Source: Geobacter sp.
GTDB lineage: Bacteria > Desulfobacterota > Desulfuromonadia > Geobacterales > Geobacteraceae
Assembly: GCA_003574885.1 (NCBI GenBank)
Contig: PJFC01000001.1
Span: 248,001 to 312,000 of the forward strand
Direction of reading: 5' to 3'
DNA: 64,000 nt
Shown here: in pieces, positions 1 to 64,000 of the stretch
How the letters are laid out: each line of letters starts with the position of its first letter
Position numbering within the stretch: the first letter of the stretch is position 1
The notes under the pieces: generated by a model
What the model was told of the DNA's origin: nothing
The model's input: only the letters and a program-made list of their open reading frames with translations
The model's database searches: none
Program-made: the position numbers and the translations under genes

Positions 1-678
1 ATTAGGTGCCTTGGGAAGCCCTGCCAGCATAGCCATTTCCGCGAGGTTGAGCTGATCCACCTCTTTGCCGAAGTAGGTCTCCGCCGCCAGTTGCACGCCG
101 TAGGCACCGGCCCCCATGTAGATCTGGTTCAGATAGATGTAGAGGATTTCGTCCTTCGAAAGTCTCTTTTCCATTCGTGTAGCAAGAATCGCTTCCTTGA
201 GCTTGCGGGAGAATTTCTTCTCCGGCGTCAGAAGCATGGACTTTGCCACCTGCTGGGTGATGGTGGATGCCCCCTCCTTTTTCCGCAGGGAAATGAGATT
301 CTTGAAGGCTGCCCTGGCGATCCCCAGATAATCGATCCCCTTGTGCGTATAAAAGTTGGCATCCTCCGCCGCAACGAACGCCTGGATAAGCTTCTTGGGA
401 ATTTTGTCCACCGGCACCACCGTTCGTCGCTCCAGGTAGAACTCGCCGACCAGATTGCCGTCCGCTCCGAACACCTGGGAGACGATTGGTGGCTTGTAGT
501 CGGCCAGCCGGTCCACCTTGGGCAGTGTGGCCATGAGAAAGAGAAAATAGACGCCCAGGGCGACGAGGGCGATCACACCCATGACGACTACGGCAAGGAG
601 GAGTTTTTTCCCCAGCCTTTTCTCTGGATTACGCGGTAGGCGACGTTTAACCTGCTGTTGTCCCTGGTAAAGCTGCAT
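1..678 (-). CDS. mrcA: Penicillin-binding protein 1A, N-terminal part (runs off the window)
   Basis: Bifunctional class A PBP that polymerises and cross-links peptidoglycan on the outer face of the inner membrane. Only the first 226 codons are present. A short basic cytoplasmic tail is followed by one membrane anchor (about residues 24-45) and then the glycosyltransferase 51 domain. Diagnostic GT51 motifs are visible: EDANFYTHKGID with the catalytic Glu, GASTITQQVAKSMLL, and RKLKEAILATRMEKRLSKDEIL. The start is the ATG at 678. The transpeptidase half lies outside the window, so the split between PBP1A and another class A PBP rests on the N-terminus alone. A second GT51 enzyme is encoded at 53292-54281. 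Confidence 0.9.
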   Translation of the reverse strand, partial: MQLYQGQQQVKRRLPRNPEKRLGKKLLLAVVVMGVIALVALGVYFLFLMATLPKVDRLADYKPPIVSQVFGADGNLVGEFYLERRTVVPVDKIPKKLIQAFVAAEDANFYTHKGIDYLGIARAAFKNLISLRKKEGASTITQQVAKSMLLTPEKKFSRKLKEAILATRMEKRLSKDEILYIYLNQIYMGAGAYGVQLAAETYFGKEVDQLNLAEMAMLAGLPKAPN

Positions 679-907
679 AGAGGCAAACTCCTCTGTAACG
701 TCAGGATTGATGCCGGAAAACGGCTGTTCATTATCGCAGATTGACTGGCGAATTCAAGCAGATAATAGACACGCCTCCCATCGGGGAAAGGGGTTACTGC
801 AACTTTCCGGCATCCTTTCCCTTGGCAACCTGCTTGATTTCAACTATTCTTGGGAAACGTGTCCTTCGACTCCATCAGTAGTCATATCGTGTACAGAGAA
901 AGGGATA

Positions 908-1978
908 ATGAACTGGAACGAATCGTATAAAGATCTTTACGGTCACACCAACAGGTCTGCGCATCAATCAGTACATCTCCTGGCAGTCATATTCTGTCTC
1001 TGCTGGCTGCTTTCGACCCCGGCCACTGCAAGGAGCGCGGAGATTACGCCCTTCCACACTTTCAACCAGAGCCCGCTGGTCCAGATATTCGGCCTGCCGG
1101 CAGCGGAGGATGCATTCCTGCAACCTGCCGATCGCACCTGGACTTTTCTTGGCACCGACATTGCCAACAACTTTGCAGGAAATACAGCCTCACACGAAGA
1201 GTTACTGATCGACGGTGAAAGTTACCGGATAACCATGGCGTTCCGCCATGGCATCTCGGACAATATTGAGGTAGGAATGGATATCCCGTTCGTTGGGCAC
1301 GGAGCGGGGGTTTTTGACCATTTCATCGAAGAGTGGCACGATTTCTTCGGACTCCCCGAAGGAGGGCGGAAGGAAGCACCGACTAACCGCCTCCTGTATA
1401 CCTACAGCCGGGACGGCCAGGAACGGCTTCGGCTTGACGATTCAAATTTCGGTCTCGGAGACATTCGCCTCATCGGCGGCCTGCAGCTGTACAAGGACCG
1501 TCAGACCTGCCAACGGGCCGTTGCCCTCCGTGCCAGCATAAAGCTCCCTACGGGAAGCATCTCAAAGCTCCATGGCAGCGGCAGTACCGATGTCGCTCTC
1601 TGGCTCGACGCCAGTGACGATTATCGGTTATCGGGACGCTGGGGACATATGACGCTGTTCGGCTCTGCGGGCGGAATGGCACTGACCAACGGTGATGTAC
1701 TGTCGGACCAGCAACGCAACTTCGCCGGCTTCGGCTGCCTTGGTTTCGGCTGGTCGCCACTGGAGTGGCTGGCTTTCAAAAGCGAGATATCCGCCCATTC
1801 TCCCTTTTATCGCGGCAGCGACCTGCCGGAACTGACCGACCCCTCCTGCCTGCTCACCATCGGCGGCACCCTGGCATTTTCACCGGACACGGCACTGGAC
1901 ATCGGAGTGTCAGAAGACCTCGTCGTCTCCACCGCTCCCGACGTGGCTCTCCACCTGGGGCTAAGCCACCGGTTCTGA
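908..1978 (+). CDS. DUF3187-family exported protein
   Basis: A protein of 356 residues resembling the DUF3187 family, whose function is unknown. I use the ATG at 908, which follows AGAAAGGG closely. The frame is open further upstream, but this start gives a classic signal peptide: a hydrophobic stretch HLLAVIFCLCWLL ending in ATA/RSA at about residues 25-44. The mature part contains the family-like stretch around GMDIPFVGHGAGVFDHFIE and alternating hydrophobic strands. The protein ends in LGLSHRF with a terminal aromatic residue, as in outer-membrane beta-barrels. An outer-membrane location is therefore an inference. It is a single gene, convergent with the DMT transporter downstream. Confidence 0.75.
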   Translation: MNWNESYKDLYGHTNRSAHQSVHLLAVIFCLCWLLSTPATARSAEITPFHTFNQSPLVQIFGLPAAEDAFLQPADRTWTFLGTDIANNFAGNTASHEELLIDGESYRITMAFRHGISDNIEVGMDIPFVGHGAGVFDHFIEEWHDFFGLPEGGRKEAPTNRLLYTYSRDGQERLRLDDSNFGLGDIRLIGGLQLYKDRQTCQRAVALRASIKLPTGSISKLHGSGSTDVALWLDASDDYRLSGRWGHMTLFGSAGGMALTNGDVLSDQQRNFAGFGCLGFGWSPLEWLAFKSEISAHSPFYRGSDLPELTDPSCLLTIGGTLAFSPDTALDIGVSEDLVVSTAPDVALHLGLSHRF

Positions 1979-2010
1979 CACGTGAACAACCGTCACTGAG
2001 AGAATTCCCT

Positions 2011-2031
2011 GGAGATAAACCTGTTATCTCC
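2011..2031. terminator. Stem-loop between convergent genes
   Basis: Perfect 8-bp inverted repeat GGAGATAA/TTATCTCC with a 5-nt loop, placed between the stop codons of the DUF3187 gene (1978) and the DMT transporter (2036). It lacks a strong T-run, so its strength as a terminator is uncertain. Confidence 0.45.
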
Positions 2032-2035
2032 CGTT

Positions 2036-2950
2036 TCAAACCGCCCGACGGTAATCGATACCGATGCGCCACTCCCGGTACCGCCGGATGAGCATCGGTA
2101 TGGCAACGGCACCGAAGATGAAGCCGCACCCCACCCATTCTTTCCCGTTCATCCGCTCCCCCAGTACTACCATTCCCCCCAGCATGCTCCAGACCGGATC
2201 GAGGGTATAGATCAGTCCCGCCTTGGTAGGAGTGGTGTAGCGCTGGTACTTATTCTGGAGGGTGAAACAGATTACCGTCGGAAAGATGGCGCAGTAGAGA
2301 AGGGAACCTGCTGATAGCAGCCCGATGTGAAACGGTCGCGCCGGAATGAAAAGGCAGAGAATTCCGCCGGCAACCGCCGCAACGGCAAACTGGACGAGGG
2401 AGACCAGATAGACATCATCGTTCCGCAGCACCTTGGAGACACCTATGATTTGAATGGCTATGAACAGTGCACAGACGGTAGAGAGAAGGTCGCCATGACT
2501 GAACCCCTCCGCTCCCCCCCGCGCCAACAGCCATAAGCCGGCAAGCGCCATGCTGATACCGAAAAAGCTCCAGATATCTATCCGTTCCCGCCAGACCAGA
2601 TAGCAGAGAAGCGGAATCAGGAGAACGAACAGGTTGTTGAGAAAACCAGCCCGCGAGGCGGTCGTGCCGCTCAAGCCAAACACGAAAGAAATGTTGGCCG
2701 CAGCCAGAGCCAAACCAACGACTGTCCCCTTCCCCATGACGCTCCGGTCAATACGGCGGAGCCGGGGTAGGCAGACTATCGTCATGATGAGGGTCGCAAG
2801 GACGAAGCGGAGAAACATGAAGTTCACGGGGGGGATGTCCCGGAATCCGAGCTTGTTGAAGACGAAACTTCCGCCCCAGAGGAAGGTCGTAAGAACGAGC
2901 ATGGAGGTCACTCTGGAGGAGGAAATCGTGGGATTATTTTTGTCGGACAT
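2036..2950 (-). CDS. DMT-superfamily (EamA) transporter
   Basis: Inner-membrane permease of the drug/metabolite transporter superfamily, with ten predicted hydrophobic segments arranged as two EamA repeats. Substrate unknown. Family-typical features are WGGSFVFNKLGF in the first helix and TLDPVWSMLGGMVVLGERM near the start of the last repeat. ATG 2950 gives 304 residues and is preceded by GAGGGG 14 nt away. A GTG at 2965 is an alternative start but would leave almost no spacing to that site. The gene follows uvrA directly: the uvrA stop is at 2969-2971, so the two are probably co-transcribed and translationally coupled. Confidence 0.8.
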   Translation of the reverse strand: MSDKNNPTISSSRVTSMLVLTTFLWGGSFVFNKLGFRDIPPVNFMFLRFVLATLIMTIVCLPRLRRIDRSVMGKGTVVGLALAAANISFVFGLSGTTASRAGFLNNLFVLLIPLLCYLVWRERIDIWSFFGISMALAGLWLLARGGAEGFSHGDLLSTVCALFIAIQIIGVSKVLRNDDVYLVSLVQFAVAAVAGGILCLFIPARPFHIGLLSAGSLLYCAIFPTVICFTLQNKYQRYTTPTKAGLIYTLDPVWSMLGGMVVLGERMNGKEWVGCGFIFGAVAIPMLIRRYREWRIGIDYRRAV

Positions 2951-2968
2951 TGCGCTATTCTGCACCCC

Positions 2969-5836
2969 TCAGAGTAGTTTGCGCAGGAACTGCCCCGTGT
3001 AGGAGCGGGTGACCCGGGCCACCTCTTCCGGCGTCCCCGTGGCAATCACCTCGCCACCCCGGTCCCCACCCTCCGGCCCCAGGTCGATGAGGTAGTCGGC
3101 GGTCTTGATGACGTCCAGGTTGTGCTCGATGATGACAATGGTGTTCCCCCCCTCCACCAGACGCTGCAGGACATCCAGGAGCTTCTGGATATCGGCGAAG
3201 TGGAGGCCGGTGGTCGGCTCATCCAGGATATAGATGGTCCGGCCGGTTGCCCGTTTGGCCAGCTCCTTGGCAAGCTTCACCCGCTGGGCCTCGCCGCCGG
3301 AAAGGGTGGTGGCAGATTGCCCCAGCTTGATGTAGCCGAGCCCCACCTCTTCCAGGGTCTTCAGCTTGGTCCTGATACGGGGGATGTGTTCCATGAACTG
3401 CACCGCCTGGGAGACGGTCATGTCCAGCACCTCGGCGATGGATTTCCCCTTGTAGCGCACCTCCAGGGTTTCCCGATTATAGCGGGCACCCTTGCAGACC
3501 TCACACTGGACGTAGACGTCGGGAAGGAAGTGCATCTCGATCTTGATGATCCCGTCCCCCGAGCACGCCTCGCACCTCCCTCCCTTGACGTTGAAGGAGT
3601 AACGCCCCGGCTTGTAGCCGCGCACCTTGGATTCGGGGAGCTGGGCGAACAGGTCGCGGACGTCGGTGAAGAGCCCGGTGTAGGTTGCGGGGTTGGAACG
3701 GGGTGTGCGTCCGATGGGTGACTGGTCGATATTGATCACCTTGTCCAGCGCCTCCAGCCCTTTGATGTCGCGTACCGCACCCGCTTTCTCCCGGCTCTTG
3801 TAAAGTCTCTGGCCAAGCACCTTGTAGAGGGTGTCGATCACCAGGGTCGATTTCCCCGACCCCGAGACTCCGGTGACACAGGTCATGACACCGAGGGGAA
3901 TCTGCACATCCACTTGCTTCAGGTTGTTTTCCGTGGCACCGACGATCTTCAGGAACGTCCGGGGCGTGCGCCGTTTTTTCGGCACGGCGATGGAAAGCGC
4001 CCCCGACAGGTATTGGCCGGTAAGGGATGCGGGGTTCGCCATGATCTCCGCAGGCGTTCCCTGGGCCACCACTTCACCGCCATGGACCCCCGCCCCCGGC
4101 CCCATGTCGATGACATGGTCCGATTCCATGATTGTTTCCTCGTCGTGCTCCACCACGAGCACCGTATTACCGATATCGCGCAGGTGCTTGAGGGTCTGGA
4201 GGAGCCGGGCGTTGTCCCGCTGGTGGAGGCCGATGGAGGGTTCATCCAGGATGTAAAGGACTCCCACGAGGGAGGAGCCTATCTGGGTTGCAAGGCGGAT
4301 CCGCTGCCCCTCCCCGCCGGAGAGGGTGCCGGATGAGCGGTCCAGTGAGAGGTAGTCGAGCCCCACGTTGACCAGGAAGTGGAGCCGCTCCCGGATTTCC
4401 TTCAGGACCCGGCGGGCGATCTCCGCTTCCTTCTCGGTCAGGGGAAGGTCGGCGAAGAACTCCAGGCACTCCTTGATGGAGAGGGCCGTGACCTCGCAGA
4501 TGTTCCGCTCGTTGATCCTGACGTAGAGCGCCTCTTTCTTCAATCGCGCACCCTGGCAGGTGGGGCACGGCATGACGTTCATGTACTTCTCCAGCTCCTC
4601 CCGCACCTGCTCCGAGTCAGTCTCCCGGAACCGCCGCTCCAGGTTGTTCAGCACCCCCTCGAACTCCTTCTGGTAGGTATGGCGACGGCCACCGTCCTCC
4701 TCCCACCAGAACTCCACCTTCTCCCCTCCCGAGCCGTACAGGATAACCTGCTGGGCCTTTTTCGGGAGCTTGCTGAAGGGGGTGCGGATGTCGAAGTCGT
4801 AGGCCTTGGCCAGCGCCTCCAGGGTCAGGTGGTACCAGCCGGAGAGGCGCTTTTCCCACGGGGCGATGGCGCCGTCCCGGATGGAGAGGTCAGGGTTCGG
4901 GACCACCAACTCGGCGTCGAAGTACATTCGGGTGCCGAGCCCCGTGCAGTCGGGGCAGGCGCCATAGGGGTTGTTGAAGGAGAACATGCGTGGTGTCATT
5001 TCCGGGTAGGATATGCCGCAGTCGATGCAGGCGAGGCTTTCGGAGAAGAGCATGGTGCTTTCCGGCAGGGGACGGGTGCCCCTCCCCTTTTCGGGCGGCA
5101 AATCGCCCCCCTTGGCCTCCACGATGGACACCTTGGCGATCCCCTCCCCATGGTTGAGTGCCACCTCCAGGGAGTCGGCAAGCCGCCGCTCCAGCCCCTC
5201 CTTGACGATGAGCCGGTCCACCACGATGTCGATGTCGTGCTTCTTGTTCTTGTCGAGGGTGATCTCTTCCGTCAGTTCAAAAGGTTTCCCGTCGATAACG
5301 ACCCGGGTGAAGCCGTCTTTCCTCAGCTGCTGAAGCTCCTTCCGGTACTCACCCTTGCGACCGCGCACCATGGGGGAGAGGAGGTTGAGCCTGGTCCCGG
5401 CGGGAAGGGCCATGATCTGGTCCACCATCTGGGATACGGTCTGGGAGGTGATCTCCTTGCCGCAATTGTAGCAATGGGGGCGGCCGACCCGGGCAAAGAG
5501 GAGCCGGAGGTAGTCGTAAATTTCGGTGACCGTGCCGACGGTAGAGCGGGGATTCTTGCTGGTCGTTTTCTGTTCGATGGAAATGGCGGGAGAAAGCCCC
5601 TCGATGGACTCCACATCGGGTTTCTCCATCTGCTCCAGGAACTGTCGGGCATAGGCGGAGAGGGACTCCACGTATCGCCGCTGCCCCTCGGCATAGATGG
5701 TATCGAAGGCAAGGGTAGACTTCCCCGACCCGGAGATGCCGGTGATGACTACCAGTTCGTCCCGGGGAATTTCCACGTCGATGCATTTCAGGTTGTGCTC
5801 GCAGGCCCCTTTGATGATGATCTTGTTGCTTGCCAT
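2969..5836 (-). CDS. uvrA: UvrABC excinuclease subunit A
   Basis: DNA damage sensor of nucleotide excision repair. It is an ATPase dimer that loads UvrB at lesions. The 955 residues match the usual length. Two ABC modules are visible. The first has Walker [10 protein letters not shown] near residue 33 and signature [12 protein letters not shown]. The second has Walker [10 protein letters not shown] and signature [12 protein letters not shown]. Zinc-binding CxxC pairs occur as CIDC/CPDC and CEAC/CEVC. The start MASNKIII is preceded by GGAG with 4 nt spacing. No convincing LexA-type palindrome was seen upstream. The first gene of a probable two-gene operon with the DMT transporter. Confidence 0.98.
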
Positions 5837-5993
5837 GGCGCTCCAGCTTTCGTAATTAACATGGGAATGAATGCCCCTCTGGGGTGAATCAGTAAACTAT
5901 AACACACTGCAAAGGGCTTTGGCAGTTCCTTCATTAAACTTTGAAGCAGTCAGCCACAGAGGACATAGCCCCCCGATGCCCCAGAATCAGCAA

Positions 5994-6024
5994 AAGCGCA
6001 GGGACGTTGCCGCCACCTGCGCTT
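5994..6024 (-). terminator. Hairpin downstream of the small secreted protein gene
   Basis: Perfect 9-bp arms AAGCGCAGG/CCTGCGCTT around a 13-nt loop, 27 bases past the stop of the gene at 6051 on its own strand. It is followed on the minus strand by a short T-run. Probably a modest intrinsic terminator that separates this gene from uvrA. Confidence 0.5.
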
Positions 6025-6050
6025 CTTCATACGCTTATTCCTTGAGACTG

Positions 6051-6344
6051 CTAGTGTTTTTTGTGCTTCTTGCCATGCTTGCGGTGGCGGTCCCCATGTT
6101 CCCATCCCTCATGACGGCCCCGGTATTTTTTCCTGTAGACTCGTTCCTGCTGGCCACCATTGACGTTGATACTCACACCCGGAGGTGCCGGCAAGCCGCC
6201 GTTAATACGAACATTGGGACCCGGGGGTGCCGGCAGCCCGGGCGGCGGTGGGGGTAAGGGTAGTCCGGCCCGGACCTCCCCTGCAGCAGTGAAGGTGACA
6301 GCAACTGCCGTCAGTAGCATGGCAAACAGTACTCTTGTGCGCAT
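6051..6344 (-). CDS. Small secreted Pro/Gly-rich, His/Lys-tailed protein
   Basis: 97 residues, family not recognised. The N-terminus is a signal peptide (MRTRVLFAMLLTAVAVTFTA, cleavage probably after VRA). The mature part is low complexity: PLPPPPPG, then two copies of a GLPAPPG motif, each next to an NGG, and a basic tail rich in His and Lys (RKHGKKHKKH). Such tails can bind metals or polyanions, but nothing here proves it. The start ATG has AAAGGA at 7 nt. It stands alone between uvrA and the phosphohexomutase gene, with its own candidate terminator. Confidence 0.7.
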   Translation of the reverse strand: MRTRVLFAMLLTAVAVTFTAAGEVRAGLPLPPPPPGLPAPPGPNVRINGGLPAPPGVSINVNGGQQERVYRKKYRGRHEGWEHGDRHRKHGKKHKKH

Positions 6345-6398
6345 ACGTTTTTCCTTTCATGTCGTAATAATATCCATCGTCCCGTGGAGATGAGGAAT

Positions 6399-7808
6399 TC
6401 AGATACCAGCGATCTCCCGCCCGGCCTGGAGCAATTCATCTACCAGGCTGGGCTCCCCCGCTTCGCTGTAAAGACGGAGCACCGGCTCGGTGCCGGAGGG
6501 ACGGATCAGGAGCCAGGAGCCGTCGTCAAAGGTGAACTTGAAACCGTCTTTGAAATTCTCCTCCGCCACCGGCCGTCCGGCGATGGTCGCCAGACCTCCC
6601 GCCTGGAGCCGGGAGATGAGCGCTTCCTTGGCACTGTTGTCGATGGGGAGATCGAGGCGGCGGTAGTAAAAATGGCCGATTTCATCCATGGTCTCCATGA
6701 GAAGCTGGCGGAGCCCCTTGCCGGTCATGGCCATCGCTTCAAGGAGGAGGAGCCCCATGAGAATGCCGTCCCGCTCCGGGATGTGACCCTTGACACCGAG
6801 TCCTCCCGATTCTTCCCCCCCCATGAGGATGTCATGGTCGAGCATCAGTTCGCAGATATGCTTGAAGCCGATGGGGGTCTCGTAAAGGGGGAGGCCGAAC
6901 TTGGCACACAGGAGGTCGATCATTCGGGTAGTGGAGACGGTCTTCACTACCCCCCCCGTGAGCCCCTTCCGTTCGTAGAGGTGGCGCAACAGCACGGTAA
7001 AGATGCGATGGGATGAAAAAAACTCTCCCGTTTCATCCACCGCACCGATCCGGTCCGCATCCCCGTCCAACGCAAGGCCGACCCGGTACTGGCCGCTCTT
7101 CACCAGAAGCGCTAGATCCGCCAGATGCTCTTCCGTCGGCTCGGGAGGCTGACCGCCAAAGCCGGGGTTTTCCAGGGCGTGGATTTCCGCCGTGCCGGGA
7201 AGAAGCTCGGGAATGAAGCCGGTTCCGGCACCGTACATTGGGTCCACCACCACCGGGATACTGGCACGACGGATCAGGTCAAGATCAACGTAGCGGGTCA
7301 GTTGCCCGAAATAGGCGGTTTTCGCGTCATAGACTTTCACCAGTCCCTTTGCCCGAGCCTCGGCAAGGGGAATGGACAGCACTTCCCGGCCACTCGCCTG
7401 AATGGCCGCAACCATCTCTTCCAGCTCTTTCGTCGTGGAGGGGCGGGCCGATCCGCCGTACTGTTCCTTGATTTTGAAGCCATTGTAAATGGGCGGGTTG
7501 TGGCTGGCGGTAATCATCACTCCGCCCCCCGCCTTCAGTTCGTGCACCCCCCAGGAGACCGCCGGGGTCGGTGCATAGCCGTCGGTAAGCCAGCACGCGA
7601 TACCGTTGCCGGCAGCAACCTCCACCACCCGCTCGGCGAACTCCCGGGAAAGGAAGCGCCGGTCATAGCCGACCACCAGACCACGGGATGCGAGCCCTTC
7701 CCGCTGGAGATAATCCATGGTGGCCTGGGCCACGAGGGAAACATTGTCAAAGGTAAAATCGCGGGCAATCACTCCCCGCCAGCCATCGGTACCAAACTTG
7801 ATCTGCAA
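6399..7808 (-). CDS. Phosphomannomutase/phosphoglucomutase (alpha-D-phosphohexomutase)
   Basis: Cytosolic enzyme interconverting hexose 1- and 6-phosphates for nucleotide-sugar and polysaccharide synthesis. All family motifs are present: active-site serine loop TASHNP, metal loop DGDADR, sugar-binding EESGG, and phosphate-binding RPSGTEPVLRLY. I choose the TTG at 7808 as start because GGAGG lies 8-9 nt upstream and the protein then begins LQIKFGTDGWRG, the normal N-terminus (469 residues). The in-frame ATG at 7883 would add an unrelated 25-residue tail. Preference for glucose or mannose cannot be read from the motifs seen. Confidence 0.9.
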   Translation of the reverse strand: MQIKFGTDGWRGVIARDFTFDNVSLVAQATMDYLQREGLASRGLVVGYDRRFLSREFAERVVEVAAGNGIACWLTDGYAPTPAVSWGVHELKAGGGVMITASHNPPIYNGFKIKEQYGGSARPSTTKELEEMVAAIQASGREVLSIPLAEARAKGLVKVYDAKTAYFGQLTRYVDLDLIRRASIPVVVDPMYGAGTGFIPELLPGTAEIHALENPGFGGQPPEPTEEHLADLALLVKSGQYRVGLALDGDADRIGAVDETGEFFSSHRIFTVLLRHLYERKGLTGGVVKTVSTTRMIDLLCAKFGLPLYETPIGFKHICELMLDHDILMGGEESGGLGVKGHIPERDGILMGLLLLEAMAMTGKGLRQLLMETMDEIGHFYYRRLDLPIDNSAKEALISRLQAGGLATIAGRPVAEENFKDGFKFTFDDGSWLLIRPSGTEPVLRLYSEAGEPSLVDELLQAGREIAGI

Positions 7809-7953
7809 CGTAAAATCCTCCTCAACTACCTGTAATCTCGTGATTCGGGCGGTAATTTTCGCCTCATCATCGTCGGATGTCAACCATTAGTTTCCTTCCC
7901 TTTGCAGGGGAAATGGGGTAAGGTGCCCCAACCCACCCGCGCGGAGACACCCC

Positions 7954-8550
7954 ATGACCGGACGCATCTTCACCCCTTTCGCCATAGACCCGTTCACCAT
8001 CCTGCCGGAGGACTCTCCCCTTCCGGAACCGTGCGGCATCCCCATCGTTCTCGGCCGGAATGGAGCCTTCGGCTCGGGGGAGCACGAGACCACCGCCTCC
8101 TGTCTGGAGATACTTGCACGGCTTCCGGAAGTCCGGGGTGCCCGGGGGCTCGACCTGGGAAGCGGTACCGGCATCCTCGCCATTGCAGCCGTCCGGCTCG
8201 GGGCTGATGAGGTGGTCGCCGTTGACATCGAGTGGCCTGCCGCGGTTTCCTGCGCAGCCAACGCCCGCCTGAACGGGATGGAGGACCGGGTACTCAGCGT
8301 CTGCGGAGAGCTTGCCTCTCTTCGTGGAGGACAGTTCGACATTCTCCTCGCCAATATTTACGCCGATATCCACCTGGCGCTGGCCGACCAGATGGTCGAC
8401 ATGACCCGTCCCGGCGGACTGCTGCTCCTCTCCGGCATCCCCCTCCAGGACAAGTTCGATATCCAGAACCGCTTCGCCAGGCTCGGATGCACCCAGCTTG
8501 ACATGCGCATCCTGGAGGATTACGTCACCCTTCTCGTGCGAAAAGATTGA
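7954..8550 (+). CDS. Short PrmA-like SAM-dependent methyltransferase
   Basis: 198 residues with the catalytic fold of ribosomal protein L11 methyltransferase. Motifs are FGSGEHETT (PrmA FGTGxHxTT), the SAM-binding LDLGSGTGILAIAA, an acidic VVAVDIE strand end, and LANIYADI in place of the NxxAxxL catalytic strand. True PrmA proteins are near 300 residues and have an N-terminal substrate-recognition domain, which is missing here. The target may therefore differ from L11. Start ATG 7954 has GGAG at 8 nt. Its 3' end overlaps the promoter of the following cyclophilin gene. Confidence 0.8.
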   Translation: MTGRIFTPFAIDPFTILPEDSPLPEPCGIPIVLGRNGAFGSGEHETTASCLEILARLPEVRGARGLDLGSGTGILAIAAVRLGADEVVAVDIEWPAAVSCAANARLNGMEDRVLSVCGELASLRGGQFDILLANIYADIHLALADQMVDMTRPGGLLLLSGIPLQDKFDIQNRFARLGCTQLDMRILEDYVTLLVRKD

Positions 8551-8575
8551 CCGGTTCCCTCCGTTTTTCTATACT
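8547..8575 (+). promoter_or_regulatory. Sigma-70-type promoter of the cyclophilin gene
   Basis: TTGACC at 8547-8552 and TATACT at 8570-8575 with exactly 17 bases between. The position fits transcription starting about 30 bases before the ATG at 8614. The -35 box overlaps the stop codon of the preceding gene. Confidence 0.7.
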
Positions 8576-8613
8576 GACACGGTATCAACACCCATTTGCA
8601 AGGAGGAATTCCA

Positions 8614-9183
8614 ATGCTGAAGAAACTCATGCTCACCCTCGCCTTCACCCTGCTGCTGGGGGGGACCGCCCTGGCCGCCGGTTCGAAAAATCCGGTCGTG
8701 CTCATGGAGACCAGCCTCGGCAACGTGAAGATCGAACTGTTCCAGAAAGAGGCCCCCATATCGGTGAAGAACTTCCTTACCTACGTCAACAGCGGCTTCT
8801 ACAATGGCACCATCTTTCACCGGGTGATTCCTAACTTCATGATCCAGGGGGGAGGATTCACTCCGGCTCTGACCATGAAGAAACCGAATGCCCCCATCAA
8901 GAACGAAGCGGATAACGGCTTGAAGAATGCCCGCGGAACCATCGCCATGGCCCGCACCGGAGATCCCAACAGTGCCTCCTCGCAGTTTTTCATCAACGTG
9001 GAGAACAACCTCAACCTGAACCGTCCTTCGCCTGACGGCTTCGGGTATGCGGTGTTCGGCAAGGTGATAGAGGGAATGGACGTGGTGGACAAGATCAAGG
9101 CGGTGCAGACCGGGGTGCAGAAGGGGTTTCAGGACGTGCCGAAAGTTCCGGTGGTGATAAAATCGGTAACAGTGGTGAAATGA
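8614..9183 (+). CDS. Cyclophilin-type peptidyl-prolyl isomerase, exported
   Basis: Cis-trans prolyl isomerase of the PpiA type acting on proteins in the periplasm. ATG 8614 has a strong AAGGAGG at 8600-8606. The protein (189 residues) opens with a signal peptide, [21 protein letters not shown]. The cyclophilin core follows: [47 protein letters not shown] and [18 protein letters not shown], including the catalytic Arg in FHRV and the FFI segment. It has its own promoter and a strong hairpin just behind the stop, so it is probably monocistronic. Confidence 0.93.
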
Positions 9184-9187
9184 TGAA

Positions 9188-9215
9188 CGAAGGGCGCCGG
9201 CAACGGCGCCCTTCG
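9188..9215 (+). terminator. Hairpin after the cyclophilin gene
   Basis: Perfect 11-bp arms CGAAGGGCGCC/GGCGCCCTTCG with a 6-nt loop, starting 5 bases after the stop codon. The stem is very GC-rich but no T-run follows. Confidence 0.6.
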
Positions 9216-9227
9216 CTGTGTCGGAAT

Positions 9228-9345
9228 ACAACGTCAGATTTGAGATGATACCAAGGCGGCAAGGAGGAAGCGACGAGGCGTACGGGGAGTACGTCGAGGA
9301 AGCTGACGACGCGCCAACGCCGGTAGCGCTCAAATATGACGTTGT
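9228..9345. repeat. Intergenic palindromic element, copy A (118 bp)
   Basis: The ends are inverted repeats of 17 bp that agree at 16 positions (ACAACGTCAGATTTGAG at 9228 and its reverse complement at 9329-9345). The centre holds GAGGCGTAC and GTACGTCG around a short GGGGA loop, also seen in the copy at 14806. It fills the space between the cyclophilin terminator and the stop of the ResB-like gene. It is a divergent member of the family described at 14806, 26952 and 43404. Confidence 0.7.
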
Positions 9346-10050
9346 CTATCTACCCCGCCGGACCGCCAGCAGAGCCACATTCCCCACCGTAAACAGCAGT
9401 GCCCCGACCAGCGCCCATCCAGCCCCCGGTTCCCGGTGTATCTCCACCAGCGCTACCGGCGCCGGCATGAACCCCACTTCCTTCAGGTAGAGTCCGAATC
9501 CCCCGTAGAAGAAGGGGTGATTGGGGCTCATGGTCCCGGATACCGAACCTCCCGCGAGGGTACGGACCTGGGCGCTGAAGCCGGTCGGCATCCCCATGGG
9601 CCCCATGGCGGCGTGAAGCCTCTCCACAAGAACCACACCGCCGTCGGGGAAACCGATGGTGCTCCCCTCCCCCACCTCCATGACCTGCTTAAAACTCCCC
9701 CTGGCGCTGAGAAGGTGCGCGACCATAATCAGCAGAAACCCGAGATGCATGACCTGTGGGGCGATACGGACCAGGAAATTCCCCCGCTCCCATTTTTTGA
9801 GAAGGGACTCGATGCTGCAGAGAACCGTATTGAGGGCCAGCAGGGCCAGCAGCCCGATGGTCGCCCAGAGCCAGCACGAAGCGGTCAGCGGCGCCTCCCG
9901 CAACCAGAGGAAGAGCGGCAGGTCGTTAAGGGAACTACCCTCTTCCCCGCTACTGGCAAAAGAGCCAACCACCATGAACAGCAGTACGCCGGTCATGAGC
10001 CAGAGCCCCAGGTCAAGCGATACGAGGTAGCGGTAGACCTTGCCCGTCAT
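9346..10050 (-). CDS. ResB-like cytochrome c biogenesis protein (short form)
   Basis: 234 residues, inner membrane. Three N-terminal membrane helices (about 12-30, 55-77, 92-112), a periplasmic segment, and a final helix near residues 206-226 match the layout of ResB/Ccs1 proteins of System II cytochrome c maturation. Examples are LDLGLWLMTGVLLFMVVGS and GFLLIMVAHLLSARG. Full ResB is usually 400-600 residues, so this is a compact form. No resA or ccsA is adjacent. It lies 4 bases downstream of kup on the same strand, so co-transcription with a potassium transporter is likely, which is functionally unexpected. Confidence 0.7.
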   Translation of the reverse strand: MTGKVYRYLVSLDLGLWLMTGVLLFMVVGSFASSGEEGSSLNDLPLFLWLREAPLTASCWLWATIGLLALLALNTVLCSIESLLKKWERGNFLVRIAPQVMHLGFLLIMVAHLLSARGSFKQVMEVGEGSTIGFPDGGVVLVERLHAAMGPMGMPTGFSAQVRTLAGGSVSGTMSPNHPFFYGGFGLYLKEVGFMPAPVALVEIHREPGAGWALVGALLFTVGNVALLAVRRGR

Positions 10051-10054
10051 GTCA

Positions 10055-11911
10055 TTACATCTCCACCCGCGTCACGACACCTTGAAGTTTCGACGCCGGC
10101 AGCTTGCTGAACTGGACAAAATTGGGGGTGAGTTTTTTGATGGCTGAGAAGGCTCGCCAGATGGGGTTCATGGTGGAAATGTCCTCCACCCCGTAGAATA
10201 TGACCTTCTCCTTGATGCCGTGCTGTTTCAGGAGCTCCTCAATGTCGATCATCTCCATGTAGCCGGCCCGGATCTCGAATGCATCGAGGCCGGAACCGAG
10301 ACCGGTCGTCAACTGGGACTGTATATCAAACGGCTCATCGGTACGGATAATTGAGATAAAAACGTTCCGTTCGTAGATGATGTTACTCCGGATGATGCAG
10401 TGGACAACGTAGGGAGGGATGATATTCCATTCCCGGGTAAAGAAAAGGCCGGTCCCCGGAATGTTCTTCTCCTTGGCGTAGATCTGTTCGTACGAGAGGA
10501 GGAATGTTTCCATGTCGAGAGGCTTGAGCGCCCGGTAAAGAGCGCGCTGCCCCTTGGTCCAGATGAGAATGGTCAAAAACGGTATCGTCGCAAGAATGAT
10601 TGACCAGTATCCGCCGTGGGGAAGCTTGTTAAGGTTCGCCACGAGGAACACCAGGTCCACCAGAGTGATAAGCGCAGCAACGGGAGCCTTCCATTTCTTG
10701 GTGGTCCGGGCAAAGATCATGGTCATCATGATCCCCGTGATGGTCATGGTCCCCGTAACCGCCAGGCCGTAGGCCGCCGCCAGGTTCTCCGACTTCCGGA
10801 ACAGGAGCATGATGAAGATGACGAGCACCATGAGGAACCAGTTCACCGAGCCGATGTAAATCTGGGATTTCAGATGGCTGGAGGTGTAATCCACCTTCAT
10901 GAGCGGCATGATCCGTGTGGTGATCCCCTGGTAAACGATGGAAAAGACCCCGCTGATGAGGGCCTGGGAGGCGATGACCGTGGCAATGATGGTAAGGATG
11001 AGGAACGGGATGTAGAGGAGTTGGGACTGGTCCTGCACCATGCCGAAGAGGAAGTTCTTTGCCTCGGGATGATGGAGGACAAAGGCCCCCTGCCCCAGGT
11101 AGTTGATGACCAGGGCACAGAAGACGAAGTACCACGCCCGGACGATCGGCCGCCGACCCAGGTGCCCCATGTCCGCATAGAGCGCCTCGCCGCCGGTGGC
11201 GCAGAGAATGACCTCTGAAAGGACGAAGAAACCGGAAAAGCCGTTTTCATGAAAAAATTTGACGGCATAGTAAGGGCTCACCGACTTGAGCACCTCGGGC
11301 ATGGCAGCGATGGAGATGGCCCCGGAAACCGTTAAGGAAACGAACCAGAGTACCATGAGGGGACCGAATGCCTTTGCCACCTTATCGGTCCCCTTGAACT
11401 GAAAGACGAACAGTCCGATGGCGATCAGAGCCGCAATGAAAATAAGGGCTCCCTGACGGAGGTTTTCCAGTCCCGGGATAAGGACCATACCTTCCACGGC
11501 GGAGAGGATACTGATGGCCGGTGTGATGACACCGTCGCCTAGAAGGAGGGAAACGCCCAGGAAGGAGAGGAAACCGACGAACGCTATCCTCCTTCCGTCC
11601 TTCAGGAGCCGGACCAGAATCTCCTTGAGGACGATGGTCCCCCCCTCCCCCTTTCGCCCCAGGCTCATGGCAAGCCAGGCATACTCTGCAGTGACAAGAA
11701 TGATGAGGGTCCAGACCACGAGGGAAAGGATGCCGAACACGTTGTCATGGGTCGGCTTGGTCAGGGCAAACAGGACCGTCAGGGTATAGATGGGGCTCGT
11801 GCCGATGTCGCCGAACACCAGCCCCATGGATTTGACGATGCCCCCCCAGAAGGAGTCGGTTGTGATGAGCTTGATATGTTGTGTCTCCCCATTCGCCATA
11901 GCCGGCATCAT
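10055..11911 (-). CDS. kup: Kup-family potassium uptake protein
   Basis: Proton-coupled low-affinity K+ transporter of the KUP/HAK/KT family in the inner membrane. About twelve membrane helices are followed by a soluble C-terminal domain. Family motifs visible: SMGLVFGDIGTSPIYTL near the N-terminus, GEGGTIVL, GGEALYADMGHLGRRPI, and SQALISGVFSI. I start at ATG 11911 (two tandem ATGs) because AGGAGG lies 9 nt upstream; that gives 618 residues, near the usual 620-630. It is divergent from ileS across a 120-bp gap and is followed by the ResB-like gene. Confidence 0.95.
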   Translation of the reverse strand: MMPAMANGETQHIKLITTDSFWGGIVKSMGLVFGDIGTSPIYTLTVLFALTKPTHDNVFGILSLVVWTLIILVTAEYAWLAMSLGRKGEGGTIVLKEILVRLLKDGRRIAFVGFLSFLGVSLLLGDGVITPAISILSAVEGMVLIPGLENLRQGALIFIAALIAIGLFVFQFKGTDKVAKAFGPLMVLWFVSLTVSGAISIAAMPEVLKSVSPYYAVKFFHENGFSGFFVLSEVILCATGGEALYADMGHLGRRPIVRAWYFVFCALVINYLGQGAFVLHHPEAKNFLFGMVQDQSQLLYIPFLILTIIATVIASQALISGVFSIVYQGITTRIMPLMKVDYTSSHLKSQIYIGSVNWFLMVLVIFIMLLFRKSENLAAAYGLAVTGTMTITGIMMTMIFARTTKKWKAPVAALITLVDLVFLVANLNKLPHGGYWSIILATIPFLTILIWTKGQRALYRALKPLDMETFLLSYEQIYAKEKNIPGTGLFFTREWNIIPPYVVHCIIRSNIIYERNVFISIIRTDEPFDIQSQLTTGLGSGLDAFEIRAGYMEMIDIEELLKQHGIKEKVIFYGVEDISTMNPIWRAFSAIKKLTPNFVQFSKLPASKLQGVVTRVEM

Positions 11912-11957
11912 ATACCATTTCCTCCTGGAATAAACAAGCAAAAACGGCCCTTTACCC

Positions 11958-11986
11958 TTGACTTTTCAATGAGTTCCTAGTAGCTT
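11958..11986 (+). promoter_or_regulatory. Candidate ileS promoter
   Basis: TTGACT at 11958-11963 and TAGCTT at 11981-11986, 17 bases apart, 45 bases before the ATG of ileS. The -10 box is a poor match. No T-box leader fits in the 120-bp gap. Confidence 0.4.
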
Positions 11987-12031
11987 AAACCGCTTGACCC
12001 GTGAACTACCTCACCCAAAGCTGGAGGTCCT

Positions 12032-14806
12032 ATGGACTACAAAGAGACGCTCAACCTGCCGGTCACCGATTTCCCCATGAAGGCCAATCTGGCTCAACGG
12101 GAACCGGAAATCCTGAAGAAATGGGACGAAACCGGACTCTACGGAAAGATCGAAGAGAAAGGGAAGGAGCGACCGCTCTATATCCTCCACGACGGCCCCC
12201 CCTACGCCAACGGCCACATCCACATAGGCCACGCCCTCAACAAGATCCTCAAGGATGTCATCCTGAAAAGCAAGCGGATGGAGGGGCTCAGCGCCCCCTA
12301 CGTCCCGGGGTGGGACTGCCACGGCCTCCCCATCGAATTGCAGGTGGAGAAGAACCTGGGATCGAAGAAGCATGAGATGACCAAGCTGGCCATGCGCCGG
12401 GAGTGCCGCTCCTACGCCGAAAAGTTCATCGCCATCCAGCGGGATGAGTTCAAGCGGCTCGGCGTCCTGGGAGACTGGGAGAACCCTTATCTCACCATGA
12501 ATTACGAGTACGAGGGACTGACCGCCGCCGAACTGGCCAAATTCGCCCATAACGGCGGTCTCTACCGCGGGAAGAAACCGGTCCATTGGTGTTCTTCATG
12601 CGTCACCGCCCTGGCCGAGGCCGAGGTGGAGTACGCCGACCACACCTCCCCCTCCATCTACGTCAAGTTTCGCCTGCAGGACAATATTTCTGCCGCAGTC
12701 CCGGCCATGGCAGGAAAGCAGGTGTATCTGGTCATCTGGACCACCACCCCCTGGACCATCCCCGCCAACCTGGCCATCGCCATCCATCCCGACTTCACCT
12801 ACGCCGCCCTGGAAGTGAACGGGGAAGTGCTGATCGTGGCCGAAGGGCTGAAGGATGCCTTCCTGGCAGCCAACAAGCTGGAAGGGAAAGTGCTGGCCAC
12901 CTTCGCCGCCCCGGTTCTGGAGCGTAAACGGTGCAAGCACCCCTTCTACGACCGGGACTCCATCGTGCTGCTCGGCGAGCATGTCACCCTTGAGGCGGGG
13001 ACCGGCTGCGTCCATACCGCGCCCGGGCACGGTCAGGAAGACTACGAACTGGGGCTGAAAGAGGGTCTTGAGATCTACAACCCGGTGGACAACCACGGCA
13101 AGTACATCGGCAACCTTGAGTTCTTCGGCGGCCAGTCCGTCCTGGCCGCCAACCCGGCGGTCATCGAAAAACTGACCGAAGTGGGTGCTCTCGTGGGGCA
13201 GGCTAACATCACCCACTCCTATCCCCACTGCTGGCGTTGCAAGAAACCGATCATCTTCCGCGCCACCGAACAGTGGTTCATCTCCATGGAGGCGAACGAC
13301 CTCAGAAAGAACGCCCTGGAGGCGGTCAACTCCGTTCAGTGGATCCCCCGGTGGGGAAAGGAGCGGATCTACGGCATGATCGAAAACCGCCCCGACTGGT
13401 GCATCTCCCGCCAGCGCTCCTGGGGAGTACCAATCACCGCCTTCTCCTGCACCGCCTGCGGGGAGTACCTGGCCGACGGGACCATCATGGATTTTGTTGC
13501 CGAGCAGTTCAAGGAGCACAGCGCCGACATCTGGTTCGACTGGGATGCCGCCCGCCTGATGCCGGCCGGGACGACATGCCCGAAGTGCGGCGCTACGGAG
13601 TTCCAGAAGGAAATGGACATCCTGGACGTCTGGTTCGACTCCGGGGTCTCTCATGCGGCAGTCCTGGAGCCGAACCCGAAGCTCTCTTCGCCCGCCGATC
13701 TGTATCTGGAGGGGAGCGACCAGCACCGCGGATGGTTCCACTCTTCCCTCCTTGAGAGCGTCGGGACCCGGGGCGTTGCCCCCTACCGGAACGTCCTGAC
13801 CCACGGCTTCGTGGTGGACGGCTCCGGACGCAAGATGAGCAAGTCGGTCGGGAACGTGGTCGCCCCGGAAGAGGTCATCAAGAAATTTGGCGGCGAGATC
13901 CTTCGCCTCTGGGTTGCCGCCCAGGACTACCGGGACGACATCCGCATCTCCCAGGAAATCCTTACCCGCCTCTCCGAGGCGTACCGCCGCATCCGGAACA
14001 CCTGCCGCTACATTCTCGGGAACATCCACGACTTCGACCCGGCGAAGGACGCCGTCGAGTACGGGAAGATGCCGGAGTTGGACCGCTGGGCCCTCCACCA
14101 GCTGGAGCTTCTCAAGGAGAAGGTTCTCACCTGCTATGGCGAGTACGAATTCCATGTCCTCTACCATGCCATGAACGGTTTCTGCACCGTTGAGATGAGC
14201 GCCTTCTATCTGGATATTCTCAAGGACCGGCTCTACACCAGCAAAAAGGATTCGGTGGAACGGCGTTCCGCCCAGACCGTCATGTACCGCATCCTCGATA
14301 CCCTGGTGCGGCTCATGGCGCCGGTGCTTTCCTTCACGGCCGACGAGGTCTGGGGATACATGCCGGGCGGACGGGAGGAGAGCGTCCACCTGGCGGAGTT
14401 CCCGGCTCTCCAGCCGGAATGGAAGGACGAGCAGCTGGTCGAGCGGTGGGAGCGGATCATGAAGGTCCGTGCCGAGGTCTCCAAGGCACTGGAACAGGCT
14501 CGGGTAACCAAGACCATCGGGCACCCCCTGGATGCCGCCGTGACCATCGCCGCCGAGCCCGAACTGCTCGGCTTCCTGAAGGAGTATGCCCAGGAGTTGC
14601 CTGCGATTTTCATCGTCTCCAGCGTGAACCTGGCCGGATCACTCGATGGGGAATGCTACACTGCCGAAGGTGTTGCCGGCATGAAGGTGCGGGTCACCCC
14701 AGCTCCCGGCGAGAAATGCGAACGCTGCTGGTGTTACAGTGAAGAGTTGGGGACGGACAGCGAGCACGCGACCATCTGCCCCAAATGCCTGGCGGCGGTG
14801 AAATAG
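12032..14806 (+). CDS. ileS: Isoleucyl-tRNA synthetase
   Basis: Class I aminoacyl-tRNA synthetase that charges tRNA-Ile and edits valine. 924 residues, bacterial type. The HIGH signature appears as GHIHIGHAL near residue 65 and the KMSKS loop as [10 protein letters not shown] near residue 605. The editing domain contains [15 protein letters not shown]-terminal zinc site is formed by CERCWCYS and CPKC, typical of the zinc-containing bacterial form. GGAGG precedes the ATG. First gene of an ileS-lspA-mfd run, but a palindromic repeat separates it from lspA. Confidence 0.98.
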
Positions 14807-14924
14807 GAACGCCACTTTTCCGCAATCTCTGCATCAGACTTTGGAATTGCTTGTGCGACGTACCTTCCAGTACGCCTCCGCGCAATACCTCGTCTTCCTT
14901 GACCTTGCGAAAAATTGACGTTCC
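14806..14924. repeat. Intergenic palindromic element, copy B (119 bp), between ileS and lspA
   Basis: Terminal inverted repeats of 20 bp fit GGAACGYCAMTTTTYCGCAA on both ends (17 of 20 identical), beginning on the last base of the ileS stop codon and ending 22 bases before lspA. The interior contains GACGTACC and AGTACGCCTCCGCG, an inner hairpin shared with the other copies. On the minus strand it reads with the same polarity as the copy at 26952. Sitting inside a two-gene operon, it would be transcribed as a long hairpin. Confidence 0.8.
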
Positions 14925-14946
14925 TGAGATTGTTACGGGAACCTTT

Positions 14947-15438
14947 ATGAAACTGAAATACCTCATACTTGTCGTGGTCTCCACCCTGACCATCGGCATC
15001 GACCAGGCGACCAAGCTCTACATCGACCGGACCATGGATCTCCACACGTCCATTACTGTTGTGGAGAACTTCTTCAACATCACCTATATGCGCAACAAGG
15101 GTGCTGCTTTCAGCTTCCTGGCCAACTTCAGCTACCGCATCCCCTTCTTTATCCTCGTCTCGATCGTTGCAGTGGCAGTGATTGTCACTTTTTTCCGCAA
15201 GCTCCGACCCGACCAAAACTTCACCGCTTTCGCCCTCTCCCTCATCTTCGCCGGAGCGGTCGGCAACCTCATCGACCGGGTCCGGCTCGGCGAGGTGATT
15301 GATTTCCTCGACGCCCACTGGTACGGACACCATTGGCCGGCATTCAACGTGGCCGACTCGGCCATCTGCGTCGGGGTCTTTCTTCTCGCCGTCGACATGT
15401 TCATCGAAGAGCGCCGGCAGAAACACCTCGCCAGGTAA
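14947..15438 (+). CDS. lspA: Lipoprotein signal peptidase (signal peptidase II)
   Basis: Inner-membrane aspartic protease that removes signal peptides from diacylglyceryl-prolipoproteins. 163 residues, four membrane helices. The two catalytic aspartates lie in GAVGNLIDRV and FNVADSAICVGV, both intact, and RNKGAAFSFL matches the conserved N-x-G-x-x-F loop. ATG 14947 begins MKLKYLILVV, a normal LspA start; upstream in-frame codons lie inside the repeat. The ribosome site is weak (ACGGGAA). The ileS-lspA order is widely conserved. Confidence 0.96.
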   Translation: MKLKYLILVVVSTLTIGIDQATKLYIDRTMDLHTSITVVENFFNITYMRNKGAAFSFLANFSYRIPFFILVSIVAVAVIVTFFRKLRPDQNFTAFALSLIFAGAVGNLIDRVRLGEVIDFLDAHWYGHHWPAFNVADSAICVGVFLLAVDMFIEERRQKHLAR

Positions 15439-15459
15439 GCTTGCCCCCGTGGACCGACC

Positions 15460-18400
15460 ATGACTGCCACCCCGCAGGATCACATCAAGCAGCTTGCCGC
15501 ACCCCTTCGCGCCGAAGACTCTCTCGTAACCGTTGCCGGCCTGAAGGGTTCCGCCCCGGCCTATCTTCTGGCCAGACTGATCCCCGAACTTTCGTCACCG
15601 CTCCTGGTCGTCACACCCGACCCGGAATCCGCGGAGGAACTCTGGCGGGAACTCTGTTTCTACGACGGCAACACCGAGGGAATTCTCCATTTCCCGGCAT
15701 GGGACACGACACCGTTCGAGTCCGCCGCACCCCATGCCGACATAACCGGCCAGCGCCTCAACGCCCTGTTCCGTCTCATGGACGGCCGGGCACGGGCCGT
15801 AGTAACCCCCATAGCCGCCCTGGCCCAACGCGTGCTGCCACGGCAGACTCTGGGTGAAGTCTCCCACTACCTGGTAGTAGGGGAAGAGGCGGAACGGGAA
15901 ACCCTGCTGGGGAAACTGGTAAAGCTTGGCTATTCCCATGTACCCCTCGTGGAAGACCGGGGCACCTTTGCCAGCCGCGGCGGCATTCTCGACATCTTCC
16001 CTCCCGACCTGCCGGAACCTGTCCGCATCGAGTTCTTCGGCGACTTCGTCGATACCATCCGAACATTCGACCCTGTCTCCCAGCGCTCCCTTCGCCCCCT
16101 TTCCGAACTGGTCCTCCTCCCCTCCCGGGAGGTAATCCTGACTGACGAGGTCGTCAAGAGTTTCGCGACCCGGCTGAAAAAGCGATGCGAAGATCAGGAC
16201 ATCCCGACCATCCGTCGACGGGAACTGGCGGAGCAGGTACAGAACGCCATTTACCCGCCGGGGATCGAGTACCTGCAACCCCTCTTCCACCCGGGACTGG
16301 CAACCCTCCTCGATTACACCGGCCCCACGACGGTCCGGGTTCTGCTCGACCCGGAAGGGATCGACGCCGCCATTGCCCGCAATGATGACGAGCTGGCTTC
16401 CGCCGTCGAACGTGCCCAGGAAAATGACACCGTTACCTGCAACCCTCCCGACCTTTTCCTCGCACCGGACGAACTGGATACAATGCTGGCAAGCGGCCGT
16501 CGGCTGCTCTTCCCCTCCCTCCTGCTGGACGAGGAAAAAGGGGAAGGGACCATCCACCGTTTCACCGTGGCGGACAACGCCGACCTCAAGCTCGACATCA
16601 CTCCCGACAGCGAAGGGGTCCTGAAACCGCTGGTCGCGCGTCTCCACGACTGGCTGGCCGAGCGGCAACGGGTCGTCATGGTCTGTCACCAGCGGGGTCA
16701 GGCCCAGAGGCTCTACGAACTCCTCGCACCCTATGGGCTCCCCCTCGACATATCGGAGCGCCCCTTCCACCGTGAGCTGCAGCACCGGGACGGTAAGGTG
16801 GCCATCCTCGTGGGAGATATTTCCCGCGGGTTCCGGTTCCGGGAGGACGGGGTTGCGGTCATCGCCGAGGAAGAGATATTCGGCCGGAGGGTCAAACGCC
16901 GTGGCCTTTCCGAGGCACGCAAGAAACAGCTCCTTACCTCCCTGGCCGAGCTCAAGCCGGGGGACCACATGGTCCACATCGACTTTGGCGTCGGTATGTA
17001 CCGCGGCCTCCAGCACCTCACCCTGGGTGACGTGGAGGGGGATTTCCTGCTCCTGGAGTATGCAGGAAGCGACAAGCTCTACCTGCCGGTGGACCGGATC
17101 AACCTGGTACAGCGCTACGTCGGGGCTGAAGGTATCGAGCCCCACGTGGACAAGCTGGGGGGAACCGGGTGGGAAAAGACCAAGGCCAGGGCACGGGCCG
17201 CCATGCAGGAGATGGCGGAAGAGCTCCTGAAAATCTACGCCGCCCGGCAGCTCCAGGAAGGGCACGCCTTTGGCCCCCGGGACGAGCTCTACCGCGAGTT
17301 CGAGGCAGCCTTTGCCTTTGAGGAGACCCCCGACCAGCAGACCGCCATCGACGACGTGCTGGCGGACATGGAGAGCAAACGCCCCATGGACCGCCTGGTC
17401 TGCGGCGACGTGGGGTACGGCAAGACGGAGGTGGCCATGCGGGGCGCCTTCAAGGCGGTCATGGAGGGGAAGCAGGTGGCAATCCTGGTCCCGACCACCA
17501 TTCTCGCCCAGCAGCACATGGAAACCTTTACCGCACGTTTCAAGTCCTATCCGGTGAAGATCGAGATGCTCTCCCGCTTCCGCTCCCCGAAGGAACAGAA
17601 GGATATCCTGACCGGGGTGAAGAAGGGAGATGTGGACATCATCATCGGCACCCACCGGCTCCTGCAGAAGGACGTGGAGTTCCGCGACCTGGGGCTGCTC
17701 ATCGTCGACGAAGAACAGCGCTTCGGCGTCACTCACAAGGAGAGGCTCAAGAAGTACAGGGCGGTGGTGGATATCATGACCCTCACTGCCACACCCATTC
17801 CCCGCACCCTCTACATGTCGCTCATGGGGATTCGTGACCTCTCCATCATCGATACCCCACCGGTGGACCGGCTCGCCATCAAGACCTTCGTCGCGCGCTT
17901 CAACGACGAGGTGATCAGGGAGGCCGTGCTGCGTGAGCTGCGCCGGGGAGGACAGGTATTCTTCGTGCACAACAGAGTGCAGTCCATAGGGGCCATGGCG
18001 GAACATCTGCGCCGCATCGTACCGGAGGCACGCATTGCCGTGGGGCACGGCCAGATGGACGAAAAGGAACTGGAAAAGGTAATGCTCGGCTTCATGCACG
18101 GCGAGACAAACCTCCTCCTCTCCACGACCATCATCGAGTCTGGTCTCGACATCCCCACCGCCAACACCCTCATCGTCAACAGGGCTGACAGCTTCGGACT
18201 GGCCCAGCTGTACCAGCTGCGGGGCAGGGTCGGCCGCTCCCGGCAGCGGGCCTACGCCTACTTCCTCATACCCGGCGAAGGGGCCATTTCCAGCGACGCC
18301 CGGGAACGGCTCCGCATTCTCCAGGAACTGACCGAACTGGGCGCCGGCTTCCGCATCGCCACCCATGACCTGGAGCTGCGGGGAGCAGGGGACCTGCTGG

Positions 18401-18939
18401 GGGCCCGGCAGTCCGGAAACATCGCCGCGGTAGGGTTCGAGCTCTACACCGAGCTGATGGAAGAAACCATCCGCCAGCTCAAGGGGGAGGAGCTGGTGGA
18501 AAAGGTGGAGCCGGAACTCAAGCTCCGCATCCCTGCCTTCATCCCGGAAGATTACGTCCGCGACCCGAACCAGCGCCTGGTTATCTACAAGAAGCTCACC
18601 CAGGCAAGCAGCCGGGACGACATTGCCGAGATGAAAGGGGAACTGGACGACCGCTTCGGCAAGCTGCCGCTTGCAGCCGTATACCTGCTCGAGGTAATGG
18701 AACTCCGCCTCCAGCTCAAGGCGTTCCTGGTACGGGAAGTGGAATTCGATGGCAAAAGGCTGATTTTCGCTTTCCATCAGAAGACCCCGGTTTCCCCGGA
18801 CACCATCATCGGCCTTATCCGCCGGCACCCGAAAACATACCAGTTCACCCCCGATTACCGCCTCATGGTCGAGCTTGCTGACACCTCGTTCGAAGGGGTT
18901 CTGGAGGCGGCCAGAAATCTCTTGAAAAGCCTTACCTGA
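15460..18939 (+). CDS. mfd: Transcription-repair coupling factor
   Basis: ATP-dependent DNA translocase that removes RNA polymerase stalled at lesions and recruits UvrA. 1159 residues, full length. Domain order visible: UvrB-like N-terminal module; RNA polymerase interaction domain around GDHMVHIDFGVGMYRGL; RecG-like motor with Walker A GDVGYGKTEVAMRGAF (near residue 650), DEEQ box in LLIVDEEQRFGV, TATPIPRTLYMSL, and QLRGRVGRS; then a C-terminal TRCF domain. It starts 21 bases behind lspA and may share its transcript. uvrA of the same pathway is at 2969-5836. Confidence 0.98.
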   Translation: MTATPQDHIKQLAAPLRAEDSLVTVAGLKGSAPAYLLARLIPELSSPLLVVTPDPESAEELWRELCFYDGNTEGILHFPAWDTTPFESAAPHADITGQRLNALFRLMDGRARAVVTPIAALAQRVLPRQTLGEVSHYLVVGEEAERETLLGKLVKLGYSHVPLVEDRGTFASRGGILDIFPPDLPEPVRIEFFGDFVDTIRTFDPVSQRSLRPLSELVLLPSREVILTDEVVKSFATRLKKRCEDQDIPTIRRRELAEQVQNAIYPPGIEYLQPLFHPGLATLLDYTGPTTVRVLLDPEGIDAAIARNDDELASAVERAQENDTVTCNPPDLFLAPDELDTMLASGRRLLFPSLLLDEEKGEGTIHRFTVADNADLKLDITPDSEGVLKPLVARLHDWLAERQRVVMVCHQRGQAQRLYELLAPYGLPLDISERPFHRELQHRDGKVAILVGDISRGFRFREDGVAVIAEEEIFGRRVKRRGLSEARKKQLLTSLAELKPGDHMVHIDFGVGMYRGLQHLTLGDVEGDFLLLEYAGSDKLYLPVDRINLVQRYVGAEGIEPHVDKLGGTGWEKTKARARAAMQEMAEELLKIYAARQLQEGHAFGPRDELYREFEAAFAFEETPDQQTAIDDVLADMESKRPMDRLVCGDVGYGKTEVAMRGAFKAVMEGKQVAILVPTTILAQQHMETFTARFKSYPVKIEMLSRFRSPKEQKDILTGVKKGDVDIIIGTHRLLQKDVEFRDLGLLIVDEEQRFGVTHKERLKKYRAVVDIMTLTATPIPRTLYMSLMGIRDLSIIDTPPVDRLAIKTFVARFNDEVIREAVLRELRRGGQVFFVHNRVQSIGAMAEHLRRIVPEARIAVGHGQMDEKELEKVMLGFMHGETNLLLSTTIIESGLDIPTANTLIVNRADSFGLAQLYQLRGRVGRSRQRAYAYFLIPGEGAISSDARERLRILQELTELGAGFRIATHDLELRGAGDLLGARQSGNIAAVGFELYTELMEETIRQLKGEELVEKVEPELKLRIPAFIPEDYVRDPNQRLVIYKKLTQASSRDDIAEMKGELDDRFGKLPLAAVYLLEVMELRLQLKAFLVREVEFDGKRLIFAFHQKTPVSPDTIIGLIRRHPKTYQFTPDYRLMVELADTSFEGVLEAARNLLKSLT

Positions 18940-18995
18940 TGTGTTACGTTCCGCCTTTGGACAGCCGAAAATATCTTCTTTGAAGGAGTCTAACT

Positions 18996-19919
18996 GTGCA
19001 AAATCGTAATAGGATCAAGGCCGCTCTGCTTGTCCTCTGTATAGCCGTCGCCTGTGGTTGCAACGGCAAGACAGGTACCGGGGAAAGCAAGGGATCCTCC
19101 GGAGGGAAAACCCTGGCCGAAGTGAATGGTAACGTCATCACCACCGAAGATTTCAAGCGCGAGGTAGAGAACCTCCCCCCCTATCTGAAGCCGATGGCAG
19201 ACACCGCCGAAGGGAAGAAGGAAATGCTGGATACCATGATCGTGCGCGATCTCATCCTTCAGCAGGCCCGGAAGGATGGCATCGACAAGAGCGCCGAGGT
19301 AACAGCAAAACTGGAAGACCTGAAGAAACGGGTGGTGGTGGAAGCATACCTGAAGAAGAAGGTTGAAGAGCAGGCAGGCCTCTCCGATGCCGACCTCCAG
19401 AAATTTTATGATGCGAACAAGGATAAGTTCAAGACCGGCGAGCAGATCAGGGCCAGTCACATCCTCGTGAAGAGTGAGAAAGAAGCCCAGGATATCCTTG
19501 CTCAACTGAAGAAGGGTGGCAACTTCGAGGAACTGGCGAAGAAATACTCCACCGACTCCGCTGGCGCCAAAGGGGGCGATCTCGGCTGGTTCGGCAAGGG
19601 GTCAATGATCCCGGCGTTCGAGAAAGTCGCCTTCGGCCTGAAGGAAGGAGAGCTTTCCGGCATCGTCACGACCCAGTTCGGCTATCACATCATCAAGCTG
19701 ACCGGCAAACGGCCTGCAGGCATTCGCCCCTTTGCAGAGGTGAAGGACCAGATCAAGGCCGGACTTCTGCCTGAAAAACAGCAGGAGGTCTTCAAGAAGC
19801 TGAAAGAAGACCTGAAAAAGAACGCCAAGATATCCGTGAAGGAAGATGTTCTGAACGAACTCGGCGGGAAGAAATCCCCGGAAACCGCCGCTCCTCCAAC
19901 TGAAACCAAACCCAAGTAG
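18996..19919 (+). CDS. PpiC-type (parvulin) peptidyl-prolyl isomerase, probable lipoprotein
   Basis: Periplasmic foldase resembling PrsA/SurA, 307 residues. Start is GTG 18996, supported by GAAGGAG 7 nt upstream. The N-terminus is hydrophobic and ends in a lipobox-like IAVAC followed by GCNG, so lipid anchoring is likely though the -3 residue is not the usual Leu. A SurA-N-like helical part (AEVNGNVITTEDFKREVE) precedes one rotamase domain (IRASHILVKSEKEA, KKYSTDSAGAKGGDLGWF, FGYHIIKLTG). A Lys-rich and Pro-rich tail follows. A strong terminator sits behind it, so it is separated from the SurA-like gene downstream. Confidence 0.88.
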   Translation: MQNRNRIKAALLVLCIAVACGCNGKTGTGESKGSSGGKTLAEVNGNVITTEDFKREVENLPPYLKPMADTAEGKKEMLDTMIVRDLILQQARKDGIDKSAEVTAKLEDLKKRVVVEAYLKKKVEEQAGLSDADLQKFYDANKDKFKTGEQIRASHILVKSEKEAQDILAQLKKGGNFEELAKKYSTDSAGAKGGDLGWFGKGSMIPAFEKVAFGLKEGELSGIVTTQFGYHIIKLTGKRPAGIRPFAEVKDQIKAGLLPEKQQEVFKKLKEDLKKNAKISVKEDVLNELGGKKSPETAAPPTETKPK

Positions 19920-19939
19920 CGCCCCTGGCAACCAGTCGC

Positions 19940-19966
19940 GGGCCGGGCATTGCCCGGCCCTTTTTT
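19940..19966 (+). terminator. Rho-independent terminator
   Basis: Perfect 9-bp stem GGGCCGGGC/GCCCGGCCC with a 3-nt loop, followed directly by six T. Starts 20 bases after the stop of the PpiC-type gene. Confidence 0.92.
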
Positions 19967-19983
19967 AATTTATGCCGAGATAC

Positions 19984-20003
19984 GCTCAAATTGACGTCTG
20001 AAA
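19984..20003. repeat. Half remnant of the palindromic element
   Basis: GCTCAAATTGACGTCTGAAA resembles one terminal repeat of copy A (CTCAAATATGACGTTGT) and of copies B and C (AAATTGACGTTYCT). No partner end was found nearby, so this looks like a decayed or solo end. Confidence 0.4.
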
Positions 20004-20059
20004 CCCCCTCGTTTGACCGCGTGCCGGCACTACAGAAAACACCGTGGTAACCTATCGAT

Positions 20060-21019
20060 ATGAATACCTTTATAAAAATCATTCTTCTGACTGCCCTTAC
20101 CATCCTGCCGGCCCTGTCCGCAGCCGAAATGGTCAGCAGCATTGCAGCCATCGTCAACGACGAGATCATAACCTCCTACGACGTGGACAAGGAAACCGCA
20201 AACCTTGTCAAGGAGGCTGAGAAAAAGGGACCGATATCCGCCGCCGCTCACGCCGAGCTGCGCACTTCCGCCCTCAACCGTCTGATTGATCTGAAGCTCA
20301 CTGAGCAGAAGGTAAAGGAACTTGATATAAAGGTAACTGAAGAAGAGGTACGTCAGTCTATAGAGGATGTGAAGAAACAGAACAATCTTTCCCAGGAGGC
20401 GCTGGTTGCCGCTTTGGCAGGTCAAGGGCTCTCCTTCGACCAGTACAAGGCGCAACTGAAAAGCCAGCTTGAACGGCTCCGCCTCATGAGCCAGGAGGTC
20501 CGCGCCAAGATCCAGGTGGGAGAAAAGGAGATGCGGGAATACTACGCAGCCAACCCCGCCAAGTTCGGAGCTGAAGAACAGTTCCGCGCCCGCCACATCT
20601 TCTTCCGCCTCGCAGCTGATGCGCCTACAGAGGATATAAAGAAGGTCATGATGACCGCCTCGAACGTGCTGTTCGAAGCACGGAGTGGCAAAGACTTTGC
20701 CGAGCTCGCCCGAAAGTACTCGGACGACCCGGGTGCAAAGACAGACGGCGGCGATCTCGGGACGTTCAAGAAGGGGGAGATGCTTCCCGAAATCGAAGCC
20801 ACCGTAACGAAGATGAAACCGGGTGAGATCAGCGACCTGGTGGTAACCAAGGCAGGAATCCACATCATAAAGCTTGAAGAGAGCTCCGTCGGAAAACCGA
20901 AGCCGTTCGAAGAGGTACAGAAGGAGATCGAGGATGCCCTGTATCGCAAGAAATCGGAAGAACGCTTCAACCAGTGGCTGGCCGACCTCCGCAAGGGTGC
21001 TTCAATTGAAATAAAATAA
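20060..21019 (+). CDS. SurA-like periplasmic peptidyl-prolyl isomerase
   Basis: 319 residues with a signal peptide ending near ALSAA. The SurA N-terminal chaperone domain is clear: MVSSIAAIVNDEIITSYDV is the family hallmark, followed by a helical segment. One parvulin domain follows (FRARHIFFRLAADAP, KYSDDPGAKTDGGDLGTFKKGEM, KAGIHIIKLEE). E. coli SurA has two parvulin domains and about 428 residues; this protein has one. Role: chaperoning outer-membrane proteins (family knowledge). ATG 20060 has only a weak ribosome site. Confidence 0.88.
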   Translation: MNTFIKIILLTALTILPALSAAEMVSSIAAIVNDEIITSYDVDKETANLVKEAEKKGPISAAAHAELRTSALNRLIDLKLTEQKVKELDIKVTEEEVRQSIEDVKKQNNLSQEALVAALAGQGLSFDQYKAQLKSQLERLRLMSQEVRAKIQVGEKEMREYYAANPAKFGAEEQFRARHIFFRLAADAPTEDIKKVMMTASNVLFEARSGKDFAELARKYSDDPGAKTDGGDLGTFKKGEMLPEIEATVTKMKPGEISDLVVTKAGIHIIKLEESSVGKPKPFEEVQKEIEDALYRKKSEERFNQWLADLRKGASIEIK

Positions 21020-21052
21020 AACGTGAGGTGAGACGGCCTCTCCCGTAACGGA

Positions 21053-21949
21053 TCACAGTCCTTTTCCCGCCAACTGTTCCAGCAGCTCCCGCTGGGTTCC
21101 GGTCAGCTGTTCCGGCACCTGGACGTTGATCCGCACGAACAGATCCCCTCGCACATCCGTTCCCATCCGAGGGAAACCCTGCCCCTTCAGGCGAATCTTG
21201 GTCCCCGGCTGAATCCCCGCCGGCACCTTTATCCGCTTGGTCCCTTCAAGGGTAGGAACCTCCATCGATGTCCCAAGTGCCGCTTCCGAAAAGCGGAGAA
21301 GCCGCTCCACCACGATATCATCCCCCTCCCGGTGGAACTGGGGATCGCTGGCAACCTTTATATCGAGATAGAGGTCCCCTGCCTGCCCACCGCCGCGCCC
21401 CGGCCCGCCTTTCCCCTGGACACGCAGCCGCGCCCCCGTGTCGACCCCGGCTGGAATCTTTACCGACAGCTCTTCGCGCTCCCCGCCCCGTGCAAAAGCA
21501 ACCCTTTTCTCGCAGCCGCTGAAGGCTTCCCGGAAAGAGACCGTCAGCTCCATGCTGAGGTCCTCACCTTTGCTCCGGCGGCCCCCGCCATAACCGAAAC
21601 CTCCCCGCTGCTGAAAACCGCCGCCGAAGATGCGGGAGAAGATGTCATCACTCCCCAGCCCCGCATCCTTGAAGATGTCCCCCACGTCGAAACCCCGGAA
21701 AATGTCCTCCTGGGAAAACCGTTGGTGAAAGCCGGCGGAACCGAACTGGTCGAACTGTTCCTTCTTCTTGGGATCTGACAGGACCGCGTACGCTTCGTTT
21801 ATCTCCTTGAAACGATCCTCGGCCTCTTTGTTGCCGGGATTCTTGTCCGGGTGATATTTTACCGCCAGCTTCCGGTAGGCCTTCTTTATCTCCGCCGGGG
21901 TCGCACCCTTCTTCAGTCCGAGGACCTCGTAGTAGTCACGTGCTGCCAT
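21053..21949 (-). CDS. DnaJ-class co-chaperone of the CbpA type
   Basis: Hsp40 that stimulates DnaK. 298 residues from ATG 21949 (AAAGGA 8 nt upstream). N-terminal J domain with the HPD tripeptide in KYHPDKNPG (about residues 33-41), a Gly/Phe-rich linker ([17 protein letters not shown]), then two beta-sandwich substrate-binding domains ([37 protein letters not shown]). The CxxCxGxG zinc repeats of true DnaJ are absent, which is why CbpA-type is preferred. It is monocistronic, divergent from the FAD oxidoreductase, with its own promoter. Confidence 0.92.
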
Positions 21950-21981
21950 GGTTAGCGTCCTTTCGTTATGCACACGTCTTG

Positions 21982-22010
21982 AATGTAATCGCTGTTCCCC
22001 ACCTTGTCAA
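21982..22010 (-). promoter_or_regulatory. Promoter of the CbpA-type gene
   Basis: On the minus strand TTGACA (22010-22005) and TACATT (21987-21982) are separated by 17 bases, 33 bases before the ATG at 21949. Confidence 0.6.
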
Positions 22011-22037
22011 CCATTGCACAATCGGCCATCGTACGAC

Positions 22038-22066
22038 TTGACAAGCAATCTCTACCCGCCTACTAT
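22038..22066 (+). promoter_or_regulatory. Promoter of the FAD oxidoreductase gene
   Basis: TTGACA at 22038-22043 and TACTAT at 22061-22066 with 17 bases between, about 100 bases before the ATG at 22168. Confidence 0.6.
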
Positions 22067-22167
22067 GCAGCTACCGGCCCGCTACATCGACCCATCATCC
22101 CGGCAGCGTCCCGGCAGACGGCCCTCCACAACGGACCGGACTCGACACAGACAGAAGGAGGAACACC

Positions 22168-23373
22168 ATGGAGAGGTACGATCTCATTGTCATCGGTGCA
22201 GGAATCAGCGGCCTCAGCCTCGCCCATTACTGCCAACGTGCCGGTCTCAAGACCCTGGTCATCGAACGGAGCGAACGGATCGGCGGCTGTTTCAACTCCC
22301 ATTCCTTCTCCGGCGATGCCGCCGGTTTCTGGCTCGAGCTGGGAGCTCATACCTGCTATAACTCCTACGGCAACCTGATCGGCATCATGGAGCAGTGCGC
22401 CCTCCTCGACCGGATCCTGGCACGGGAAAAGGTTTCCTTCCGCATGCTGGTCGATTCCGGGATCAAGTCGATCCCCTCCCAGCTCAGCTTCCTTGAGCTC
22501 TTCGCTTCGGTCTGGCACATATTCACCCAGGAGAAGAAGGGAGCAAGCGTTGCCTCCTATTATGCCACCATTGTCGGGAAGAAGAACTTCGACCGGGTAT
22601 TTGCCCCTGCTTTCAATGCCGTCGTCTCCCAGCGTGCCAACGATGTCCCTGCCGATATGCTCTTCAAAAAGCGTCCCCGGCGCAAGGATATCCTGAAGAG
22701 CTACACCCTGGTGGGGGGGCTCCAGACAATTACCGACACGATAGCCCGTAACCCGGGCATCACGACCATGACCGGTACGGATGTGACCGGCATCACCTTT
22801 GACGGTTCATCGTACCGGCTAACCACGGCTGACGGCACAACCTTCGAGGCGACCACACTAGCCCTTGCCACCCCACCCCCTGAGGCATCACGCCTGCTCC
22901 AGGGGGTCGCGCCCGAACTCTCACCGTTCCTCGCCCGGATTCCGTGCGAAACCATCGAAACAGTGGGAGTGGCTGTGCAGAAGGACGCGCTCCGGATCGC
23001 TCCCCTCGCCGGGATCATCGCGGTCAACGACATCTTCTACTCTGCCGTCTCCCGCGACACGGTCCCCCATGAAAGTCAGCGGGGGTTCAGCTTCCATTTC
23101 AAGGCAGGAACGGCAGATCAGGAGGGGAAACTCCGCAGGATCAGTGAAGTGCTGGGGGTGAAGAGGGAAACGCTGCGCCATGTGGCGACCCAGGAAAACC
23201 GTCTTCCCTCTCCCGTTGTGGGTCACGGGGAGATTACCGACGGCATCGACCGGCTCATTGCCGGCAGGCGCCTCCTGGTGACCGGCAACTACTTCGCGGG
23301 GATGGCGATAGAGGATTGCGTCAGCCGTTCCCGCAGTGAGTTCGAGCGGCTGACGGCGATGGGTTACCGGTAG
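22168..23373 (+). CDS. FAD-dependent amine oxidase/protoporphyrinogen oxidase-like protein
   Basis: 401 residues. The N-terminus carries a Rossmann dinucleotide site, DLIVIGAGISGLSLAHY, followed by an acidic strand end (LVIERSERIGG), as in flavin amine oxidases and HemY-type oxidases. The C-terminus has the FAD-contacting LLVTGNYFAGMAIEDCV, close to the HemY motif GNxxxGxxxxDC. This favours a protoporphyrinogen-oxidase-like role, but no heme genes are nearby, so the substrate is open. AAGGAGG precedes the ATG. The last 10 bases overlap the convergent def gene. Confidence 0.75.
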   Translation: MERYDLIVIGAGISGLSLAHYCQRAGLKTLVIERSERIGGCFNSHSFSGDAAGFWLELGAHTCYNSYGNLIGIMEQCALLDRILAREKVSFRMLVDSGIKSIPSQLSFLELFASVWHIFTQEKKGASVASYYATIVGKKNFDRVFAPAFNAVVSQRANDVPADMLFKKRPRRKDILKSYTLVGGLQTITDTIARNPGITTMTGTDVTGITFDGSSYRLTTADGTTFEATTLALATPPPEASRLLQGVAPELSPFLARIPCETIETVGVAVQKDALRIAPLAGIIAVNDIFYSAVSRDTVPHESQRGFSFHFKAGTADQEGKLRRISEVLGVKRETLRHVATQENRLPSPVVGHGEITDGIDRLIAGRRLLVTGNYFAGMAIEDCVSRSRSEFERLTAMGYR

Positions 23374-23870
23374 TTCTTTCTCCGGAAGAGTCCCGTCTTG
23401 AGTGACACGATCCGGTCGAGGAACAGAACCCCGTCCAGGTGGTCCATTTCGTGCTGAATCGCCACCGCCTCGAAGCCGCTCGCCTCGATCTCACGGGACT
23501 GGCCTCCTCCATCGAGAAATCTGACCGTTATCCCGGTGGCCCGCTCAACCTCCCCCGTGTAGTCGGGGATACTCATGCACCCTTCCCGCATCACCGCAGC
23601 CCCTTCCCGGGCGATGATCTCCGGGTTTACCATGACCAGCTGGCCGTGATTGTTATCTTTCCCCAGGCGGCTGGCGGAGACGTCCACCACACAGACTCGA
23701 AGCGAGACACCGATCTGGGGAGCGGCGACCCCCACCGAGCCGGGTCCTTCCCGCATGGTATCCAGCAAATCCTCAACGAGGGTGCCTATTTCGGCGTCGA
23801 TGGCCAGCACCGGCCGGCACATTTTCTTCAGCACGGGATGCGGGTAGATGAGAATTCTTTGGGCAGGCAT
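23364..23870 (-). CDS. def: Peptide deformylase
   Basis: Fe2+/Zn2+ hydrolase removing the formyl group from nascent N-terminal methionine. 168 residues. The three hallmark motifs are intact: GVAAPQIG (usually GLAAPQ), EGCMSIP with the metal cysteine, and QHEMDHLDG with the HExxH metal histidines and catalytic Glu. The gene follows the double-ACT gene by 4 bases on the same strand. It is not next to fmt here. Confidence 0.96.
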   Translation of the reverse strand: MPAQRILIYPHPVLKKMCRPVLAIDAEIGTLVEDLLDTMREGPGSVGVAAPQIGVSLRVCVVDVSASRLGKDNNHGQLVMVNPEIIAREGAAVMREGCMSIPDYTGEVERATGITVRFLDGGGQSREIEASGFEAVAIQHEMDHLDGVLFLDRIVSLKTGLFRRKNYR

Positions 23871-23874
23871 CGTA

Positions 23875-24441
23875 TCAGAAGGAAACAGGGGTAATGGTGC
23901 GAACCCCTATCTCCACGTTCAACTCCTTTTTCAGATTGTCCAGAAGATGCCCGGCGTCATCCACGGTCATCCCTGCCGGCAGGATCGCCTCCAGCATCAG
24001 GACGTAGACCGGTTCTTCAACCGTGCCGATCAGGCGTGTGTTCAGGTCGGTGATGTTTACCCGACGGTCCGCCAGTGCCCGGGTTACCCGGTAGACGATC
24101 CCCGGCTGGTCCGAGCCGTAGACCGAGATGAGGCAAAGCTCCCCCTCTTCCTTCACCGGGCAGATCTCATCCTCCTGGAGTGTGCGGACGTGGATTTTCA
24201 GGCCGGTGCGCTCCTGGAGCAGCCTGAACTCGTCGACCAGGCCAGCCTTGGCAAACGGCTTCTCGTGGGAGACGATGAGGATCATGGCAAAGTCCCCCCC
24301 CAGCATGGTACAGCTGGAGTCCTCGATGTTGCAGCCGAGACGGAACAGAGCTTCGGTGGTATCTGCCACGATACCGGGGCGGTCCTTGCTGATGATGGTA
24401 ACGGCAAAGTGGGCCAGATTGTCCTTGCGGCACTCGCTCAT
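23875..24441 (-). CDS. Double ACT-domain protein, GcvR-like
   Basis: 188 residues from ATG 24441 (GGGAGG just upstream). Two tandem ACT domains: HFAVTIISKDRPGIVADTTEAL near the N-terminus and LCLISVYGSDQPGIVYRVTRAL in the second half, each with the G-I-V loop that binds small ligands such as amino acids. Similar proteins are annotated as glycine cleavage repressor GcvR, but glycine binding is not shown and no gcv genes are present. Cotranscribed with def. Confidence 0.75.
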   Translation of the reverse strand: MSECRKDNLAHFAVTIISKDRPGIVADTTEALFRLGCNIEDSSCTMLGGDFAMILIVSHEKPFAKAGLVDEFRLLQERTGLKIHVRTLQEDEICPVKEEGELCLISVYGSDQPGIVYRVTRALADRRVNITDLNTRLIGTVEEPVYVLMLEAILPAGMTVDDAGHLLDNLKKELNVEIGVRTITPVSF

Positions 24442-24474
24442 GGGGCCTCCCGTTGATGAACAGGCTAACAGCGG

Positions 24475-24605
24475 ATTCAACGCTGAAAGACGCAGATTCT
24501 ATGGATGTACGCTGATAAAATCCTATTGCCTGAGCCTTCTTACAAAAGCCCTGCTCTGTTACGTGTTCTGCGTTAATCCGCATCTGTTCTGCGTCCCTCT
24601 GCGTT
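24475..24605. repeat. Degenerate 'CTGCGTT' type intergenic sequence
   Basis: The gap between ftsK and the ACT gene contains several spaced copies of GCAGA/TCTGC words (for example GACGCAGATTCT, TTCTGCGTTAATCCGC, TTCTGCGTCCCTCTGCG) in both orientations. This looks like a decayed dispersed intergenic repeat; I could not define ends. Confidence 0.3.
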
Positions 24606-24619
24606 GACTCAGTACAGGC

Positions 24620-26899
24620 CTACAACTTGTTGATGAACACTTCCCTCGGCTTGCTCGTCCCGTCGCTGGGAGCGACAATACCTTCCTGCTCCATTTTTTC
24701 GATGATGCGGGCCGCCCGGTTGTACCCGATCCTGAGCCGCCGCTGAATCATGGAGATGGATGCCTGGCGGGTCTCGGCAACCAGCGCCACCGCATCATCG
24801 TAACGTTCGTCAAGCTCCTCTTCGGCAGCTCCTCCACTCTCGGCCCCAGCTTTCATCTCCAGGATCGACTTGTCGTAGACCGGTTTCCCCTGCTTTTTCA
24901 GGAACTCCACCACCCGCTGCACCTCGGCATCGGAAACGAAGGCGCCATGGGAGCGCATCAGTTTGGCTGTGCCGGGGGGAAGGAAGAGCATGTCGCCGGC
25001 CCCGAGGAGAGCTTCCGCGCCGTTGCAGTCGAGGATGGTGCGAGAATCGGTCTTGCTGGAAACCTGGAAGGAGATACGGGCCGGGAAGTTCGCCTTGATG
25101 AGGCCGGTAATGACATCCACCGATGGCCGCTGGGTGGCCAGGATCAGGTGAATGCCGGCAGCCCGGGCCATCTGGGCCAGCCGGGCAATGGACTCCTCCA
25201 GTTCCCGTCCCGCCACCATCATCAGGTCGGCCAGTTCGTCCACGATCACCACAATGTACGGAAGGTGGCCGTGTTCCAGTTCTTCGTCCCTGTCGAGAAA
25301 AGCCTGGATAGCCGCCTCATCGCTGTCAGCGCTCTCCTCAACCTCGTCAACCACCACAGTTTCCCGCGCCCGGTTGTCAGCCTGCTCCTTCTCCTCACGC
25401 TCCAGCGCCTTGTTGTAGGAGTCGATGTTGCGCACACTCTTGTCGGCCATGAGCCGGTAGCGGCGCCCCATCTCCTCCACCGCCCATCGCAGGGCCAGAG
25501 CGGCCTTCTTCGGGTTGGTGACCACGGGGAGGAGCAGATGGGGTATCCCCTCGTAGATGGAGAGTTCCAGCATCTTGGGATCGACCATGATGATCCGCAC
25601 GTCGCGGGGGGTGGCGGTATAGAGGAGGGAGAGGATCATGGTATTGATGGATACCGACTTGCCGGAACCGGTGGCACCGGCCACCAGCAGGTGGGGCATG
25701 CGGGCCAGGTCGGTCACCAGCGGTATGCCGGCTACGTCCTTGCCAAGTGCCATGGGGAGTTTGAGCTTGCCACGATGAAACTCCTCGCTGGAAAATATCT
25801 CCTTCAGGAATACTATCTCCCGGTCCCGGTTGGGAAGCTCGATCCCCACCACTCCCTTGCCGGGTATGGGTGCGATGATCCGGATGGAAAGTGCCTGCAG
25901 GGCCATAGAAAGGTCGTCGGCAAGGCCGGCGATACGGCTCACCTTGACCCCCGGGCCGGGGGCGAATTCGTACATGGTGACGACCGGACCGGGGCAGATC
26001 TCCACCACTTCCCCGTCCACACCGAAGTCCTTGAGCTTCTTCTCCAGAAGCCGGGCGTTCATGGTCAGGGCTTCCTTGTCGACCCGCTTTTCCGTCGTCG
26101 GCGGCGTATCGAGAAGGGACAGGGGAGGAGTCTGATAGGCCCCGTCGCTCTTTATGAACTCGAACGCTTCCTGGACCGGCTTTGACTTCTCTTCTTCCTT
26201 CTTCTTCTCCCTTTTAAGAAGCGGCGGCGGAGTGGGGACATGTACCGGCAGCGGCTTTATCACCGGCGAGCCAGCTTCGGCCGGTTTAGGCTCCTTTTGC
26301 ATCAACTCGCGGTTGAGCGCCCGCCGTTCCCGGAAGCGAGCCCACCTGGCCCCCAGCGCCCCGAACCACCAGTCGGCAAACAGGACGAAGGAGAAGCGGG
26401 AAAGAATCATGATCGACGCAGCCAGCATGGGAAGCAGCAGCAGCAGCGCTCCCGGCATGCCAAGAAAACTCTTGAGAACCGACGCAGTTTGGTATCCCAC
26501 GGCTCCACCCGTCGGTACCCGCTCGCCGAAGAGGGACGTGAATTCCAGGTTGAACGCGAAGATGGACGAGAGAGAGACGAGGAGCCCCGCGTAGGCGAAC
26601 CATTTATAGGCACGCCACTTCACCTCCTTGAAGCGGAGGAAGAGGTAGGCAAGGAAGAGGAGAGCTCCGGGGACAAGGTAGCCGGCCAAGCCCGTGGTCT
26701 GAAGGAGCAGATCGGACACCTCCGCCCCGAGCCGCCCGCCGAAATTGCGGACGCGGGCTTCGGAGGAGAAACTGTTGAACGAAAGGTCGTCGGTCCGGTA
26801 GGAAATGAGCGCGATCAGCACGAACAGCCCCGCCGCACCCAGCGCCATCCCCTGGATCTCTTTCTTCAGCTTTTCCTTTTTGTCAACTTTATCGTCCAT
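24620..26899 (-). CDS. ftsK: DNA translocase FtsK/SpoIIIE
   Basis: Septum-anchored motor that pumps chromosome termini apart during division. 759 residues. The N-terminus has four membrane helices (residues 18-40, about 65-85, 95-115, 135-160). A charged linker follows, then the hexameric motor with Walker A VAGATGSGKSVSINTMI, Walker B LPYIVVIVDELADLMM, and LATQRPSVDVITG. The last 65 residues are the winged-helix gamma domain that reads KOPS sites (SISMIQRRLRIGYNRAARIIEKMEQEGIV). ATG 26899 follows AAGGA. Confidence 0.97.
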   Translation of the reverse strand: MDDKVDKKEKLKKEIQGMALGAAGLFVLIALISYRTDDLSFNSFSSEARVRNFGGRLGAEVSDLLLQTTGLAGYLVPGALLFLAYLFLRFKEVKWRAYKWFAYAGLLVSLSSIFAFNLEFTSLFGERVPTGGAVGYQTASVLKSFLGMPGALLLLLPMLAASIMILSRFSFVLFADWWFGALGARWARFRERRALNRELMQKEPKPAEAGSPVIKPLPVHVPTPPPLLKREKKKEEEKSKPVQEAFEFIKSDGAYQTPPLSLLDTPPTTEKRVDKEALTMNARLLEKKLKDFGVDGEVVEICPGPVVTMYEFAPGPGVKVSRIAGLADDLSMALQALSIRIIAPIPGKGVVGIELPNRDREIVFLKEIFSSEEFHRGKLKLPMALGKDVAGIPLVTDLARMPHLLVAGATGSGKSVSINTMILSLLYTATPRDVRIIMVDPKMLELSIYEGIPHLLLPVVTNPKKAALALRWAVEEMGRRYRLMADKSVRNIDSYNKALEREEKEQADNRARETVVVDEVEESADSDEAAIQAFLDRDEELEHGHLPYIVVIVDELADLMMVAGRELEESIARLAQMARAAGIHLILATQRPSVDVITGLIKANFPARISFQVSSKTDSRTILDCNGAEALLGAGDMLFLPPGTAKLMRSHGAFVSDAEVQRVVEFLKKQGKPVYDKSILEMKAGAESGGAAEEELDERYDDAVALVAETRQASISMIQRRLRIGYNRAARIIEKMEQEGIVAPSDGTSKPREVFINKL

Positions 26900-26951
26900 G
26901 GATTATCTGTTCCTTCGACGGCTTCGACTGAGACGCATTTGTTGCAGTCAC

Positions 26952-27155
26952 AGAAACGTGGATTTTTCGCAAGGTCAAGGCGATCGAGGGATGACGCGGA
27001 GGCGTAGTACCCAAACGACGGGCATAAACATCGCTACGCCGCACAATTTCACTTGTGAAATTGGACCGCGAAGGCGCCCTGAAAGGGGCGGCCGCAGGCC
27101 GAGTCACAAGGAATCCCGAAGATCAACGCAGAGATTGCGGAAAAGCCGCGTTTCC
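26952..27155. repeat. Intergenic palindromic element, copy D (204 bp, enlarged)
   Basis: Ends are 21-bp inverted repeats agreeing at 17 positions (start AGAAACGTGGATTTTTCGCA, end TTGCGGAAAAGCCGCGTTTC). The left third contains GACGCGGAGGCGTAG, the family core. The stretch GAGATTGCGGAAAAG at the right end matches copy B read on its minus strand. It is longer than its relatives because the centre carries extra material, including a perfect 9-bp hairpin CAATTTCAC/GTGAAATTG near 27046-27065. It fills the gap between ftsK and the RNase J gene. Confidence 0.75.
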
Positions 27156-27168
27156 GGGCGAAGCCGTC

Positions 27169-28845
27169 TTACATCTCCAGAATTAAGGGCAATATCACCG
27201 GCCGTCGCTCGATGGTCTTGTTGAAGAAGCGCCGGAGTACCCGCCGCACCTCCTGCCGCACCTCGCCCCAGTCGGCCATGACCGTTACATTGGTGAGGGC
27301 AAGGGTGTCTTCCACCACCTTCCGCGCCTCGTCCAGGTACTCCTGGCTCTCGTCCTCGAACACGAAGCCGCGGGAGACGATGTCAGGACCATAGATGATC
27401 TCGCCGCTGGTCTGGTTGATCCCGATAATGACCACCACCATGCCGTCCTGTGAGAGGTGCTTGCGGTCCTTGAGCACCACCTCCCCCACATCGCCGATCC
27501 CCTTCCCGTCCACGAAGACCCGGCCTGTCTCCACCTTGCCGGTAATGACCCCGCTGCCGTCGGAAAAGGTGATGACATCGCCGTTCACCGCGAGGAGGCA
27601 GCGCTCCCGGGGGACCCCCACCTTCTGGGCAAGCTGGGCGTGCTTCACCAGGTGGCGATACTCGCCGTGCACCGGGATGAAGTAGCGGGGGCGGACGATG
27701 TTCTGCATCAGCTTCAGCTCTTCCTGGCTGGCGTGACCGGAGACATGGACTTCCGAGACCTTCTCGTGGTAAACCTCGGCACCCCGCCGGTAGAGATGGT
27801 TGACCAGGTCGGAGATGGTCTTTTCATTCCCCGGTATGAAGCGGGAAGAGAGGATCACCGTGTCACCCTCCTCCAGCTTGATCTGCTTGTGGTCGTCCAT
27901 GGCAATCCGGGTGAGGGCGCTCATAGGCTCCCCCTGGGAGCCGGTGGTGATCATGCAGACCTGCTCCTTGGGGAGGCGGGGAAGCTCTTTCAGGTCAATG
28001 AGAAGGTTATCGGGAACCGACAGGTACCCCAGTTCCCGGGCGATCTGGACATTGGCTATCATGGAGCGGCCGTTCAGGAGCACCTTCCGCCCCGATCGCG
28101 CGGCCGAGGTCATAACCTGCCTGACCCGGTGGATATTGCTGGAAAAAGCCGCCACGATAATCCGTCCTGAACATTTGGGGAAAATATCGTCAAACGCCTC
28201 GCCAACCAAAGCTTCCGACAGAGTGTACCCTTCCCGTTCCACGTTAGTAGAGTCGGCCATGAGCGCCAGCACACCCTCCTCACCATAGCGGGCCAGGGTC
28301 GCCAGGTCGGTCAGCTCCCCGTCAACCGGAGTCTGGTCGAGCTTGAAATCACCGGTATGGATCACCACCCCCTCGGGAGTACGGATAGCCAGGGCACAGC
28401 CATCCACGATGGAGTGGGCAACCCGGATAAATTCGATGTCGAAGAGCCCGACGTCGACCCTTTGTCGGGGCTTCACCACCCGCAGGTCAACTTTTTCGTC
28501 GAGATCGAACTCCTTGAGCTTTTCCTTGACGAAGCCGAGAGTGAGGGCGGTGCCGTAGATAGGGGGATTCAGCTCCTGAAGGATGTAGGGGAGTGCACCG
28601 ATATGGTCCTCGTGGCCATGGGTAAGGAAAATCCCCCGCACATGGTCGGCCCGCTCCCGGAGATACGTGATGTCGGGAATGACCAGGTCGATGCCGAGCA
28701 TGTTGGGCTCGGGGAACATGAGTCCGCAGTCGACCACGATGATGTCATCACCGTACTCAAAGACCGCCATATTGAGCCCGATCTCCCCCAACCCGCCGAG
28801 GGGGATGATACGCAGTCCAGGATTGTCGTTGTGGGTCATTTCCAT
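27169..28845 (-). CDS. rnj: Ribonuclease J
   Basis: Metallo-beta-lactamase/beta-CASP ribonuclease with endo- and 5'-exonuclease activity in RNA maturation and decay. About 558 residues. The zinc motif HxHxDH is present as LTHGHEDHIGALPY, with the family-typical GGLGEIGLN and VVDCGLMFPE before it. Later come the beta-CASP signatures VHGEYRHL and VHVSGHASQEELKLM. Several ATGs occur at the start; ATG 28845 (MEMTHND) is preceded by AAGG at 5 nt and is preferred. No terminator separates it clearly from the small gene upstream. Confidence 0.94.
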   Translation of the reverse strand: MEMTHNDNPGLRIIPLGGLGEIGLNMAVFEYGDDIIVVDCGLMFPEPNMLGIDLVIPDITYLRERADHVRGIFLTHGHEDHIGALPYILQELNPPIYGTALTLGFVKEKLKEFDLDEKVDLRVVKPRQRVDVGLFDIEFIRVAHSIVDGCALAIRTPEGVVIHTGDFKLDQTPVDGELTDLATLARYGEEGVLALMADSTNVEREGYTLSEALVGEAFDDIFPKCSGRIIVAAFSSNIHRVRQVMTSAARSGRKVLLNGRSMIANVQIARELGYLSVPDNLLIDLKELPRLPKEQVCMITTGSQGEPMSALTRIAMDDHKQIKLEEGDTVILSSRFIPGNEKTISDLVNHLYRRGAEVYHEKVSEVHVSGHASQEELKLMQNIVRPRYFIPVHGEYRHLVKHAQLAQKVGVPRERCLLAVNGDVITFSDGSGVITGKVETGRVFVDGKGIGDVGEVVLKDRKHLSQDGMVVVIIGINQTSGEIIYGPDIVSRGFVFEDESQEYLDEARKVVEDTLALTNVTVMADWGEVRQEVRRVLRRFFNKTIERRPVILPLILEM

Positions 28846-28963
28846 AAGTGCCTTGAGCAAAATTTATCTGCATTCGCGGATGGTGTATTCCCCGTAGATC
28901 GAATGTGTCCGAGTTCCAGCCGCTGGAGGCTAAATCGAGCAGAGACGGCCGATCGCCCCGGAA

Positions 28964-29377
28964 TCAGCGCTTCTGTACCCCCGCCTCTCCTTGCAGTTTC
29001 ACCAGACGGGCGATCTTTTCGTCGCACCGGGCAATCCATCCTTTCCCCGGCGAGGTGAGCCCCCATGTGGCATAAAATGAGCTGCGCAGGGCACGGTACG
29101 CCACCAGGGCGAGCTCCCGGTCGCCCCTCTGTTCCTGCAGCTCGCCGATTTCCCACAGTTTCCCGGCAGAGCGCTCCACCATGGAGCTGCCGGGGGTATA
29201 CATGTGGATAGCAGCTTCGTACCCGGCGATGGCGGCGACGTAATCACCCCGGGAGAGAGCAGCCTCCCCCTGGTTAAACTGGCTCCACTGCCGGTACCAG
29301 GTATTCCCCCAGATGAGGATTATGGCTATAAGGGCCGTAACAGCAATGTTCACGGCAATTGTTTTGGCCTTTTCCAT
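28964..29377 (-). CDS. Membrane-anchored conserved protein of unknown function
   Basis: 137 residues, family not recognised. One N-terminal membrane helix (about residues 7-24, IAVNIAVTALIAIILIWG) is followed by a helical soluble part. Pairs such as FNQGEAALSRGDYVAAIAGYE and RGDRELALVAYRALRSS have TPR-like spacing, so a periplasmic protein-interaction role is possible. It is the third gene of a minus-strand operon plsC - 60-residue membrane protein - this gene, with 7-bp spacing. AGGA lies 6 nt before the ATG. Confidence 0.6.
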   Translation of the reverse strand: MEKAKTIAVNIAVTALIAIILIWGNTWYRQWSQFNQGEAALSRGDYVAAIAGYEAAIHMYTPGSSMVERSAGKLWEIGELQEQRGDRELALVAYRALRSSFYATWGLTSPGKGWIARCDEKIARLVKLQGEAGVQKR

Positions 29378-29384
29378 ACGATTC

Positions 29385-29567
29385 CTAGCCCCGGAAGAAC
29401 CCGGGGACCGTCACGAGCAGAGCGCCGAGCAGTGCACAGCAAAGCCCTGCCAGCACCACAAGTGCAGCAACGATATCCAGAGGGCGCCGGAGCCGGTGGG
29501 CAGCGGGGAAACCCCATCCCATGGCAACCAGCCCCACGACAATCAGTGCATAATACAGCATCGGCAT
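29385..29567 (-). CDS. Small two-helix membrane protein
   Basis: 60 residues starting at ATG 29567, which touches the plsC stop (TGATATG), so it is translationally coupled. Two hydrophobic helices (about 3-20 and 32-55) are separated by a short basic loop RLRRPLD. Function unknown. Its place between plsC and the anchored TPR-like protein suggests a shared role at the inner membrane. GGAG lies 9 nt upstream of the start. Confidence 0.6.
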   Translation of the reverse strand: MPMLYYALIVVGLVAMGWGFPAAHRLRRPLDIVAALVVLAGLCCALLGALLVTVPGFFRG

Positions 29568-29568
29568 A

Positions 29569-30270
29569 TCAACGCTCCAGCCCGGCGGCAATGGCCGTCC
29601 GGACCCGTTCCAGCAGCTCTTCACGCCCCCGGCTGCTCCCGTCCACCACCGTTATGGGTGCGCCGAAGCGAACGTTAATGGTGCCGGGGAAAAGCTCAAT
29701 CCGCCTGGAAGGATTAACCTCCCGGCTGCCGCTGATAGAAACCGGCACAACGGGAACCCCCGCCTTTACAGCCAGGAGAAAGCCCCCCTTCTTGAAGGGG
29801 AGAAGGTTGCCGTCCGGTGTCCGCGTTCCCTCGGGAAAGATCACCACACTTCTCCCCTCCCGGATCAGGGTTGCTGCCCGCTCCATGCTTTTCAGGGCCT
29901 GGCGGCCGTCGCTCCGGTCGAGGGGAACGTAGCCCGCCCGCCTCATGGAGTGACCGAAGACCGGAATGGCGAACAGCTCTTCCTTGGCTATCCAGGAAAA
30001 TCGGTAGGGGATGGCCCTGAACAGGGCATGAATATCGAAATTCCCTTGGTGGTTGCTCATGTAAACGACCGGCTGACCGACCGGGACTCTTTCCTGGCCG
30101 GCAACCACAAGCCGAACACCCGCCATCCAGAGGCTGATGCGGCTCCAGAGCCGGGCATGGCCGTGGTACAACCGTCCGCTGGGATCGAAAAGAGTGGCGA
30201 TGATCGCGCTGAACGCAAAGAGAAAGGTCAGCGGCACAAAGATCAGCAAAAAGAGATATGCTCTCAACAT
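29569..30270 (-). CDS. plsC: 1-acyl-sn-glycerol-3-phosphate acyltransferase (PlsC family)
   Basis: Inner-membrane enzyme that adds the second acyl chain to make phosphatidic acid. 233 residues from ATG 30270 (GGAG 8 nt upstream). The catalytic NHxxxxD motif is present as SNHQGNFD near residue 75, and the substrate motif as FPEGTRTPDG. One or two N-terminal hydrophobic segments anchor it. It leads a three-gene operon and has an unusual nested palindrome just upstream. Confidence 0.92.
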   Translation of the reverse strand: MLRAYLFLLIFVPLTFLFAFSAIIATLFDPSGRLYHGHARLWSRISLWMAGVRLVVAGQERVPVGQPVVYMSNHQGNFDIHALFRAIPYRFSWIAKEELFAIPVFGHSMRRAGYVPLDRSDGRQALKSMERAATLIREGRSVVIFPEGTRTPDGNLLPFKKGGFLLAVKAGVPVVPVSISGSREVNPSRRIELFPGTINVRFGAPITVVDGSSRGREELLERVRTAIAAGLER

Positions 30271-30277
30271 AGGGGCT

Positions 30278-30324
30278 ACTCCGGCGTTTAACCTGTTAAA
30301 CTTACTTTTTTTTACCGCCGGAGT
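30278..30324 (-). promoter_or_regulatory. Nested palindrome in the plsC leader
   Basis: Outer arms ACTCCGGCG (30278-30286) and CGCCGGAGT (30316-30324) are perfect 9-bp complements. Inside them GTTTAAC-CT-GTTAAAC (30286-30301) is a perfect 16-bp palindrome. It lies 8-54 bases upstream of the plsC ATG. It could be a repressor site, an RNA hairpin in the leader, or both. Role inferred from position only. Confidence 0.4.
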
Positions 30325-30468
30325 CAAACAAATATGCACCAGATGCGGCCCCGCACACATCTCCCCCCCCGCAACTAGCCGATTTGCCGTGGTCAGGCCG
30401 GGGTCTCAAAAGTGGCGGAACCTTTTCGCTGCAACCGGTACCAGACTTTGCTCCCTATTTTCGGTTGC

Positions 30469-30482
30469 TTGACCTAAGTCAA
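30469..30482. promoter_or_regulatory. FNR/DNR-like site upstream of an unknown exported protein
   Basis: TTGAC-CTAA-GTCAA is a perfect inverted repeat with the 5-4-5 geometry of CRP/FNR-family sites (FNR: TTGAT-N4-ATCAA). It lies 87 bases before the ATG at 30569. A perfect TATAAT occurs at 30545-30550 without a clear -35 box, compatible with an activator-dependent promoter. Confidence 0.45.
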
Positions 30483-30568
30483 AGTCAATTTTCGGATGGA
30501 TGTTATGTTGAAATTACTGGCGACTCACAGATCCAGCAATTGGTTATAATCCGGAGAAAGGATTCGTT

Positions 30569-31276
30569 ATGCACTTCGTCACCCGCTATGTCTTCCAGCT
30601 CAGTCTCATCATTCTTCTCATGCTCCCCATGCCTGCACTTGCCATACCTGCCATCACCTGCCACTGTTTCACCGACCGCTCCTATGATCCGGCGCACCCC
30701 ACGGTGGCTGATCCCTATTTCCTGGCCACGACCCAGAATTCCTTTGTTGCCGCAGTTTTTGGTGTCGACAAAAAATCGATCGTGATCAAGAAGCAGAAAG
30801 GGGCCTCGGCAGATGACCTGTGGACAGCCTATTGGCTGGCGGCCAAGTCCGGGGCCGATCCGGAATTTCTGTTGCAGGAGCACAAAGCCAAGGGATCCTG
30901 GCGACAGGTGGCGGCCCCGCTGACTATTTATGCCAAGGCCGGGGGAGGGAGGGGTGCTGAGGCACTGAAGGCCGGTGCTGCTGACGAACGCCTTGCCAAC
31001 GCCGTGGTCGATGAGCTGCTGCTGCGCTTCTGCTTTCACGGCGCATCGGAATTGGCAGCACTGCGCAAGGCCGGAGCGGGGAACCAGGAACTGATCCTGG
31101 CTGGTCTGATTGCAGCAAAAACCCGTCAACCGGCTTTCCAGCTCTATCGTGACGTAAAGGGGGGACGTACGAGTTGGGGTGCGCTGCTGCAGCAAGCCAA
31201 GGTAGATCCGGCGGACATTCAGACTGAGATTGCCACACTGGTAAAGAAATCGCGTGATCCGAGAAATGGCAGATAG
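30569..31276 (+). CDS. Exported protein of unknown function
   Basis: 235 residues; I do not recognise a family. A signal peptide covers the first 25 residues (FQLSLIILLMLPMPALA). Mature protein begins IPAITCHCFTDRSYDP, with a C-x-C pair near its N-terminus and one later cysteine (RFCFHG). The rest is helical and Ala/Lys-rich. It is convergent with norB, ending 30 bases from the norB stop, and has an FNR/DNR-like palindrome upstream. A link to nitric oxide or anaerobic response is possible, from position only. Confidence 0.65.
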   Translation: MHFVTRYVFQLSLIILLMLPMPALAIPAITCHCFTDRSYDPAHPTVADPYFLATTQNSFVAAVFGVDKKSIVIKKQKGASADDLWTAYWLAAKSGADPEFLLQEHKAKGSWRQVAAPLTIYAKAGGGRGAEALKAGAADERLANAVVDELLLRFCFHGASELAALRKAGAGNQELILAGLIAAKTRQPAFQLYRDVKGGRTSWGALLQQAKVDPADIQTEIATLVKKSRDPRNGR

Positions 31277-31306
31277 AAGGACTTCACCAATTGTTTATTC
31301 CTCTCT

Positions 31307-32641
31307 TCATGCCCCGCCCGGTTTCACGGCAGGTTTGGGAAACAACAGGTCAATGACGGTTATAACCACCCCGGCGAAGAAACAGACCCCCAGGACCAGC
31401 GTCACGGCCATCCAGAGATGCATATAGGACTGGGCAGTCATGTACCCCATGCCGAGCACCCGCTCCAGATAGCTCTGCAGTACCCCTGCAATGCCGAAGG
31501 TAATCCCCATCAACATCATGGCGCTCGACATGGTCCAGAAACCGATCTTGCCAAGGGTAGGCTTGTACACCTCGATTCCTTTCAGCCGTGGCATCGCAAA
31601 GTAGAATACGGTGATGTTGAGGAGGGCATAGGCGCCGAAAAAGGCCATGTGGCCGTGGGAGACGGTGACCTGGGAGCCATGGGTGTAATAGTTGATCTGC
31701 GGCAGAGTGTGCGCAAACCCCCAAACGCCGGCACCGATCAGGTGGAATACGGCGCACCCCACCGCCAGGGTCCAGGTATGGGGATTGGCAATCTGTACCT
31801 TGCGGTGCCTCACGTACGTCATGGTATCGATAACCATGAGAAGGATGGGAAGCGGCTCCAGAGCCGAAAAGATGCCACCCACCCAGAGCCAGTACGTCGG
31901 GGCGCCAATCCAGTAGTAATGGTGCCCGGTCCCGGCAATACCGGTAAACATGAACAGACCAATCTCCACGTACAGCCATTTCTCCACGACCTGCCGGTCC
32001 ACCCCGGTAAGCCGCATCAGGATGAACGCCATGATCGCGCCGGTCACCAGCTCCCACGCCCCCTCCACCCAGAGGTGTATCACCCACCACCAGTAGTACC
32101 AATCGATCACTTCATTCCGGTAGAAAGGAATGCCGGCAAGGTAGAGAAGAGCCAGGAAGACCAGCCCCCCCAGCAGGACCCCCTGGATGACGGTCCAGCG
32201 CCTGGCCTTGAACATGGTCATTCCCACATTGAAGAGGAAAATGAGGGCGCCTGCGACGACCAGATAGTTGAGGGGGGGCGGAATCTCCAGGAGGGGGCGC
32301 CCCTTGGTCCAACCTGCTGCAAACCCGGCGAGGGCAATCACCCCGGTGGCAACCAGGACGATGAGTTGCAGCCAGGCAAGTCGTGGCGACCAGATGTCGC
32401 ACCCGGTCTCCTCGGGCACGATGTAATAGGTTCCCCCCATGAAACCGAGGAGCATCCAGAGGACGAGGAGGTTGGTGTGCATTGCCCGCGCCGTGGCGAA
32501 CGGGAATACGTTGACAATCTCCTGCGGTATGGTGAAGACGTAGTTGGATATCAGCCAGAGCCCCATCATGACCTGGAGGACAAAGAGCAGCAGGGCGATG
32601 GTGAAGTACCAGCTGGCAATTTTCTGTGAACGGTATTCCAT
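31307..32641 (-). CDS. norB: Nitric oxide reductase large subunit
   Basis: Heme b3-FeB catalytic subunit of cytochrome c-dependent NO reductase (2 NO to N2O) in the inner membrane. 444 residues, about 12 helices. Ligand motifs are intact: HLWVEGAWELVTG (FeB histidine and the NorB-specific glutamates), GTGHHYYWIG (two FeB histidines), and SHGHMAFFGAY (heme ligands). It lacks the N-terminal extension of quinol-type NorZ. AGGAGG precedes the start, 9 bases behind norC. No norD, norE or norQ accessory genes are nearby. Confidence 0.95.
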   Translation of the reverse strand: MEYRSQKIASWYFTIALLLFVLQVMMGLWLISNYVFTIPQEIVNVFPFATARAMHTNLLVLWMLLGFMGGTYYIVPEETGCDIWSPRLAWLQLIVLVATGVIALAGFAAGWTKGRPLLEIPPPLNYLVVAGALIFLFNVGMTMFKARRWTVIQGVLLGGLVFLALLYLAGIPFYRNEVIDWYYWWWVIHLWVEGAWELVTGAIMAFILMRLTGVDRQVVEKWLYVEIGLFMFTGIAGTGHHYYWIGAPTYWLWVGGIFSALEPLPILLMVIDTMTYVRHRKVQIANPHTWTLAVGCAVFHLIGAGVWGFAHTLPQINYYTHGSQVTVSHGHMAFFGAYALLNITVFYFAMPRLKGIEVYKPTLGKIGFWTMSSAMMLMGITFGIAGVLQSYLERVLGMGYMTAQSYMHLWMAVTLVLGVCFFAGVVITVIDLLFPKPAVKPGGA

Positions 32642-32650
32642 TGCTCCCTC

Positions 32651-33352
32651 CTATTTCAACTTGGCCAGGAACTTGGCCACCTCTTCCAGTTCACGGTCGG
32701 AAAGCTCTTTCTGGGGCGGCATCATGGCTTTCGGGTTCACGCTTTTGGGGTCTCTCACGTAGTGCTCTATCTGCTCCATCGTCAGTTGCCTGCCGATGGT
32801 ATCCAGGGCCGGGCCGAACGTTCCACCCGTACCGTGAAGCGAATGACAGTTCATGCATCCCTTTGTCTGAAAGACTGCCGCGCCGGGAGAGACTGTCGCT
32901 CCTGCAACCAGCCGCTGTTCGCCACGGGTCAGACGATTCTTGCTGTCCTGCGGAGGCCAGTCTCCGTTTTCAATCCCCCCGACCCAGGTAAAAAAAGTGA
33001 CCAGGTTGTCAATTTCACCTTCAGGGATGTGCTGTTGCGGCATCTTTCGCGGCGAACTGGCAAACGCCAACTCCGGGTGCCTCAACCGATAGCGGATACC
33101 ATCCTCACCTATCCGTTGCTCCACCCTGGTGAGATCGGGCGCATAGTAACCGCCGAAACCAAGGATCGTATGACAGTCATTGCAGTTATAATGCTCGAAG
33201 GTCCGTTTTCCCGCGACGACCTTGTCGGACAATTTATCGGCATGAGACAGGGCTGCCACCTGGCGGTGCATGTCCCAGGTAAGTCCCAGGAAGATCACCG
33301 CGGAGGAAACAGTGCCGATCAAAAATAACCAGAAGGCACTCTTTTTGGACAT
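32651..33352 (-). CDS. norC: Nitric oxide reductase subunit C with an extra cytochrome c domain
   Basis: Membrane-anchored c-type cytochrome that feeds electrons to NorB. 233 residues. One N-terminal helix (residues 7-24) is followed by a NorC-like domain with the heme site CNDCH (57-61) and NorC-typical YYAPDL and WPPQ segments. A second class I cytochrome c domain follows with CMNCH (166-170) and a later Met-rich KAMMPP ligand region. Typical NorC is near 150 residues with one heme, so this is a natural fusion. GGAGG lies 8 nt before the ATG. Likely cotranscribed with norB. Confidence 0.92.
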   Translation of the reverse strand: MSKKSAFWLFLIGTVSSAVIFLGLTWDMHRQVAALSHADKLSDKVVAGKRTFEHYNCNDCHTILGFGGYYAPDLTRVEQRIGEDGIRYRLRHPELAFASSPRKMPQQHIPEGEIDNLVTFFTWVGGIENGDWPPQDSKNRLTRGEQRLVAGATVSPGAAVFQTKGCMNCHSLHGTGGTFGPALDTIGRQLTMEQIEHYVRDPKSVNPKAMMPPQKELSDRELEEVAKFLAKLK

Positions 33353-33463
33353 AGCATAACCTCCGTTTCAGCCGCTATTCCTGTACTGTTTGCAGTATCA
33401 CTTCCGGGCTAAGGGTCTTTTACATGTTTGTTGGGGTTTTTTCGAAATTCTGGGCCCATGTGA

Positions 33464-33481
33464 ATAGCTGACTACAGCTAT
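33464..33481. promoter_or_regulatory. Candidate operator upstream of norCB
   Basis: ATAGCTG-ACTA-CAGCTAT, a perfect palindrome with 7-bp arms and a 4-bp spacer, centred about 120 bases upstream of the norC start. The spacing resembles dimeric regulator sites, but the sequence matches no regulator I know. Confidence 0.4.
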
Positions 33482-33544
33482 GGATACAATAAGCTTACAA
33501 TTCTTCCCGGGAAATACAAATCCACCGGCGGGTGCTCATTGGGG

Positions 33545-34678
33545 TTATGCCACAACCCGCGCAAGATCGGATATAAGGTCATCCGGGTCCTCCAGCCCTA
33601 TGGAGAGACGTACCAGTGTATCGCTGATCCCGCGTTCGGCACGGTCGGCAGGGGACATTGCCGCATGGGACATCCTGGCCGGATAGGAAAGTATGCTCTC
33701 AACGCCCCCAAGGCTGACGGCGAATGCAGCCAGCTCGACCCCCTCCAGCAACCGCCTGGTCAGCTCGAAGCTTTCCAGCTCGAAGGAGAGGACCGCCCCC
33801 GGCCCGTCGGCTTGGCCGCTGTGGACAGCATTGCCCGGATGTGTCGACAGTCCCGGATAATATACCCGTTTAACCTGTGGGCACCCGTCAAGGAAGGCCG
33901 CAACTTTCAGCGCGCTGCTCTGGCTCTCTTCCATCCGCACCTTGAGAGTCTTCAGTCCCCGCAGGGTCAGCCAGCAGTCCTGGGGGCCGAGTATTGCGCC
34001 GAAGGCGTTCTGGATGAAACCGATACGATGGGCCAGATCTTCGTCCTTCACCACGGCAAAACCGCAGACCACGTCGCTGTGACCGTTCAGGAACTTGGTG
34101 CCGCTGTGCATGACGATATCGCAGCCAAGCTCCAGGGGGCGCTGCAGGTACGGGGTCATGAAGGTATTGTCTACCAGGGCCAGCAGCCCACGGGAGCGGG
34201 CGATCGCTGCAGCACCCCGGATATCCGTGATTTTCAGAAGGGGATTGGAAGGAGTCTCCAGATAGATCGCCTTTGTCTCCGGCCGGATGGCAGCCTCTAT
34301 GGCTTCGAGACGGGTGGCGTCCACAAAGGTGACGCTGAGCCCCCACTGACCGAAAAGTTTGGTCAACACCCGGAATGCCCCGCCGTAGACGTCCTCGCAG
34401 ACTACCAGGTGGTCACCGGGTGCAAAGAGCATCAGGGTCGAGGAGATGGCCGCCATGCCGGAGCCGAAGGCAAACGCATGGGTACCCCCTTCGAGATCGG
34501 CAAGTGCCTCCTCCAGCGCCTCCCTGGTGGGATTGCCGGAGCGTGCGTAGTCGTATTTCCCGAACTGGTCCACCGACTTCTGGGCAAAGGTGGATGTCTG
34601 ATAGACCGGAATGGAGAGTGCTCCGGTTGCGGGATCGACGGCATGGCTGCCGTGAATGAGTCTCGTTGCGAATTTCAT
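33545..34678 (-). CDS. Cys/Met metabolism PLP enzyme (cystathionine gamma-synthase or beta-lyase), second copy
   Basis: PLP-dependent trans-sulfuration enzyme, 377 residues from ATG 34678 (GGAGG 6 nt upstream). The family block YDYARSGNPTREALEEALADLEGG and the PLP lysine site HSGTKFLNGHSDVVCG are intact, as is the C-terminal SLGGVESILSYP. These motifs do not separate MetB from MetC-type activity. The start lies on the stop of the preceding paralogue (TAACATG), so the two are coupled and both sit under the SAM riboswitch. Together they could take cysteine sulfur to homocysteine. Confidence 0.85.
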   Translation of the reverse strand: MKFATRLIHGSHAVDPATGALSIPVYQTSTFAQKSVDQFGKYDYARSGNPTREALEEALADLEGGTHAFAFGSGMAAISSTLMLFAPGDHLVVCEDVYGGAFRVLTKLFGQWGLSVTFVDATRLEAIEAAIRPETKAIYLETPSNPLLKITDIRGAAAIARSRGLLALVDNTFMTPYLQRPLELGCDIVMHSGTKFLNGHSDVVCGFAVVKDEDLAHRIGFIQNAFGAILGPQDCWLTLRGLKTLKVRMEESQSSALKVAAFLDGCPQVKRVYYPGLSTHPGNAVHSGQADGPGAVLSFELESFELTRRLLEGVELAAFAVSLGGVESILSYPARMSHAAMSPADRAERGISDTLVRLSIGLEDPDDLISDLARVVA

Positions 34679-34679
34679 G

Positions 34680-35822
34680 TTATGCCTCCGTGGTAAATGC
34701 CGATTCCAGATCGGCAATCAGATCGTTCACATCCTCAATTCCTACCGACAGTCGAAGCAACCGGTCGTTAATGCCAAGGGCGGCCCGTTTTGCCGGCTCG
34801 ATATCGGCATGAGTCTGTACGGCAGGAAAGGTGATCAGGGTTTCCACGCCTCCCAGACTTTCGGCAAAGGATATCACGTTGGTGCGCAGGAGCAAACGCT
34901 CCACCAGTTCCGGTCTGGTCACTTCGAAAGCGATCATCGCACCGAAGCCTTTCCCGTGCGTTTTCAGGAGCTCATGTCCCGGATGGTCGGGCAGGCCCGG
35001 GTAATAGACCTTCGTTACCAGCTCATTGGCCAGCAGCCAGCGGGCAATGGCCAGGGCGTTCTCCTGTTGGCGGTCCATGCGGACCGAAAGGGTTTTCATG
35101 CCGCGAATGGTAAGCCAGGAATCCTGGGGGCCGAGGACAGCGCCGGCGGCGTTCTGATGGAAATAGACCCGTTCCGCCAGTGCAGGATCCTTCACCGTCA
35201 CGAGGCCACACACCGTGTCGTTGTGCCCTGCCAGGTACTTGGTCCCGCTGTAGACGGCGATATCCGCACCCAGATCGAGCGGGCGGAGCAGATAGGGGGT
35301 GAGGAAGGTATTGTCCACGATACAGAGGATATCCTGTTGCCGGCAGAGCTTGGCCAGTGCGGCAACGTCGGCCACCTTGAGGAGCGGGTTTGTCAGGGAC
35401 TCCACAAAGAGGCCCTTAGTCTCGGGGCGGATGGCTGACGTGACCTGCACGATGTCACTTGTGTCCACATAGGTGAATTCCAGGCCGTACCGCTGGAAGA
35501 TCTGCTCGAAGAGGCGATAGGTGCCGCCATACAGGTCCTCGGTGACAATGAGATGATCCCCCTGTTTAAAGAGGAGGAGCAGGCTTGCGATGGCCGCCAT
35601 TCCGGAAGAATAGGCAAAGCCCCGGGATGCGCCATCAAGGCGTGCTATCCCCTCTTCCAGTGCCTGGCGGGTGGGGTTACCCGATCGGCTGTAGTCGTAG
35701 CCGGTGCTCTGTCCCAGGCCGGGATGCCGGAAGGTCGCTGTCTGATAGATCGGGACGGTCACCGCTCCGGTGCGTGTGTCCCATTCGAGTCCGATCTGTG
35801 CCGCTGCAGTTGCAATGTTCAT
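34680..35822 (-). CDS. Cys/Met metabolism PLP enzyme (cystathionine gamma-synthase or beta-lyase), first copy
   Basis: 380 residues, paralogous to the gene that follows it. Diagnostic blocks: YDYSRSGNPTRQALEEGIARLDG, PLP lysine in YSGTKYLAGHNDTVCG, and SLGGVETLITFP. GGAG precedes the ATG at 35822. It is the first gene behind an S-box riboswitch, which strongly supports a methionine or homocysteine biosynthetic role. Which of the two paralogues makes cystathionine and which cleaves it cannot be decided by eye. Confidence 0.87.
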   Translation of the reverse strand: MNIATAAAQIGLEWDTRTGAVTVPIYQTATFRHPGLGQSTGYDYSRSGNPTRQALEEGIARLDGASRGFAYSSGMAAIASLLLLFKQGDHLIVTEDLYGGTYRLFEQIFQRYGLEFTYVDTSDIVQVTSAIRPETKGLFVESLTNPLLKVADVAALAKLCRQQDILCIVDNTFLTPYLLRPLDLGADIAVYSGTKYLAGHNDTVCGLVTVKDPALAERVYFHQNAAGAVLGPQDSWLTIRGMKTLSVRMDRQQENALAIARWLLANELVTKVYYPGLPDHPGHELLKTHGKGFGAMIAFEVTRPELVERLLLRTNVISFAESLGGVETLITFPAVQTHADIEPAKRAALGINDRLLRLSVGIEDVNDLIADLESAFTTEA

Positions 35823-35837
35823 CGTTCGCTCCTTAAC

Positions 35838-35871
35838 GAAAAAGTCCCCTTCCGGGGTGCGGAAGGGGACT
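35838..35871 (-). terminator. Intrinsic terminator of the SAM riboswitch
   Basis: On the minus strand a perfect 12-bp stem AGTCCCCTTCCG/CGGAAGGGGACT with a 5-nt loop is followed by five T. It lies between the aptamer and the ATG at 35822, the usual expression platform of an S-box. Confidence 0.9.
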
Positions 35872-35900
35872 CTCTATCGTGGCGAAGGTTGTCCGCGCTC

Positions 35901-36004
35901 CCTTATCTTCCGAAACCGTGCGGCTTCGCAGGAATTGGCACCTTCCCTTGCGGGAGGTTGCCGCGACGTCGTAGGGCCTGTCCCTCGGTCGCTCTTGATA
36001 AGAA
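35901..36004 (-). ncRNA. SAM-I (S-box) riboswitch aptamer
   Basis: Read on the minus strand, all conserved S-box blocks appear in order: P1 strand CTTATC with AAGAG (36002-35992), GAGGGACAGGCCC (35986-35974), GCGGCAACC (35964-35956), GGTGCCAATTCCTGC (35942-35928), and the closing P1 strand GATAAGG (35907-35901). SAM binding is expected to favour the downstream terminator and switch off the two trans-sulfuration genes. I rely on these consensus blocks; no covariance search was possible. Confidence 0.93.
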
Positions 36005-36064
36005 ATCGTGCAGCTATTCAGTTGTCACTGTTCTTTGCCCAAGGCTACAGAATCAGTATTTAAT

Positions 36065-36093
36065 TCTTTACCTTATTGATCGACATTTGTCAA
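36065..36093 (-). promoter_or_regulatory. Promoter of the riboswitch operon
   Basis: On the minus strand TTGACA (36093-36088) and TAAAGA (36070-36065) with 17 bases between, placing the transcript start about 55 bases before the aptamer. Confidence 0.55.
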
Positions 36094-36117
36094 AGCATTT
36101 TCCCCACTAAATAATTC

Positions 36118-36160
36118 TTGACAAAAGCAGTAATTTATTATACCTATAGATTTAATAGAT
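36118..36160 (+). promoter_or_regulatory. Rrf2 gene promoter with overlapping candidate operator
   Basis: TTGACA at 36118-36123; the -10 is probably TACCTA at 36141-36146 (17-bp spacing). Bases 36143-36160, read on the minus strand, give ATCTAT-TAA-ATCTATAG-G. The same pattern, GTCTAT-AAA-GTCTATAG, occurs on the plus strand before cysK. The site overlaps the -10 and reaches the start codon, which fits autorepression. The mRNA leader would be only about 8 nt. Confidence 0.5.
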
Positions 36161-36622
36161 ATGATAACAAAGAAAACGAAATACGCCTTTAAAGCGCTGA
36201 TTCACCTTGCCGGAACGCCCAGTGGTCACCCCGTCCTGATTGCCGATCTGGCCGAGAGTGAAAATATTCCCAAAAAGTTCCTTGAATTTATTCTCTTATC
36301 TTTGCGCAAAGGTGGATTGCTCAACAGCAGGGTTGGAAAGGGGGGCGGCTATTCTCTGGCCCTCCCGGCAGATAAAATTTCGGTTGGCTCGATAATCAGA
36401 ATCCTTGAGGGAGACTTTGCCCCGGTACAGTGCCTCAGCACGACAAACCGTACCCGGTGTGAAGAGTGCAAGGACGAGGAGACCTGCGGTATCAGGTTGA
36501 CTATGGCAGATGTACATGCAGTTCTGACCACCACACTTGGCAATCTCACCCTGGCGGACATGATCGAGCGTAGTGAGCAGGCACGGAAAAAATTAAGAAA
36601 TGTAGTAGACTACTGTATATAA
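36161..36622 (+). CDS. Rrf2-family transcriptional regulator (CymR/IscR-like)
   Basis: 153 residues. The N-terminal winged helix is typical ([35 protein letters not shown], and [18 protein letters not shown] wing). Four cysteines follow as C-x8-C-x2-C-x5-C (residues about 91-110), similar in place to the Fe-S ligands of IscR, so the protein may sense an Fe-S cluster or thiol state. Position between the riboswitch operon and cysK suggests control of cysteine synthesis, like CymR. No Shine-Dalgarno is visible before the ATG. Confidence 0.85.
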
Positions 36623-36638
36623 TTTTTTTGTCGTTAAC

Positions 36639-36658
36639 GTCTATAAAGTCTATAGACT
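36639..36658 (+). promoter_or_regulatory. Candidate Rrf2 operator before cysK
   Basis: GTCTAT-AAA-GTCTATAG (36639-36655), containing the perfect 12-bp palindrome AGTCTATAGACT (36647-36658). It lies 29-48 bases upstream of the cysK ATG and shares the RTCTAT-N3-RTCTATAG pattern with the Rrf2 promoter. Confidence 0.55.
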
Positions 36659-36686
36659 AACCCACGACAACACGAGGAGTTTAAAG

Positions 36687-37640
36687 ATGAGCAAAATCTA
36701 CGCCGACAATTCCCAGTCCATCGGCAATACCCCCCTGATTAAACTCAACCACATCGGTGACGGCACCAAGGCGACAGTCCTCGCCAAGATAGAGGCAAGA
36801 AACCCGGCCTATTCGGTAAAGTGCCGCATCGGCGCCAACATGATCTGGGACGCCGAAAAACGCGGTCTGCTCAAGCCGGGGGTTGAGATCATCGAGCCGA
36901 CCAGCGGCAATACCGGCATCGCCCTGGCCTACGTGGCTGCGGCACGCGGCTACAAGCTGACCCTGACCATGCCGGAAACCATGAGCATCGAGCGGAGACG
37001 GATATTGGCCGCTTTGGGCGCTAATCTGATCCTGACTCCTGGCGCCGAGGGGATGAAGGGGGCCATCAACCGGGCCGAGGAGATGGCCGCCTCCGATCCG
37101 GCGAAGTACTTCATACCCCAGCAGTTCAAGAACCCGGCCAATCCCGAGATCCACGAGAAGACCACGGGACCCGAGATCTGGAACGACACCGACGGCGCCA
37201 TCGACGTGATCGTGGCCGGGGTAGGAACGGGGGGCACCATCACCGGCATCTCCCGCTACATCAAGAAGACCAGGGGGAAGCAGATCATCTCCGTCGCCGT
37301 GGAACCCAAGGAGAGCCCTGTCATCACCCAGAAGCTGGCGGGTCAGGAACTGAAACCGGGCCCCCACAAGATCCAGGGAATCGGCGCCGGCTTCATTCCC
37401 GACACCCTCGATCTCTCCATCATCGACCGGGTCGAACAGGTCTCCGGTGATGATGCAATCGAGTTCGCAAAGCGCCTGGCCCGGGAGGAAGGACTCCTGG
37501 TCGGGATATCCAGCGGAGCCGCTGCTGCGGCTGCGGTCAGGCTTGCCAGCCTTGACGAATTCGCGGGGAAAACCATCGTCGTGATTCTGCCGGACGGGGC
37601 CGAACGCTATCTCTCCACGCCTTTGTTTGAAGGTGTATGA
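36687..37640 (+). CDS. cysK: Cysteine synthase (O-acetylserine sulfhydrylase)
   Basis: PLP enzyme making cysteine from O-acetylserine and sulfide. 317 residues, normal size. Visible motifs: [10 protein letters not shown], the PLP lysine in [11 protein letters not shown] (near residue 46), the substrate loop [16 protein letters not shown], the phosphate loop [10 protein letters not shown], and the C-terminal [18 protein letters not shown] precedes the ATG. It is the first gene of the plus-strand sulfur run, just behind a candidate Rrf2 site, and its stop overlaps the next start (ATGATG). Confidence 0.97.
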
Positions 37641-37834
37641 TGGTTACCCCGTCACAACACACAGCCAAAAACCCGTGGAATCGGGAGTTGGAACTGGTGG
37701 TGCGCGAGGCATTGGAATCGATCCGTTTTGGAACTGTCACCCTTGTGGTGCAGGACGGGCGAGTGGTCCAGGTCGAAAAGAATGAAAAGATCCGTCTGAA
37801 TCGCCCGGTCAACATGGATGGCGCCGGGATCTGA
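37637..37834 (+). CDS. YezD-like (DUF2292) small protein
   Basis: 65 residues. The core [40 protein letters not shown] matches the YezD/DUF2292 family of small proteins commonly encoded beside assimilatory sulfur genes. Function unknown. It overlaps the cysK stop, so it is coupled to cysK; either of two adjacent ATGs (37637, 37640) may be used. A terminator-like hairpin follows at 37884. Confidence 0.75.
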
Positions 37835-37883
37835 CATAACCTGAAGTTCTACAAAATCAACTTGTGCTGACCGGAAACACCGG

Positions 37884-37934
37884 AGGCCGAGGAAGACTGT
37901 CCCCACGTACGGGACGTCCCTCGGCCTTTTTTTT
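37884..37934 (+). terminator. Two-tier hairpin with T-run between yezD and the sulfite reductase gene
   Basis: Outer stem AGGCCGAGG (37884-37892)/CCTCGGCCT (37919-37927), inner stem GTCCC (37899-37903)/GGGAC (37911-37915), followed by eight T. A strong intrinsic terminator that either ends the rrf2-cysK-yezD unit or attenuates read-through into the sulfite reductase gene. Confidence 0.85.
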
Positions 37935-37979
37935 GTATTCACTGTCGGACCTGCAACCAAATGAGGATTGGAGAAAAAC

Positions 37980-39278
37980 ATGACGAGCAAGATCATTGAT
38001 TACCGATTGGACGGCATTTACCGGCAGCGTCAGGAGGGCTTCTTCATGCAGCGGGTCAAGCTGCCGGCCGGAGTGATTTCTTCCGTACAGGCCCGTGGGG
38101 TTGCGAGAATAGCTGAGACCTTTGGCCACGGGATCATCCATCTGACCACGCGCGGCAGCATGGAGATCCACTGGTTGCGCGAGGAGAATCTTCCTCCCGT
38201 AAAACGGGAACTGGGGAAAGCAGGCCTCACATCACGTGGAGCCTGCGGCGGAGCGGTACGGGGGATTGTCTGCGGCGCCCATGGATCAGATAAATTTCCG
38301 GCCATCGAGACAATGGCGCGCCGCCTCCAGCGGCACTTTACCGGGAACCCCCGATTCGAGCGACTGCCAAAGAAGTTCAAGATCGGCTTAGAGGCCGATG
38401 TGTCGGGAGGGAGGCATCTTATCCAGGATGCGGGGCTGGTGCTGGCCAGGTCCGAAGAAGGCCGCTGCTGGTACGACGTGTGGGTGGCCGGTGGGCTGGG
38501 ACGGGAGCCCCAGGCGGGTTTTCTCCTGGAAAGAGAGGTTGACGAGCGCCGCATCATCCCTCTTCTGGAGGCAATCGTGAGGGTCTATGCCTCCCATACG
38601 CCGGCGGGCAAACGGCTGAAGTGTCTGGTACGTGAAATCGGCGAGGATGAACTCAGGAGCAGGATCAGCGCCGAGCCGGGCGCCAGGGAAGAGTTGCCGG
38701 AGGTTGTCGCATTGCCGGAACACCTGCTCCCCTCGCCGGGCCATCGCCAGCGGTTCGAGGTTCAGGTGTTTGCAGGATTGCTGCCGAGCGACAAACTGAG
38801 GCTGCTGGCAGATTTCGCCGACGCCAGGGCCGACGGTTCCCTGATCGTGACCGTCGACCAGAACCTGGCCTGCGTGTTGGCAGAGGGTGTCGATGAAGCC
38901 GCTGCGCTCAGGGAACTGGAAGAGGCAGGGTTCAATCAAGGGCTTCGGCCAGAACAGACCGTATTCCGCGTTTGCCCCGGTGCTCACGAGTGCCTGGCCG
39001 GCCTTGCACCGACCCGTGATATCGCCCAGGCCGTACTGGATGCGCTCGGCACAGAGGGGACAAAACTTGCGTGGGCCATTTCGGGCTGCCCCAATTCCTG
39101 CACCCAGCCTCAGCTTGCCGATGTCGGCATCGTGATCTCGCGGCTGGTTGTCGACAAAGACGGAAATAAAGCGCCGGGGTTTGACCTGTATCGCCGCAAC
39201 AACGGAGGCCTGGGGGAGAAGGTCGGTGAACTGCTGACACTTGACGACCTGCTGGAAGGCGTTCGCCGGATCGGGTGA
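37980..39278 (+). CDS. Siroheme [4Fe-4S] nitrite/sulfite reductase hemoprotein
   Basis: Six-electron reductase, here most likely sulfite to sulfide. 432 residues from ATG 37980 (GGAG 6 nt upstream). The four cluster and siroheme cysteines are present in two motifs, RVCPGAHECLAG and GCPNSCTQPQLADVG. Half-domains HLTTRGSMEIHWL and GACGGAVRGIVCG match the NIR/SIR ferredoxin-like repeats. It is shorter than ferredoxin-type enzymes (about 500-600), and no CysJ flavoprotein gene is present, so ferredoxin is a likely donor. The substrate is inferred from cysK, cysH and cysDN around it. Confidence 0.85.
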   Translation: MTSKIIDYRLDGIYRQRQEGFFMQRVKLPAGVISSVQARGVARIAETFGHGIIHLTTRGSMEIHWLREENLPPVKRELGKAGLTSRGACGGAVRGIVCGAHGSDKFPAIETMARRLQRHFTGNPRFERLPKKFKIGLEADVSGGRHLIQDAGLVLARSEEGRCWYDVWVAGGLGREPQAGFLLEREVDERRIIPLLEAIVRVYASHTPAGKRLKCLVREIGEDELRSRISAEPGAREELPEVVALPEHLLPSPGHRQRFEVQVFAGLLPSDKLRLLADFADARADGSLIVTVDQNLACVLAEGVDEAAALRELEEAGFNQGLRPEQTVFRVCPGAHECLAGLAPTRDIAQAVLDALGTEGTKLAWAISGCPNSCTQPQLADVGIVISRLVVDKDGNKAPGFDLYRRNNGGLGEKVGELLTLDDLLEGVRRIG

Positions 39279-39320
39279 GCAGAGGGAGCCCCCGTTTCTG
39301 CACAGAAGGAGCACATCATC

Positions 39321-40133
39321 ATGGCCATGATTGTCGACGAACAAAAACTGCATACCATCATCGCACGACCGGAACCACTGCCGGAGCCGGGCACACTGAG
39401 TCGTGCCGGCAAGGTTTTCTTCGTCGGGGGAAACCTCCCTGTCCATGAGACCCTCGAAACCATGTTCGAGAGCTTCAGCATGGAATCGACCGACCTGTTC
39501 CACCTCTCATTCGGGACACATGATGACTTTTTTCGTGGTGAGGAAATGGCTCGACAGATCAAGAAAAATTTCAATGTCAGGTTGATGGGGAAGATCCCCT
39601 ATCCTGCTCCGGCGCACACCATTGAGCGGGCCTATGCCGCCGGGGTGGATATGCTCGACATCTCAGCTGCGGATATGGATTCGGCGTCACCAGACGAACG
39701 GCGCAGCGTGCGACAGGATTTTCGTGACTCACTGGCCGCGGCTGTGCGGCTGTTGCCCCGCTGGTCGACAGCTTCGACGCTGGTACTCGGAGCGGAGCCT
39801 CCGGCTACGGTCATGAACGACATCGACATCCTGCTGAATGCAGGTGTCGTGCCGCTGGTGACACTGACCACAAGTGCCTCCCCTTACCGTTCAGGGGACG
39901 TTGCCGCTGTCTTCGCGCATCTCGGCTCAGGATGGGAACGGCATCACGCAACCATGAAACCGTTTCTTCCCCTGATATCCCTGACAACACCGCTTGTGTT
40001 GGCAGAAAAGGCGGGGCGGCTGCAAAGTGTCATCAACAGGATTCACGACCGGCATTTACTGGCGACATCCGATCTGCGGCGGCATCTGCGGGTTGTGCCG
40101 GCCAAAGATTCCCTCGATTCGGCAGGGCTGTGA
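39321..40133 (+). CDS. Unknown protein in the sulfate assimilation cluster
   Basis: 270 residues, not recognised. Alternating strands and helices (KVFFVGGNLPVHETLETM, GVDMLDISAADMD, STLVLGAEPPATVMNDIDILLNAGVVPLVTLTTS) resemble a TIM-barrel-like fold. There is no CxxxCxxC radical-SAM motif and no obvious nucleotide site. AAGGAG lies 9 nt before the ATG. Its stop overlaps the start of the SLC13 transporter (TGATG), and it follows the sulfite reductase by 42 bases, so it is very probably part of the sulfur operon. Confidence 0.65.
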   Translation: MAMIVDEQKLHTIIARPEPLPEPGTLSRAGKVFFVGGNLPVHETLETMFESFSMESTDLFHLSFGTHDDFFRGEEMARQIKKNFNVRLMGKIPYPAPAHTIERAYAAGVDMLDISAADMDSASPDERRSVRQDFRDSLAAAVRLLPRWSTASTLVLGAEPPATVMNDIDILLNAGVVPLVTLTTSASPYRSGDVAAVFAHLGSGWERHHATMKPFLPLISLTTPLVLAEKAGRLQSVINRIHDRHLLATSDLRRHLRVVPAKDSLDSAGL

Positions 40134-41581
40134 TGGAGCAGATTACGATCGACAAACCGCTCAAAATCGACCGGCGCCCTATCTGGCAAATCCTGGTTGA
40201 CCGCACGCTCCGCTACCAGATCCTGGCCGGGCTGATTCTGATCAGCGTTGTGCTGTTCAACCTCGATCCGCCCCGGGGGCTTTCGACGCAGGGGTACCGT
40301 GCCCTGGTCCTCTTTTGCGCCACCGTTTTCCTCTGGGTGTCCGGACTCCTTCCCCTGGCTGCCACGGCGTTGCTCTCCATGGTAATGCTCCCTTTGCTGG
40401 GGATCATGAATGCCCGGGAAACCTATGCACATTTCGGCAACGAGGCGGTTTTTTTCATCCTGGGAGCCTTCATCCTGGCGTCCGCAATGACCGGCAGCGG
40501 CCTATCGGCGCGACTGGCGCGGGCCATGCTTGCCCGATTCGGCCGAACCCCCACCCGTCTTGCCCTGACCGTCTTCCTGCTCTGCACCGCACTTTCCTAC
40601 TGCATGAGCGAGCACGCAGTGGCGGCCATGATGTTCCCGGTGGTGTCGAAAATTGCTGCCAGCCTCGGCCTGGAGCGGGGGAAAAGCCGCTATGCCGGAC
40701 TGCTCTTCATGTCCATCGCCTGGGGTTGCATCATCGGCGGCATCGCAACCTTCCTTGGCGGTGCGCGGGCGCCACTGGCGGCCAGCATACTCAGGGAAAC
40801 CACCGGCCTCAGTTTCTCCTTCCACCAATGGATGATCGCGGCAAGCACGATCGTCCTGCCGCTGATAGTGATCGGCTTCCTGCTCCTGCTGCGGTTCTTT
40901 CCCGTAGATCTGGAGAGTGTCGAAGGTGGATTGCGCCACCTAAACCGCAAACGGCTCGAGGGGGGGAAAATGGGCTTCAACGAGTTCACGGTTGCACTGG
41001 TAATGATTGCCACCATCCTCGCCTGGATAACCCTGGGGGAACGGGTCGGACTGGCTGCCATAGCGATTCTTGCCGCCGTGCTCCTGTTCACCTTCCGGGT
41101 AATTACCTGGAAATCAATCGAGGAGGATGTGAACTGGGGCATCATCCTGATGTATGGCGGCTCGATCGCCCTGGCAGGCGCTATGGAAAAAAGCGGGGCT
41201 GCCTCGTGGATAGTCGACAGAGGGCTGGAATCCTTCGCTCCGTCCCCCTTCGTGGTAGTGGCGGTTATCTCGTTTGTCGCCATCATCATGACCGAGTGCA
41301 TCAGCCATGCGGCTGTGGTGGCCATCTTCATGCCGATTGGTCTGACCCTGTCAAAGAGCATGGGGATCGATCCAAAAGTCATGACGCTGGCGATCGCACT
41401 CCCCGCTGGTCTGGCCTACTGCCTTCCCATGGGCACTCCAGCCACGGCCATCGCCTACGGGTCAGGTTTTCTCAGAAGCCGCGACATCATGCTCCCCGGA
41501 GCCTTGATCATGCTGATCTCGTGGGTGCTGTTCCTGCTATCGGCCCGCTATATCTGGCCCCTTATCGGGCTGGCAATCTGA
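40133..41581 (+). CDS. SLC13/DASS-family anion transporter, probably for sulfate
   Basis: Inner-membrane ion-coupled anion symporter, 482 residues, about 12 helices. Family marks include LFCATVFLWVSGLLPLAATALLS near the N-terminus and the SNT-like tract ECISHAAVVAIFMPIG near the C-terminus. The paired loop ALSYCMSEHAVAAMMFPVV occurs in the first half. I start at ATG 40133 because it overlaps the previous stop. Sulfate as substrate is inferred from the flanking sulfite reductase and APS reductase genes. Confidence 0.82.
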   Translation: MEQITIDKPLKIDRRPIWQILVDRTLRYQILAGLILISVVLFNLDPPRGLSTQGYRALVLFCATVFLWVSGLLPLAATALLSMVMLPLLGIMNARETYAHFGNEAVFFILGAFILASAMTGSGLSARLARAMLARFGRTPTRLALTVFLLCTALSYCMSEHAVAAMMFPVVSKIAASLGLERGKSRYAGLLFMSIAWGCIIGGIATFLGGARAPLAASILRETTGLSFSFHQWMIAASTIVLPLIVIGFLLLLRFFPVDLESVEGGLRHLNRKRLEGGKMGFNEFTVALVMIATILAWITLGERVGLAAIAILAAVLLFTFRVITWKSIEEDVNWGIILMYGGSIALAGAMEKSGAASWIVDRGLESFAPSPFVVVAVISFVAIIMTECISHAAVVAIFMPIGLTLSKSMGIDPKVMTLAIALPAGLAYCLPMGTPATAIAYGSGFLRSRDIMLPGALIMLISWVLFLLSARYIWPLIGLAI

Positions 41582-41615
41582 ACGTACGAATTCTGAATTT
41601 GAAAGGGACTCGACC

Positions 41616-42311
41616 ATGAACAAGTCACTACCAGACTTAGCAGTCGACGCAACCCCCGCCGACATCCTTCGCGCCGGCATCGAAGCAGCCGCTGGGCCGG
41701 TATCACTGGCCTGCTCCTTCTCCCTTGAGGACGTTGCCATCATCCAGATCGCCCATGAGGCCGGCCTGGAACTGAGGGTGTTCGCCATCAACACCGGGCG
41801 GCTGAACGAGGAGACCTATGAGGTGGCCGACGCGCTGACAGAGCGCTACCGCCTGAAAATCGACTGGGTTTTACCGCGTCACGGGGATGTGGAGGCGCTG
41901 GAGCGGGCGGAAGGTCTTTTCTCGTTCCGAGAATCCCTGGACAAACGCCACGAGTGCTGCCACATCCGGAAGGTGGAACCGCTCTCCCGGGCGCTCAAGG
42001 GGCTGGCGGGCTGGGTCACCGGCATGCGGCGCGAACAGAGCGTCACCCGCGGCGAACTGGCCCCCATCGAACGTGACGAGCTGAATGGCAGCATCCTCAA
42101 GATAAACCCGCTCATAAACTGGAGCGAAGAAGAACTGATCGCCTACACCGATCAGCACCGCCTCCCCAAAAACCGGCTCTACAGCCAGGGGTACCGCTCC
42201 ATCGGCTGCGCCCCCTGCACCCGGGCGGTGAAACCGGAGGAGGACGTCCGCGCCGGAAGATGGTGGTGGGAGAATCCGGAGAACAGGGAATGCGGGCTGC
42301 ACAGAAGATAA
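41616..42311 (+). CDS. cysH: Adenylyl-sulfate (APS) reductase, thioredoxin-dependent
   Basis: Reduces activated sulfate to sulfite in the cytosol. 231 residues. The CysH fold shows ACSFSLEDVAIIQIA. The cysteine pairs KRHECCHIRK and IGCAPCTRAV bind a [4Fe-4S] cluster; they mark the APS-using assimilatory type rather than the PAPS-using enterobacterial one. The C-terminal ECGLH carries the catalytic cysteine. This fits the absence of an APS kinase (cysC) in the cluster. AAAGGGA precedes the start. Confidence 0.95.
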   Translation: MNKSLPDLAVDATPADILRAGIEAAAGPVSLACSFSLEDVAIIQIAHEAGLELRVFAINTGRLNEETYEVADALTERYRLKIDWVLPRHGDVEALERAEGLFSFRESLDKRHECCHIRKVEPLSRALKGLAGWVTGMRREQSVTRGELAPIERDELNGSILKINPLINWSEEELIAYTDQHRLPKNRLYSQGYRSIGCAPCTRAVKPEEDVRAGRWWWENPENRECGLHRR

Positions 42312-42330
42312 ACAACATTAAAGGCATTAC

Positions 42331-42405
42331 TCACGCAACGACGCGACGACGCAACGAAAAGCTAAACAAATATTTTTCTTGGTTTTACGTCGCGTCGTTG
42401 CGTGA
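42331..42405. repeat. Long inverted repeat between cysH and cysD
   Basis: Perfect 18-bp arms TCACGCAACGACGCGACG (42331-42348) and CGTCGCGTCGTTGCGTGA (42388-42405) around a 39-nt AT-rich loop. The arms themselves repeat an ACGACGC/ACGCAACG word, as in dispersed intergenic repeats of other genomes. It could form a long RNA hairpin in the cysH-cysD space. Not related to the 120-bp element family. Confidence 0.75.
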
Positions 42406-42497
42406 AACAGAAAGTCTTTCCGACTTAGGTTTATACTCCTTGTAATAGCTGCATCCGCGTTCTATTTCATTTAAAAAAAGCATCATGAGGTAACAAT

Positions 42498-43403
42498 ATG
42501 AGCTTAAATCTGACCCATTTACAGCAACTGGAAGCCGAAAGCATCCACATTCTCCGCGAAGTGGTGGCCGAATTCGGCAATCCGGTGATGCTCTATTCCA
42601 TCGGCAAGGATTCGGCGGTCATGCTGCACCTGGCCCGCAAGGCCTTTTATCCGGCACCCCCCCCTTTCCCCCTACTGCACGTGGACACCACCTGGAAGTT
42701 TCGCGAGATGATCCAATTCCGGGACCGTATGGCCAGCGAATGCGGAATGGAACTGATCGTCCACGTCAACGAGGAGGGGGTCCGTCAGGGGATCTCCCCC
42801 TTCACCCACGGCTCTGCCCTCTATACCGACATCATGAAGACCGAAGGGCTGAAGCAGGCGCTGGACAAGTACAAGTTCGATGCCGCCTTCGGCGGTGCCC
42901 GCCGGGACGAGGAAAAATCACGGGCCAAGGAGCGGATATTCTCCTTTCGCAGTGCCAACCACCGCTGGGACCCGAAGAATCAGCGTCCAGAGCTCTGGAA
43001 CCTGTACAACACCCGTGTCAAGCCGGGGGAAAGCATCCGTGTCTTCCCCCTCTCCAACTGGACCGAGCTGGACGTCTGGCAGTACATCCACCTGGAAAAT
43101 ATCCCCATCGTGCCGCTCTACTATGCAGCGGTAAGGCCGGTAATAGAGCGGGATGGCATGCTGATCATGGTTGATGACGACCGCCTGGAGTTGAAACCGT
43201 GCGAGAAGATTCAGTACAAATCGGTCCGTTTCCGCACCCTGGGGTGCTATCCCCTGACCGGCGCCGTCGAATCGACTGCGGACACCCTCCCCGAGATCAT
43301 CCAGGAAATGCTGCTGACCCGCACCTCGGAGCGCCAGGGACGGTTGATCGATCATGATCAGGCGGGATCTATGGAAAAGAAGAAACAGGAAGGGTATTTC
43401 TAA
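42498..43403 (+). CDS. cysD: Sulfate adenylyltransferase subunit 2
   Basis: ATP sulfurylase catalytic subunit, making APS from sulfate and ATP together with the GTPase CysN. 301 residues, normal length. N-type PP-loop [19 protein letters not shown], then [25 protein letters not shown] and [13 protein letters not shown], all family hallmarks. GAGG lies 7 nt before the ATG. It is followed by cysN with a palindromic element in between. Confidence 0.97.
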
Positions 43404-43523
43404 AGAAACGTCACTTTTCCGCCCTGGCGGCGTAAGTCTTCGTGATGACTTGTGCGGCGTAGCGCTGCTACGCCTCCGCGACATCACTCGACAGCCTTGC
43501 CAGAACGAAAAATTGACGTTTCT
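43404..43523. repeat. Intergenic palindromic element, copy C (120 bp), between cysD and cysN
   Basis: Terminal inverted repeats AGAAACGTCACTTTTCCG and its partner CGAAAAATTGACGTTTCT agree at 16 of 18 positions. The centre contains GCGGCGTAGCGCTGCTACGCC, matching the family core. It begins on the base after the cysD stop and ends 15 bases before the cysN ATG, almost exactly filling the gap, just as copy B does between ileS and lspA. Confidence 0.8.
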
Positions 43524-43538
43524 GAATCGGAGTTATTT

Positions 43539-45206
43539 ATGGCACATAAATCTGAATTAATAGAAAAAGATATCCTCGCCTATCTCAAGAGCCAGGAAGA
43601 AAAATCGCTGCTCCGCTTCATCACCTGCGGCAGCGTCGATGACGGCAAGAGCACCCTGATCGGACGTCTTTTGTGGGATTCCAAGATGGTCTTCGAGGAT
43701 CAACTGGCGGCACTGGAGGCGGACAGCAAGAAGGTCGGCACCCAGGGTGGCGCCATCGACTATGCCCTGCTGATGGACGGCCTGCAGGCGGAACGGGAAC
43801 AGGGGATCACCATCGACGTGGCCTACCGCTTTTTCTCCACCGACAAGCGCAAGTTCATCGTTGCCGACACCCCCGGTCACGAGCAGTATACCCGCAACAT
43901 GGTCACCGGCGCCTCCACCGCCCAGGTGGCGGTTATTTTGGTGGATGCCCGCAAGGGGCTGCTGACCCAGACCAGACGCCACAGTTTTCTTGTCTCGCTG
44001 GTCGGTATCCGGAATGTGGTGCTGGCGATCAACAAGATGGATCTGATTGATTTCGACCAACAGCGTTTCGAGTCTATTCTGCGTGATTACGAGCAGTTCG
44101 CCGCTCCGCTCGGCTTTGCCTCGATTACCGCCATTCCCCTCTCGGCCCTCAATGGCGATAACATGATCGAGGCAAGCGCCAACACGCCCTGGTATACCGG
44201 GCCAACCCTGATGAACTATCTGGAAACCGTCCAGCTTGCAGGTGACAACAGGGATCAACCGTTCCGGATGCCGGTACAGTGGGTGAACCGCCCCCATCTG
44301 AATTTCCGTGGCTTCTGCGGCACGATTGCAGCGGGAACCATCCGTCCGGGGGATGAATTGCGGGTCGCCGCGTCCGGACGCACCAGCCGGGTCACGCGCA
44401 TTGTCACCATGGATGGCGACCTGCCGGAGGCCACCGCCGGCCAGGCGGTGACCCTGACGTTGGAGGATGAGATCGATATCAGCCGGGGGGAAATGCTGAC
44501 TGCACCTGATGCTCCACCGATTCACGCCCGGCACCCTGAGGCACACCTGGTCTGGATGCACGACGAGCCGTTGCAGCCGGGACAGATCTACCTGGTCAAA
44601 ACAGCAACTGGCGTCACCCCCGGCCGGGTCACCACCGTGCAGTATGCGGTGGATGTCAATACCCTGGAGCATAAGCAGGTGCCGACGCTGGGGCTGAATG
44701 AAATCGGCGTTGCCCGTCTGGAACTCGACCGCCCGATCTCATTCGACCCCTACCGGCAGAATCGGGACACCGGCAGCTTCATCCTGATCGACCGCATCAC
44801 CAACGCCACCGTGGCCGCGGGGATGGTGATCGCAGCAGCGCCTCTGGAGCCGAAGATGGCACACGTTGCGGATCTGACAGGCACGAGTAGAGGCCACTCA
44901 CGGCGTATCAGCCTGAGTGAAGCCTCCACCAACGGCATCGGGGTGAGCGTAGTCGATCTGACGGAAGAATGGGGGCCGGTCGAGTTCGATGTCGCAAACA
45001 GTTTCCTCGACTACCTTGGAAAGGGGAACAGGATTCTTTTCCGCCTGAGGGATGTTGGCCAGCTGGAGGCGGTGGCGCTGCTGGCTTATGAACACACATT
45101 GTCATTTGAATTCGATCGCACGGCGAAAGGGGTCAGCATCTTGATCTTCAAACGGGAGACCCGGTCAGTGAGCAGATTGTTTGATGACGCTAGAACGGGG
45201 ATATGA
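43539..45206 (+). CDS. cysN: Sulfate adenylyltransferase subunit 1 (GTPase)
   Basis: EF-Tu-like GTPase that drives APS formation by CysD. 555 residues from ATG 43539, which has GGAG 6 nt upstream; codons before it lie inside the palindromic element. GTPase motifs: [37 protein letters not shown]. Two beta-barrel domains follow, with a C-terminal part ending in a partial P-loop-free tail, so no APS kinase (CysC) domain is fused. Confidence 0.96.
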
Positions 45207-45408
45207 CGAACAAGGCTCATACTGTGATGGTTAAATCCAAGATAAGTCGCCAAATCCGCCCAAACCATGCGGTATGTAAAATTGCAGAATCGCTGTTTCC
45301 TGCCTGTACAAACATAAGCTTTACAACCAGGCATAATCTGGTTTAGTATCGGGAACCAAAGTCGTACAGACATAAATTATTACTCATCAAGAGGGCAAGG
45401 GGCAACAT

Positions 45409-45855
45409 ATGGCAAGCCTTAACAAGGTAATGCTGATCGGCAATCTGGGAAAGGACCCGGAGGTCCGCTACACGGCATCCGGCACCGCGGTGGCAAGCTT
45501 CTCCGTGGCGACCAGCGAGAAGTTCAAGAGCAAGTCCGGTGAGTGGGAAGAAAAGACCGAATGGCACAATGTTACCCTTTGGGCGCGACTGGCGGAGATC
45601 GCCGGCGAATACCTCTCCAAGGGGAAGACTGTCTACATCGAGGGTCGCCTCCAGACCAGGAAATGGCAGGACCGTGACGGCAAGGACCGCTACACCACCG
45701 AAATCGTCGGAGAAAAGATGCAGATGCTCTCCGGCAAGGGTGAAGGCGGCGGCAGGCAGGGTGGCGGTGGCGGCCGCCCCGACTCCCAGGAACACAACAG
45801 CGCCCCGAGCTATGACGAGCCGGCGTTCAACCCGGACGACGATATTCCGTTTTAA
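45409..45855 (+). CDS. ssb: Single-stranded DNA-binding protein
   Basis: Tetrameric OB-fold protein that coats single-stranded DNA. 148 residues. The OB fold covers about residues 1-110 ([66 protein letters not shown]). A Gly-rich linker follows, then the acidic tip DDDIPF that binds partner proteins. AAGGGG lies before the ATG. The 200-bp gap upstream shows no convincing gene. A strong bidirectional terminator follows. Confidence 0.97.
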
Positions 45856-45880
45856 TTAATACCATCCCCCCATGACACAC

Positions 45881-45911
45881 AAAAAAGGCAACCGACACCG
45901 GTTGCCTTTTT
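45881..45911. terminator. Bidirectional terminator between ssb and the GGDEF gene
   Basis: Stem GGCAACCG/CGGTTGCC with a 4-nt loop, flanked by six A on the left and five T on the right, so it works for both convergent genes. Confidence 0.9.
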
Positions 45912-45934
45912 GCTTCATATAACCCACCCACATT

Positions 45935-47173
45935 CTACTGAGCCAGTTCCACCCGGTTCTTCCCGCCGTTCTTTGCGCGATAGAGGGCATCGTCCGCAGC
46001 CTTCACCAACGCGTCCGGAGTGGTCCCGTGCTGGGGGAAGGTCGCCACGCCGATACTGACTGTGGCCTTGCGGCCGTCGATGTCCAACAGCTCCACGTCC
46101 TTCCTGATCCGTTCCGCAAAACCGAGGGCATCGATGCTTAAGGAGCTATCACCGTCCAATCCCGACTCAAGCGGTGTCTCCGGCAGAATGATGGCAAACT
46201 CCTCGCCGCCGTACCGGCAAGGTACATCCACATCGTAGGGTGGTTCGGTCTCGCTCCGTCGAATGTTGTCCCGGAACACCTGCGCCACCCCTTTCAGGAG
46301 CCGGTCTCCTTCCAGGTGTCCGTAGGTGTCGTTGAACTTCTTGAAATTGTCCAGGTCGAGGAAGATGACGGAAAATACGTGGTTGTAGCGGAGCGAACGC
46401 TGGATCTCGCTGTTAAGAGTTTTGAAGAAATATCCCCGGTTGTAGAGCTTGGTCATCTGGTCCTTTATCACCATCAGCTTCAGGTCATTCTCACGTTTCC
46501 GGATGATCGCCATGAGATAGGCCGAGATGATCGCCATGGTTCCGTTCATAAGGGATACCCAGAACCAGCGGAGCATCACGTAGACAAAATTGTGCTGGAG
46601 TGATGGATCGATGAGCGGCATGCAGATCGGAGGGATGATGCTGTAGAACTCCGCCGTCAGCACTGCACCGTAGATAAGTCCGCCCACGGCGCCGATAAAC
46701 CAGACATCGCCACGCCGCTCCAGGAGAAACGACGCCTCCAGGGTAATGACTAGGTAGACAGCCCAGAACCAGCTGAGCGCACCGCCGCTGTAGTGGATCA
46801 GAATGGTGACGAACAGGATGTCCAGGAGTATCTGGAGGTGGTTAATAAGGACGAAATGGCTCAACTCCTGGACATAGCGGTGATAGAAGAGATTGTACGC
46901 CACAACCGCCACCATGGCCCCCCCCAGCGCCAGCATCTGGGAAAGTTGCAGGTCGGCGGCATTGCCGCTGAAATACATGAACCCGCCGGCGTACATGCCA
47001 TACAATGTCAGCAAGGTGAGAAGCATCCACCGCGTTTTCACCACCAGCTGCATTCGTATCTGGCTCTCCCCCAGCATCTCCAGTTCGTGACTGGTCGGAT
47101 CTCCCCGGTAGACGCCAAAGCGCTTGATCAGGGACTTGAACCATACCATCATTTCGATTCGTTCTGCTGGCAT
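45935..47173 (-). CDS. Membrane-bound diguanylate cyclase
   Basis: Makes cyclic di-GMP from two GTP. 412 residues from ATG 47173 (GGAG 6 nt upstream). About six membrane helices (residues 45-230) form an input domain of unknown ligand. A GGDEF domain follows with metal site FLDLDNFKKFNDTYGH and active loop CRYGGEEFAIIL (GGEEF variant, active in many enzymes). No RxxD inhibitory site is present five residues before the loop, so product feedback may be absent. It is monocistronic. Confidence 0.9.
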   Translation of the reverse strand: MPAERIEMMVWFKSLIKRFGVYRGDPTSHELEMLGESQIRMQLVVKTRWMLLTLLTLYGMYAGGFMYFSGNAADLQLSQMLALGGAMVAVVAYNLFYHRYVQELSHFVLINHLQILLDILFVTILIHYSGGALSWFWAVYLVITLEASFLLERRGDVWFIGAVGGLIYGAVLTAEFYSIIPPICMPLIDPSLQHNFVYVMLRWFWVSLMNGTMAIISAYLMAIIRKRENDLKLMVIKDQMTKLYNRGYFFKTLNSEIQRSLRYNHVFSVIFLDLDNFKKFNDTYGHLEGDRLLKGVAQVFRDNIRRSETEPPYDVDVPCRYGGEEFAIILPETPLESGLDGDSSLSIDALGFAERIRKDVELLDIDGRKATVSIGVATFPQHGTTPDALVKAADDALYRAKNGGKNRVELAQ

Positions 47174-47327
47174 GACGCTCTCCACGTTGCGATACTGATA
47201 CCATAATGTACATTAAATTTATTAATTATGCAATAAATATGCTAGGTTAGGTAACTCTGTGAAATATCCGCCAGGCCTGTCCCCTTTACCGACCGGCCCG
47301 CCGCATCTCCACCCGTTCACACAGGGG

Positions 47328-47367
47328 TTGACAACGGTGCTGATTGGTGACATAGCACTAGTACTAT
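47328..47367 (+). promoter_or_regulatory. Promoter region of the selenoprotein gene with a near-palindrome
   Basis: TTGACA at 47328-47333 is a clear -35 candidate; the -10 is poor (CATAGC at 17-bp spacing). ATAGCACTAGTACTAT at 47352-47367 is a 16-bp palindrome with one mismatched pair, just before the Shine-Dalgarno, and could be a regulator site. Confidence 0.35.
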
Positions 47368-47385
47368 CATGTAAGGAGGTTGACT

Positions 47386-47637
47386 ATGCGAATCCGGAAA
47401 AAAATCCTTGATTTCGAGTACGAGGAAGTGCTCGATGCCAGGACCCGCGAGCTGATTCGGGTCGGCTGTGCCGTCGCCGTCGGTTGCCCCACCTGACTGA
47501 AAAAACACTTCGCGGGCGCGAAGGAAGCGGGAGCAACGGAAGCAGAACTGAAAGAAGCCTTGGCTTACGGAATGATCGCCCCCTCGGGCCGAGCGAAGAA
47601 TTTCGTGATGAGCCTCTCGGACGATCTCGACCTGTAG
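47386..47637 (+). CDS. AhpD-like (carboxymuconolactone decarboxylase family) selenoprotein, UGA recoded at codon 37
   Basis: Small alpha-helical redox protein of the AhpD/CMD fold, 83 residues when the in-frame TGA at 47494-47496 is read as selenocysteine. The frame is open on both sides and ends at TAG 47635. The redox motif reads VAVGCPTU followed by LKKHF; relatives of this family have a CPxC pair followed by a similar helix, so U37 replaces the second cysteine. AAGGAGG lies 6 nt before the ATG, and a SECIS-like hairpin begins 11 bases after the TGA. The helix EAGATEAELKEALAYGMI after the motif is family-typical. Ordinary gene calling would stop at codon 36. Role probably thiol or peroxide reduction; partner unknown. 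Confidence 0.85.
47494..47523 (+). promoter_or_regulatory. UGA codon with bacterial SECIS-like hairpin
   Basis: Bases 47508-47523 form CTTCGC-GGGC-GCGAAG, a perfect 6-bp stem with a four-base loop starting GG. The loop begins 17 nt after the UGA. This fits the published general rule for bacterial SECIS elements (apical loop about 16-37 nt from UGA, G in the first two loop positions). The hairpin is inside the coding sequence, as expected for SelB-dependent recoding. Confidence 0.75.
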
Positions 47638-47650
47638 TCCTCCATTAAAA

Positions 47651-47672
47651 GGGGCACGGCGTGACGTGCCCC
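47651..47672 (+). terminator. Hairpin after the selenoprotein gene
   Basis: Stem GGGGCACG/CGTGCCCC with a 6-nt loop, 13 bases after the stop codon. No T-run follows. It overlaps a possible GTG start (47661) of the MATE gene and so argues for a later start there. Confidence 0.5.
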
Positions 47673-47696
47673 TCTCCGATACCTTTAGAAAACAAC

Positions 47697-49058
47697 ATGT
47701 CCCTACGCAGCATCATTTCAAACTTGGCCGGCGACAACTCCGGGAGAAGGATTTCTATCCGGCGGAGGGTTTTCAACCTTTCCCTGCCGGTCCTTCTGTC
47801 ATCCCTCTTCCAGCGGCTTGTCTCCATCGTCGACATCTTTCTGGTCGGTGGACTCGGGGCGTCAGCCATTGCCGCCGCCGGTCTCGGCCAGCTTCTCGTC
47901 TTCGTGGTCATGACCGTTTTCTGGGGGCTGGCGACCGGTGCTACCGTGGTGATCGCCCATCTCTGGGGGGGAGGTCAGCATCCGGAAGCCCGCCGAGCTG
48001 CATTTTCCGCCTGCCTCGTCTGCCTCGTCATGACCGTCGTCGCGTCGCTCCTTGGCTATCTGCTGGGGGACGATCTGGCGCACTTTCTTGGTGCCCGGGA
48101 TGACGTTCTCCGTCTCGCCACGGGGTACATCCGGCTGGTCTTTCTCTATCTCGTCTTCACCACCGGCCTCAACATCCTGTCTGCCATCATGCAGGGCATC
48201 GGCAACACCCGCACCCCGATGGAAGGGGTGATTCTGGTCAACATCCTCCACGTGGTACTCGCCTACCCCCTCATCTATGGCAAGTTCGGCCTCCCGGCAT
48301 TTGGTGTAACCGGCGCAGCTTACGCCATCAATGCCTCGGAGTTCTTTGGCTGCCTCTACCTGCTGGTGCAGGCACTTCGCAAGGGATACATCACGATCGG
48401 CCCCCTTGACCGTGAGCAGTTCCGCCGCATCTGGCAGGTCGGCTATCCGGTCGCTCTTGAACGGGTGGCCCAGCAGTCAGGACAGCTCTTCTACTCCAAG
48501 TTTATCATAGGCTACGGAACGGCCGCCTATGCCGCCCATCAGATCGGCCTCTCCATCGAATCCCTGTCCTTCATGCCGGGGGCGGGAATGGGTATCGCCG
48601 CCTCCACCCTCATGGGGCAGGCCCTCGGCGCCCGCAAGATCAAGCGCGCTCGACTGAGCCACCAGGAAGCCCTTCGCCTGGCCGTGCTCGTCATGACTGC
48701 GATGGCGCTGATTTTCCTCTTTTTCCCCAGCCAGCTCATCGGCTTTTTCACCCACGATCCGGAAGTCATCGACAAGGGGTGCATCTTCCTCCGGCTGGTC
48801 GCCTTCGCCCAGATCCCCCTCGCCCTCTCTTTCGTCTATGCCGGCAGCCTGCGGGGGACCGGAGATACCCACTACGTCTTTCTCGTCACCCTAGTAGCCA
48901 TGTGGGGGATCCGCGTGTTCCTCTCCTACGTCGCCGCCGAACTCCTCCATCTTTCCCTCGCCTTCGTCTGGGGGGTATTCCTCCTGGACTGGTTCTTCCG
49001 CGCCGGCGCTTTCGCCTGGCGGTATCATAGGCGGGATCTGCACCAGATCGTATTCTGA
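47697..49058 (+). CDS. MATE-family efflux transporter
   Basis: Inner-membrane Na+ or H+ driven exporter of the multidrug and toxin extrusion family; about 453 residues and 12 helices in two repeats. Typical elements: LSLPVLLSSLFQRLVSIVDIFLVGGLG, GTAAYAAHQIGLSIESLSFMPG and GIAASTLMGQALGA. I use ATG 47697; a GTG at 47661 would add 12 residues but lies in the hairpin loop of the preceding terminator. Neither start has a good ribosome site. Substrate unknown. Confidence 0.9.
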   Translation: MSLRSIISNLAGDNSGRRISIRRRVFNLSLPVLLSSLFQRLVSIVDIFLVGGLGASAIAAAGLGQLLVFVVMTVFWGLATGATVVIAHLWGGGQHPEARRAAFSACLVCLVMTVVASLLGYLLGDDLAHFLGARDDVLRLATGYIRLVFLYLVFTTGLNILSAIMQGIGNTRTPMEGVILVNILHVVLAYPLIYGKFGLPAFGVTGAAYAINASEFFGCLYLLVQALRKGYITIGPLDREQFRRIWQVGYPVALERVAQQSGQLFYSKFIIGYGTAAYAAHQIGLSIESLSFMPGAGMGIAASTLMGQALGARKIKRARLSHQEALRLAVLVMTAMALIFLFFPSQLIGFFTHDPEVIDKGCIFLRLVAFAQIPLALSFVYAGSLRGTGDTHYVFLVTLVAMWGIRVFLSYVAAELLHLSLAFVWGVFLLDWFFRAGAFAWRYHRRDLHQIVF

Positions 49059-49066
49059 GCCGCATC

Positions 49067-49103
49067 AAAAAAAGGGCTCTCCTCTCAGGAGCGCCCCTTT
49101 TTT
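49067..49103. terminator. Bidirectional terminator between the MATE gene and pilT
   Basis: A-run, then a stem GGG-(CT)-CTCCT/AGGAG-(CG)-CCC with a 3-nt loop, then C and six T. It serves the MATE gene on the plus strand and possibly pilT on the minus strand. Confidence 0.85.
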
Positions 49104-49174
49104 AATTCCCGGCGGTTGCTGCTATTCAACGCCGAATTTCTTCCCACTGTTTCACCGAAAGCGCAGTATCCCTT

Positions 49175-50245
49175 CTACTGCGGCGGCCGGTTGGGCAGAT
49201 ACTGCTCGAACTGCTTCTTGTCCGACGCGCAGCGGTAGGCCTCTTCCGCCCCGATCTTCCGCATTTTGAGGAGGTCAAGGAGATGCTGGTCCATGAGCTG
49301 CATCCCCTCCTTCTTGGCCGTCTGGATGATGGACGGGATCTGGAAGGTCTTTCCTTCCCGGATAAGGTTGCCGATGGCCGGCGTTCCGACCATGATCTCC
49401 AGCGCCGGCACCCGCCCCTTGCCGTCGGCGGTGCGGAGCAGCTGCTGGCAGATCACCCCCCTGAGCGATTCGGACAGCATGGTACGGACCTGCTCCTGGG
49501 CATCCCGCGGGAAAGCGTCGATGATCCGGTCGATAGTCTTGGCGGCCGAGTTGGTGTGAAGGGTGCCGAACACCAGGTGGCCGGTTTCGGCGGCCGTCAT
49601 GGCAAGGCTGATTGTTTCCAGGTCGCGCATCTCCCCGACCAGGATGACGTCCGGGTCCTCTCGGAGAGCTGCGCGCAGGGCCGCGGTAAAGCTGTCCGAA
49701 TGTTCGCCGATCTGGCGCTGGTTCAGGAGCGACAGTTTATTGCTATGAATGAACTCAAGCGGGTCCTCAAGGGTCAGGATATGCTCCCGCCGCGTGCTGT
49801 TGATGAGATCGATCATCGCGGCAAGTGTCGTGGACTTGCCGGAGCCGGTCGGTCCGGTGACCAGGACCATCCCCTTCTTAAGGTTGGTCATTTTCCGGAC
49901 CCCTTCGGGGAGCCCAAGGTCGTCAGCAGAGAGGATCTTGCTCGGAATTATCCGGAAGACTGCCGCGATTCCCTTGTGCTGCATGAACATATTGCCGCGG
50001 AACCTGGCCAGGCCGGGTATCTCGTAGGCAAAATCCAGGTCGTGCTTCTCCTCGAAATCCCGCTTCTGCCTCTCAGTCAGGATCTCGTACAGGATCGACT
50101 TGGCCTCTTCATGTGAGATGGATTTGAAGTTCGACTTCTCCATCTCCCCGTGGAGACGGAAGATGGGGGGCGACCCCGTTGACAGGTGGAGGTCCGACGC
50201 CCCCTGATCCTTGAGCATTTTGAACAATCCATCGATTCTTGCCAT
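49175..50245 (-). CDS. PilT-family type IV pilus retraction ATPase paralogue
   Basis: Cytoplasmic hexameric ATPase. 356 residues. Walker A GPTGSGKSTT near residue 130, Walker B DPDVILVGEMRD, His box GHLVFGTLHTNSA. The PilT-specific motif AIRNLIRE appears as AIGNLIREGK near residue 288, with Gly for Arg, so it may be one of the secondary PilT copies rather than the main retraction motor. It lies 96 bases behind a PilB/GspE-like gene that has lost its P-loop. Confidence 0.9.
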   Translation of the reverse strand: MARIDGLFKMLKDQGASDLHLSTGSPPIFRLHGEMEKSNFKSISHEEAKSILYEILTERQKRDFEEKHDLDFAYEIPGLARFRGNMFMQHKGIAAVFRIIPSKILSADDLGLPEGVRKMTNLKKGMVLVTGPTGSGKSTTLAAMIDLINSTRREHILTLEDPLEFIHSNKLSLLNQRQIGEHSDSFTAALRAALREDPDVILVGEMRDLETISLAMTAAETGHLVFGTLHTNSAAKTIDRIIDAFPRDAQEQVRTMLSESLRGVICQQLLRTADGKGRVPALEIMVGTPAIGNLIREGKTFQIPSIIQTAKKEGMQLMDQHLLDLLKMRKIGAEEAYRCASDKKQFEQYLPNRPPQ

Positions 50246-50341
50246 TTTCTGTACTCTCCGTAAAACGTTTATACAGCAGAGCCCTTAGACTCCGCAGATA
50301 CTTAAGGGTGGCCGTTCGAAGATGCCACCTGCTCTCTTTCT

Positions 50342-52000
50342 TTAGAGAAGGAGCGAGGCAACATACTCCACCGGGGATATCTCGCCGGCCCTAAGCAGCC
50401 CCTCCCCCTCCGCCCTGATGCCGCGATACCCCGCACCGTGCAGGTACCGCTCAATATCCTTGCTGTCGCCGGCCGACTCGAAGGCAGCCAGAAGTTCTCC
50501 GTCGAAAGCGATCAGGTCGAGCAGATAGCGCCGTCCCTTCACTCCGGTCTCGTCGCAGTCAGGGCATCCGGTAGCCCGGAAATAGCTCCCGGCCGGCGTC
50601 GCCAGACGCAGGGCGGCAATCTCCTCCCTGCCCGGCTTGTATTCCCCGCGACAGCGGGGGCACAGGGTCGCCACCCCCTTGCAGGAGATGATCCCCTTGA
50701 GACACGTGGGGACAAAGTAATGCCGGTGCCAGAGATGGAGGAGATGCCTGAACGCCGCATCCACATCGGGTAAAGCAATGCCCGCAACCACCAGCTTCCC
50801 CCGCATGGCGGCCTTGGTTGCCGCACTGAAGGAGAGGGAGTCGGTGACGTCCTCAACGACGATGATGTCCGGATCATGGTCGAGAGCGGCGAGGAGCAGG
50901 TCGTGGCTCTCACCCCCCACCCCGTTCGGCAGGGGAATCCGCGGGAAGTGCTTGCTCCCCTTCCCAAGGCCGTTGCCGAGGAGAAGGACGCTTTTGCCTG
51001 CCGTGGAGCACTGTTCCAGAAAGAGGTCCATGAGACTGCAGCGGTCTTCGTTGTCCCGGTGAACGACAAGTACCAGCCCCGACGTCGAGGCCGACAGGTC
51101 GCGGAACCGGGCGAGCTGCTCGACCGATCCCCCGAGATCCTCAAGCCGGGAGGGGAACGGTGCGGCCGCCTGTGGTTTCAGCGTCACGCAATCACCGGCG
51201 GCTCCCCGCAACAACAGGACCTGAAAGGAGAGCTGAGCTCCCTTGTAGCGAAACCCCAGCGTTCCGCCCGCCATGCTTTCTGCGGAACCGTCGATCGAGG
51301 CAAGCTTCCGTATCCGCAGCACCAGATCGGGATAGTAGGTGCCGCAAAGGGTCCCTACCGGCCGGGTTTTACCGGCCCTTTTCGCGACAATGCCGACACT
51401 GTCACCCACTGGTTGCAGGGAGAGCCCCGTCGCCCTGTTCTGGATGATGAAGACGAGAAGGTAATCGAGGAGCCGCGCCCCGGTAAGATCGGCGTTGATT
51501 TCGGCAAGCACACGTTCGGGAAAACAGTCCGTCTCGAGTCCGAGGGATGTGGCGCTCTCCGCCGGGCCATAGAAGATATCCTGCATCTCCCGTATTTCCC
51601 GGATGAGGGCGACGGAGACCGTGACCTGACAGCCGGTCAGTTCCTCTACGGCCCCTATGGCCTCCTTGTTGAGGGGATCGGCCAGGGCAAGGGAAAGGTC
51701 GTCCCCCATCCGGAGCAGGGGGATCAGGTTGTACTTGCGTGCCGTCGTGGCCGGGATGAGGTCGGCTGCCTCCTTGTCGATCATTTCCCGCTTAAGCCGC
51801 ACGTAGGGAATGTTCAGCTGGTTGGAGAGTGCCCAGTCGATATCCTCCTGGGTGACGATCCCCAGCTTGACCAGCGCCTCCCCGAAACGGCAGCCGGAAG
51901 CCTGCTGCTCGTCCAGCGCCGCCTTGATGTCATGTTCCATTATAATCTGTGAATTGAAGAGGATCGCACCCAGCGAACCTTCCTTGACGAGCTCGTTCAT
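50342..52000 (-). CDS. PilB/GspE-like protein with degenerate ATPase site
   Basis: 552 residues from ATG 52000 (GGAGG just upstream). The N-terminus is an intact MshEN domain (GAILFNSQIIMEHDIKAALDEQ, FGEALVKLGIVTQEDI), which in relatives binds c-di-GMP. The C-terminal half has the GspE/PilB layout, but the Walker A position (about residue 313) reads LVVHRDNEDRCS, without GxxGxGKT. The Walker B region HDPDIIVVEDV keeps only part of the consensus. The zinc CxxC pairs are kept (CPRC near 448, CPDC near 479). Probably a regulatory pseudo-ATPase. It is coupled by position to the PilT paralogue. Confidence 0.8.
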   Translation of the reverse strand: MNELVKEGSLGAILFNSQIIMEHDIKAALDEQQASGCRFGEALVKLGIVTQEDIDWALSNQLNIPYVRLKREMIDKEAADLIPATTARKYNLIPLLRMGDDLSLALADPLNKEAIGAVEELTGCQVTVSVALIREIREMQDIFYGPAESATSLGLETDCFPERVLAEINADLTGARLLDYLLVFIIQNRATGLSLQPVGDSVGIVAKRAGKTRPVGTLCGTYYPDLVLRIRKLASIDGSAESMAGGTLGFRYKGAQLSFQVLLLRGAAGDCVTLKPQAAAPFPSRLEDLGGSVEQLARFRDLSASTSGLVLVVHRDNEDRCSLMDLFLEQCSTAGKSVLLLGNGLGKGSKHFPRIPLPNGVGGESHDLLLAALDHDPDIIVVEDVTDSLSFSAATKAAMRGKLVVAGIALPDVDAAFRHLLHLWHRHYFVPTCLKGIISCKGVATLCPRCRGEYKPGREEIAALRLATPAGSYFRATGCPDCDETGVKGRRYLLDLIAFDGELLAAFESAGDSKDIERYLHGAGYRGIRAEGEGLLRAGEISPVEYVASLLL

Positions 52001-52245
52001 TGCCCCTCCGACGAAAACGTTGCCCCTGCGGCTGAGAACCGGCATTCCGGACAAGCATCTCAACCATGCAATCTCTTTACCATACTGTCAGAAATTCGGC
52101 TGCCGGGGAAAGTTCTCCCTAACCACCGGTTTTTATGACCTTTACATTTCACGACCGACTGTGCTAGCCTTGCGCAAATTCATTCAGGTCCCGTACCGCG
52201 GCGCTATTTGACTGCCTGCCCCGGCATGGCACCACAGGAGACACC

Positions 52246-53250
52246 ATGCAGCGTAAAGCCCTCGCCCTTCTCTCCGGAGGACTCGACTCCACCCTTGCCG
52301 TCAAGGTCATGCTTGAACAGGGCATTGCCGTCGAAGCCCTCAACTTCACCTCCCCCTTCTGCACCTGCACCGGCAAGAACGCCGGCTGCAAATCCGAAGC
52401 CGTCCGGGTAGCCGAAGAATTCGGCATCCCCATCAAGGTCCTCCACAAGGGGGCCGAGTACCTGGAGATCATCCGCAATCCCCGCCACGGCTACGGCAAG
52501 GGGATGAACCCCTGCATCGACTGCCGTATCTACCTGCTCAGGAAGGCCAGGGAATACATGGCAACCTGCGGCGCCGATTTTGTCATCACCGGCGAGGTCC
52601 TGGGTCAGCGCCCCATGAGCCAGCGCCGCGACACCCTGCGAGTCATTGAGCGGGAAAGCGGCCTGGAGGGCCTGCTTCTGCGCCCTCTCTCCGCCAAACA
52701 TTTTTCACCGACCATACCGGAGCAGGAGGGATGGGTGGACCGGGAAAAGCTCCTCGCCATCCAGGGACGCTCCCGCAAGGAACAGATGCAGCTGGCCGAC
52801 GACCTTGACGTGAAGAATTACCCTTGCCCGGCCGGGGGCTGCCTTCTGACCGAGGTCTCCTTCGTTTCAAAGGTGAGGGACGTTTTCGACCACTCAGACC
52901 AGGTCAACCTTCGCGACTGCAGGCTTCTCAAGATCGGACGTCATTTCCGCATAGGACCGCTGACCAAGGTGCTGATCGGCCGCAACGAGGCTGATAACCA
53001 GCTGCTTGAAGGGGCTCTGCAGGAGGGAGAGGTGGCGCTCCGCTGGAACGAGGGGGGAAGTCCCCTCGGCGTCGTGACGGGAGTGGTGGAAGAGGACCTG
53101 GTCCAGACCGCCGCCAGGATACTCCTCCGGTACACAAAGGCGGAACCGTCACGTGACTGCATGATAAAACTGCTGCGCAACGGTGGAGAAGAGCTGTTGC
53201 AGATATCTAATGACTTCTCCGAGGCCGAGATAGAAGGGTTCCGCATCTGA
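52246..53250 (+). CDS. PP-loop ATPase of the tRNA-thiolation type (MnmA/ThiI-like)
   Basis: 334 residues. The N-terminus has an adenylating PP-loop ALLSGGLDSTLAVKVM. Conserved cysteines follow in FCTCTGKNAGC, MNPCIDCRIYLL, and YPCPAGGCLLTE, a pattern seen in MnmA/ThiI-like tRNA sulfur enzymes. It lacks the full MnmA C-terminus, and the exact tRNA position cannot be assigned. AGGAGA precedes the ATG. Its 3' end is followed by a strong shared terminator with mtgA. Confidence 0.75.
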   Translation: MQRKALALLSGGLDSTLAVKVMLEQGIAVEALNFTSPFCTCTGKNAGCKSEAVRVAEEFGIPIKVLHKGAEYLEIIRNPRHGYGKGMNPCIDCRIYLLRKAREYMATCGADFVITGEVLGQRPMSQRRDTLRVIERESGLEGLLLRPLSAKHFSPTIPEQEGWVDREKLLAIQGRSRKEQMQLADDLDVKNYPCPAGGCLLTEVSFVSKVRDVFDHSDQVNLRDCRLLKIGRHFRIGPLTKVLIGRNEADNQLLEGALQEGEVALRWNEGGSPLGVVTGVVEEDLVQTAARILLRYTKAEPSRDCMIKLLRNGGEELLQISNDFSEAEIEGFRI

Positions 53251-53254
53251 AAAC

Positions 53255-53290
53255 ATGCGTAGAGGCTTTGCATGCAAGGCCTCTACGCAT
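53255..53290. terminator. Long hairpin between convergent genes
   Basis: Perfect 12-bp arms ATGCGTAGAGGC/GCCTCTACGCAT. The 12-nt loop itself contains the palindrome TTGCATGCAA, so the whole 36 bp is nearly self-complementary. It separates the PP-loop gene from mtgA. T-runs are weak on both sides. Confidence 0.7.
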
Positions 53291-53291
53291 T

Positions 53292-54281
53292 TCAGGGTTG
53301 TTTCGTCTCACCATCTGCCGGCGCCTGGCCATTGCTGCCGGGAGCAGCATTCTTGCCTTCCGTACCGCCGGCCGGCACCTGTTCCGCCGGGTGCTCAGCC
53401 TCCGGAACCTGCATCGATCCATCCGGCGGTGCTACAGCCGCCCCTTCCTCTTTTACGCTACTGCTCAGGTTTGTAAAGACCGGTTCCTGTTCGATGGCTT
53501 TATCCACCTTCTGCTGCATCCTTCCCACATTGGGGATTTCCGCCAGAGCCGTACTGTACTCATTCTCCGTCAGCACACCTTTGCTGCGCAGTAGCCGCAG
53601 AATCATGTTCGAACGCTTCAGGACCTTGCCCAGGTTTTTGTACGGGTTATAGGCTATGCGCGGTCCGGGAAGCATGGCGGCAAGAAACGCGCACTCACGC
53701 GGAGTAAGCTCTGCCGCCGGTTTTCCGAAGTAGTAGCGGGCACCATGCCCAATCCCGTATACCATCGGCCCCAGTTCGACCACGTTGAGATAGAGTTCGA
53801 TGATGCGCCCCTTGGTCAGCTCTTGCTCCATCCGCTTGGCAAGGACGATCTCCTTTACCTTGCGGCTGATGGTCTTCTCCCGGGAGAGGAAGAGGTTCTT
53901 GGCAACCTGCTGGGTAATGGTGGATGCGCCGCGGGCAAAACTCTTTTTTTCCAGGTCATACTTGATGGCATTCTTGATTGCCTTGACGTCAATCCCCTCG
54001 TGCTTGTAAAAGTTCGAGTCCTCCGCCAGGATCACTGCCCACTTCATTTCTGACGGAATGCTCCCCGACGGGACCCAGTAGCGATTCTTCGGCCCGACGA
54101 TGAAAGAATGGTAGTGCCCCTGCCAGTCCTTCACCTGGATGGTCATGGATGTGCGCCGGTTCTTCACCTCCTCGACAGACGGCAGGAACAACAGGGATAT
54201 GCAGATGTAGACGGCATAGAGCAGAACTATGCCGCAGAGGGCGACAACTGTATTCTTTACGGATATGTCGGGTAGTTTCAC
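53292..54281 (-). CDS. mtgA: Monofunctional peptidoglycan glycosyltransferase
   Basis: Inner-membrane GT51 enzyme that polymerises lipid II without cross-linking. 329 residues. One N-terminal helix (about 10-33), then the GT51 domain: EDSNFYKHEGID with catalytic Glu, GASTITQQVAKNLFL, KRMEQELTKGRIIELYLNVVELG, and RECAFLAAMLPGP. There is no transpeptidase domain; instead a low-complexity Pro/Gly/Glu tail of about 65 residues is appended. Its ATG overlaps the pdxA stop by 4 bases. Confidence 0.92.
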   Translation of the reverse strand: MKLPDISVKNTVVALCGIVLLYAVYICISLLFLPSVEEVKNRRTSMTIQVKDWQGHYHSFIVGPKNRYWVPSGSIPSEMKWAVILAEDSNFYKHEGIDVKAIKNAIKYDLEKKSFARGASTITQQVAKNLFLSREKTISRKVKEIVLAKRMEQELTKGRIIELYLNVVELGPMVYGIGHGARYYFGKPAAELTPRECAFLAAMLPGPRIAYNPYKNLGKVLKRSNMILRLLRSKGVLTENEYSTALAEIPNVGRMQQKVDKAIEQEPVFTNLSSSVKEEGAAVAPPDGSMQVPEAEHPAEQVPAGGTEGKNAAPGSNGQAPADGETKQP

Positions 54282-55297
54282 GTCTCTTCCGCCCCCCTCT
54301 GATCCCGCACGGATGCCATCCGTGCAGCCAGAAGAATGGCGGCAACCATGCTCCTGTGGTTGGCCTTTCCCGTACCTGCCAGGTCATATGCCGTCCCATG
54401 GTCAACGGAGGTGCGAATAATGGGGAGCCCCAGGGTGACGTTGACTCCATCATCGAAGTGGAGGAGCTTCAGGGGGATGAGTCCCTGATCGTGGTACATG
54501 CAGACCACGGCATCATACATCCCCTCGGCCGCAAAATGAAAAAGTGTGTCGGCAGACAACGGACCAACCGCATCGATCCCCTCGGCACGGGCGACAGCAA
54601 TGGCCGGAGAAATAACCCGTGCCTCCTCGTCGCCGAACAGCCCACCCTCGCCGCAGTGGGGGTTAAGGGAAAGCACAGCCAGCCGCGGATTTGTACGGAA
54701 ATAGCGGCTCACATCCCGGTGAGTTGTCCTGATGGTGGAAAGCACCTTGTCGAAAGTAACCAGCCGGGGAACATGGGCCAGCGCCTCGTGGATCGTGACA
54801 AGGGCAACACGTAACCGGTCGCCAGCAAGCATCATGACGAACTGATCCGTCCCCGTCAGCTCAGCCAGAAGCTCGGTATGCCCCGGATAATGGTAGCCGG
54901 CCCGGTTGAGCGCCTCCTTGTTGATAGGCGCGGTAGCCATCCCCGCAACATCGCCGGAAAGGCAGAGTTGTGCCGCGGTCGTTATGTAATCATACATCGC
55001 CACGCCACTTGCACGGCTCGGCGCACCGAACACCATGTCGGCAGCAGTGAGCCGCGACAGCGGACGGACATAGATACGGTCGTTAACGTCATCGACCGGC
55101 GGCATGCCGTCATCGAGAACTTCAATAGACAGCCTCTCGCCGGTAATGGCAAGCGCCCTCTCCATGGCAAGCTGGTCACCGATCACCAGATGCCGGCACG
55201 TGCGCCGCACCTCAGGGTCACAGAGTGTCCTGGCGATTATTTCAGGACCTACTCCGGTCGGGTCTCCCATGGTTACGGCGATAATCGGTCGTTTCAT
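54278..55297 (-). CDS. pdxA: 4-hydroxythreonine-4-phosphate dehydrogenase
   Basis: NAD-dependent enzyme of de novo pyridoxal 5'-phosphate synthesis (DXP-dependent route). 339 residues from ATG 55297 (GAGG 6 nt upstream). Family blocks: MGDPTGVGPEI, TAPINKEAL, YPGHTELLAELTG, ALSLNPHCGEGGLFG-like LNPHCGEGG, and MYHDQGLIPLK with metal histidines. Two-gene unit with mtgA. PLP is also the cofactor of cysK and the two trans-sulfuration enzymes in this window. Confidence 0.95.
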   Translation of the reverse strand: MKRPIIAVTMGDPTGVGPEIIARTLCDPEVRRTCRHLVIGDQLAMERALAITGERLSIEVLDDGMPPVDDVNDRIYVRPLSRLTAADMVFGAPSRASGVAMYDYITTAAQLCLSGDVAGMATAPINKEALNRAGYHYPGHTELLAELTGTDQFVMMLAGDRLRVALVTIHEALAHVPRLVTFDKVLSTIRTTHRDVSRYFRTNPRLAVLSLNPHCGEGGLFGDEEARVISPAIAVARAEGIDAVGPLSADTLFHFAAEGMYDAVVCMYHDQGLIPLKLLHFDDGVNVTLGLPIIRTSVDHGTAYDLAGTGKANHRSMVAAILLAARMASVRDQRGAEET

Positions 55298-55363
55298 CGT
55301 TGCCTCGTTGCATTTTTCAGGAGTCATGGCCTGTGATTATATAGCATCTCCCAGAGTGCCGAC

Positions 55364-55392
55364 AAAAAAAAAGAGTGGCGTATCGCCACTCT
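55364..55392 (-). terminator. Terminator of the atp operon
   Basis: On the minus strand the perfect 9-bp stem AGAGTGGCG/CGCCACTCT with a 3-nt loop is followed by nine T. It lies 24 bases after the atpC stop. Confidence 0.93.
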
Positions 55393-55415
55393 TCTTGTCT
55401 CTGCGAAACCGCAGA

Positions 55416-55832
55416 TTATCTGTTACCGGCCTTGTCGGCGACATGAATTCTGATAATGGCGCGTTCAAGTGCGGCTTCATAGACACGGAACTGCTTGTCT
55501 TCGGGATGCAGGCGTTTCAGGGCTTCCTCTGCGCGGCCAAGGGCAGCCTTCGCACGCTCAAGGTCAATTTCGTCGGCCCGCTCGGCAGTTTGCACCAGGA
55601 CCGTCACCTTGTCGTCTTCAACCTCGAAGTATCCCCAGTTAACGGCCAGATGGCTGACAGCACCATCTTTTTTATAGGTTAATTCGCCGATCTTGAGGGA
55701 GGAGAGAAACGGGGCATGTCCCGGCAGAACGCCGAATTCGCCAATGGCTCCTGAAGCGGTAATCTCGTCAACCTCTTCGGAAAGGACCTTCTTATAGGGT
55801 GTTACCAGTTCAAGTTTCAGTTTTTCAGCCAT
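55416..55832 (-). CDS. atpC: ATP synthase F1 epsilon subunit
   Basis: Central-stalk subunit that couples rotation and can inhibit ATP hydrolysis. 138 residues. The N-terminal beta-sandwich is clear (LKLELVTPYKKVLSEEVDEI, GEFGVLPGHAPFLSSLKIGEL), followed by two C-terminal helices rich in Ala/Glu (LERAKAALGRAEEALKRL). Last gene of the atp operon, with a strong terminator behind it. Confidence 0.96.
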   Translation of the reverse strand: MAEKLKLELVTPYKKVLSEEVDEITASGAIGEFGVLPGHAPFLSSLKIGELTYKKDGAVSHLAVNWGYFEVEDDKVTVLVQTAERADEIDLERAKAALGRAEEALKRLHPEDKQFRVYEAALERAIIRIHVADKAGNR

Positions 55833-55907
55833 ATATCAAACCCTTTGGGCGTTGGGCATTGGACGCAGGGAGTTAAGCCTGAGCCCGATGCCAGCGGCCT
55901 GACTAAT

Positions 55908-57356
<1,449 letters not shown>

Positions 57357-57376
57357 CTATTGTGTAAAATCCTAAA

Positions 57377-58240
57377 TTAGCCCTTGATTGATTCGGCGCC
57401 GGAGATGATTTCCATCAGCTCCGTGGTGATGGCCGCCTGGCGCGCCCTGTTGTACTGCAGGGTCAACTTGCCGATCATCTCCGTAGCGTTCTTCGAGGCA
57501 CTGTCCATGGCGGTCATGCGGGCGCCGTGCTCGGAAGCAACGGACTCCAGCAGCGCCTTGAAGATCTGCACCTCTATATGCTTGGGAAGCAGTTCTGCCA
57601 GGAGCTCCCCCTTGGAAGGCTCATAGATGTACTCAGGCACATATTCCTCTTCCCCGGATTCGGCGGGAGTGATGGGGAGGAGCTGCTCAAGGGTAATGTC
57701 CTGGGACATCACGCTCCGGAACGAGTTGTACAGGATGAAGACCTCGTCGTACTCCTCGTTCAGAAAACCTTCGATCATTTCCTGGCCCAACAGGGAGGCC
57801 GTCTGGTAGCTCAGGCTGGAGAAGATGTTGCTGTAGTTCTTGTAGATCGTGCGGCGATGTTTCAGGAACTCGTAACCCTTCCTTCCCACCGTCATGATGC
57901 TGATCTCCGAGAACTCGGCACTCCGCTCTCTGACGAAACGCTCTGCCGCCTTGCAGATATTGGCATTGAAGCCGCCACACAGACCGCGGTCGGAGGTAAC
58001 CACGATGAGAAGGGCCTTTTCGGCCGTCCGTTTCTGCAAAAGCGGACTGCAGTGGCTGTCCTGACTTTGGGCCAGCCGCTCCAGGACTTCGCCGAGCTTC
58101 TTGGCGTAGGGACGTGCAGCAACCACGTTTTCCTGGGCGCGGCGCAGCTTCGCCGCCGAGACCATTTTCATGGCCTTGGTGATCTGCCGGGTATTCTTAA
58201 CCGACACTATGCGTTTTTTAATACTTTTAAGGCTTGCCAT
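57377..58240 (-). CDS. atpG: ATP synthase F1 gamma subunit
   Basis: Rotor shaft of F1. 287 residues. The N- and C-terminal coiled-coil helices are visible: [29 protein letters not shown] and the C-terminal [38 protein letters not shown], both diagnostic. The central domain carries [16 protein letters not shown]. Confidence 0.97.
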
Positions 58241-58259
58241 GCGTAGACACCGTCCTTAA

Positions 58260-59771
<1,512 letters not shown>

Positions 59772-59780
59772 AGAACGATC

Positions 59781-60323
59781 TCACCCCTTCTGTAATATAT
59801 CTTCGATTCTGTTTAACTGGGTCCGTACACTGCCGTCATACACCTTGTCGCCAATCTTGGTCACCACGCCACCGATGAGGGTCGGGTCAACCTCAACCTG
59901 CAACACAACCTGCTTCCCCGTGGAACGGGCAAGGGCCGTCTTTATCTCTTCCACCTGCGCCGCCTCCAGCTGCATACCGGAGGTAAGCACCGGGCGGATG
60001 ATGCCGGAAAGCTCGTCGGAAAGGACGCTGTAGCTGGCCGCTATCTGCGGGAGAAAGGCAAGTCGGCTCCGGTCGAGAAGGAGCTGCAGAAAGTTCCCCA
60101 CCATGGTGGAGAGCCCTGCCTTGCCAATGACATCCTTGAGTATCTCTTTTTTCGCCTCTACGCCGTAGGCCGGGTTGCTGAAAATGGCCGAAAGCTCGGG
60201 ACTGGCTTCCAGCAGAGTGGCAATCAGAGAGAGCTCGCCGTTGAACTTCTCGACCGCCCCCTCGTCAGCAGCCAACTGCACCAGTGCCTTGGCATACCTT
60301 CGTGCAATAGCATTCGTGATCAA
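59781..60323 (-). CDS. atpH: ATP synthase delta subunit
   Basis: Links the peripheral stalk to the top of F1. 180 residues. N-terminal helical bundle ([22 protein letters not shown]) and the conserved C-terminal block [29 protein letters not shown]. The start overlaps the atpF stop by 4 bases. Confidence 0.96.
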
Positions 60324-60940
60324 TGTAACTCCACCACCTTGGTAAGATATTCGCCAACCAGGCGATCCTGGTCGTCTTTCTTGATCTTCTCTCTGAGCGT
60401 CTGCTCAGCAAGCTGAACAGCAAGCCGTGCGGCCTCACCCCTGAGTTCAGACTGGGCCCGCGCCACTTCCTGATTGGCGGACATCCTGGCCTGCTCTTTG
60501 ATCCGCTCCGCGGTCAGCCTGGCTTCGGCGACAATGCGTTCTTTTTCCAGCTCACCCTCTTTTTTGATGGCGGCGCAGATATCATCCACCTCGGCATTAG
60601 CCTTGGCAAGCCGGTCGCTGTACTCGGCATATTTCCGTTCCGCTTCGGCACGGGCCTCGACAGCTTCCGCAAGTGCCTTCTGGATAGACGCCTGACGTGC
60701 TGCAAGAGAACCTTTGACGTCAGCCTTCTTCACTCCCCAGGCAATCAGGACGAACAGGGCGGCAAAATCGATGACCCTCCACATGAAGTCCTTCATCTGG
60801 GCAGCGGCATGGCCTCCCTGGTGGGCACCTTCTCCCCCTTCGGAGGCAAAACCGGCCGCAGCCAGACCAACCAGCAGCAGGCAGACTCCCGCCGCCATGA
60901 CCCACGATTTCCAGCCGGTATTCCGCTCACGGCATATCAT
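60320..60940 (-). CDS. atpF: ATP synthase Fo b subunit, with N-terminal extension
   Basis: Peripheral stalk subunit. 206 residues from ATG 60940 (AAGGAG 9 nt upstream; start just behind the b' stop, TAAGATG). Unlike the usual single anchor, it has an extra N-terminal hydrophobic stretch ([21 protein letters not shown]), possibly a cleaved signal, before a His/Gly-rich linker and the normal anchor [18 protein letters not shown] long coiled coil rich in Ala, Glu and Lys follows. Confidence 0.92.
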
Positions 60941-60941
60941 C

Positions 60942-61367
60942 TTACAGACTCCTTCCAAGGACTTTCTCGCAAATTTCGAGGGAGAGCCCACGGGCCTGCT
61001 CACGCAAAAGCTCCTTGGCATCGGCGGCCTCCTTGGCCACCTTCTCCTTTATGGTCGCCAGGGTATCAGCGGCTTCCTTCCGGGCCTTCTCCAGAACAGC
61101 CGACTCCTCAGCCTGGGCAGCCTTTTTCAGGACATCACGCTCCCCGTTCGCCGCGGTCTTGCCTTCACGAAGGCGTGCTTCGTAAAGGGCCACCTTCTCC
61201 TGCACGTCCCTGTCAACTTCTGCGGCCCGCTCACGGGCACCGTTGAGTTCCGTTGCCCGCTCGGCCAGCACCCTGCGGATCGGCTTGTACAGGAATACGT
61301 TCAGAATCAGTACCAGCACCAGGAAGTTGACCAGCTGGATAATGAAGGTCAAATCTAGATTGATCAC
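60942..61367 (-). CDS. ATP synthase Fo b' subunit
   Basis: Second peripheral stalk subunit; pairs with the longer b subunit as a heterodimer, as in cyanobacteria and other deltaproteobacteria. 141 residues: one N-terminal anchor (DLTFIIQLVNFLVLVLILNVFLYKPI) and a long coiled coil (RERAAEVDRDVQEKVALYEARLREG). First gene of the atp operon here; the a and c subunit genes (atpB, atpE) are not in the window and must lie elsewhere. Confidence 0.93.
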   Translation of the reverse strand: MINLDLTFIIQLVNFLVLVLILNVFLYKPIRRVLAERATELNGARERAAEVDRDVQEKVALYEARLREGKTAANGERDVLKKAAQAEESAVLEKARKEAADTLATIKEKVAKEAADAKELLREQARGLSLEICEKVLGRSL

Positions 61368-61389
61368 CCTGCCACCTCATGTCGTTCTT

Positions 61390-61406
61390 TTGTATACAGT
61401 ATACAA
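61390..61406 (-). promoter_or_regulatory. Perfect palindrome in the atp operon leader
   Basis: TTGTATAC-A-GTATACAA, 17 bp with 8-bp arms, lies 22 bases upstream of the b' ATG and downstream of the promoter. Sites of this kind are typical of GntR-type and similar dimeric repressors. The regulator is unknown. Confidence 0.5.
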
Positions 61407-61448
61407 TCCGAGTGTCCCAAAGGGAACTCCCGGACTAAAAGCTTAGGA

Positions 61449-61477
61449 TAGCTATCACACGATTTATACTATGTCAA
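61449..61477 (-). promoter_or_regulatory. Promoter of the atp operon
   Basis: On the minus strand TTGACA (61477-61472) and TAGCTA (61454-61449) with 17 bases between, about 80 bases before the b' start. Confidence 0.6.
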
Positions 61478-61530
61478 GTTTTTTATACAGGTTAGTCGGT
61501 CCGTACAGCATGTCATTGCAGAGAAAACTG

Positions 61531-62367
61531 TTATTTGTTCAGGATATCGAGGAGACGGTCAAGTTCGACCGGAGAGGTGTAGAATATCTCGATCTTCCCC
61601 TTCTTGCCGCTCTGGCGGATGGCGACCTTCGCCTTGAAGTGCCGCTTCAACTGCTCCTCCAGATCGGTGACGTGGGGATCGGGTTTCTGCGGCACCTTGA
61701 CCGGCCGGTTGGCCTTCAACCGCTTAACCAGGTTTTCCGTCTCCCGGACTGTCAGCTCTCTCTTGAGAACCTCCTCCCGGGCCTGCTTCATCTGCTCCGG
61801 TGAATCAAGCGCCAGAAGCGCGCGGGCATGCCCCATGGCAAGGCGCTCTTCAACAATGTCCCGCTTGAGTTCGGTCGGCAGCTTCAGAAGCCGCAGGGAG
61901 TTGGTCACGGTAGAGCGTTCCTTGCCAACCCTCTTGGCCAGCTCCTCCTGTGAGAGCTCGAACTTCTCCAGCAAGGCATGATAGGCTTCGGCCTCTTCTA
62001 CCGCATTCAGGTCCTCACGCTGGATATTCTCGATGAGGGCCATCTCCAGCGCGGTATCGTCCGACACGTCCTGGATGACCACCGGCACGTCCCGCAGGCC
62101 TGCCTTCTGGGCAGCGCGCCAGCGCCGCTCACCTGCAATAAGCTCGTAATGGTCGGCCTTCTTGCGCACAACCAGCGGCTGAATAATTCCCTTTTCGCGA
62201 ATGGACGCCGCCAGCTCTTCCAGCTTCTCCGGCACGAAGGTCTTGCGCGGCTGGCCTTTGTTCGGACGGATTTCTTCGATGGGGCAGGAGAAATAACTCT
62301 TGTTGTCCTCCGCCACTACCGGCAGCAGGGCAGCCATTCCCTTTCCCAGACCTGTCTTCTTAACCAT
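61531..62367 (-). CDS. parB: Chromosome partitioning protein ParB
   Basis: CTP-dependent DNA clamp that binds parS sites near the origin. 278 residues from ATG 62367, which overlaps the parA stop by 8 bases. The ParB/Srx nuclease-like domain has IRPNKGQPRKTF, LAASIREKGIIQPLVVR, and AGERRWRAAQKAGL with the CTP-binding GERRxRA motif, then ALIENIQREDLNAVEEA. A helix-turn-helix follows (LSQEELAKRVGKERSTVTNSLRLLKLP), and a C-terminal dimer domain. Confidence 0.97.
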   Translation of the reverse strand: MVKKTGLGKGMAALLPVVAEDNKSYFSCPIEEIRPNKGQPRKTFVPEKLEELAASIREKGIIQPLVVRKKADHYELIAGERRWRAAQKAGLRDVPVVIQDVSDDTALEMALIENIQREDLNAVEEAEAYHALLEKFELSQEELAKRVGKERSTVTNSLRLLKLPTELKRDIVEERLAMGHARALLALDSPEQMKQAREEVLKRELTVRETENLVKRLKANRPVKVPQKPDPHVTDLEEQLKRHFKAKVAIRQSGKKGKIEIFYTSPVELDRLLDILNK

Positions 62368-63133
62368 TGCTTTCCTCTTTCTTGAGGATTTCCTTGGCCA
62401 GCTCCAGATAACTGGCGGCTCCCCGGGACGTGATATCATAGAGGATGATCGGCTTGCCGTGGCTGGGCGCCTCGGACAGCCTCACATTGCGCGGGATGAC
62501 GGTGGCAAAGATTTCCCGGGGGAAATGGGTTTTGATCTCCTCGCTGACCTGACGGGACAGATTATTCCGGGCATCGTACATGGTGAGGAGTATTCCTTCT
62601 ATTTTGAGGGCTGAATTCAGCCCCTTCTGAACAAGACGAATGGTGTTGAGTATCTGGGACAGCCCCTCCATGGCGTAGAATTCGCATTGCAGGGGGATCA
62701 GAACCGAATCGGCAGCCGTCAGGGAATTGATGGTCAGGAGGTTGAGTGAGGGGGGGCAGTCAATGATGATGTAGTCGTACCTGTCGCGGAACGCTTCCAG
62801 TGCGTGCTTGAGCTTGAGCTCCCGCGCCATCGCCGCCACCAGCTCCAGTTCCGCCCCCGCCAGGTCGGCGGTAGCAGGCAGAAGATCGAGACCGGCAAAT
62901 CCGGTCGGAATGATGACACTAGACGGATCGGTTTCATTGATAAGAACATCGTAGACCGTTTCCGCCAGCCCCTCTTTGTCCACACCGACACCACTGCTGG
63001 CGTTCCCCTGTGGGTCCATGTCGATGAGGAGGGTCTTCCTTTCCGCAGCAGCAAGTGAAGCGGAAAGATTGACAGAGGTGGTTGTCTTCCCCACCCCTCC
63101 CTTCTGATTGGCGATACAAATCACTTTTGCCAT
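62360..63133 (-). CDS. parA: Chromosome partitioning ATPase ParA/Soj
   Basis: DNA-dependent ATPase that moves ParB-bound origins. 257 residues. Deviant Walker A CIANQKGGVGKTTTSVNLSASLA at the N-terminus, then LIDMDPQGNASSGVGV, YDYIIIDCPPSLNLLTINSLTAAD, and TMYDARNNLSRQVSEEI, all family invariants. Overlaps parB. It is close to the atp operon as in other Geobacter genomes (recalled, not checked). Confidence 0.97.
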   Translation of the reverse strand: MAKVICIANQKGGVGKTTTSVNLSASLAAAERKTLLIDMDPQGNASSGVGVDKEGLAETVYDVLINETDPSSVIIPTGFAGLDLLPATADLAGAELELVAAMARELKLKHALEAFRDRYDYIIIDCPPSLNLLTINSLTAADSVLIPLQCEFYAMEGLSQILNTIRLVQKGLNSALKIEGILLTMYDARNNLSRQVSEEIKTHFPREIFATVIPRNVRLSEAPSHGKPIILYDITSRGAASYLELAKEILKKEESNG

Positions 63134-63473
63134 AATTTACGCTTTTATTTCCGGTAAGTTACGCAGCAGACGCGGCAGGAGATGACATGCGGATTCGAGA
63201 GCACCGCACGGTACCATAAAATTTCCCTCAAGAAAAGTAATTTTCTCCTTCCCCGGCATCACCTTCCCTGGCAGATATAGGTAAACCACCTCATTTCATG
63301 GAACATTCCACGATGATAACACTGCAAACCACCCAGCTTACATGCCGGCTGCTTCATGGTTCCGGCTTTGCCAGGAAGGTAATAGAACCTGAGTCCGTAC
63401 CTCCACCTTTTTGCTTGCGGTCGCCACCGCACCGGCTATACTTGCTGGGAAATCGCCCCCTTGGAGGCCAGGC
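63134..63473. other. 340-bp intergenic region between parA and the sensor gene
   Basis: No gene was found. It holds the divergent promoter regions. TCATGGAACATTCCACGATGA near 63296-63316 is a near-palindrome (GGAA-CA-TTCC centre), with a CGTGGAA half that recalls parS, but the full parS consensus is not met. The rest, including the AAGAAAAGTAATTTTC stretch near 63230, shows nothing I can name. Confidence 0.6.
63415..63442 (+). promoter_or_regulatory. Promoter of the heme-sensor gene
   Basis: TATACT at 63437-63442 is a strong -10 box; TTGCGG at 63415-63420 is a fair -35 with a 16-bp spacer. Located 32 bases before the ATG at 63474. Confidence 0.5.
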
Positions 63474-64000
63474 ATGCCCAGGTTCCGCGACCTGCATATA
63501 AGCACAAAATTCAACTTGATCATGTCCGTGTTCCTCATCGTGCTTCTTCTCGCCACCGCATTCATGACGTACCACCGGCAGCAGACACTGATCCTCAGGG
63601 TGGCAGTGGATGACGCTCGCAGCTTCGCCCGCCAGATCATCGAAACCAGAGATTACATGTCCAGCGTCGTGCGGGGGGAACCCGAGAAGAACTACTCTCT
63701 CGTCCCCCAGGTGGTGGCGACCCAGGTGGCGAAACGGATTACCAGCGGCAGCAAGTACTACGTCCGCCAGGTGTCACTGCGCTACCGCAACCCCGAGAAC
63801 CGCCCGGACGACTACGAAACATCTCAGCTGCAGATCTTTGCCAGCAAGGATGGTGGAGAAACCTATCGGGTCATTAAGGTACGCGGCCAGGAAGCATTTC
63901 GTTACATGCTCCCCATGGTGGCGGAAAAGTCCTGTCTCGAATGCCACGGCGACTACGACAGCGCTCCTTCTTTCGTCAAAGAGCGCTTTCCCCGCGGGCA
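63474..64000 (+). CDS. Membrane sensor with a c-type heme-binding DUF3365/Tll0287-like domain (runs off the window)
   Basis: First 175 codons only. Start ATG 63474 has GGAGG 6 nt upstream. One membrane helix (residues 12-32) leads into a periplasmic domain with a c-type heme site CLECH at residues 154-158, in the sequence AEKSCLECHGDYDSAP. This layout matches DUF3365/Tll0287-like heme domains of sensor histidine kinases and methyl-accepting proteins, common in Geobacter. The kinase or other output part is outside the window, so the type of output is not known. Confidence 0.8.
   Translation, partial: MPRFRDLHISTKFNLIMSVFLIVLLLATAFMTYHRQQTLILRVAVDDARSFARQIIETRDYMSSVVRGEPEKNYSLVPQVVATQVAKRITSGSKYYVRQVSLRYRNPENRPDDYETSQLQIFASKDGGETYRVIKVRGQEAFRYMLPMVAEKSCLECHGDYDSAPSFVKERFPRG

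Follow-up and report, generated by a model that had tools for sequence, protein, structure and literature searches.

The locus at 47386-47637 of the window (the whole stretch of DNA analysed here, 64,000 nucleotides from Geobacter sp.) raises the question of whether a reading frame interrupted by a single TGA gives rise to one continuous protein and, if so, how that codon is read and what the product does. Taken together, homology, the conservation of the UGA, the constraint on a SECIS hairpin, the presence of selA, selB, selC and selD in the genome and the predicted fold make it almost certain that 47386-47637 encodes a selenoprotein of the AhpD/CMD fold, orthologous to the GSU3128 ("distant AhpD homolog") family. 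The frame and its signals are as follows:

47372..47379, plus strand: Shine-Dalgarno TAAGGAGG, 6 nt before the ATG at 47386, by direct reading
47386..47637, plus strand: predicted selenoprotein gene of the GSU3128 family (NF041047); product of 83 aa, Sec being residue 37; stop codon TAG at 47635-47637
47494..47496, plus strand: in-frame TGA at codon 37, predicted to specify selenocysteine as the second residue of the CxxU pair

The initial annotation of this DNA had already described the ATG at 47386, the single in-frame TGA at 47494-47496, the TAG at 47635-47637 and the Shine-Dalgarno, all of which were confirmed by direct reading. The translation comprises 83 residues (MRIRKKILDFEYEEVLDARTRELIRVGCAVAVGCPTULKKHFAGAKEAGATEAELKEALAYGMIAPSGRAKNFVMSLSDDLDL), and its CxxU motif is C34-P-T-U37. 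A purine-rich site of the GGAG/GGGG type precedes the start in most orthologues, and a consensus promoter scan upstream of the gene gave nothing useful.

With U read as C, the NCBIfam model NF041047 ("GSU3128 family (seleno)protein") matches residues 1-82 of 83 with 159 bits, the curated cut-off being 110 bits, and the protein also matches Pfam CMD (PF02627) with 54 bits and TIGR00778 with 41 bits. As the CMD and NF041047 scores indicate, homology spanning the TGA is far beyond chance, and the membership in the CMD/AhpD families that had been proposed from the letters alone holds. The gene had also been called unannotatable by default, which is correct in that gene callers would end the frame at the TGA at 47494, but not in that NF041047 was made for this very (seleno)protein; since this curated NCBI model exists, current NCBI annotation is able to name the gene. 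The class, as had been stated, is not new: this family has been catalogued since 2006, when Zhang et al. listed the "distant AhpD homolog" among the selenoproteins of Geobacter sulfurreducens and G. uraniumreducens (PMC1794560), and a 2026 catalogue lists the distant AhpD homolog with CxxU and NF041047 (PMC13188914).

Class and family are known, and the gene is an ordinary member of the GSU3128 family, which it resembles in the full-length match (residues 1-82), the position of U in CxxU and the bacterial group; there is no difference of substance, the species being another one. A literature search for "GSU3128" found nothing. Related AhpD-type domains, with 36-39 bits to the window protein, occur in NF041537 (arsenite methyltransferase/AhpD domain selenoprotein), which is likewise catalogued with a CxxU motif, and in MduS (NF045649). 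By contrast with the window protein, which stands alone at 83 residues and falls far below their cut-offs, both of these are methyltransferase-domain fusions. As a type of system, the gene adds nothing new; its interest is that naive gene calling truncates a short gene for what is almost certainly a conserved selenoprotein, its SECIS being clean, and that the annotation is corrected.

The AlphaFold2 model of the protein (pLDDT 95.5) has a short N-terminal strand pair and three helices, and this predicted fold matches those of solved AhpD-like proteins. The best solved matches in Foldseek were the CMD/AhpD-like 3bey (O27018; 42% identity over 65 columns) and 7y4r (RclX), with probability 1.00 each, and M. 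tuberculosis AhpD and PA0269 were found further down the list. These four Cys-type CMD proteins share with the window protein the helical core and the spacing of Glu/Cys/(Cys or Sec)/His, but carry Cys where it would carry Sec; in addition, M. tuberculosis AhpD has roughly double the length and one more relay residue, His132. Glu22, Cys34, Sec37 and His41 are invariant in the 38 aligned relatives, and their spacing is equal to that of their counterparts in PA0269 (Glu36/Cys48/Cys51/His55) and AhpD (Glu118/Cys130/Cys133/His137) (PMC3141380). A fifth relay position, occupied by His132 in AhpD and Tyr50 in PA0269, is said to be not absolutely conserved (PMC3141380) and is Thr, Asp or another residue in the window family; as this residue is not kept, peroxidase activity is not to be assumed.

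In the product, Cys34 and Sec37 would form a Cys-x-x-Sec redox pair that cycles between reduced and selenenylsulfide states, while Glu22 and His41 occupy the proton-relay positions of AhpD. The protein is probably a thiol/selenol oxidoreductase or peroxidase. A functional variant of this explanation, which leaves the selenoprotein identity unchanged, is that its main role is to serve a partner as dithiol-type adaptor or reductase, rather than to reduce peroxide, and that it is possibly tied to MATE export. AhpD reportedly acts as an adaptor of AhpC (PMC3141380), and the lack of conservation of the fifth relay residue favours this variant, as does the arrangement of the genes downstream, where two features were found:

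47651..47672, plus strand: intergenic hairpin GGGGCACG-GCGTGA-CGTGCCCC, between the selenoprotein and MATE genes, by direct reading
47697..49058, plus strand: MATE family efflux transporter gene, 59 nt downstream of the selenoprotein gene (TIGR00797, 283 bits)

A MATE gene is kept downstream, at 14-260 nt, in 28 of the 30 orthologous loci of families f1 (the window's own) and f3, whereas the upstream genes are shuffled and differ between genera. By contrast, the MATE neighbour is absent from all 8 loci of family f4 (f3 and f4 being other families compared) and from the other class members examined, so that the selenoprotein would not depend on MATE everywhere. The adjacency suggests co-expression in one lineage and is not proof of shared function. 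An adaptor or reductase role is one that we entertain only tentatively, while the more specific proposal of a functional pairing between selenoprotein and MATE transporter in Geobacteraceae and a related family, in which the selenium-dependent redox enzyme would process or protect the cargo or the transporter, seems doubtful. A literature search combining the selenoprotein, the MATE family and Geobacter found no report of such a link, and the literature on the GSU3128 family yielded no known substrate; the conserved MATE neighbour offers a concrete starting point for finding one. The hairpin between the two genes is GC-rich with 8 bp, has no T run after it and does not figure among the listed terminators; it may serve as an attenuator or as a processing site, or have no role at all.

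As for the AhpD/CMD-fold selenoprotein itself, the orthologue search covered 58 genomes (its own and those of relatives), 38 of which have a full-length orthologue with 70-99% identity, and exactly one TGA, at codon 37, is present in all 38 (its own genome and 37 relatives). Likewise, each of the 16 matches above the family cut-off in a phylum-wide sample of 395 genomes has one TGA, and neither in these nor in the 38 orthologues was a sense codon found at that position, the Cys form being unseen among them. Distant CMD proteins of other phyla or classes have a sense codon there, nearly always Cys, and it is in these distant homologues that U37 aligns with the second Cys of the CxxC of AhpD/CMD, as had been anticipated. 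The objections that the initial annotation had raised against its own proposal do not hold, as no orthologue has a Cys codon at this position and a sequencing error is excluded by 38 independent genomes.

Insertion of selenocysteine at this codon would also require a SECIS element, for which there is a candidate shortly after the UGA:

47508..47523, plus strand: putative bacterial SECIS apical hairpin, with stem CUUCGC (47508-47513)/GCGAAG (47518-47523) and loop GGGC (47514-47517)

This hairpin had been placed 17 nt after the UGA, which is right for the beginning of the apical loop, but not for the stem itself, which begins at 11 nt. According to published rules for bacterial SECIS, the apical loop has 3-9 nt with G in the first two loop positions, the upper stem has 4-16 bp, the distance from the UGA to the loop is 16-37 nt and the MFE is at most -7.5 kcal/mol (PMC13188914). 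The window hairpin fits them, with a loop of 4 nt (GGGC), a stem of 6 bp, a UGA-loop distance of 17 nt and an MFE of -10.3 kcal/mol. When compared with shuffles, the folding energy of the single sequence is unremarkable (z = -0.6 to -1.2) and, as its significance is weak, we relied on comparative tests across species.

The mean silent-site heterozygosity is 0.12 in codons 41-43, 45 and 46, versus 0.46 in the other 56 codons; the constraint on silent sites under the stem and loop is significant by permutation (p = 3e-5), and no other run of five codons in this gene is as constrained as the five informative ones under the hairpin. In an analysis of 50 sequences, 99.7% of pair cells were paired, versus 40-64% when slid. 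Changes on both sides are found at three stem pairs and are compensatory, preserving the stem; for instance, in orthologue L123 a U-A pair is swapped for C-G through the change of Phe42 to Leu plus that of Lys46 to Arg. Alignment columns 24 and 27, which form the loop-closing pair, covary (GC, AU, CG, UG), which agrees with the N1-N2 pair in the published SECIS model. In one orthologue, L056 (G040), an 8-bp stem in a shifted register (GCAGCCUU/AAGGCUGC) takes the place of the usual one; its loop, GGCA, still starts with GG, and the amino acids have changed accordingly. Because of this shift, L056 was left out of alignment A5. In L052 and L057, two of the orthologues, neither of the first two loop nucleotides is G. 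On the whole, the comparative evidence for the putative SECIS is decisive. During translation, SelB with Sec-tRNA(UCA) would bind the hairpin at 47508-47523, and selenocysteine would thereby be put in at UGA codon 37.

All four selenocysteine genes that had been proposed as a check are present in the genome: selC (tRNA-Sec, 74.7 bits, anticodon tca (UCA)), selB (369 bits over the frame), selA (617 bits) and selD (370 bits). The last of these has one in-frame TGA (L049, G000:C1:974792-975715), and SelD of this genome is likely itself a selenoprotein. Of the 58 genomes, 53 gave a match to tRNA-Sec that exceeds the family threshold. It is very improbable that the UGA instead specifies one of the ordinary amino acids (Trp or Cys) through a code change or suppression. 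The frame is indeed open under TGA=W or TGA=C, but the SECIS constraint sits exactly where SelB needs it, and a code change was rejected because several orthologues terminate this same gene with TGA and the genome has the Sec-specific tRNA(UCA) together with SelA, SelB and SelD. Finally, it is scarcely credible that the TGA is a true stop or a sequencing error and the gene a pseudogene, truncated at 36 codons, of an AhpD-like protein with Cys. Gene callers would end the frame at the TGA, and one genome alone would not suffice to exclude this reading, but it was rejected, since 38 of 38 orthologues from independent genomes of many genera keep the TGA, their conserved frames are intact before and after it, conserved columns run on well beyond it and the silent sites of the SECIS are frozen.

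Some related genes were observed in the course of these comparisons. In the phylum-wide sample of 395 genomes, five sister proteins below the family cut-off have one TGA each; this sister group (L132, L133, L134, L135 and L136) has CxxU with TGA and a similar hairpin and, by eye, L132, L135 and L136 adjoin a MobA-like gene and L133 and L134 adjoin molybdate/tungstate-type ABC transporter genes. Another small AhpD-domain frame with an in-frame TGA at CxxU, without the CUUCGC/GCGAAG hairpin, was seen in two genomes (L061 and L062; G002 and G008). At G017:C38:120021-120375 and G008:C1:1783473-1785348, in two relatives, a CMD protein gene with no in-frame TGA lies close to the tRNA-Sec gene.

Within the window, an Rfam scan found no RNA family at the selenoprotein locus, its sole match being elsewhere, a SAM riboswitch (92.8 bits) at 35900-36004 on the minus strand, upstream of two genes at 33545-35822 that look like PLP-dependent enzymes of Cys/Met metabolism. 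At 52246-53250 there is a ThiI/MnmA-like protein, below all family cut-offs, which is possibly an uncharacterised tRNA thiolation relative.

Follow-up and report, generated by a model that had tools for sequence, protein, structure and literature searches.

In Vibrio cholerae, MshE is the extension ATPase of the MSHA pilus and a c-di-GMP receptor (structure 5htl); c-di-GMP on MshE leads to extension, and low c-di-GMP goes together with retraction (PMC7096442). Thermus thermophilus PilF, which also has MshEN-type domains, carries three N-terminal GSPII domains together with an active ATPase (PMC11731258). Geobacter has PilB (GSU1491; structures 5zfr and 5tsh), and in G. sulfurreducens a further gene, GSU0435, is located upstream of pilT3 (GSU0436). 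The gene upstream of pilT3 was termed mshE and described as homologous to a polymerisation ATPase, and co-transcription of mshE and pilT3 was judged unlikely (PMC5065972). The G. sulfurreducens homologues of PilB, GSU0435 among them, were considered possible stand-ins for PilB, or compensators, when pilB is deleted (PMC8557921). The candidacy of GSU0435 matters for the question of whether conductive pili can still form in the absence of pilB. Among the passages found by searching the open-licence literature of PubMed Central, supplements aside, none described a PilB/GspE-type protein without a P-loop and none questioned the annotation of GSU0435.

PilT3 powers retraction in P. aeruginosa. The pilT3 mutant of G. 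sulfurreducens showed an anode lag of 33 +/- 3 h versus 24 +/- 11 h in the WT strain, with overlapping spreads, and, on Fe(III) oxides, a plateau lasting about 4 days, whereas denser biofilms and a lasting Fe(III)-oxide defect resulted from the loss of PilT4, not of PilT3 (all from PMC5065972).

The gene pair and the loss of the ATPase site

The window (the whole stretch of DNA that was analysed, 64,000 nucleotides) contained a gene for a 552-aa protein of the PilB/GspE/MshE type at 50342..52000 (minus strand, as are all features of the window given below), which was recognised from its ORF, Pfam and NCBIfam matches, paralogue alignment and relatives and is termed the pseudo-ATPase hereafter. 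The ORF was intact, with an ATG at 52000 and GGAGGGG immediately 5' of it. MshEN_N, with two 24-residue motifs of the c-di-GMP type, occupied residues 9-61 (51818..51976) on the evidence of conservation and of the NCBIfam model for the MshE-related c-di-GMP motif (NF053729; residues 10-61, 46.4 bits, cut-off 38). It was followed by MshEN_C at residues 62-149 (51554..51817), which was delimited by Pfam MshEN (PF05157; 56.1 bits, cut-off 23.1) and by superposition of the model on 5htl_A. Residues 171-552 (50345..51490) formed a degenerate T2SSE half, composed of N2D and the C-terminal ATPase fold, according to the model and to Pfam T2SSE (residues 184-542; 68.4 bits, cut-off 24.9). A chance ORF was ruled out by these family matches. 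The protein stayed under the NCBIfam equivalog cut-offs for PilB (116.2 versus 675.65 bits) and GspE (104.1 versus 630.25 bits). Its own genome had ten T2SSE matches, nine of them above the cut-off, and three were long proteins with an intact P-loop.

Downstream of the pseudo-ATPase gene, an intergenic stretch of 96 nt (50246..50341, from the ORF coordinates) was followed by a pilT3-type PilT gene for 356 aa (49175..50245), identified by TIGR01420 (482.3 bits, cut-off 319.1) and by its motifs; GPTGSGKS, GEMRD and HTN were intact, as read in the window gene alone. At the other loci of the family, the corresponding gap ranged from 12 to 146 nt, with the exception of one frame-broken locus.

The window protein was aligned with three intact paralogues from the same genome. 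At residues 314-321 (51038..51061), the former Walker A site, which was also placed by alignment with the family, HRDNEDRC stood in place of GPTGSGK[TS]. The His box (residues 407-412, 50765..50782) was gone, its His being replaced by A409, and the first acid of the Asp box (residues 339-347, 50960..50986) had become G342. In Walker B (residues 376-387, DPDIIVVEDVTD, 50840..50875), the Gly-Glu pair was replaced by Glu-Asp (E383-D384). The zinc tetracysteine, C447/C450 and C479/C482 (50555..50662), was complete.

The same positions were counted in 92 distinct full-length members of the family, window included; 126 full-length rows had been available before removal of identical ones, and rows shorter than 500 aa and the outlier L208 were left out as well. 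The Walker A Lys was kept in 0 of the 92, and Arg was found instead in 89. The His-box His was missing and the first Asp-box column (PilB E354) was Gly in all 92, whereas all four zinc cysteines were present in 92/92. The Walker B Glu was represented by Asp in 82 members and by Asn in 6 and was kept in 1; the second Asp-box column (PilB D355) was still E or D in 72/92. In the two PilB stretches holding R213/R215/R217 and R258, which we take to be arginine-finger regions, the R217 column was Arg or Lys in 90/92. The strict Walker A pattern G....GK[ST] was absent from all 92 members and, at the 90 loci L090-L179, from every pseudo-ATPase ORF, and the loose pattern [AG]....GK[ST] occurred twice among the 92, both times distant from the Walker A site. 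Judging from these residues, ATP binding and hydrolysis by the pseudo-ATPase have very probably been lost. Some features of a motor partly remain, namely the Walker B acid in most members, the second Asp-box acid and the R217 column.

The preliminary description of this DNA had claimed an intact gene that keeps the MshEN domain and both zinc CxxC pairs and has a replaced Walker A loop, and all of this was borne out, with the catalytic losses recurring across the 92 members. Its statement that Walker B is degraded was correct for the Gly-Glu pair, but the hydrophobic strand and one acidic residue persist. It had also proposed that orthologues with an intact P-loop would point to recent decay in this strain; none was found in the family. 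Recent decay in one strain was excluded by the same losses in 92 members and by the dN/dS values given below.

Despite the motif loss, the N2D and C-terminal ATPase fold is predicted to be still PilB-like. The AlphaFold2 model (pLDDT 85.7, pTM 0.56) was superposed on PilF 5oiu_C with Z 31.4 (rmsd 5.9 over 382 residues) and on G. metallireducens PilB 5tsh_D with Z 28.9 (rmsd 6.7, 371 aligned), and the superposition of model residues 7-144 on MshE 5htl_A, covering 138 residues, gave Z 18.1 and an rmsd of 2.8. With V. cholerae MshE, the protein shared the T2SSE fold, the MshEN numbering over 10-118 and 28% identity over 138 residues of the structural alignment; however, MshE is an active ATPase, whereas the pseudo-ATPase has neither Walker A nor the His box, and its Asp box and Walker B are altered. 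Of what characterises an MSHA extension ATPase, the ATPase motifs were absent or altered. Thermus PilF gave the top structure-profile match (6f8l, 2.1e-80) and has similar N-terminal domains, but it differs in their number and in its active ATPase. Geobacter PilB, which occurred in canonical form in the same genomes, agreed with the pseudo-ATPase in the order of its domains, in the zinc tetracysteine and in the fold, but the identity between them was 19-24%, and the pseudo-ATPase had lost or altered motifs and a reversed distribution of constraint.

Distribution and pairing with PilT3

The 141 genomes of the order were searched with thresholds of E <= 1e-70 for the family and E <= 1e-165 for PilT3. 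The pseudo-ATPase family was found in 111 genomes and PilT3 in 118. A single open frame extended over at least 545 of the 552 model positions in 105 of the 111 matching genomes; in the other six (G001, G032, G043, G045, G059 and G116), the gene was cut by a contig end, split or interrupted. Both genes were present in 106 genomes, PilT3 only in 12, the pseudo-ATPase only in 5 and neither in 18 (n = 141), with a Fisher p of 7e-11 for co-occurrence that is uncorrected for relatedness; all of these genome counts ignore relatedness, and drafts can hide genes. In the five genomes with the pseudo-ATPase only (G032, G045, G100, G130 and G137), PilT3 was cut or broken, or the contig ended. Nine of the 12 PilT3-only genomes had no pseudo-ATPase at the locus, G049 had a stand-alone MshEN, and in G073 and G131 the contig ended just upstream of PilT3, which makes the presence of the pseudo-ATPase not judgeable there.

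A PilT gene was found on the same strand downstream of the pseudo-ATPase in 43 of 44 family loci (at L053, the PilT was in pieces) and in 77 of 80 named loci, the genomes of which partly overlap with those of the 44. The four loci without a downstream PilT (L051, L160, L170 and L176) all ran up to or near a contig end. The pair occurred in two unrelated settings, either after a ThiI-like/mtgA locus, as in many genomes, or after dnaB; the exact order dnaB, pseudo-ATPase, pilT3 was seen at 39 loci, some of them from one genome. Six loci had dnaB followed by pilT3 without the pseudo-ATPase, and a seventh had dnaB with two PilT3-type matches. The occurrence of the same pair in two settings indicates that the genes were kept together, which bears out the pairing with a PilT paralogue noted in the preliminary description, and the dnaB-pilT3 loci indicate that the pseudo-ATPase was apparently lost in place several times. 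Since PilT3 stood without its partner in 9 assessable genomes, the partner is dispensable. These unpaired PilT3 proteins were scattered over the PilT3 tree. Because the sole outside row of this tree (L008, from the window's own genome) had an implausible branch of 9.6, the tree served solely to show how paired and unpaired PilT3 genes are distributed on it and not for a clade claim.

Several single loci are worth recording. At L190 (G072), two PilT3-type matches (80% and 84%) lay by dnaB, possibly from a duplication of pilT3. In the one-contig genome G003 (L080), the ThiI-like gene and pilT3 (PilT3 at 6593) were in place, the pseudo-ATPase was absent, and an HD-GYP response regulator was located at locus positions 4298-5389. 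In another one-contig genome, G116 (L098), the pseudo-ATPase was split into two frames and followed by a pilT3-type gene, an apparent recent loss; similar splits were seen in the drafts G059 (L187) and G032 (L053).

In G049, a 166-aa gene encoded the MshEN domain alone. It ended 38 nt before pilT3, had its own ribosome-binding-like stretch and left no space for an ATPase half. This stand-alone MshEN directly before pilT3 (L188, 5160-6751, minus strand) may be a minimal form of the system. Because G049 is one draft genome of 570 contigs, it is taken as a lead and not as a rule.

Class-wide, 114 of 277 genomes matched at 1e-60, three of them outside the order (G208, G218 and G221). These three were considered as orthologues with an intact P-loop and rejected; they were intact MshE-like proteins scoring 220-227 bits, with no pilT3-type gene within 7-14 kb. 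In the phylum group to which L178 belongs, 10 of 295 genomes matched at 1e-65. Two were pseudo-ATPases followed by a PilT (G277 and G284), and eight were intact proteins with no separate PilT match at the locus. The PilT proteins of G277 and G284 were 77% and 68% identical to PilT3, and the L208 PilT was nearer to PilT3 (68%) than three other PilT-type loci of its own genome (39-50%). L178 comes from a 'Nitrospirae' MAG record, for which a binning error or transfer is possible. For L178 and L208 together, as pseudo-ATPase/PilT pairs in another phylum group, transfer, binning error and an older origin are all possible.

A quick tree of 38 proteins, with the catalytic columns included, separated all 24 pseudo-ATPases from the other proteins by a branch with support 100, which is consistent with a single loss of the P-loop.

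Constraint on the protein and the MshEN pocket

Selection was estimated by the Nei-Gojobori method from the window gene and three orthologues and from one pair among those orthologues. The dN/dS values were 0.16-0.21 for the window gene against the three orthologues and 0.14 for the orthologue pair. The earlier suggestion that selection maintains a role other than that of an ATPase is thus supported by all three comparisons of the window gene. By region, the window gene gave 0.10-0.15 for residues 1-150 and 0.19-0.24 for the remainder; the adjoining PilT gene gave 0.016-0.039.

The pseudo-ATPase was also compared with canonical PilB in 19 genomes having both; two of 21 PilB proteins were dropped, L229 from a genome without the pseudo-ATPase and L234 from one with a broken copy of it. 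Invariant columns made up 42% of MshEN_N, 30% of MshEN_C and 5% of the ATPase core in the pseudo-ATPase, versus 42%, 53% and 85%, respectively, in canonical PilB. Considering these shares, it may be concluded that the constraint on MshEN_N, the most conserved portion of the pseudo-ATPase, is that of a working PilB, that the constraint on MshEN_C is lower and that the constraint on the motor has collapsed. Eight family-specific residues, E41, E52, D53, W56, A57, H375, G407 and G436, were invariant in 92/92. The presence of such positions indicates that the pseudo-ATPase was re-shaped and not just abandoned.

The residues of V. cholerae MshE that contact c-di-GMP were taken from PMC5013675 and PMC11731258 and counted in the 92 distinct N-terminal stretches, profile positions 10-118 having the same numbering as residues 10-118 of 5htl. 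Most contacts were kept: Q32, R38, G40, L58 and D108 in all 92 members, G11 in 91, L29 in 90 and Q61 in 89. Position 10 was L, I or M and position 25 was I, L or V in 92/92, and position 47 was Gly and position 54 Ile in 91/92. Position 39 was Phe in 58 members and V, I, L or M in 34. Position 9 was Ser in 73/92 and Arg in 0/92, and Gly at position 18 was present in 5/92, that is, lost in 87. In terms of the motif RLGxx..xxG..xxxxLxxxLxxQ, motif II was therefore near-complete, with Phe or another hydrophobic residue for L39 and Ile for L54, and motif I was without R9 and mostly without G18. The outlier L208 had a pocket near the consensus (KLG and RLG), and L178 had LLG and RFG.

Possible roles of the pseudo-ATPase

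The findings to be accounted for are the motif loss, the purifying selection, the constraint on MshEN, the pairing with PilT3 in two settings and the MshEN next to PilT3 in G049. Because the parts that would burn ATP were lost, the sensor end was kept and the gene stays by pilT3, the protein is probably a regulator rather than the annotated engine. We give an even chance to its being a conserved pseudo-motor, that is, a non-catalytic and probably c-di-GMP-responsive adaptor of the neighbouring PilT3. The N-terminal MshEN would bind c-di-GMP, or its pocket would receive some other ligand or partner instead, and the dead motor-type body, presumably without ATP, would serve as a scaffold. The protein would then contact and act on the adjoining PilT3, with control presumably running from the pseudo-ATPase to the motor, and would gate the engagement of PilT3 with the pilus base; retraction and early attachment would thereby follow the second messenger. 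The published work on PilT3 (PMC5065972) fits an adaptor without proving one. The adaptor reading is weakened by the loss of R9 and, in most members, of G18, by Phe at position 39 in 58 members, by the motor features that persist, by the genomes in which PilT3 stands alone, by the unlikely co-transcription in G. sulfurreducens, by the overlap of the anode lags and by the unconserved link to the diguanylate cyclase.

The pocket might alternatively have given up c-di-GMP and serve solely as a docking surface for a protein (PilZ, PilM, PilC or PilT3), a tentative proposal that we find somewhat doubtful and that is compatible with an adaptor role. The loss of R9 and, in most members, of G18 speaks for it, as do the invariant or near-invariant E52, D53, D55 and W56 on the motif II helix, which could form a docking face, and the Xanthomonas PilB N-domain solved with PilZ (7lkm). 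However, G11, Q32, R38, G40, L58, Q61 and D108 each persist in 89-92 of the members, and the non-binder XpsE is without G11, L29, R38, G40, L54, L58 and Q61 (PMC5013675). Arg9 was named among the residues important for binding by MshE, but its changes shifted affinity at most fivefold (PMC5013675), and GSPII-B of Thermus PilF binds tightly with K or L in its place (PMC11731258). Intact MshE-like and PilB-like proteins of the present data set also have M, F or K at position 9. Because the contacts are mostly kept while R9 and G18 are lost, and because the literature on Arg9 is divided, binding of c-di-GMP by this MshEN appears plausible from its residues, perhaps with a lower affinity. A role in mixed hexamers with PilB or PilT3, in which the protein would be a structural or force-modulating subunit and ligand binding would be secondary or absent, seems distinctly unlikely. 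It would fit an ATPase half that has kept its fold and its zinc site, the Arg or Lys in the R217 column, which could contribute to a composite active site, and the precedent of PilU, a second, PilT-dependent ATPase (PMC6762196, PMC11656802), but most members have replaced the other PilB arginines (R213 remains in 22, R215 in 2 and R258 in 3 of 92), the constraint lies on MshEN and not on the hexamer-forming half, and G049 is without that half altogether.

The chief rival to the adaptor reading, which we consider unlikely, is a permanently nucleotide-free protein that signals to the production of exopolysaccharide (EPS) or of another surface component and not to the pilus motor. As such it would be, again with low probability, the natural counterpart of the ATPase-deficient PilB mutants of M. 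xanthus that make EPS without pili. A hydrolysis-deficient PilB variant of M. xanthus does support EPS without pili, it has been proposed that signalling comes from the nucleotide-free form (PMC5544727, PMC11656802), and the authors of PMC5065972 considered that pilT3 mutation may act through EPS; nevertheless, such signalling alone leaves the close pairing with pilT3 and the stand-alone MshEN of G049 unexplained. It is very improbable that the protein is an old MshE-type motor in slow decay, retained incidentally upstream of pilT3. The absence of the gene beside pilT3 in 9 assessable genomes, its two-frame split in G116, G059 and G032 and the fast evolution of the portion after residue 149 would agree with decay. 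The selection result (dN/dS 0.14-0.21 in four comparisons) largely refutes this explanation, which is also opposed by the single open frame over nearly the whole model in 105/111 genomes and by the residues E52, D53, W56, A57, H375 and G407, invariant in 92/92.

A more specific form of the adaptor, in which a dead extension-type motor would be a c-di-GMP-gated brake or loader of a dedicated PilT3, would represent a previously unrecognised class among type IV pilus regulators, although we hold this to be possible rather than likely. If it were true, PilT3 would be held in check by its partner, hence the retraction powered by PilT3 in P. aeruginosa as against PilT4 as the motor of Geobacter, and an evolutionary path would lead from a motor (MshE) through a pseudo-motor to a bare receptor (the MshEN of G049). 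A pseudo-ATPase tied to one PilT would offer a testable handle on how c-di-GMP could reach retraction and a natural split of MshEN signalling from the motor.

GSU0435 resembles the present gene in its order relative to pilT3, its annotation class and its low identity (26%) to PilB (PMC5065972, PMC8557921). It is probably an orthologue of the pseudo-ATPase, as judged from gene order and annotation rather than from direct comparison, and presumably has lost its P-loop too. As a probable orthologue, it is unlikely to power pili. If GSU0435 shares the losses of the 92 members, substitution for PilB by ATP hydrolysis is unlikely, and it should be dropped from the list of candidates.

The preliminary description had pointed to a diguanylate cyclase gene 3 kb away in connection with c-di-GMP-dependent control. 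A diguanylate cyclase of membrane type, bearing the motif GGEEF, is indeed encoded in the window (ORF at 45935-47185), but it did not hold up as evidence. Among 103 probed loci with a pseudo-ATPase match, only L100, a 92% identical relative, had both the MATE gene and this GGDEF gene (89%) after PilT3; the genomes of these loci overlap, and most of the loci extend just 4 kb beyond the gene. Neither the MATE gene nor that GGDEF gene was present in a 19-kb stretch (L081) of the same-genus genome G008. The linkage was therefore discarded as unconserved among the probed loci. In some genomes, such as those of Geomonas and Geomesophilobacter, the pair had HD-GYP genes or different GGDEF genes (35-44% identity to that of the window) in its vicinity.
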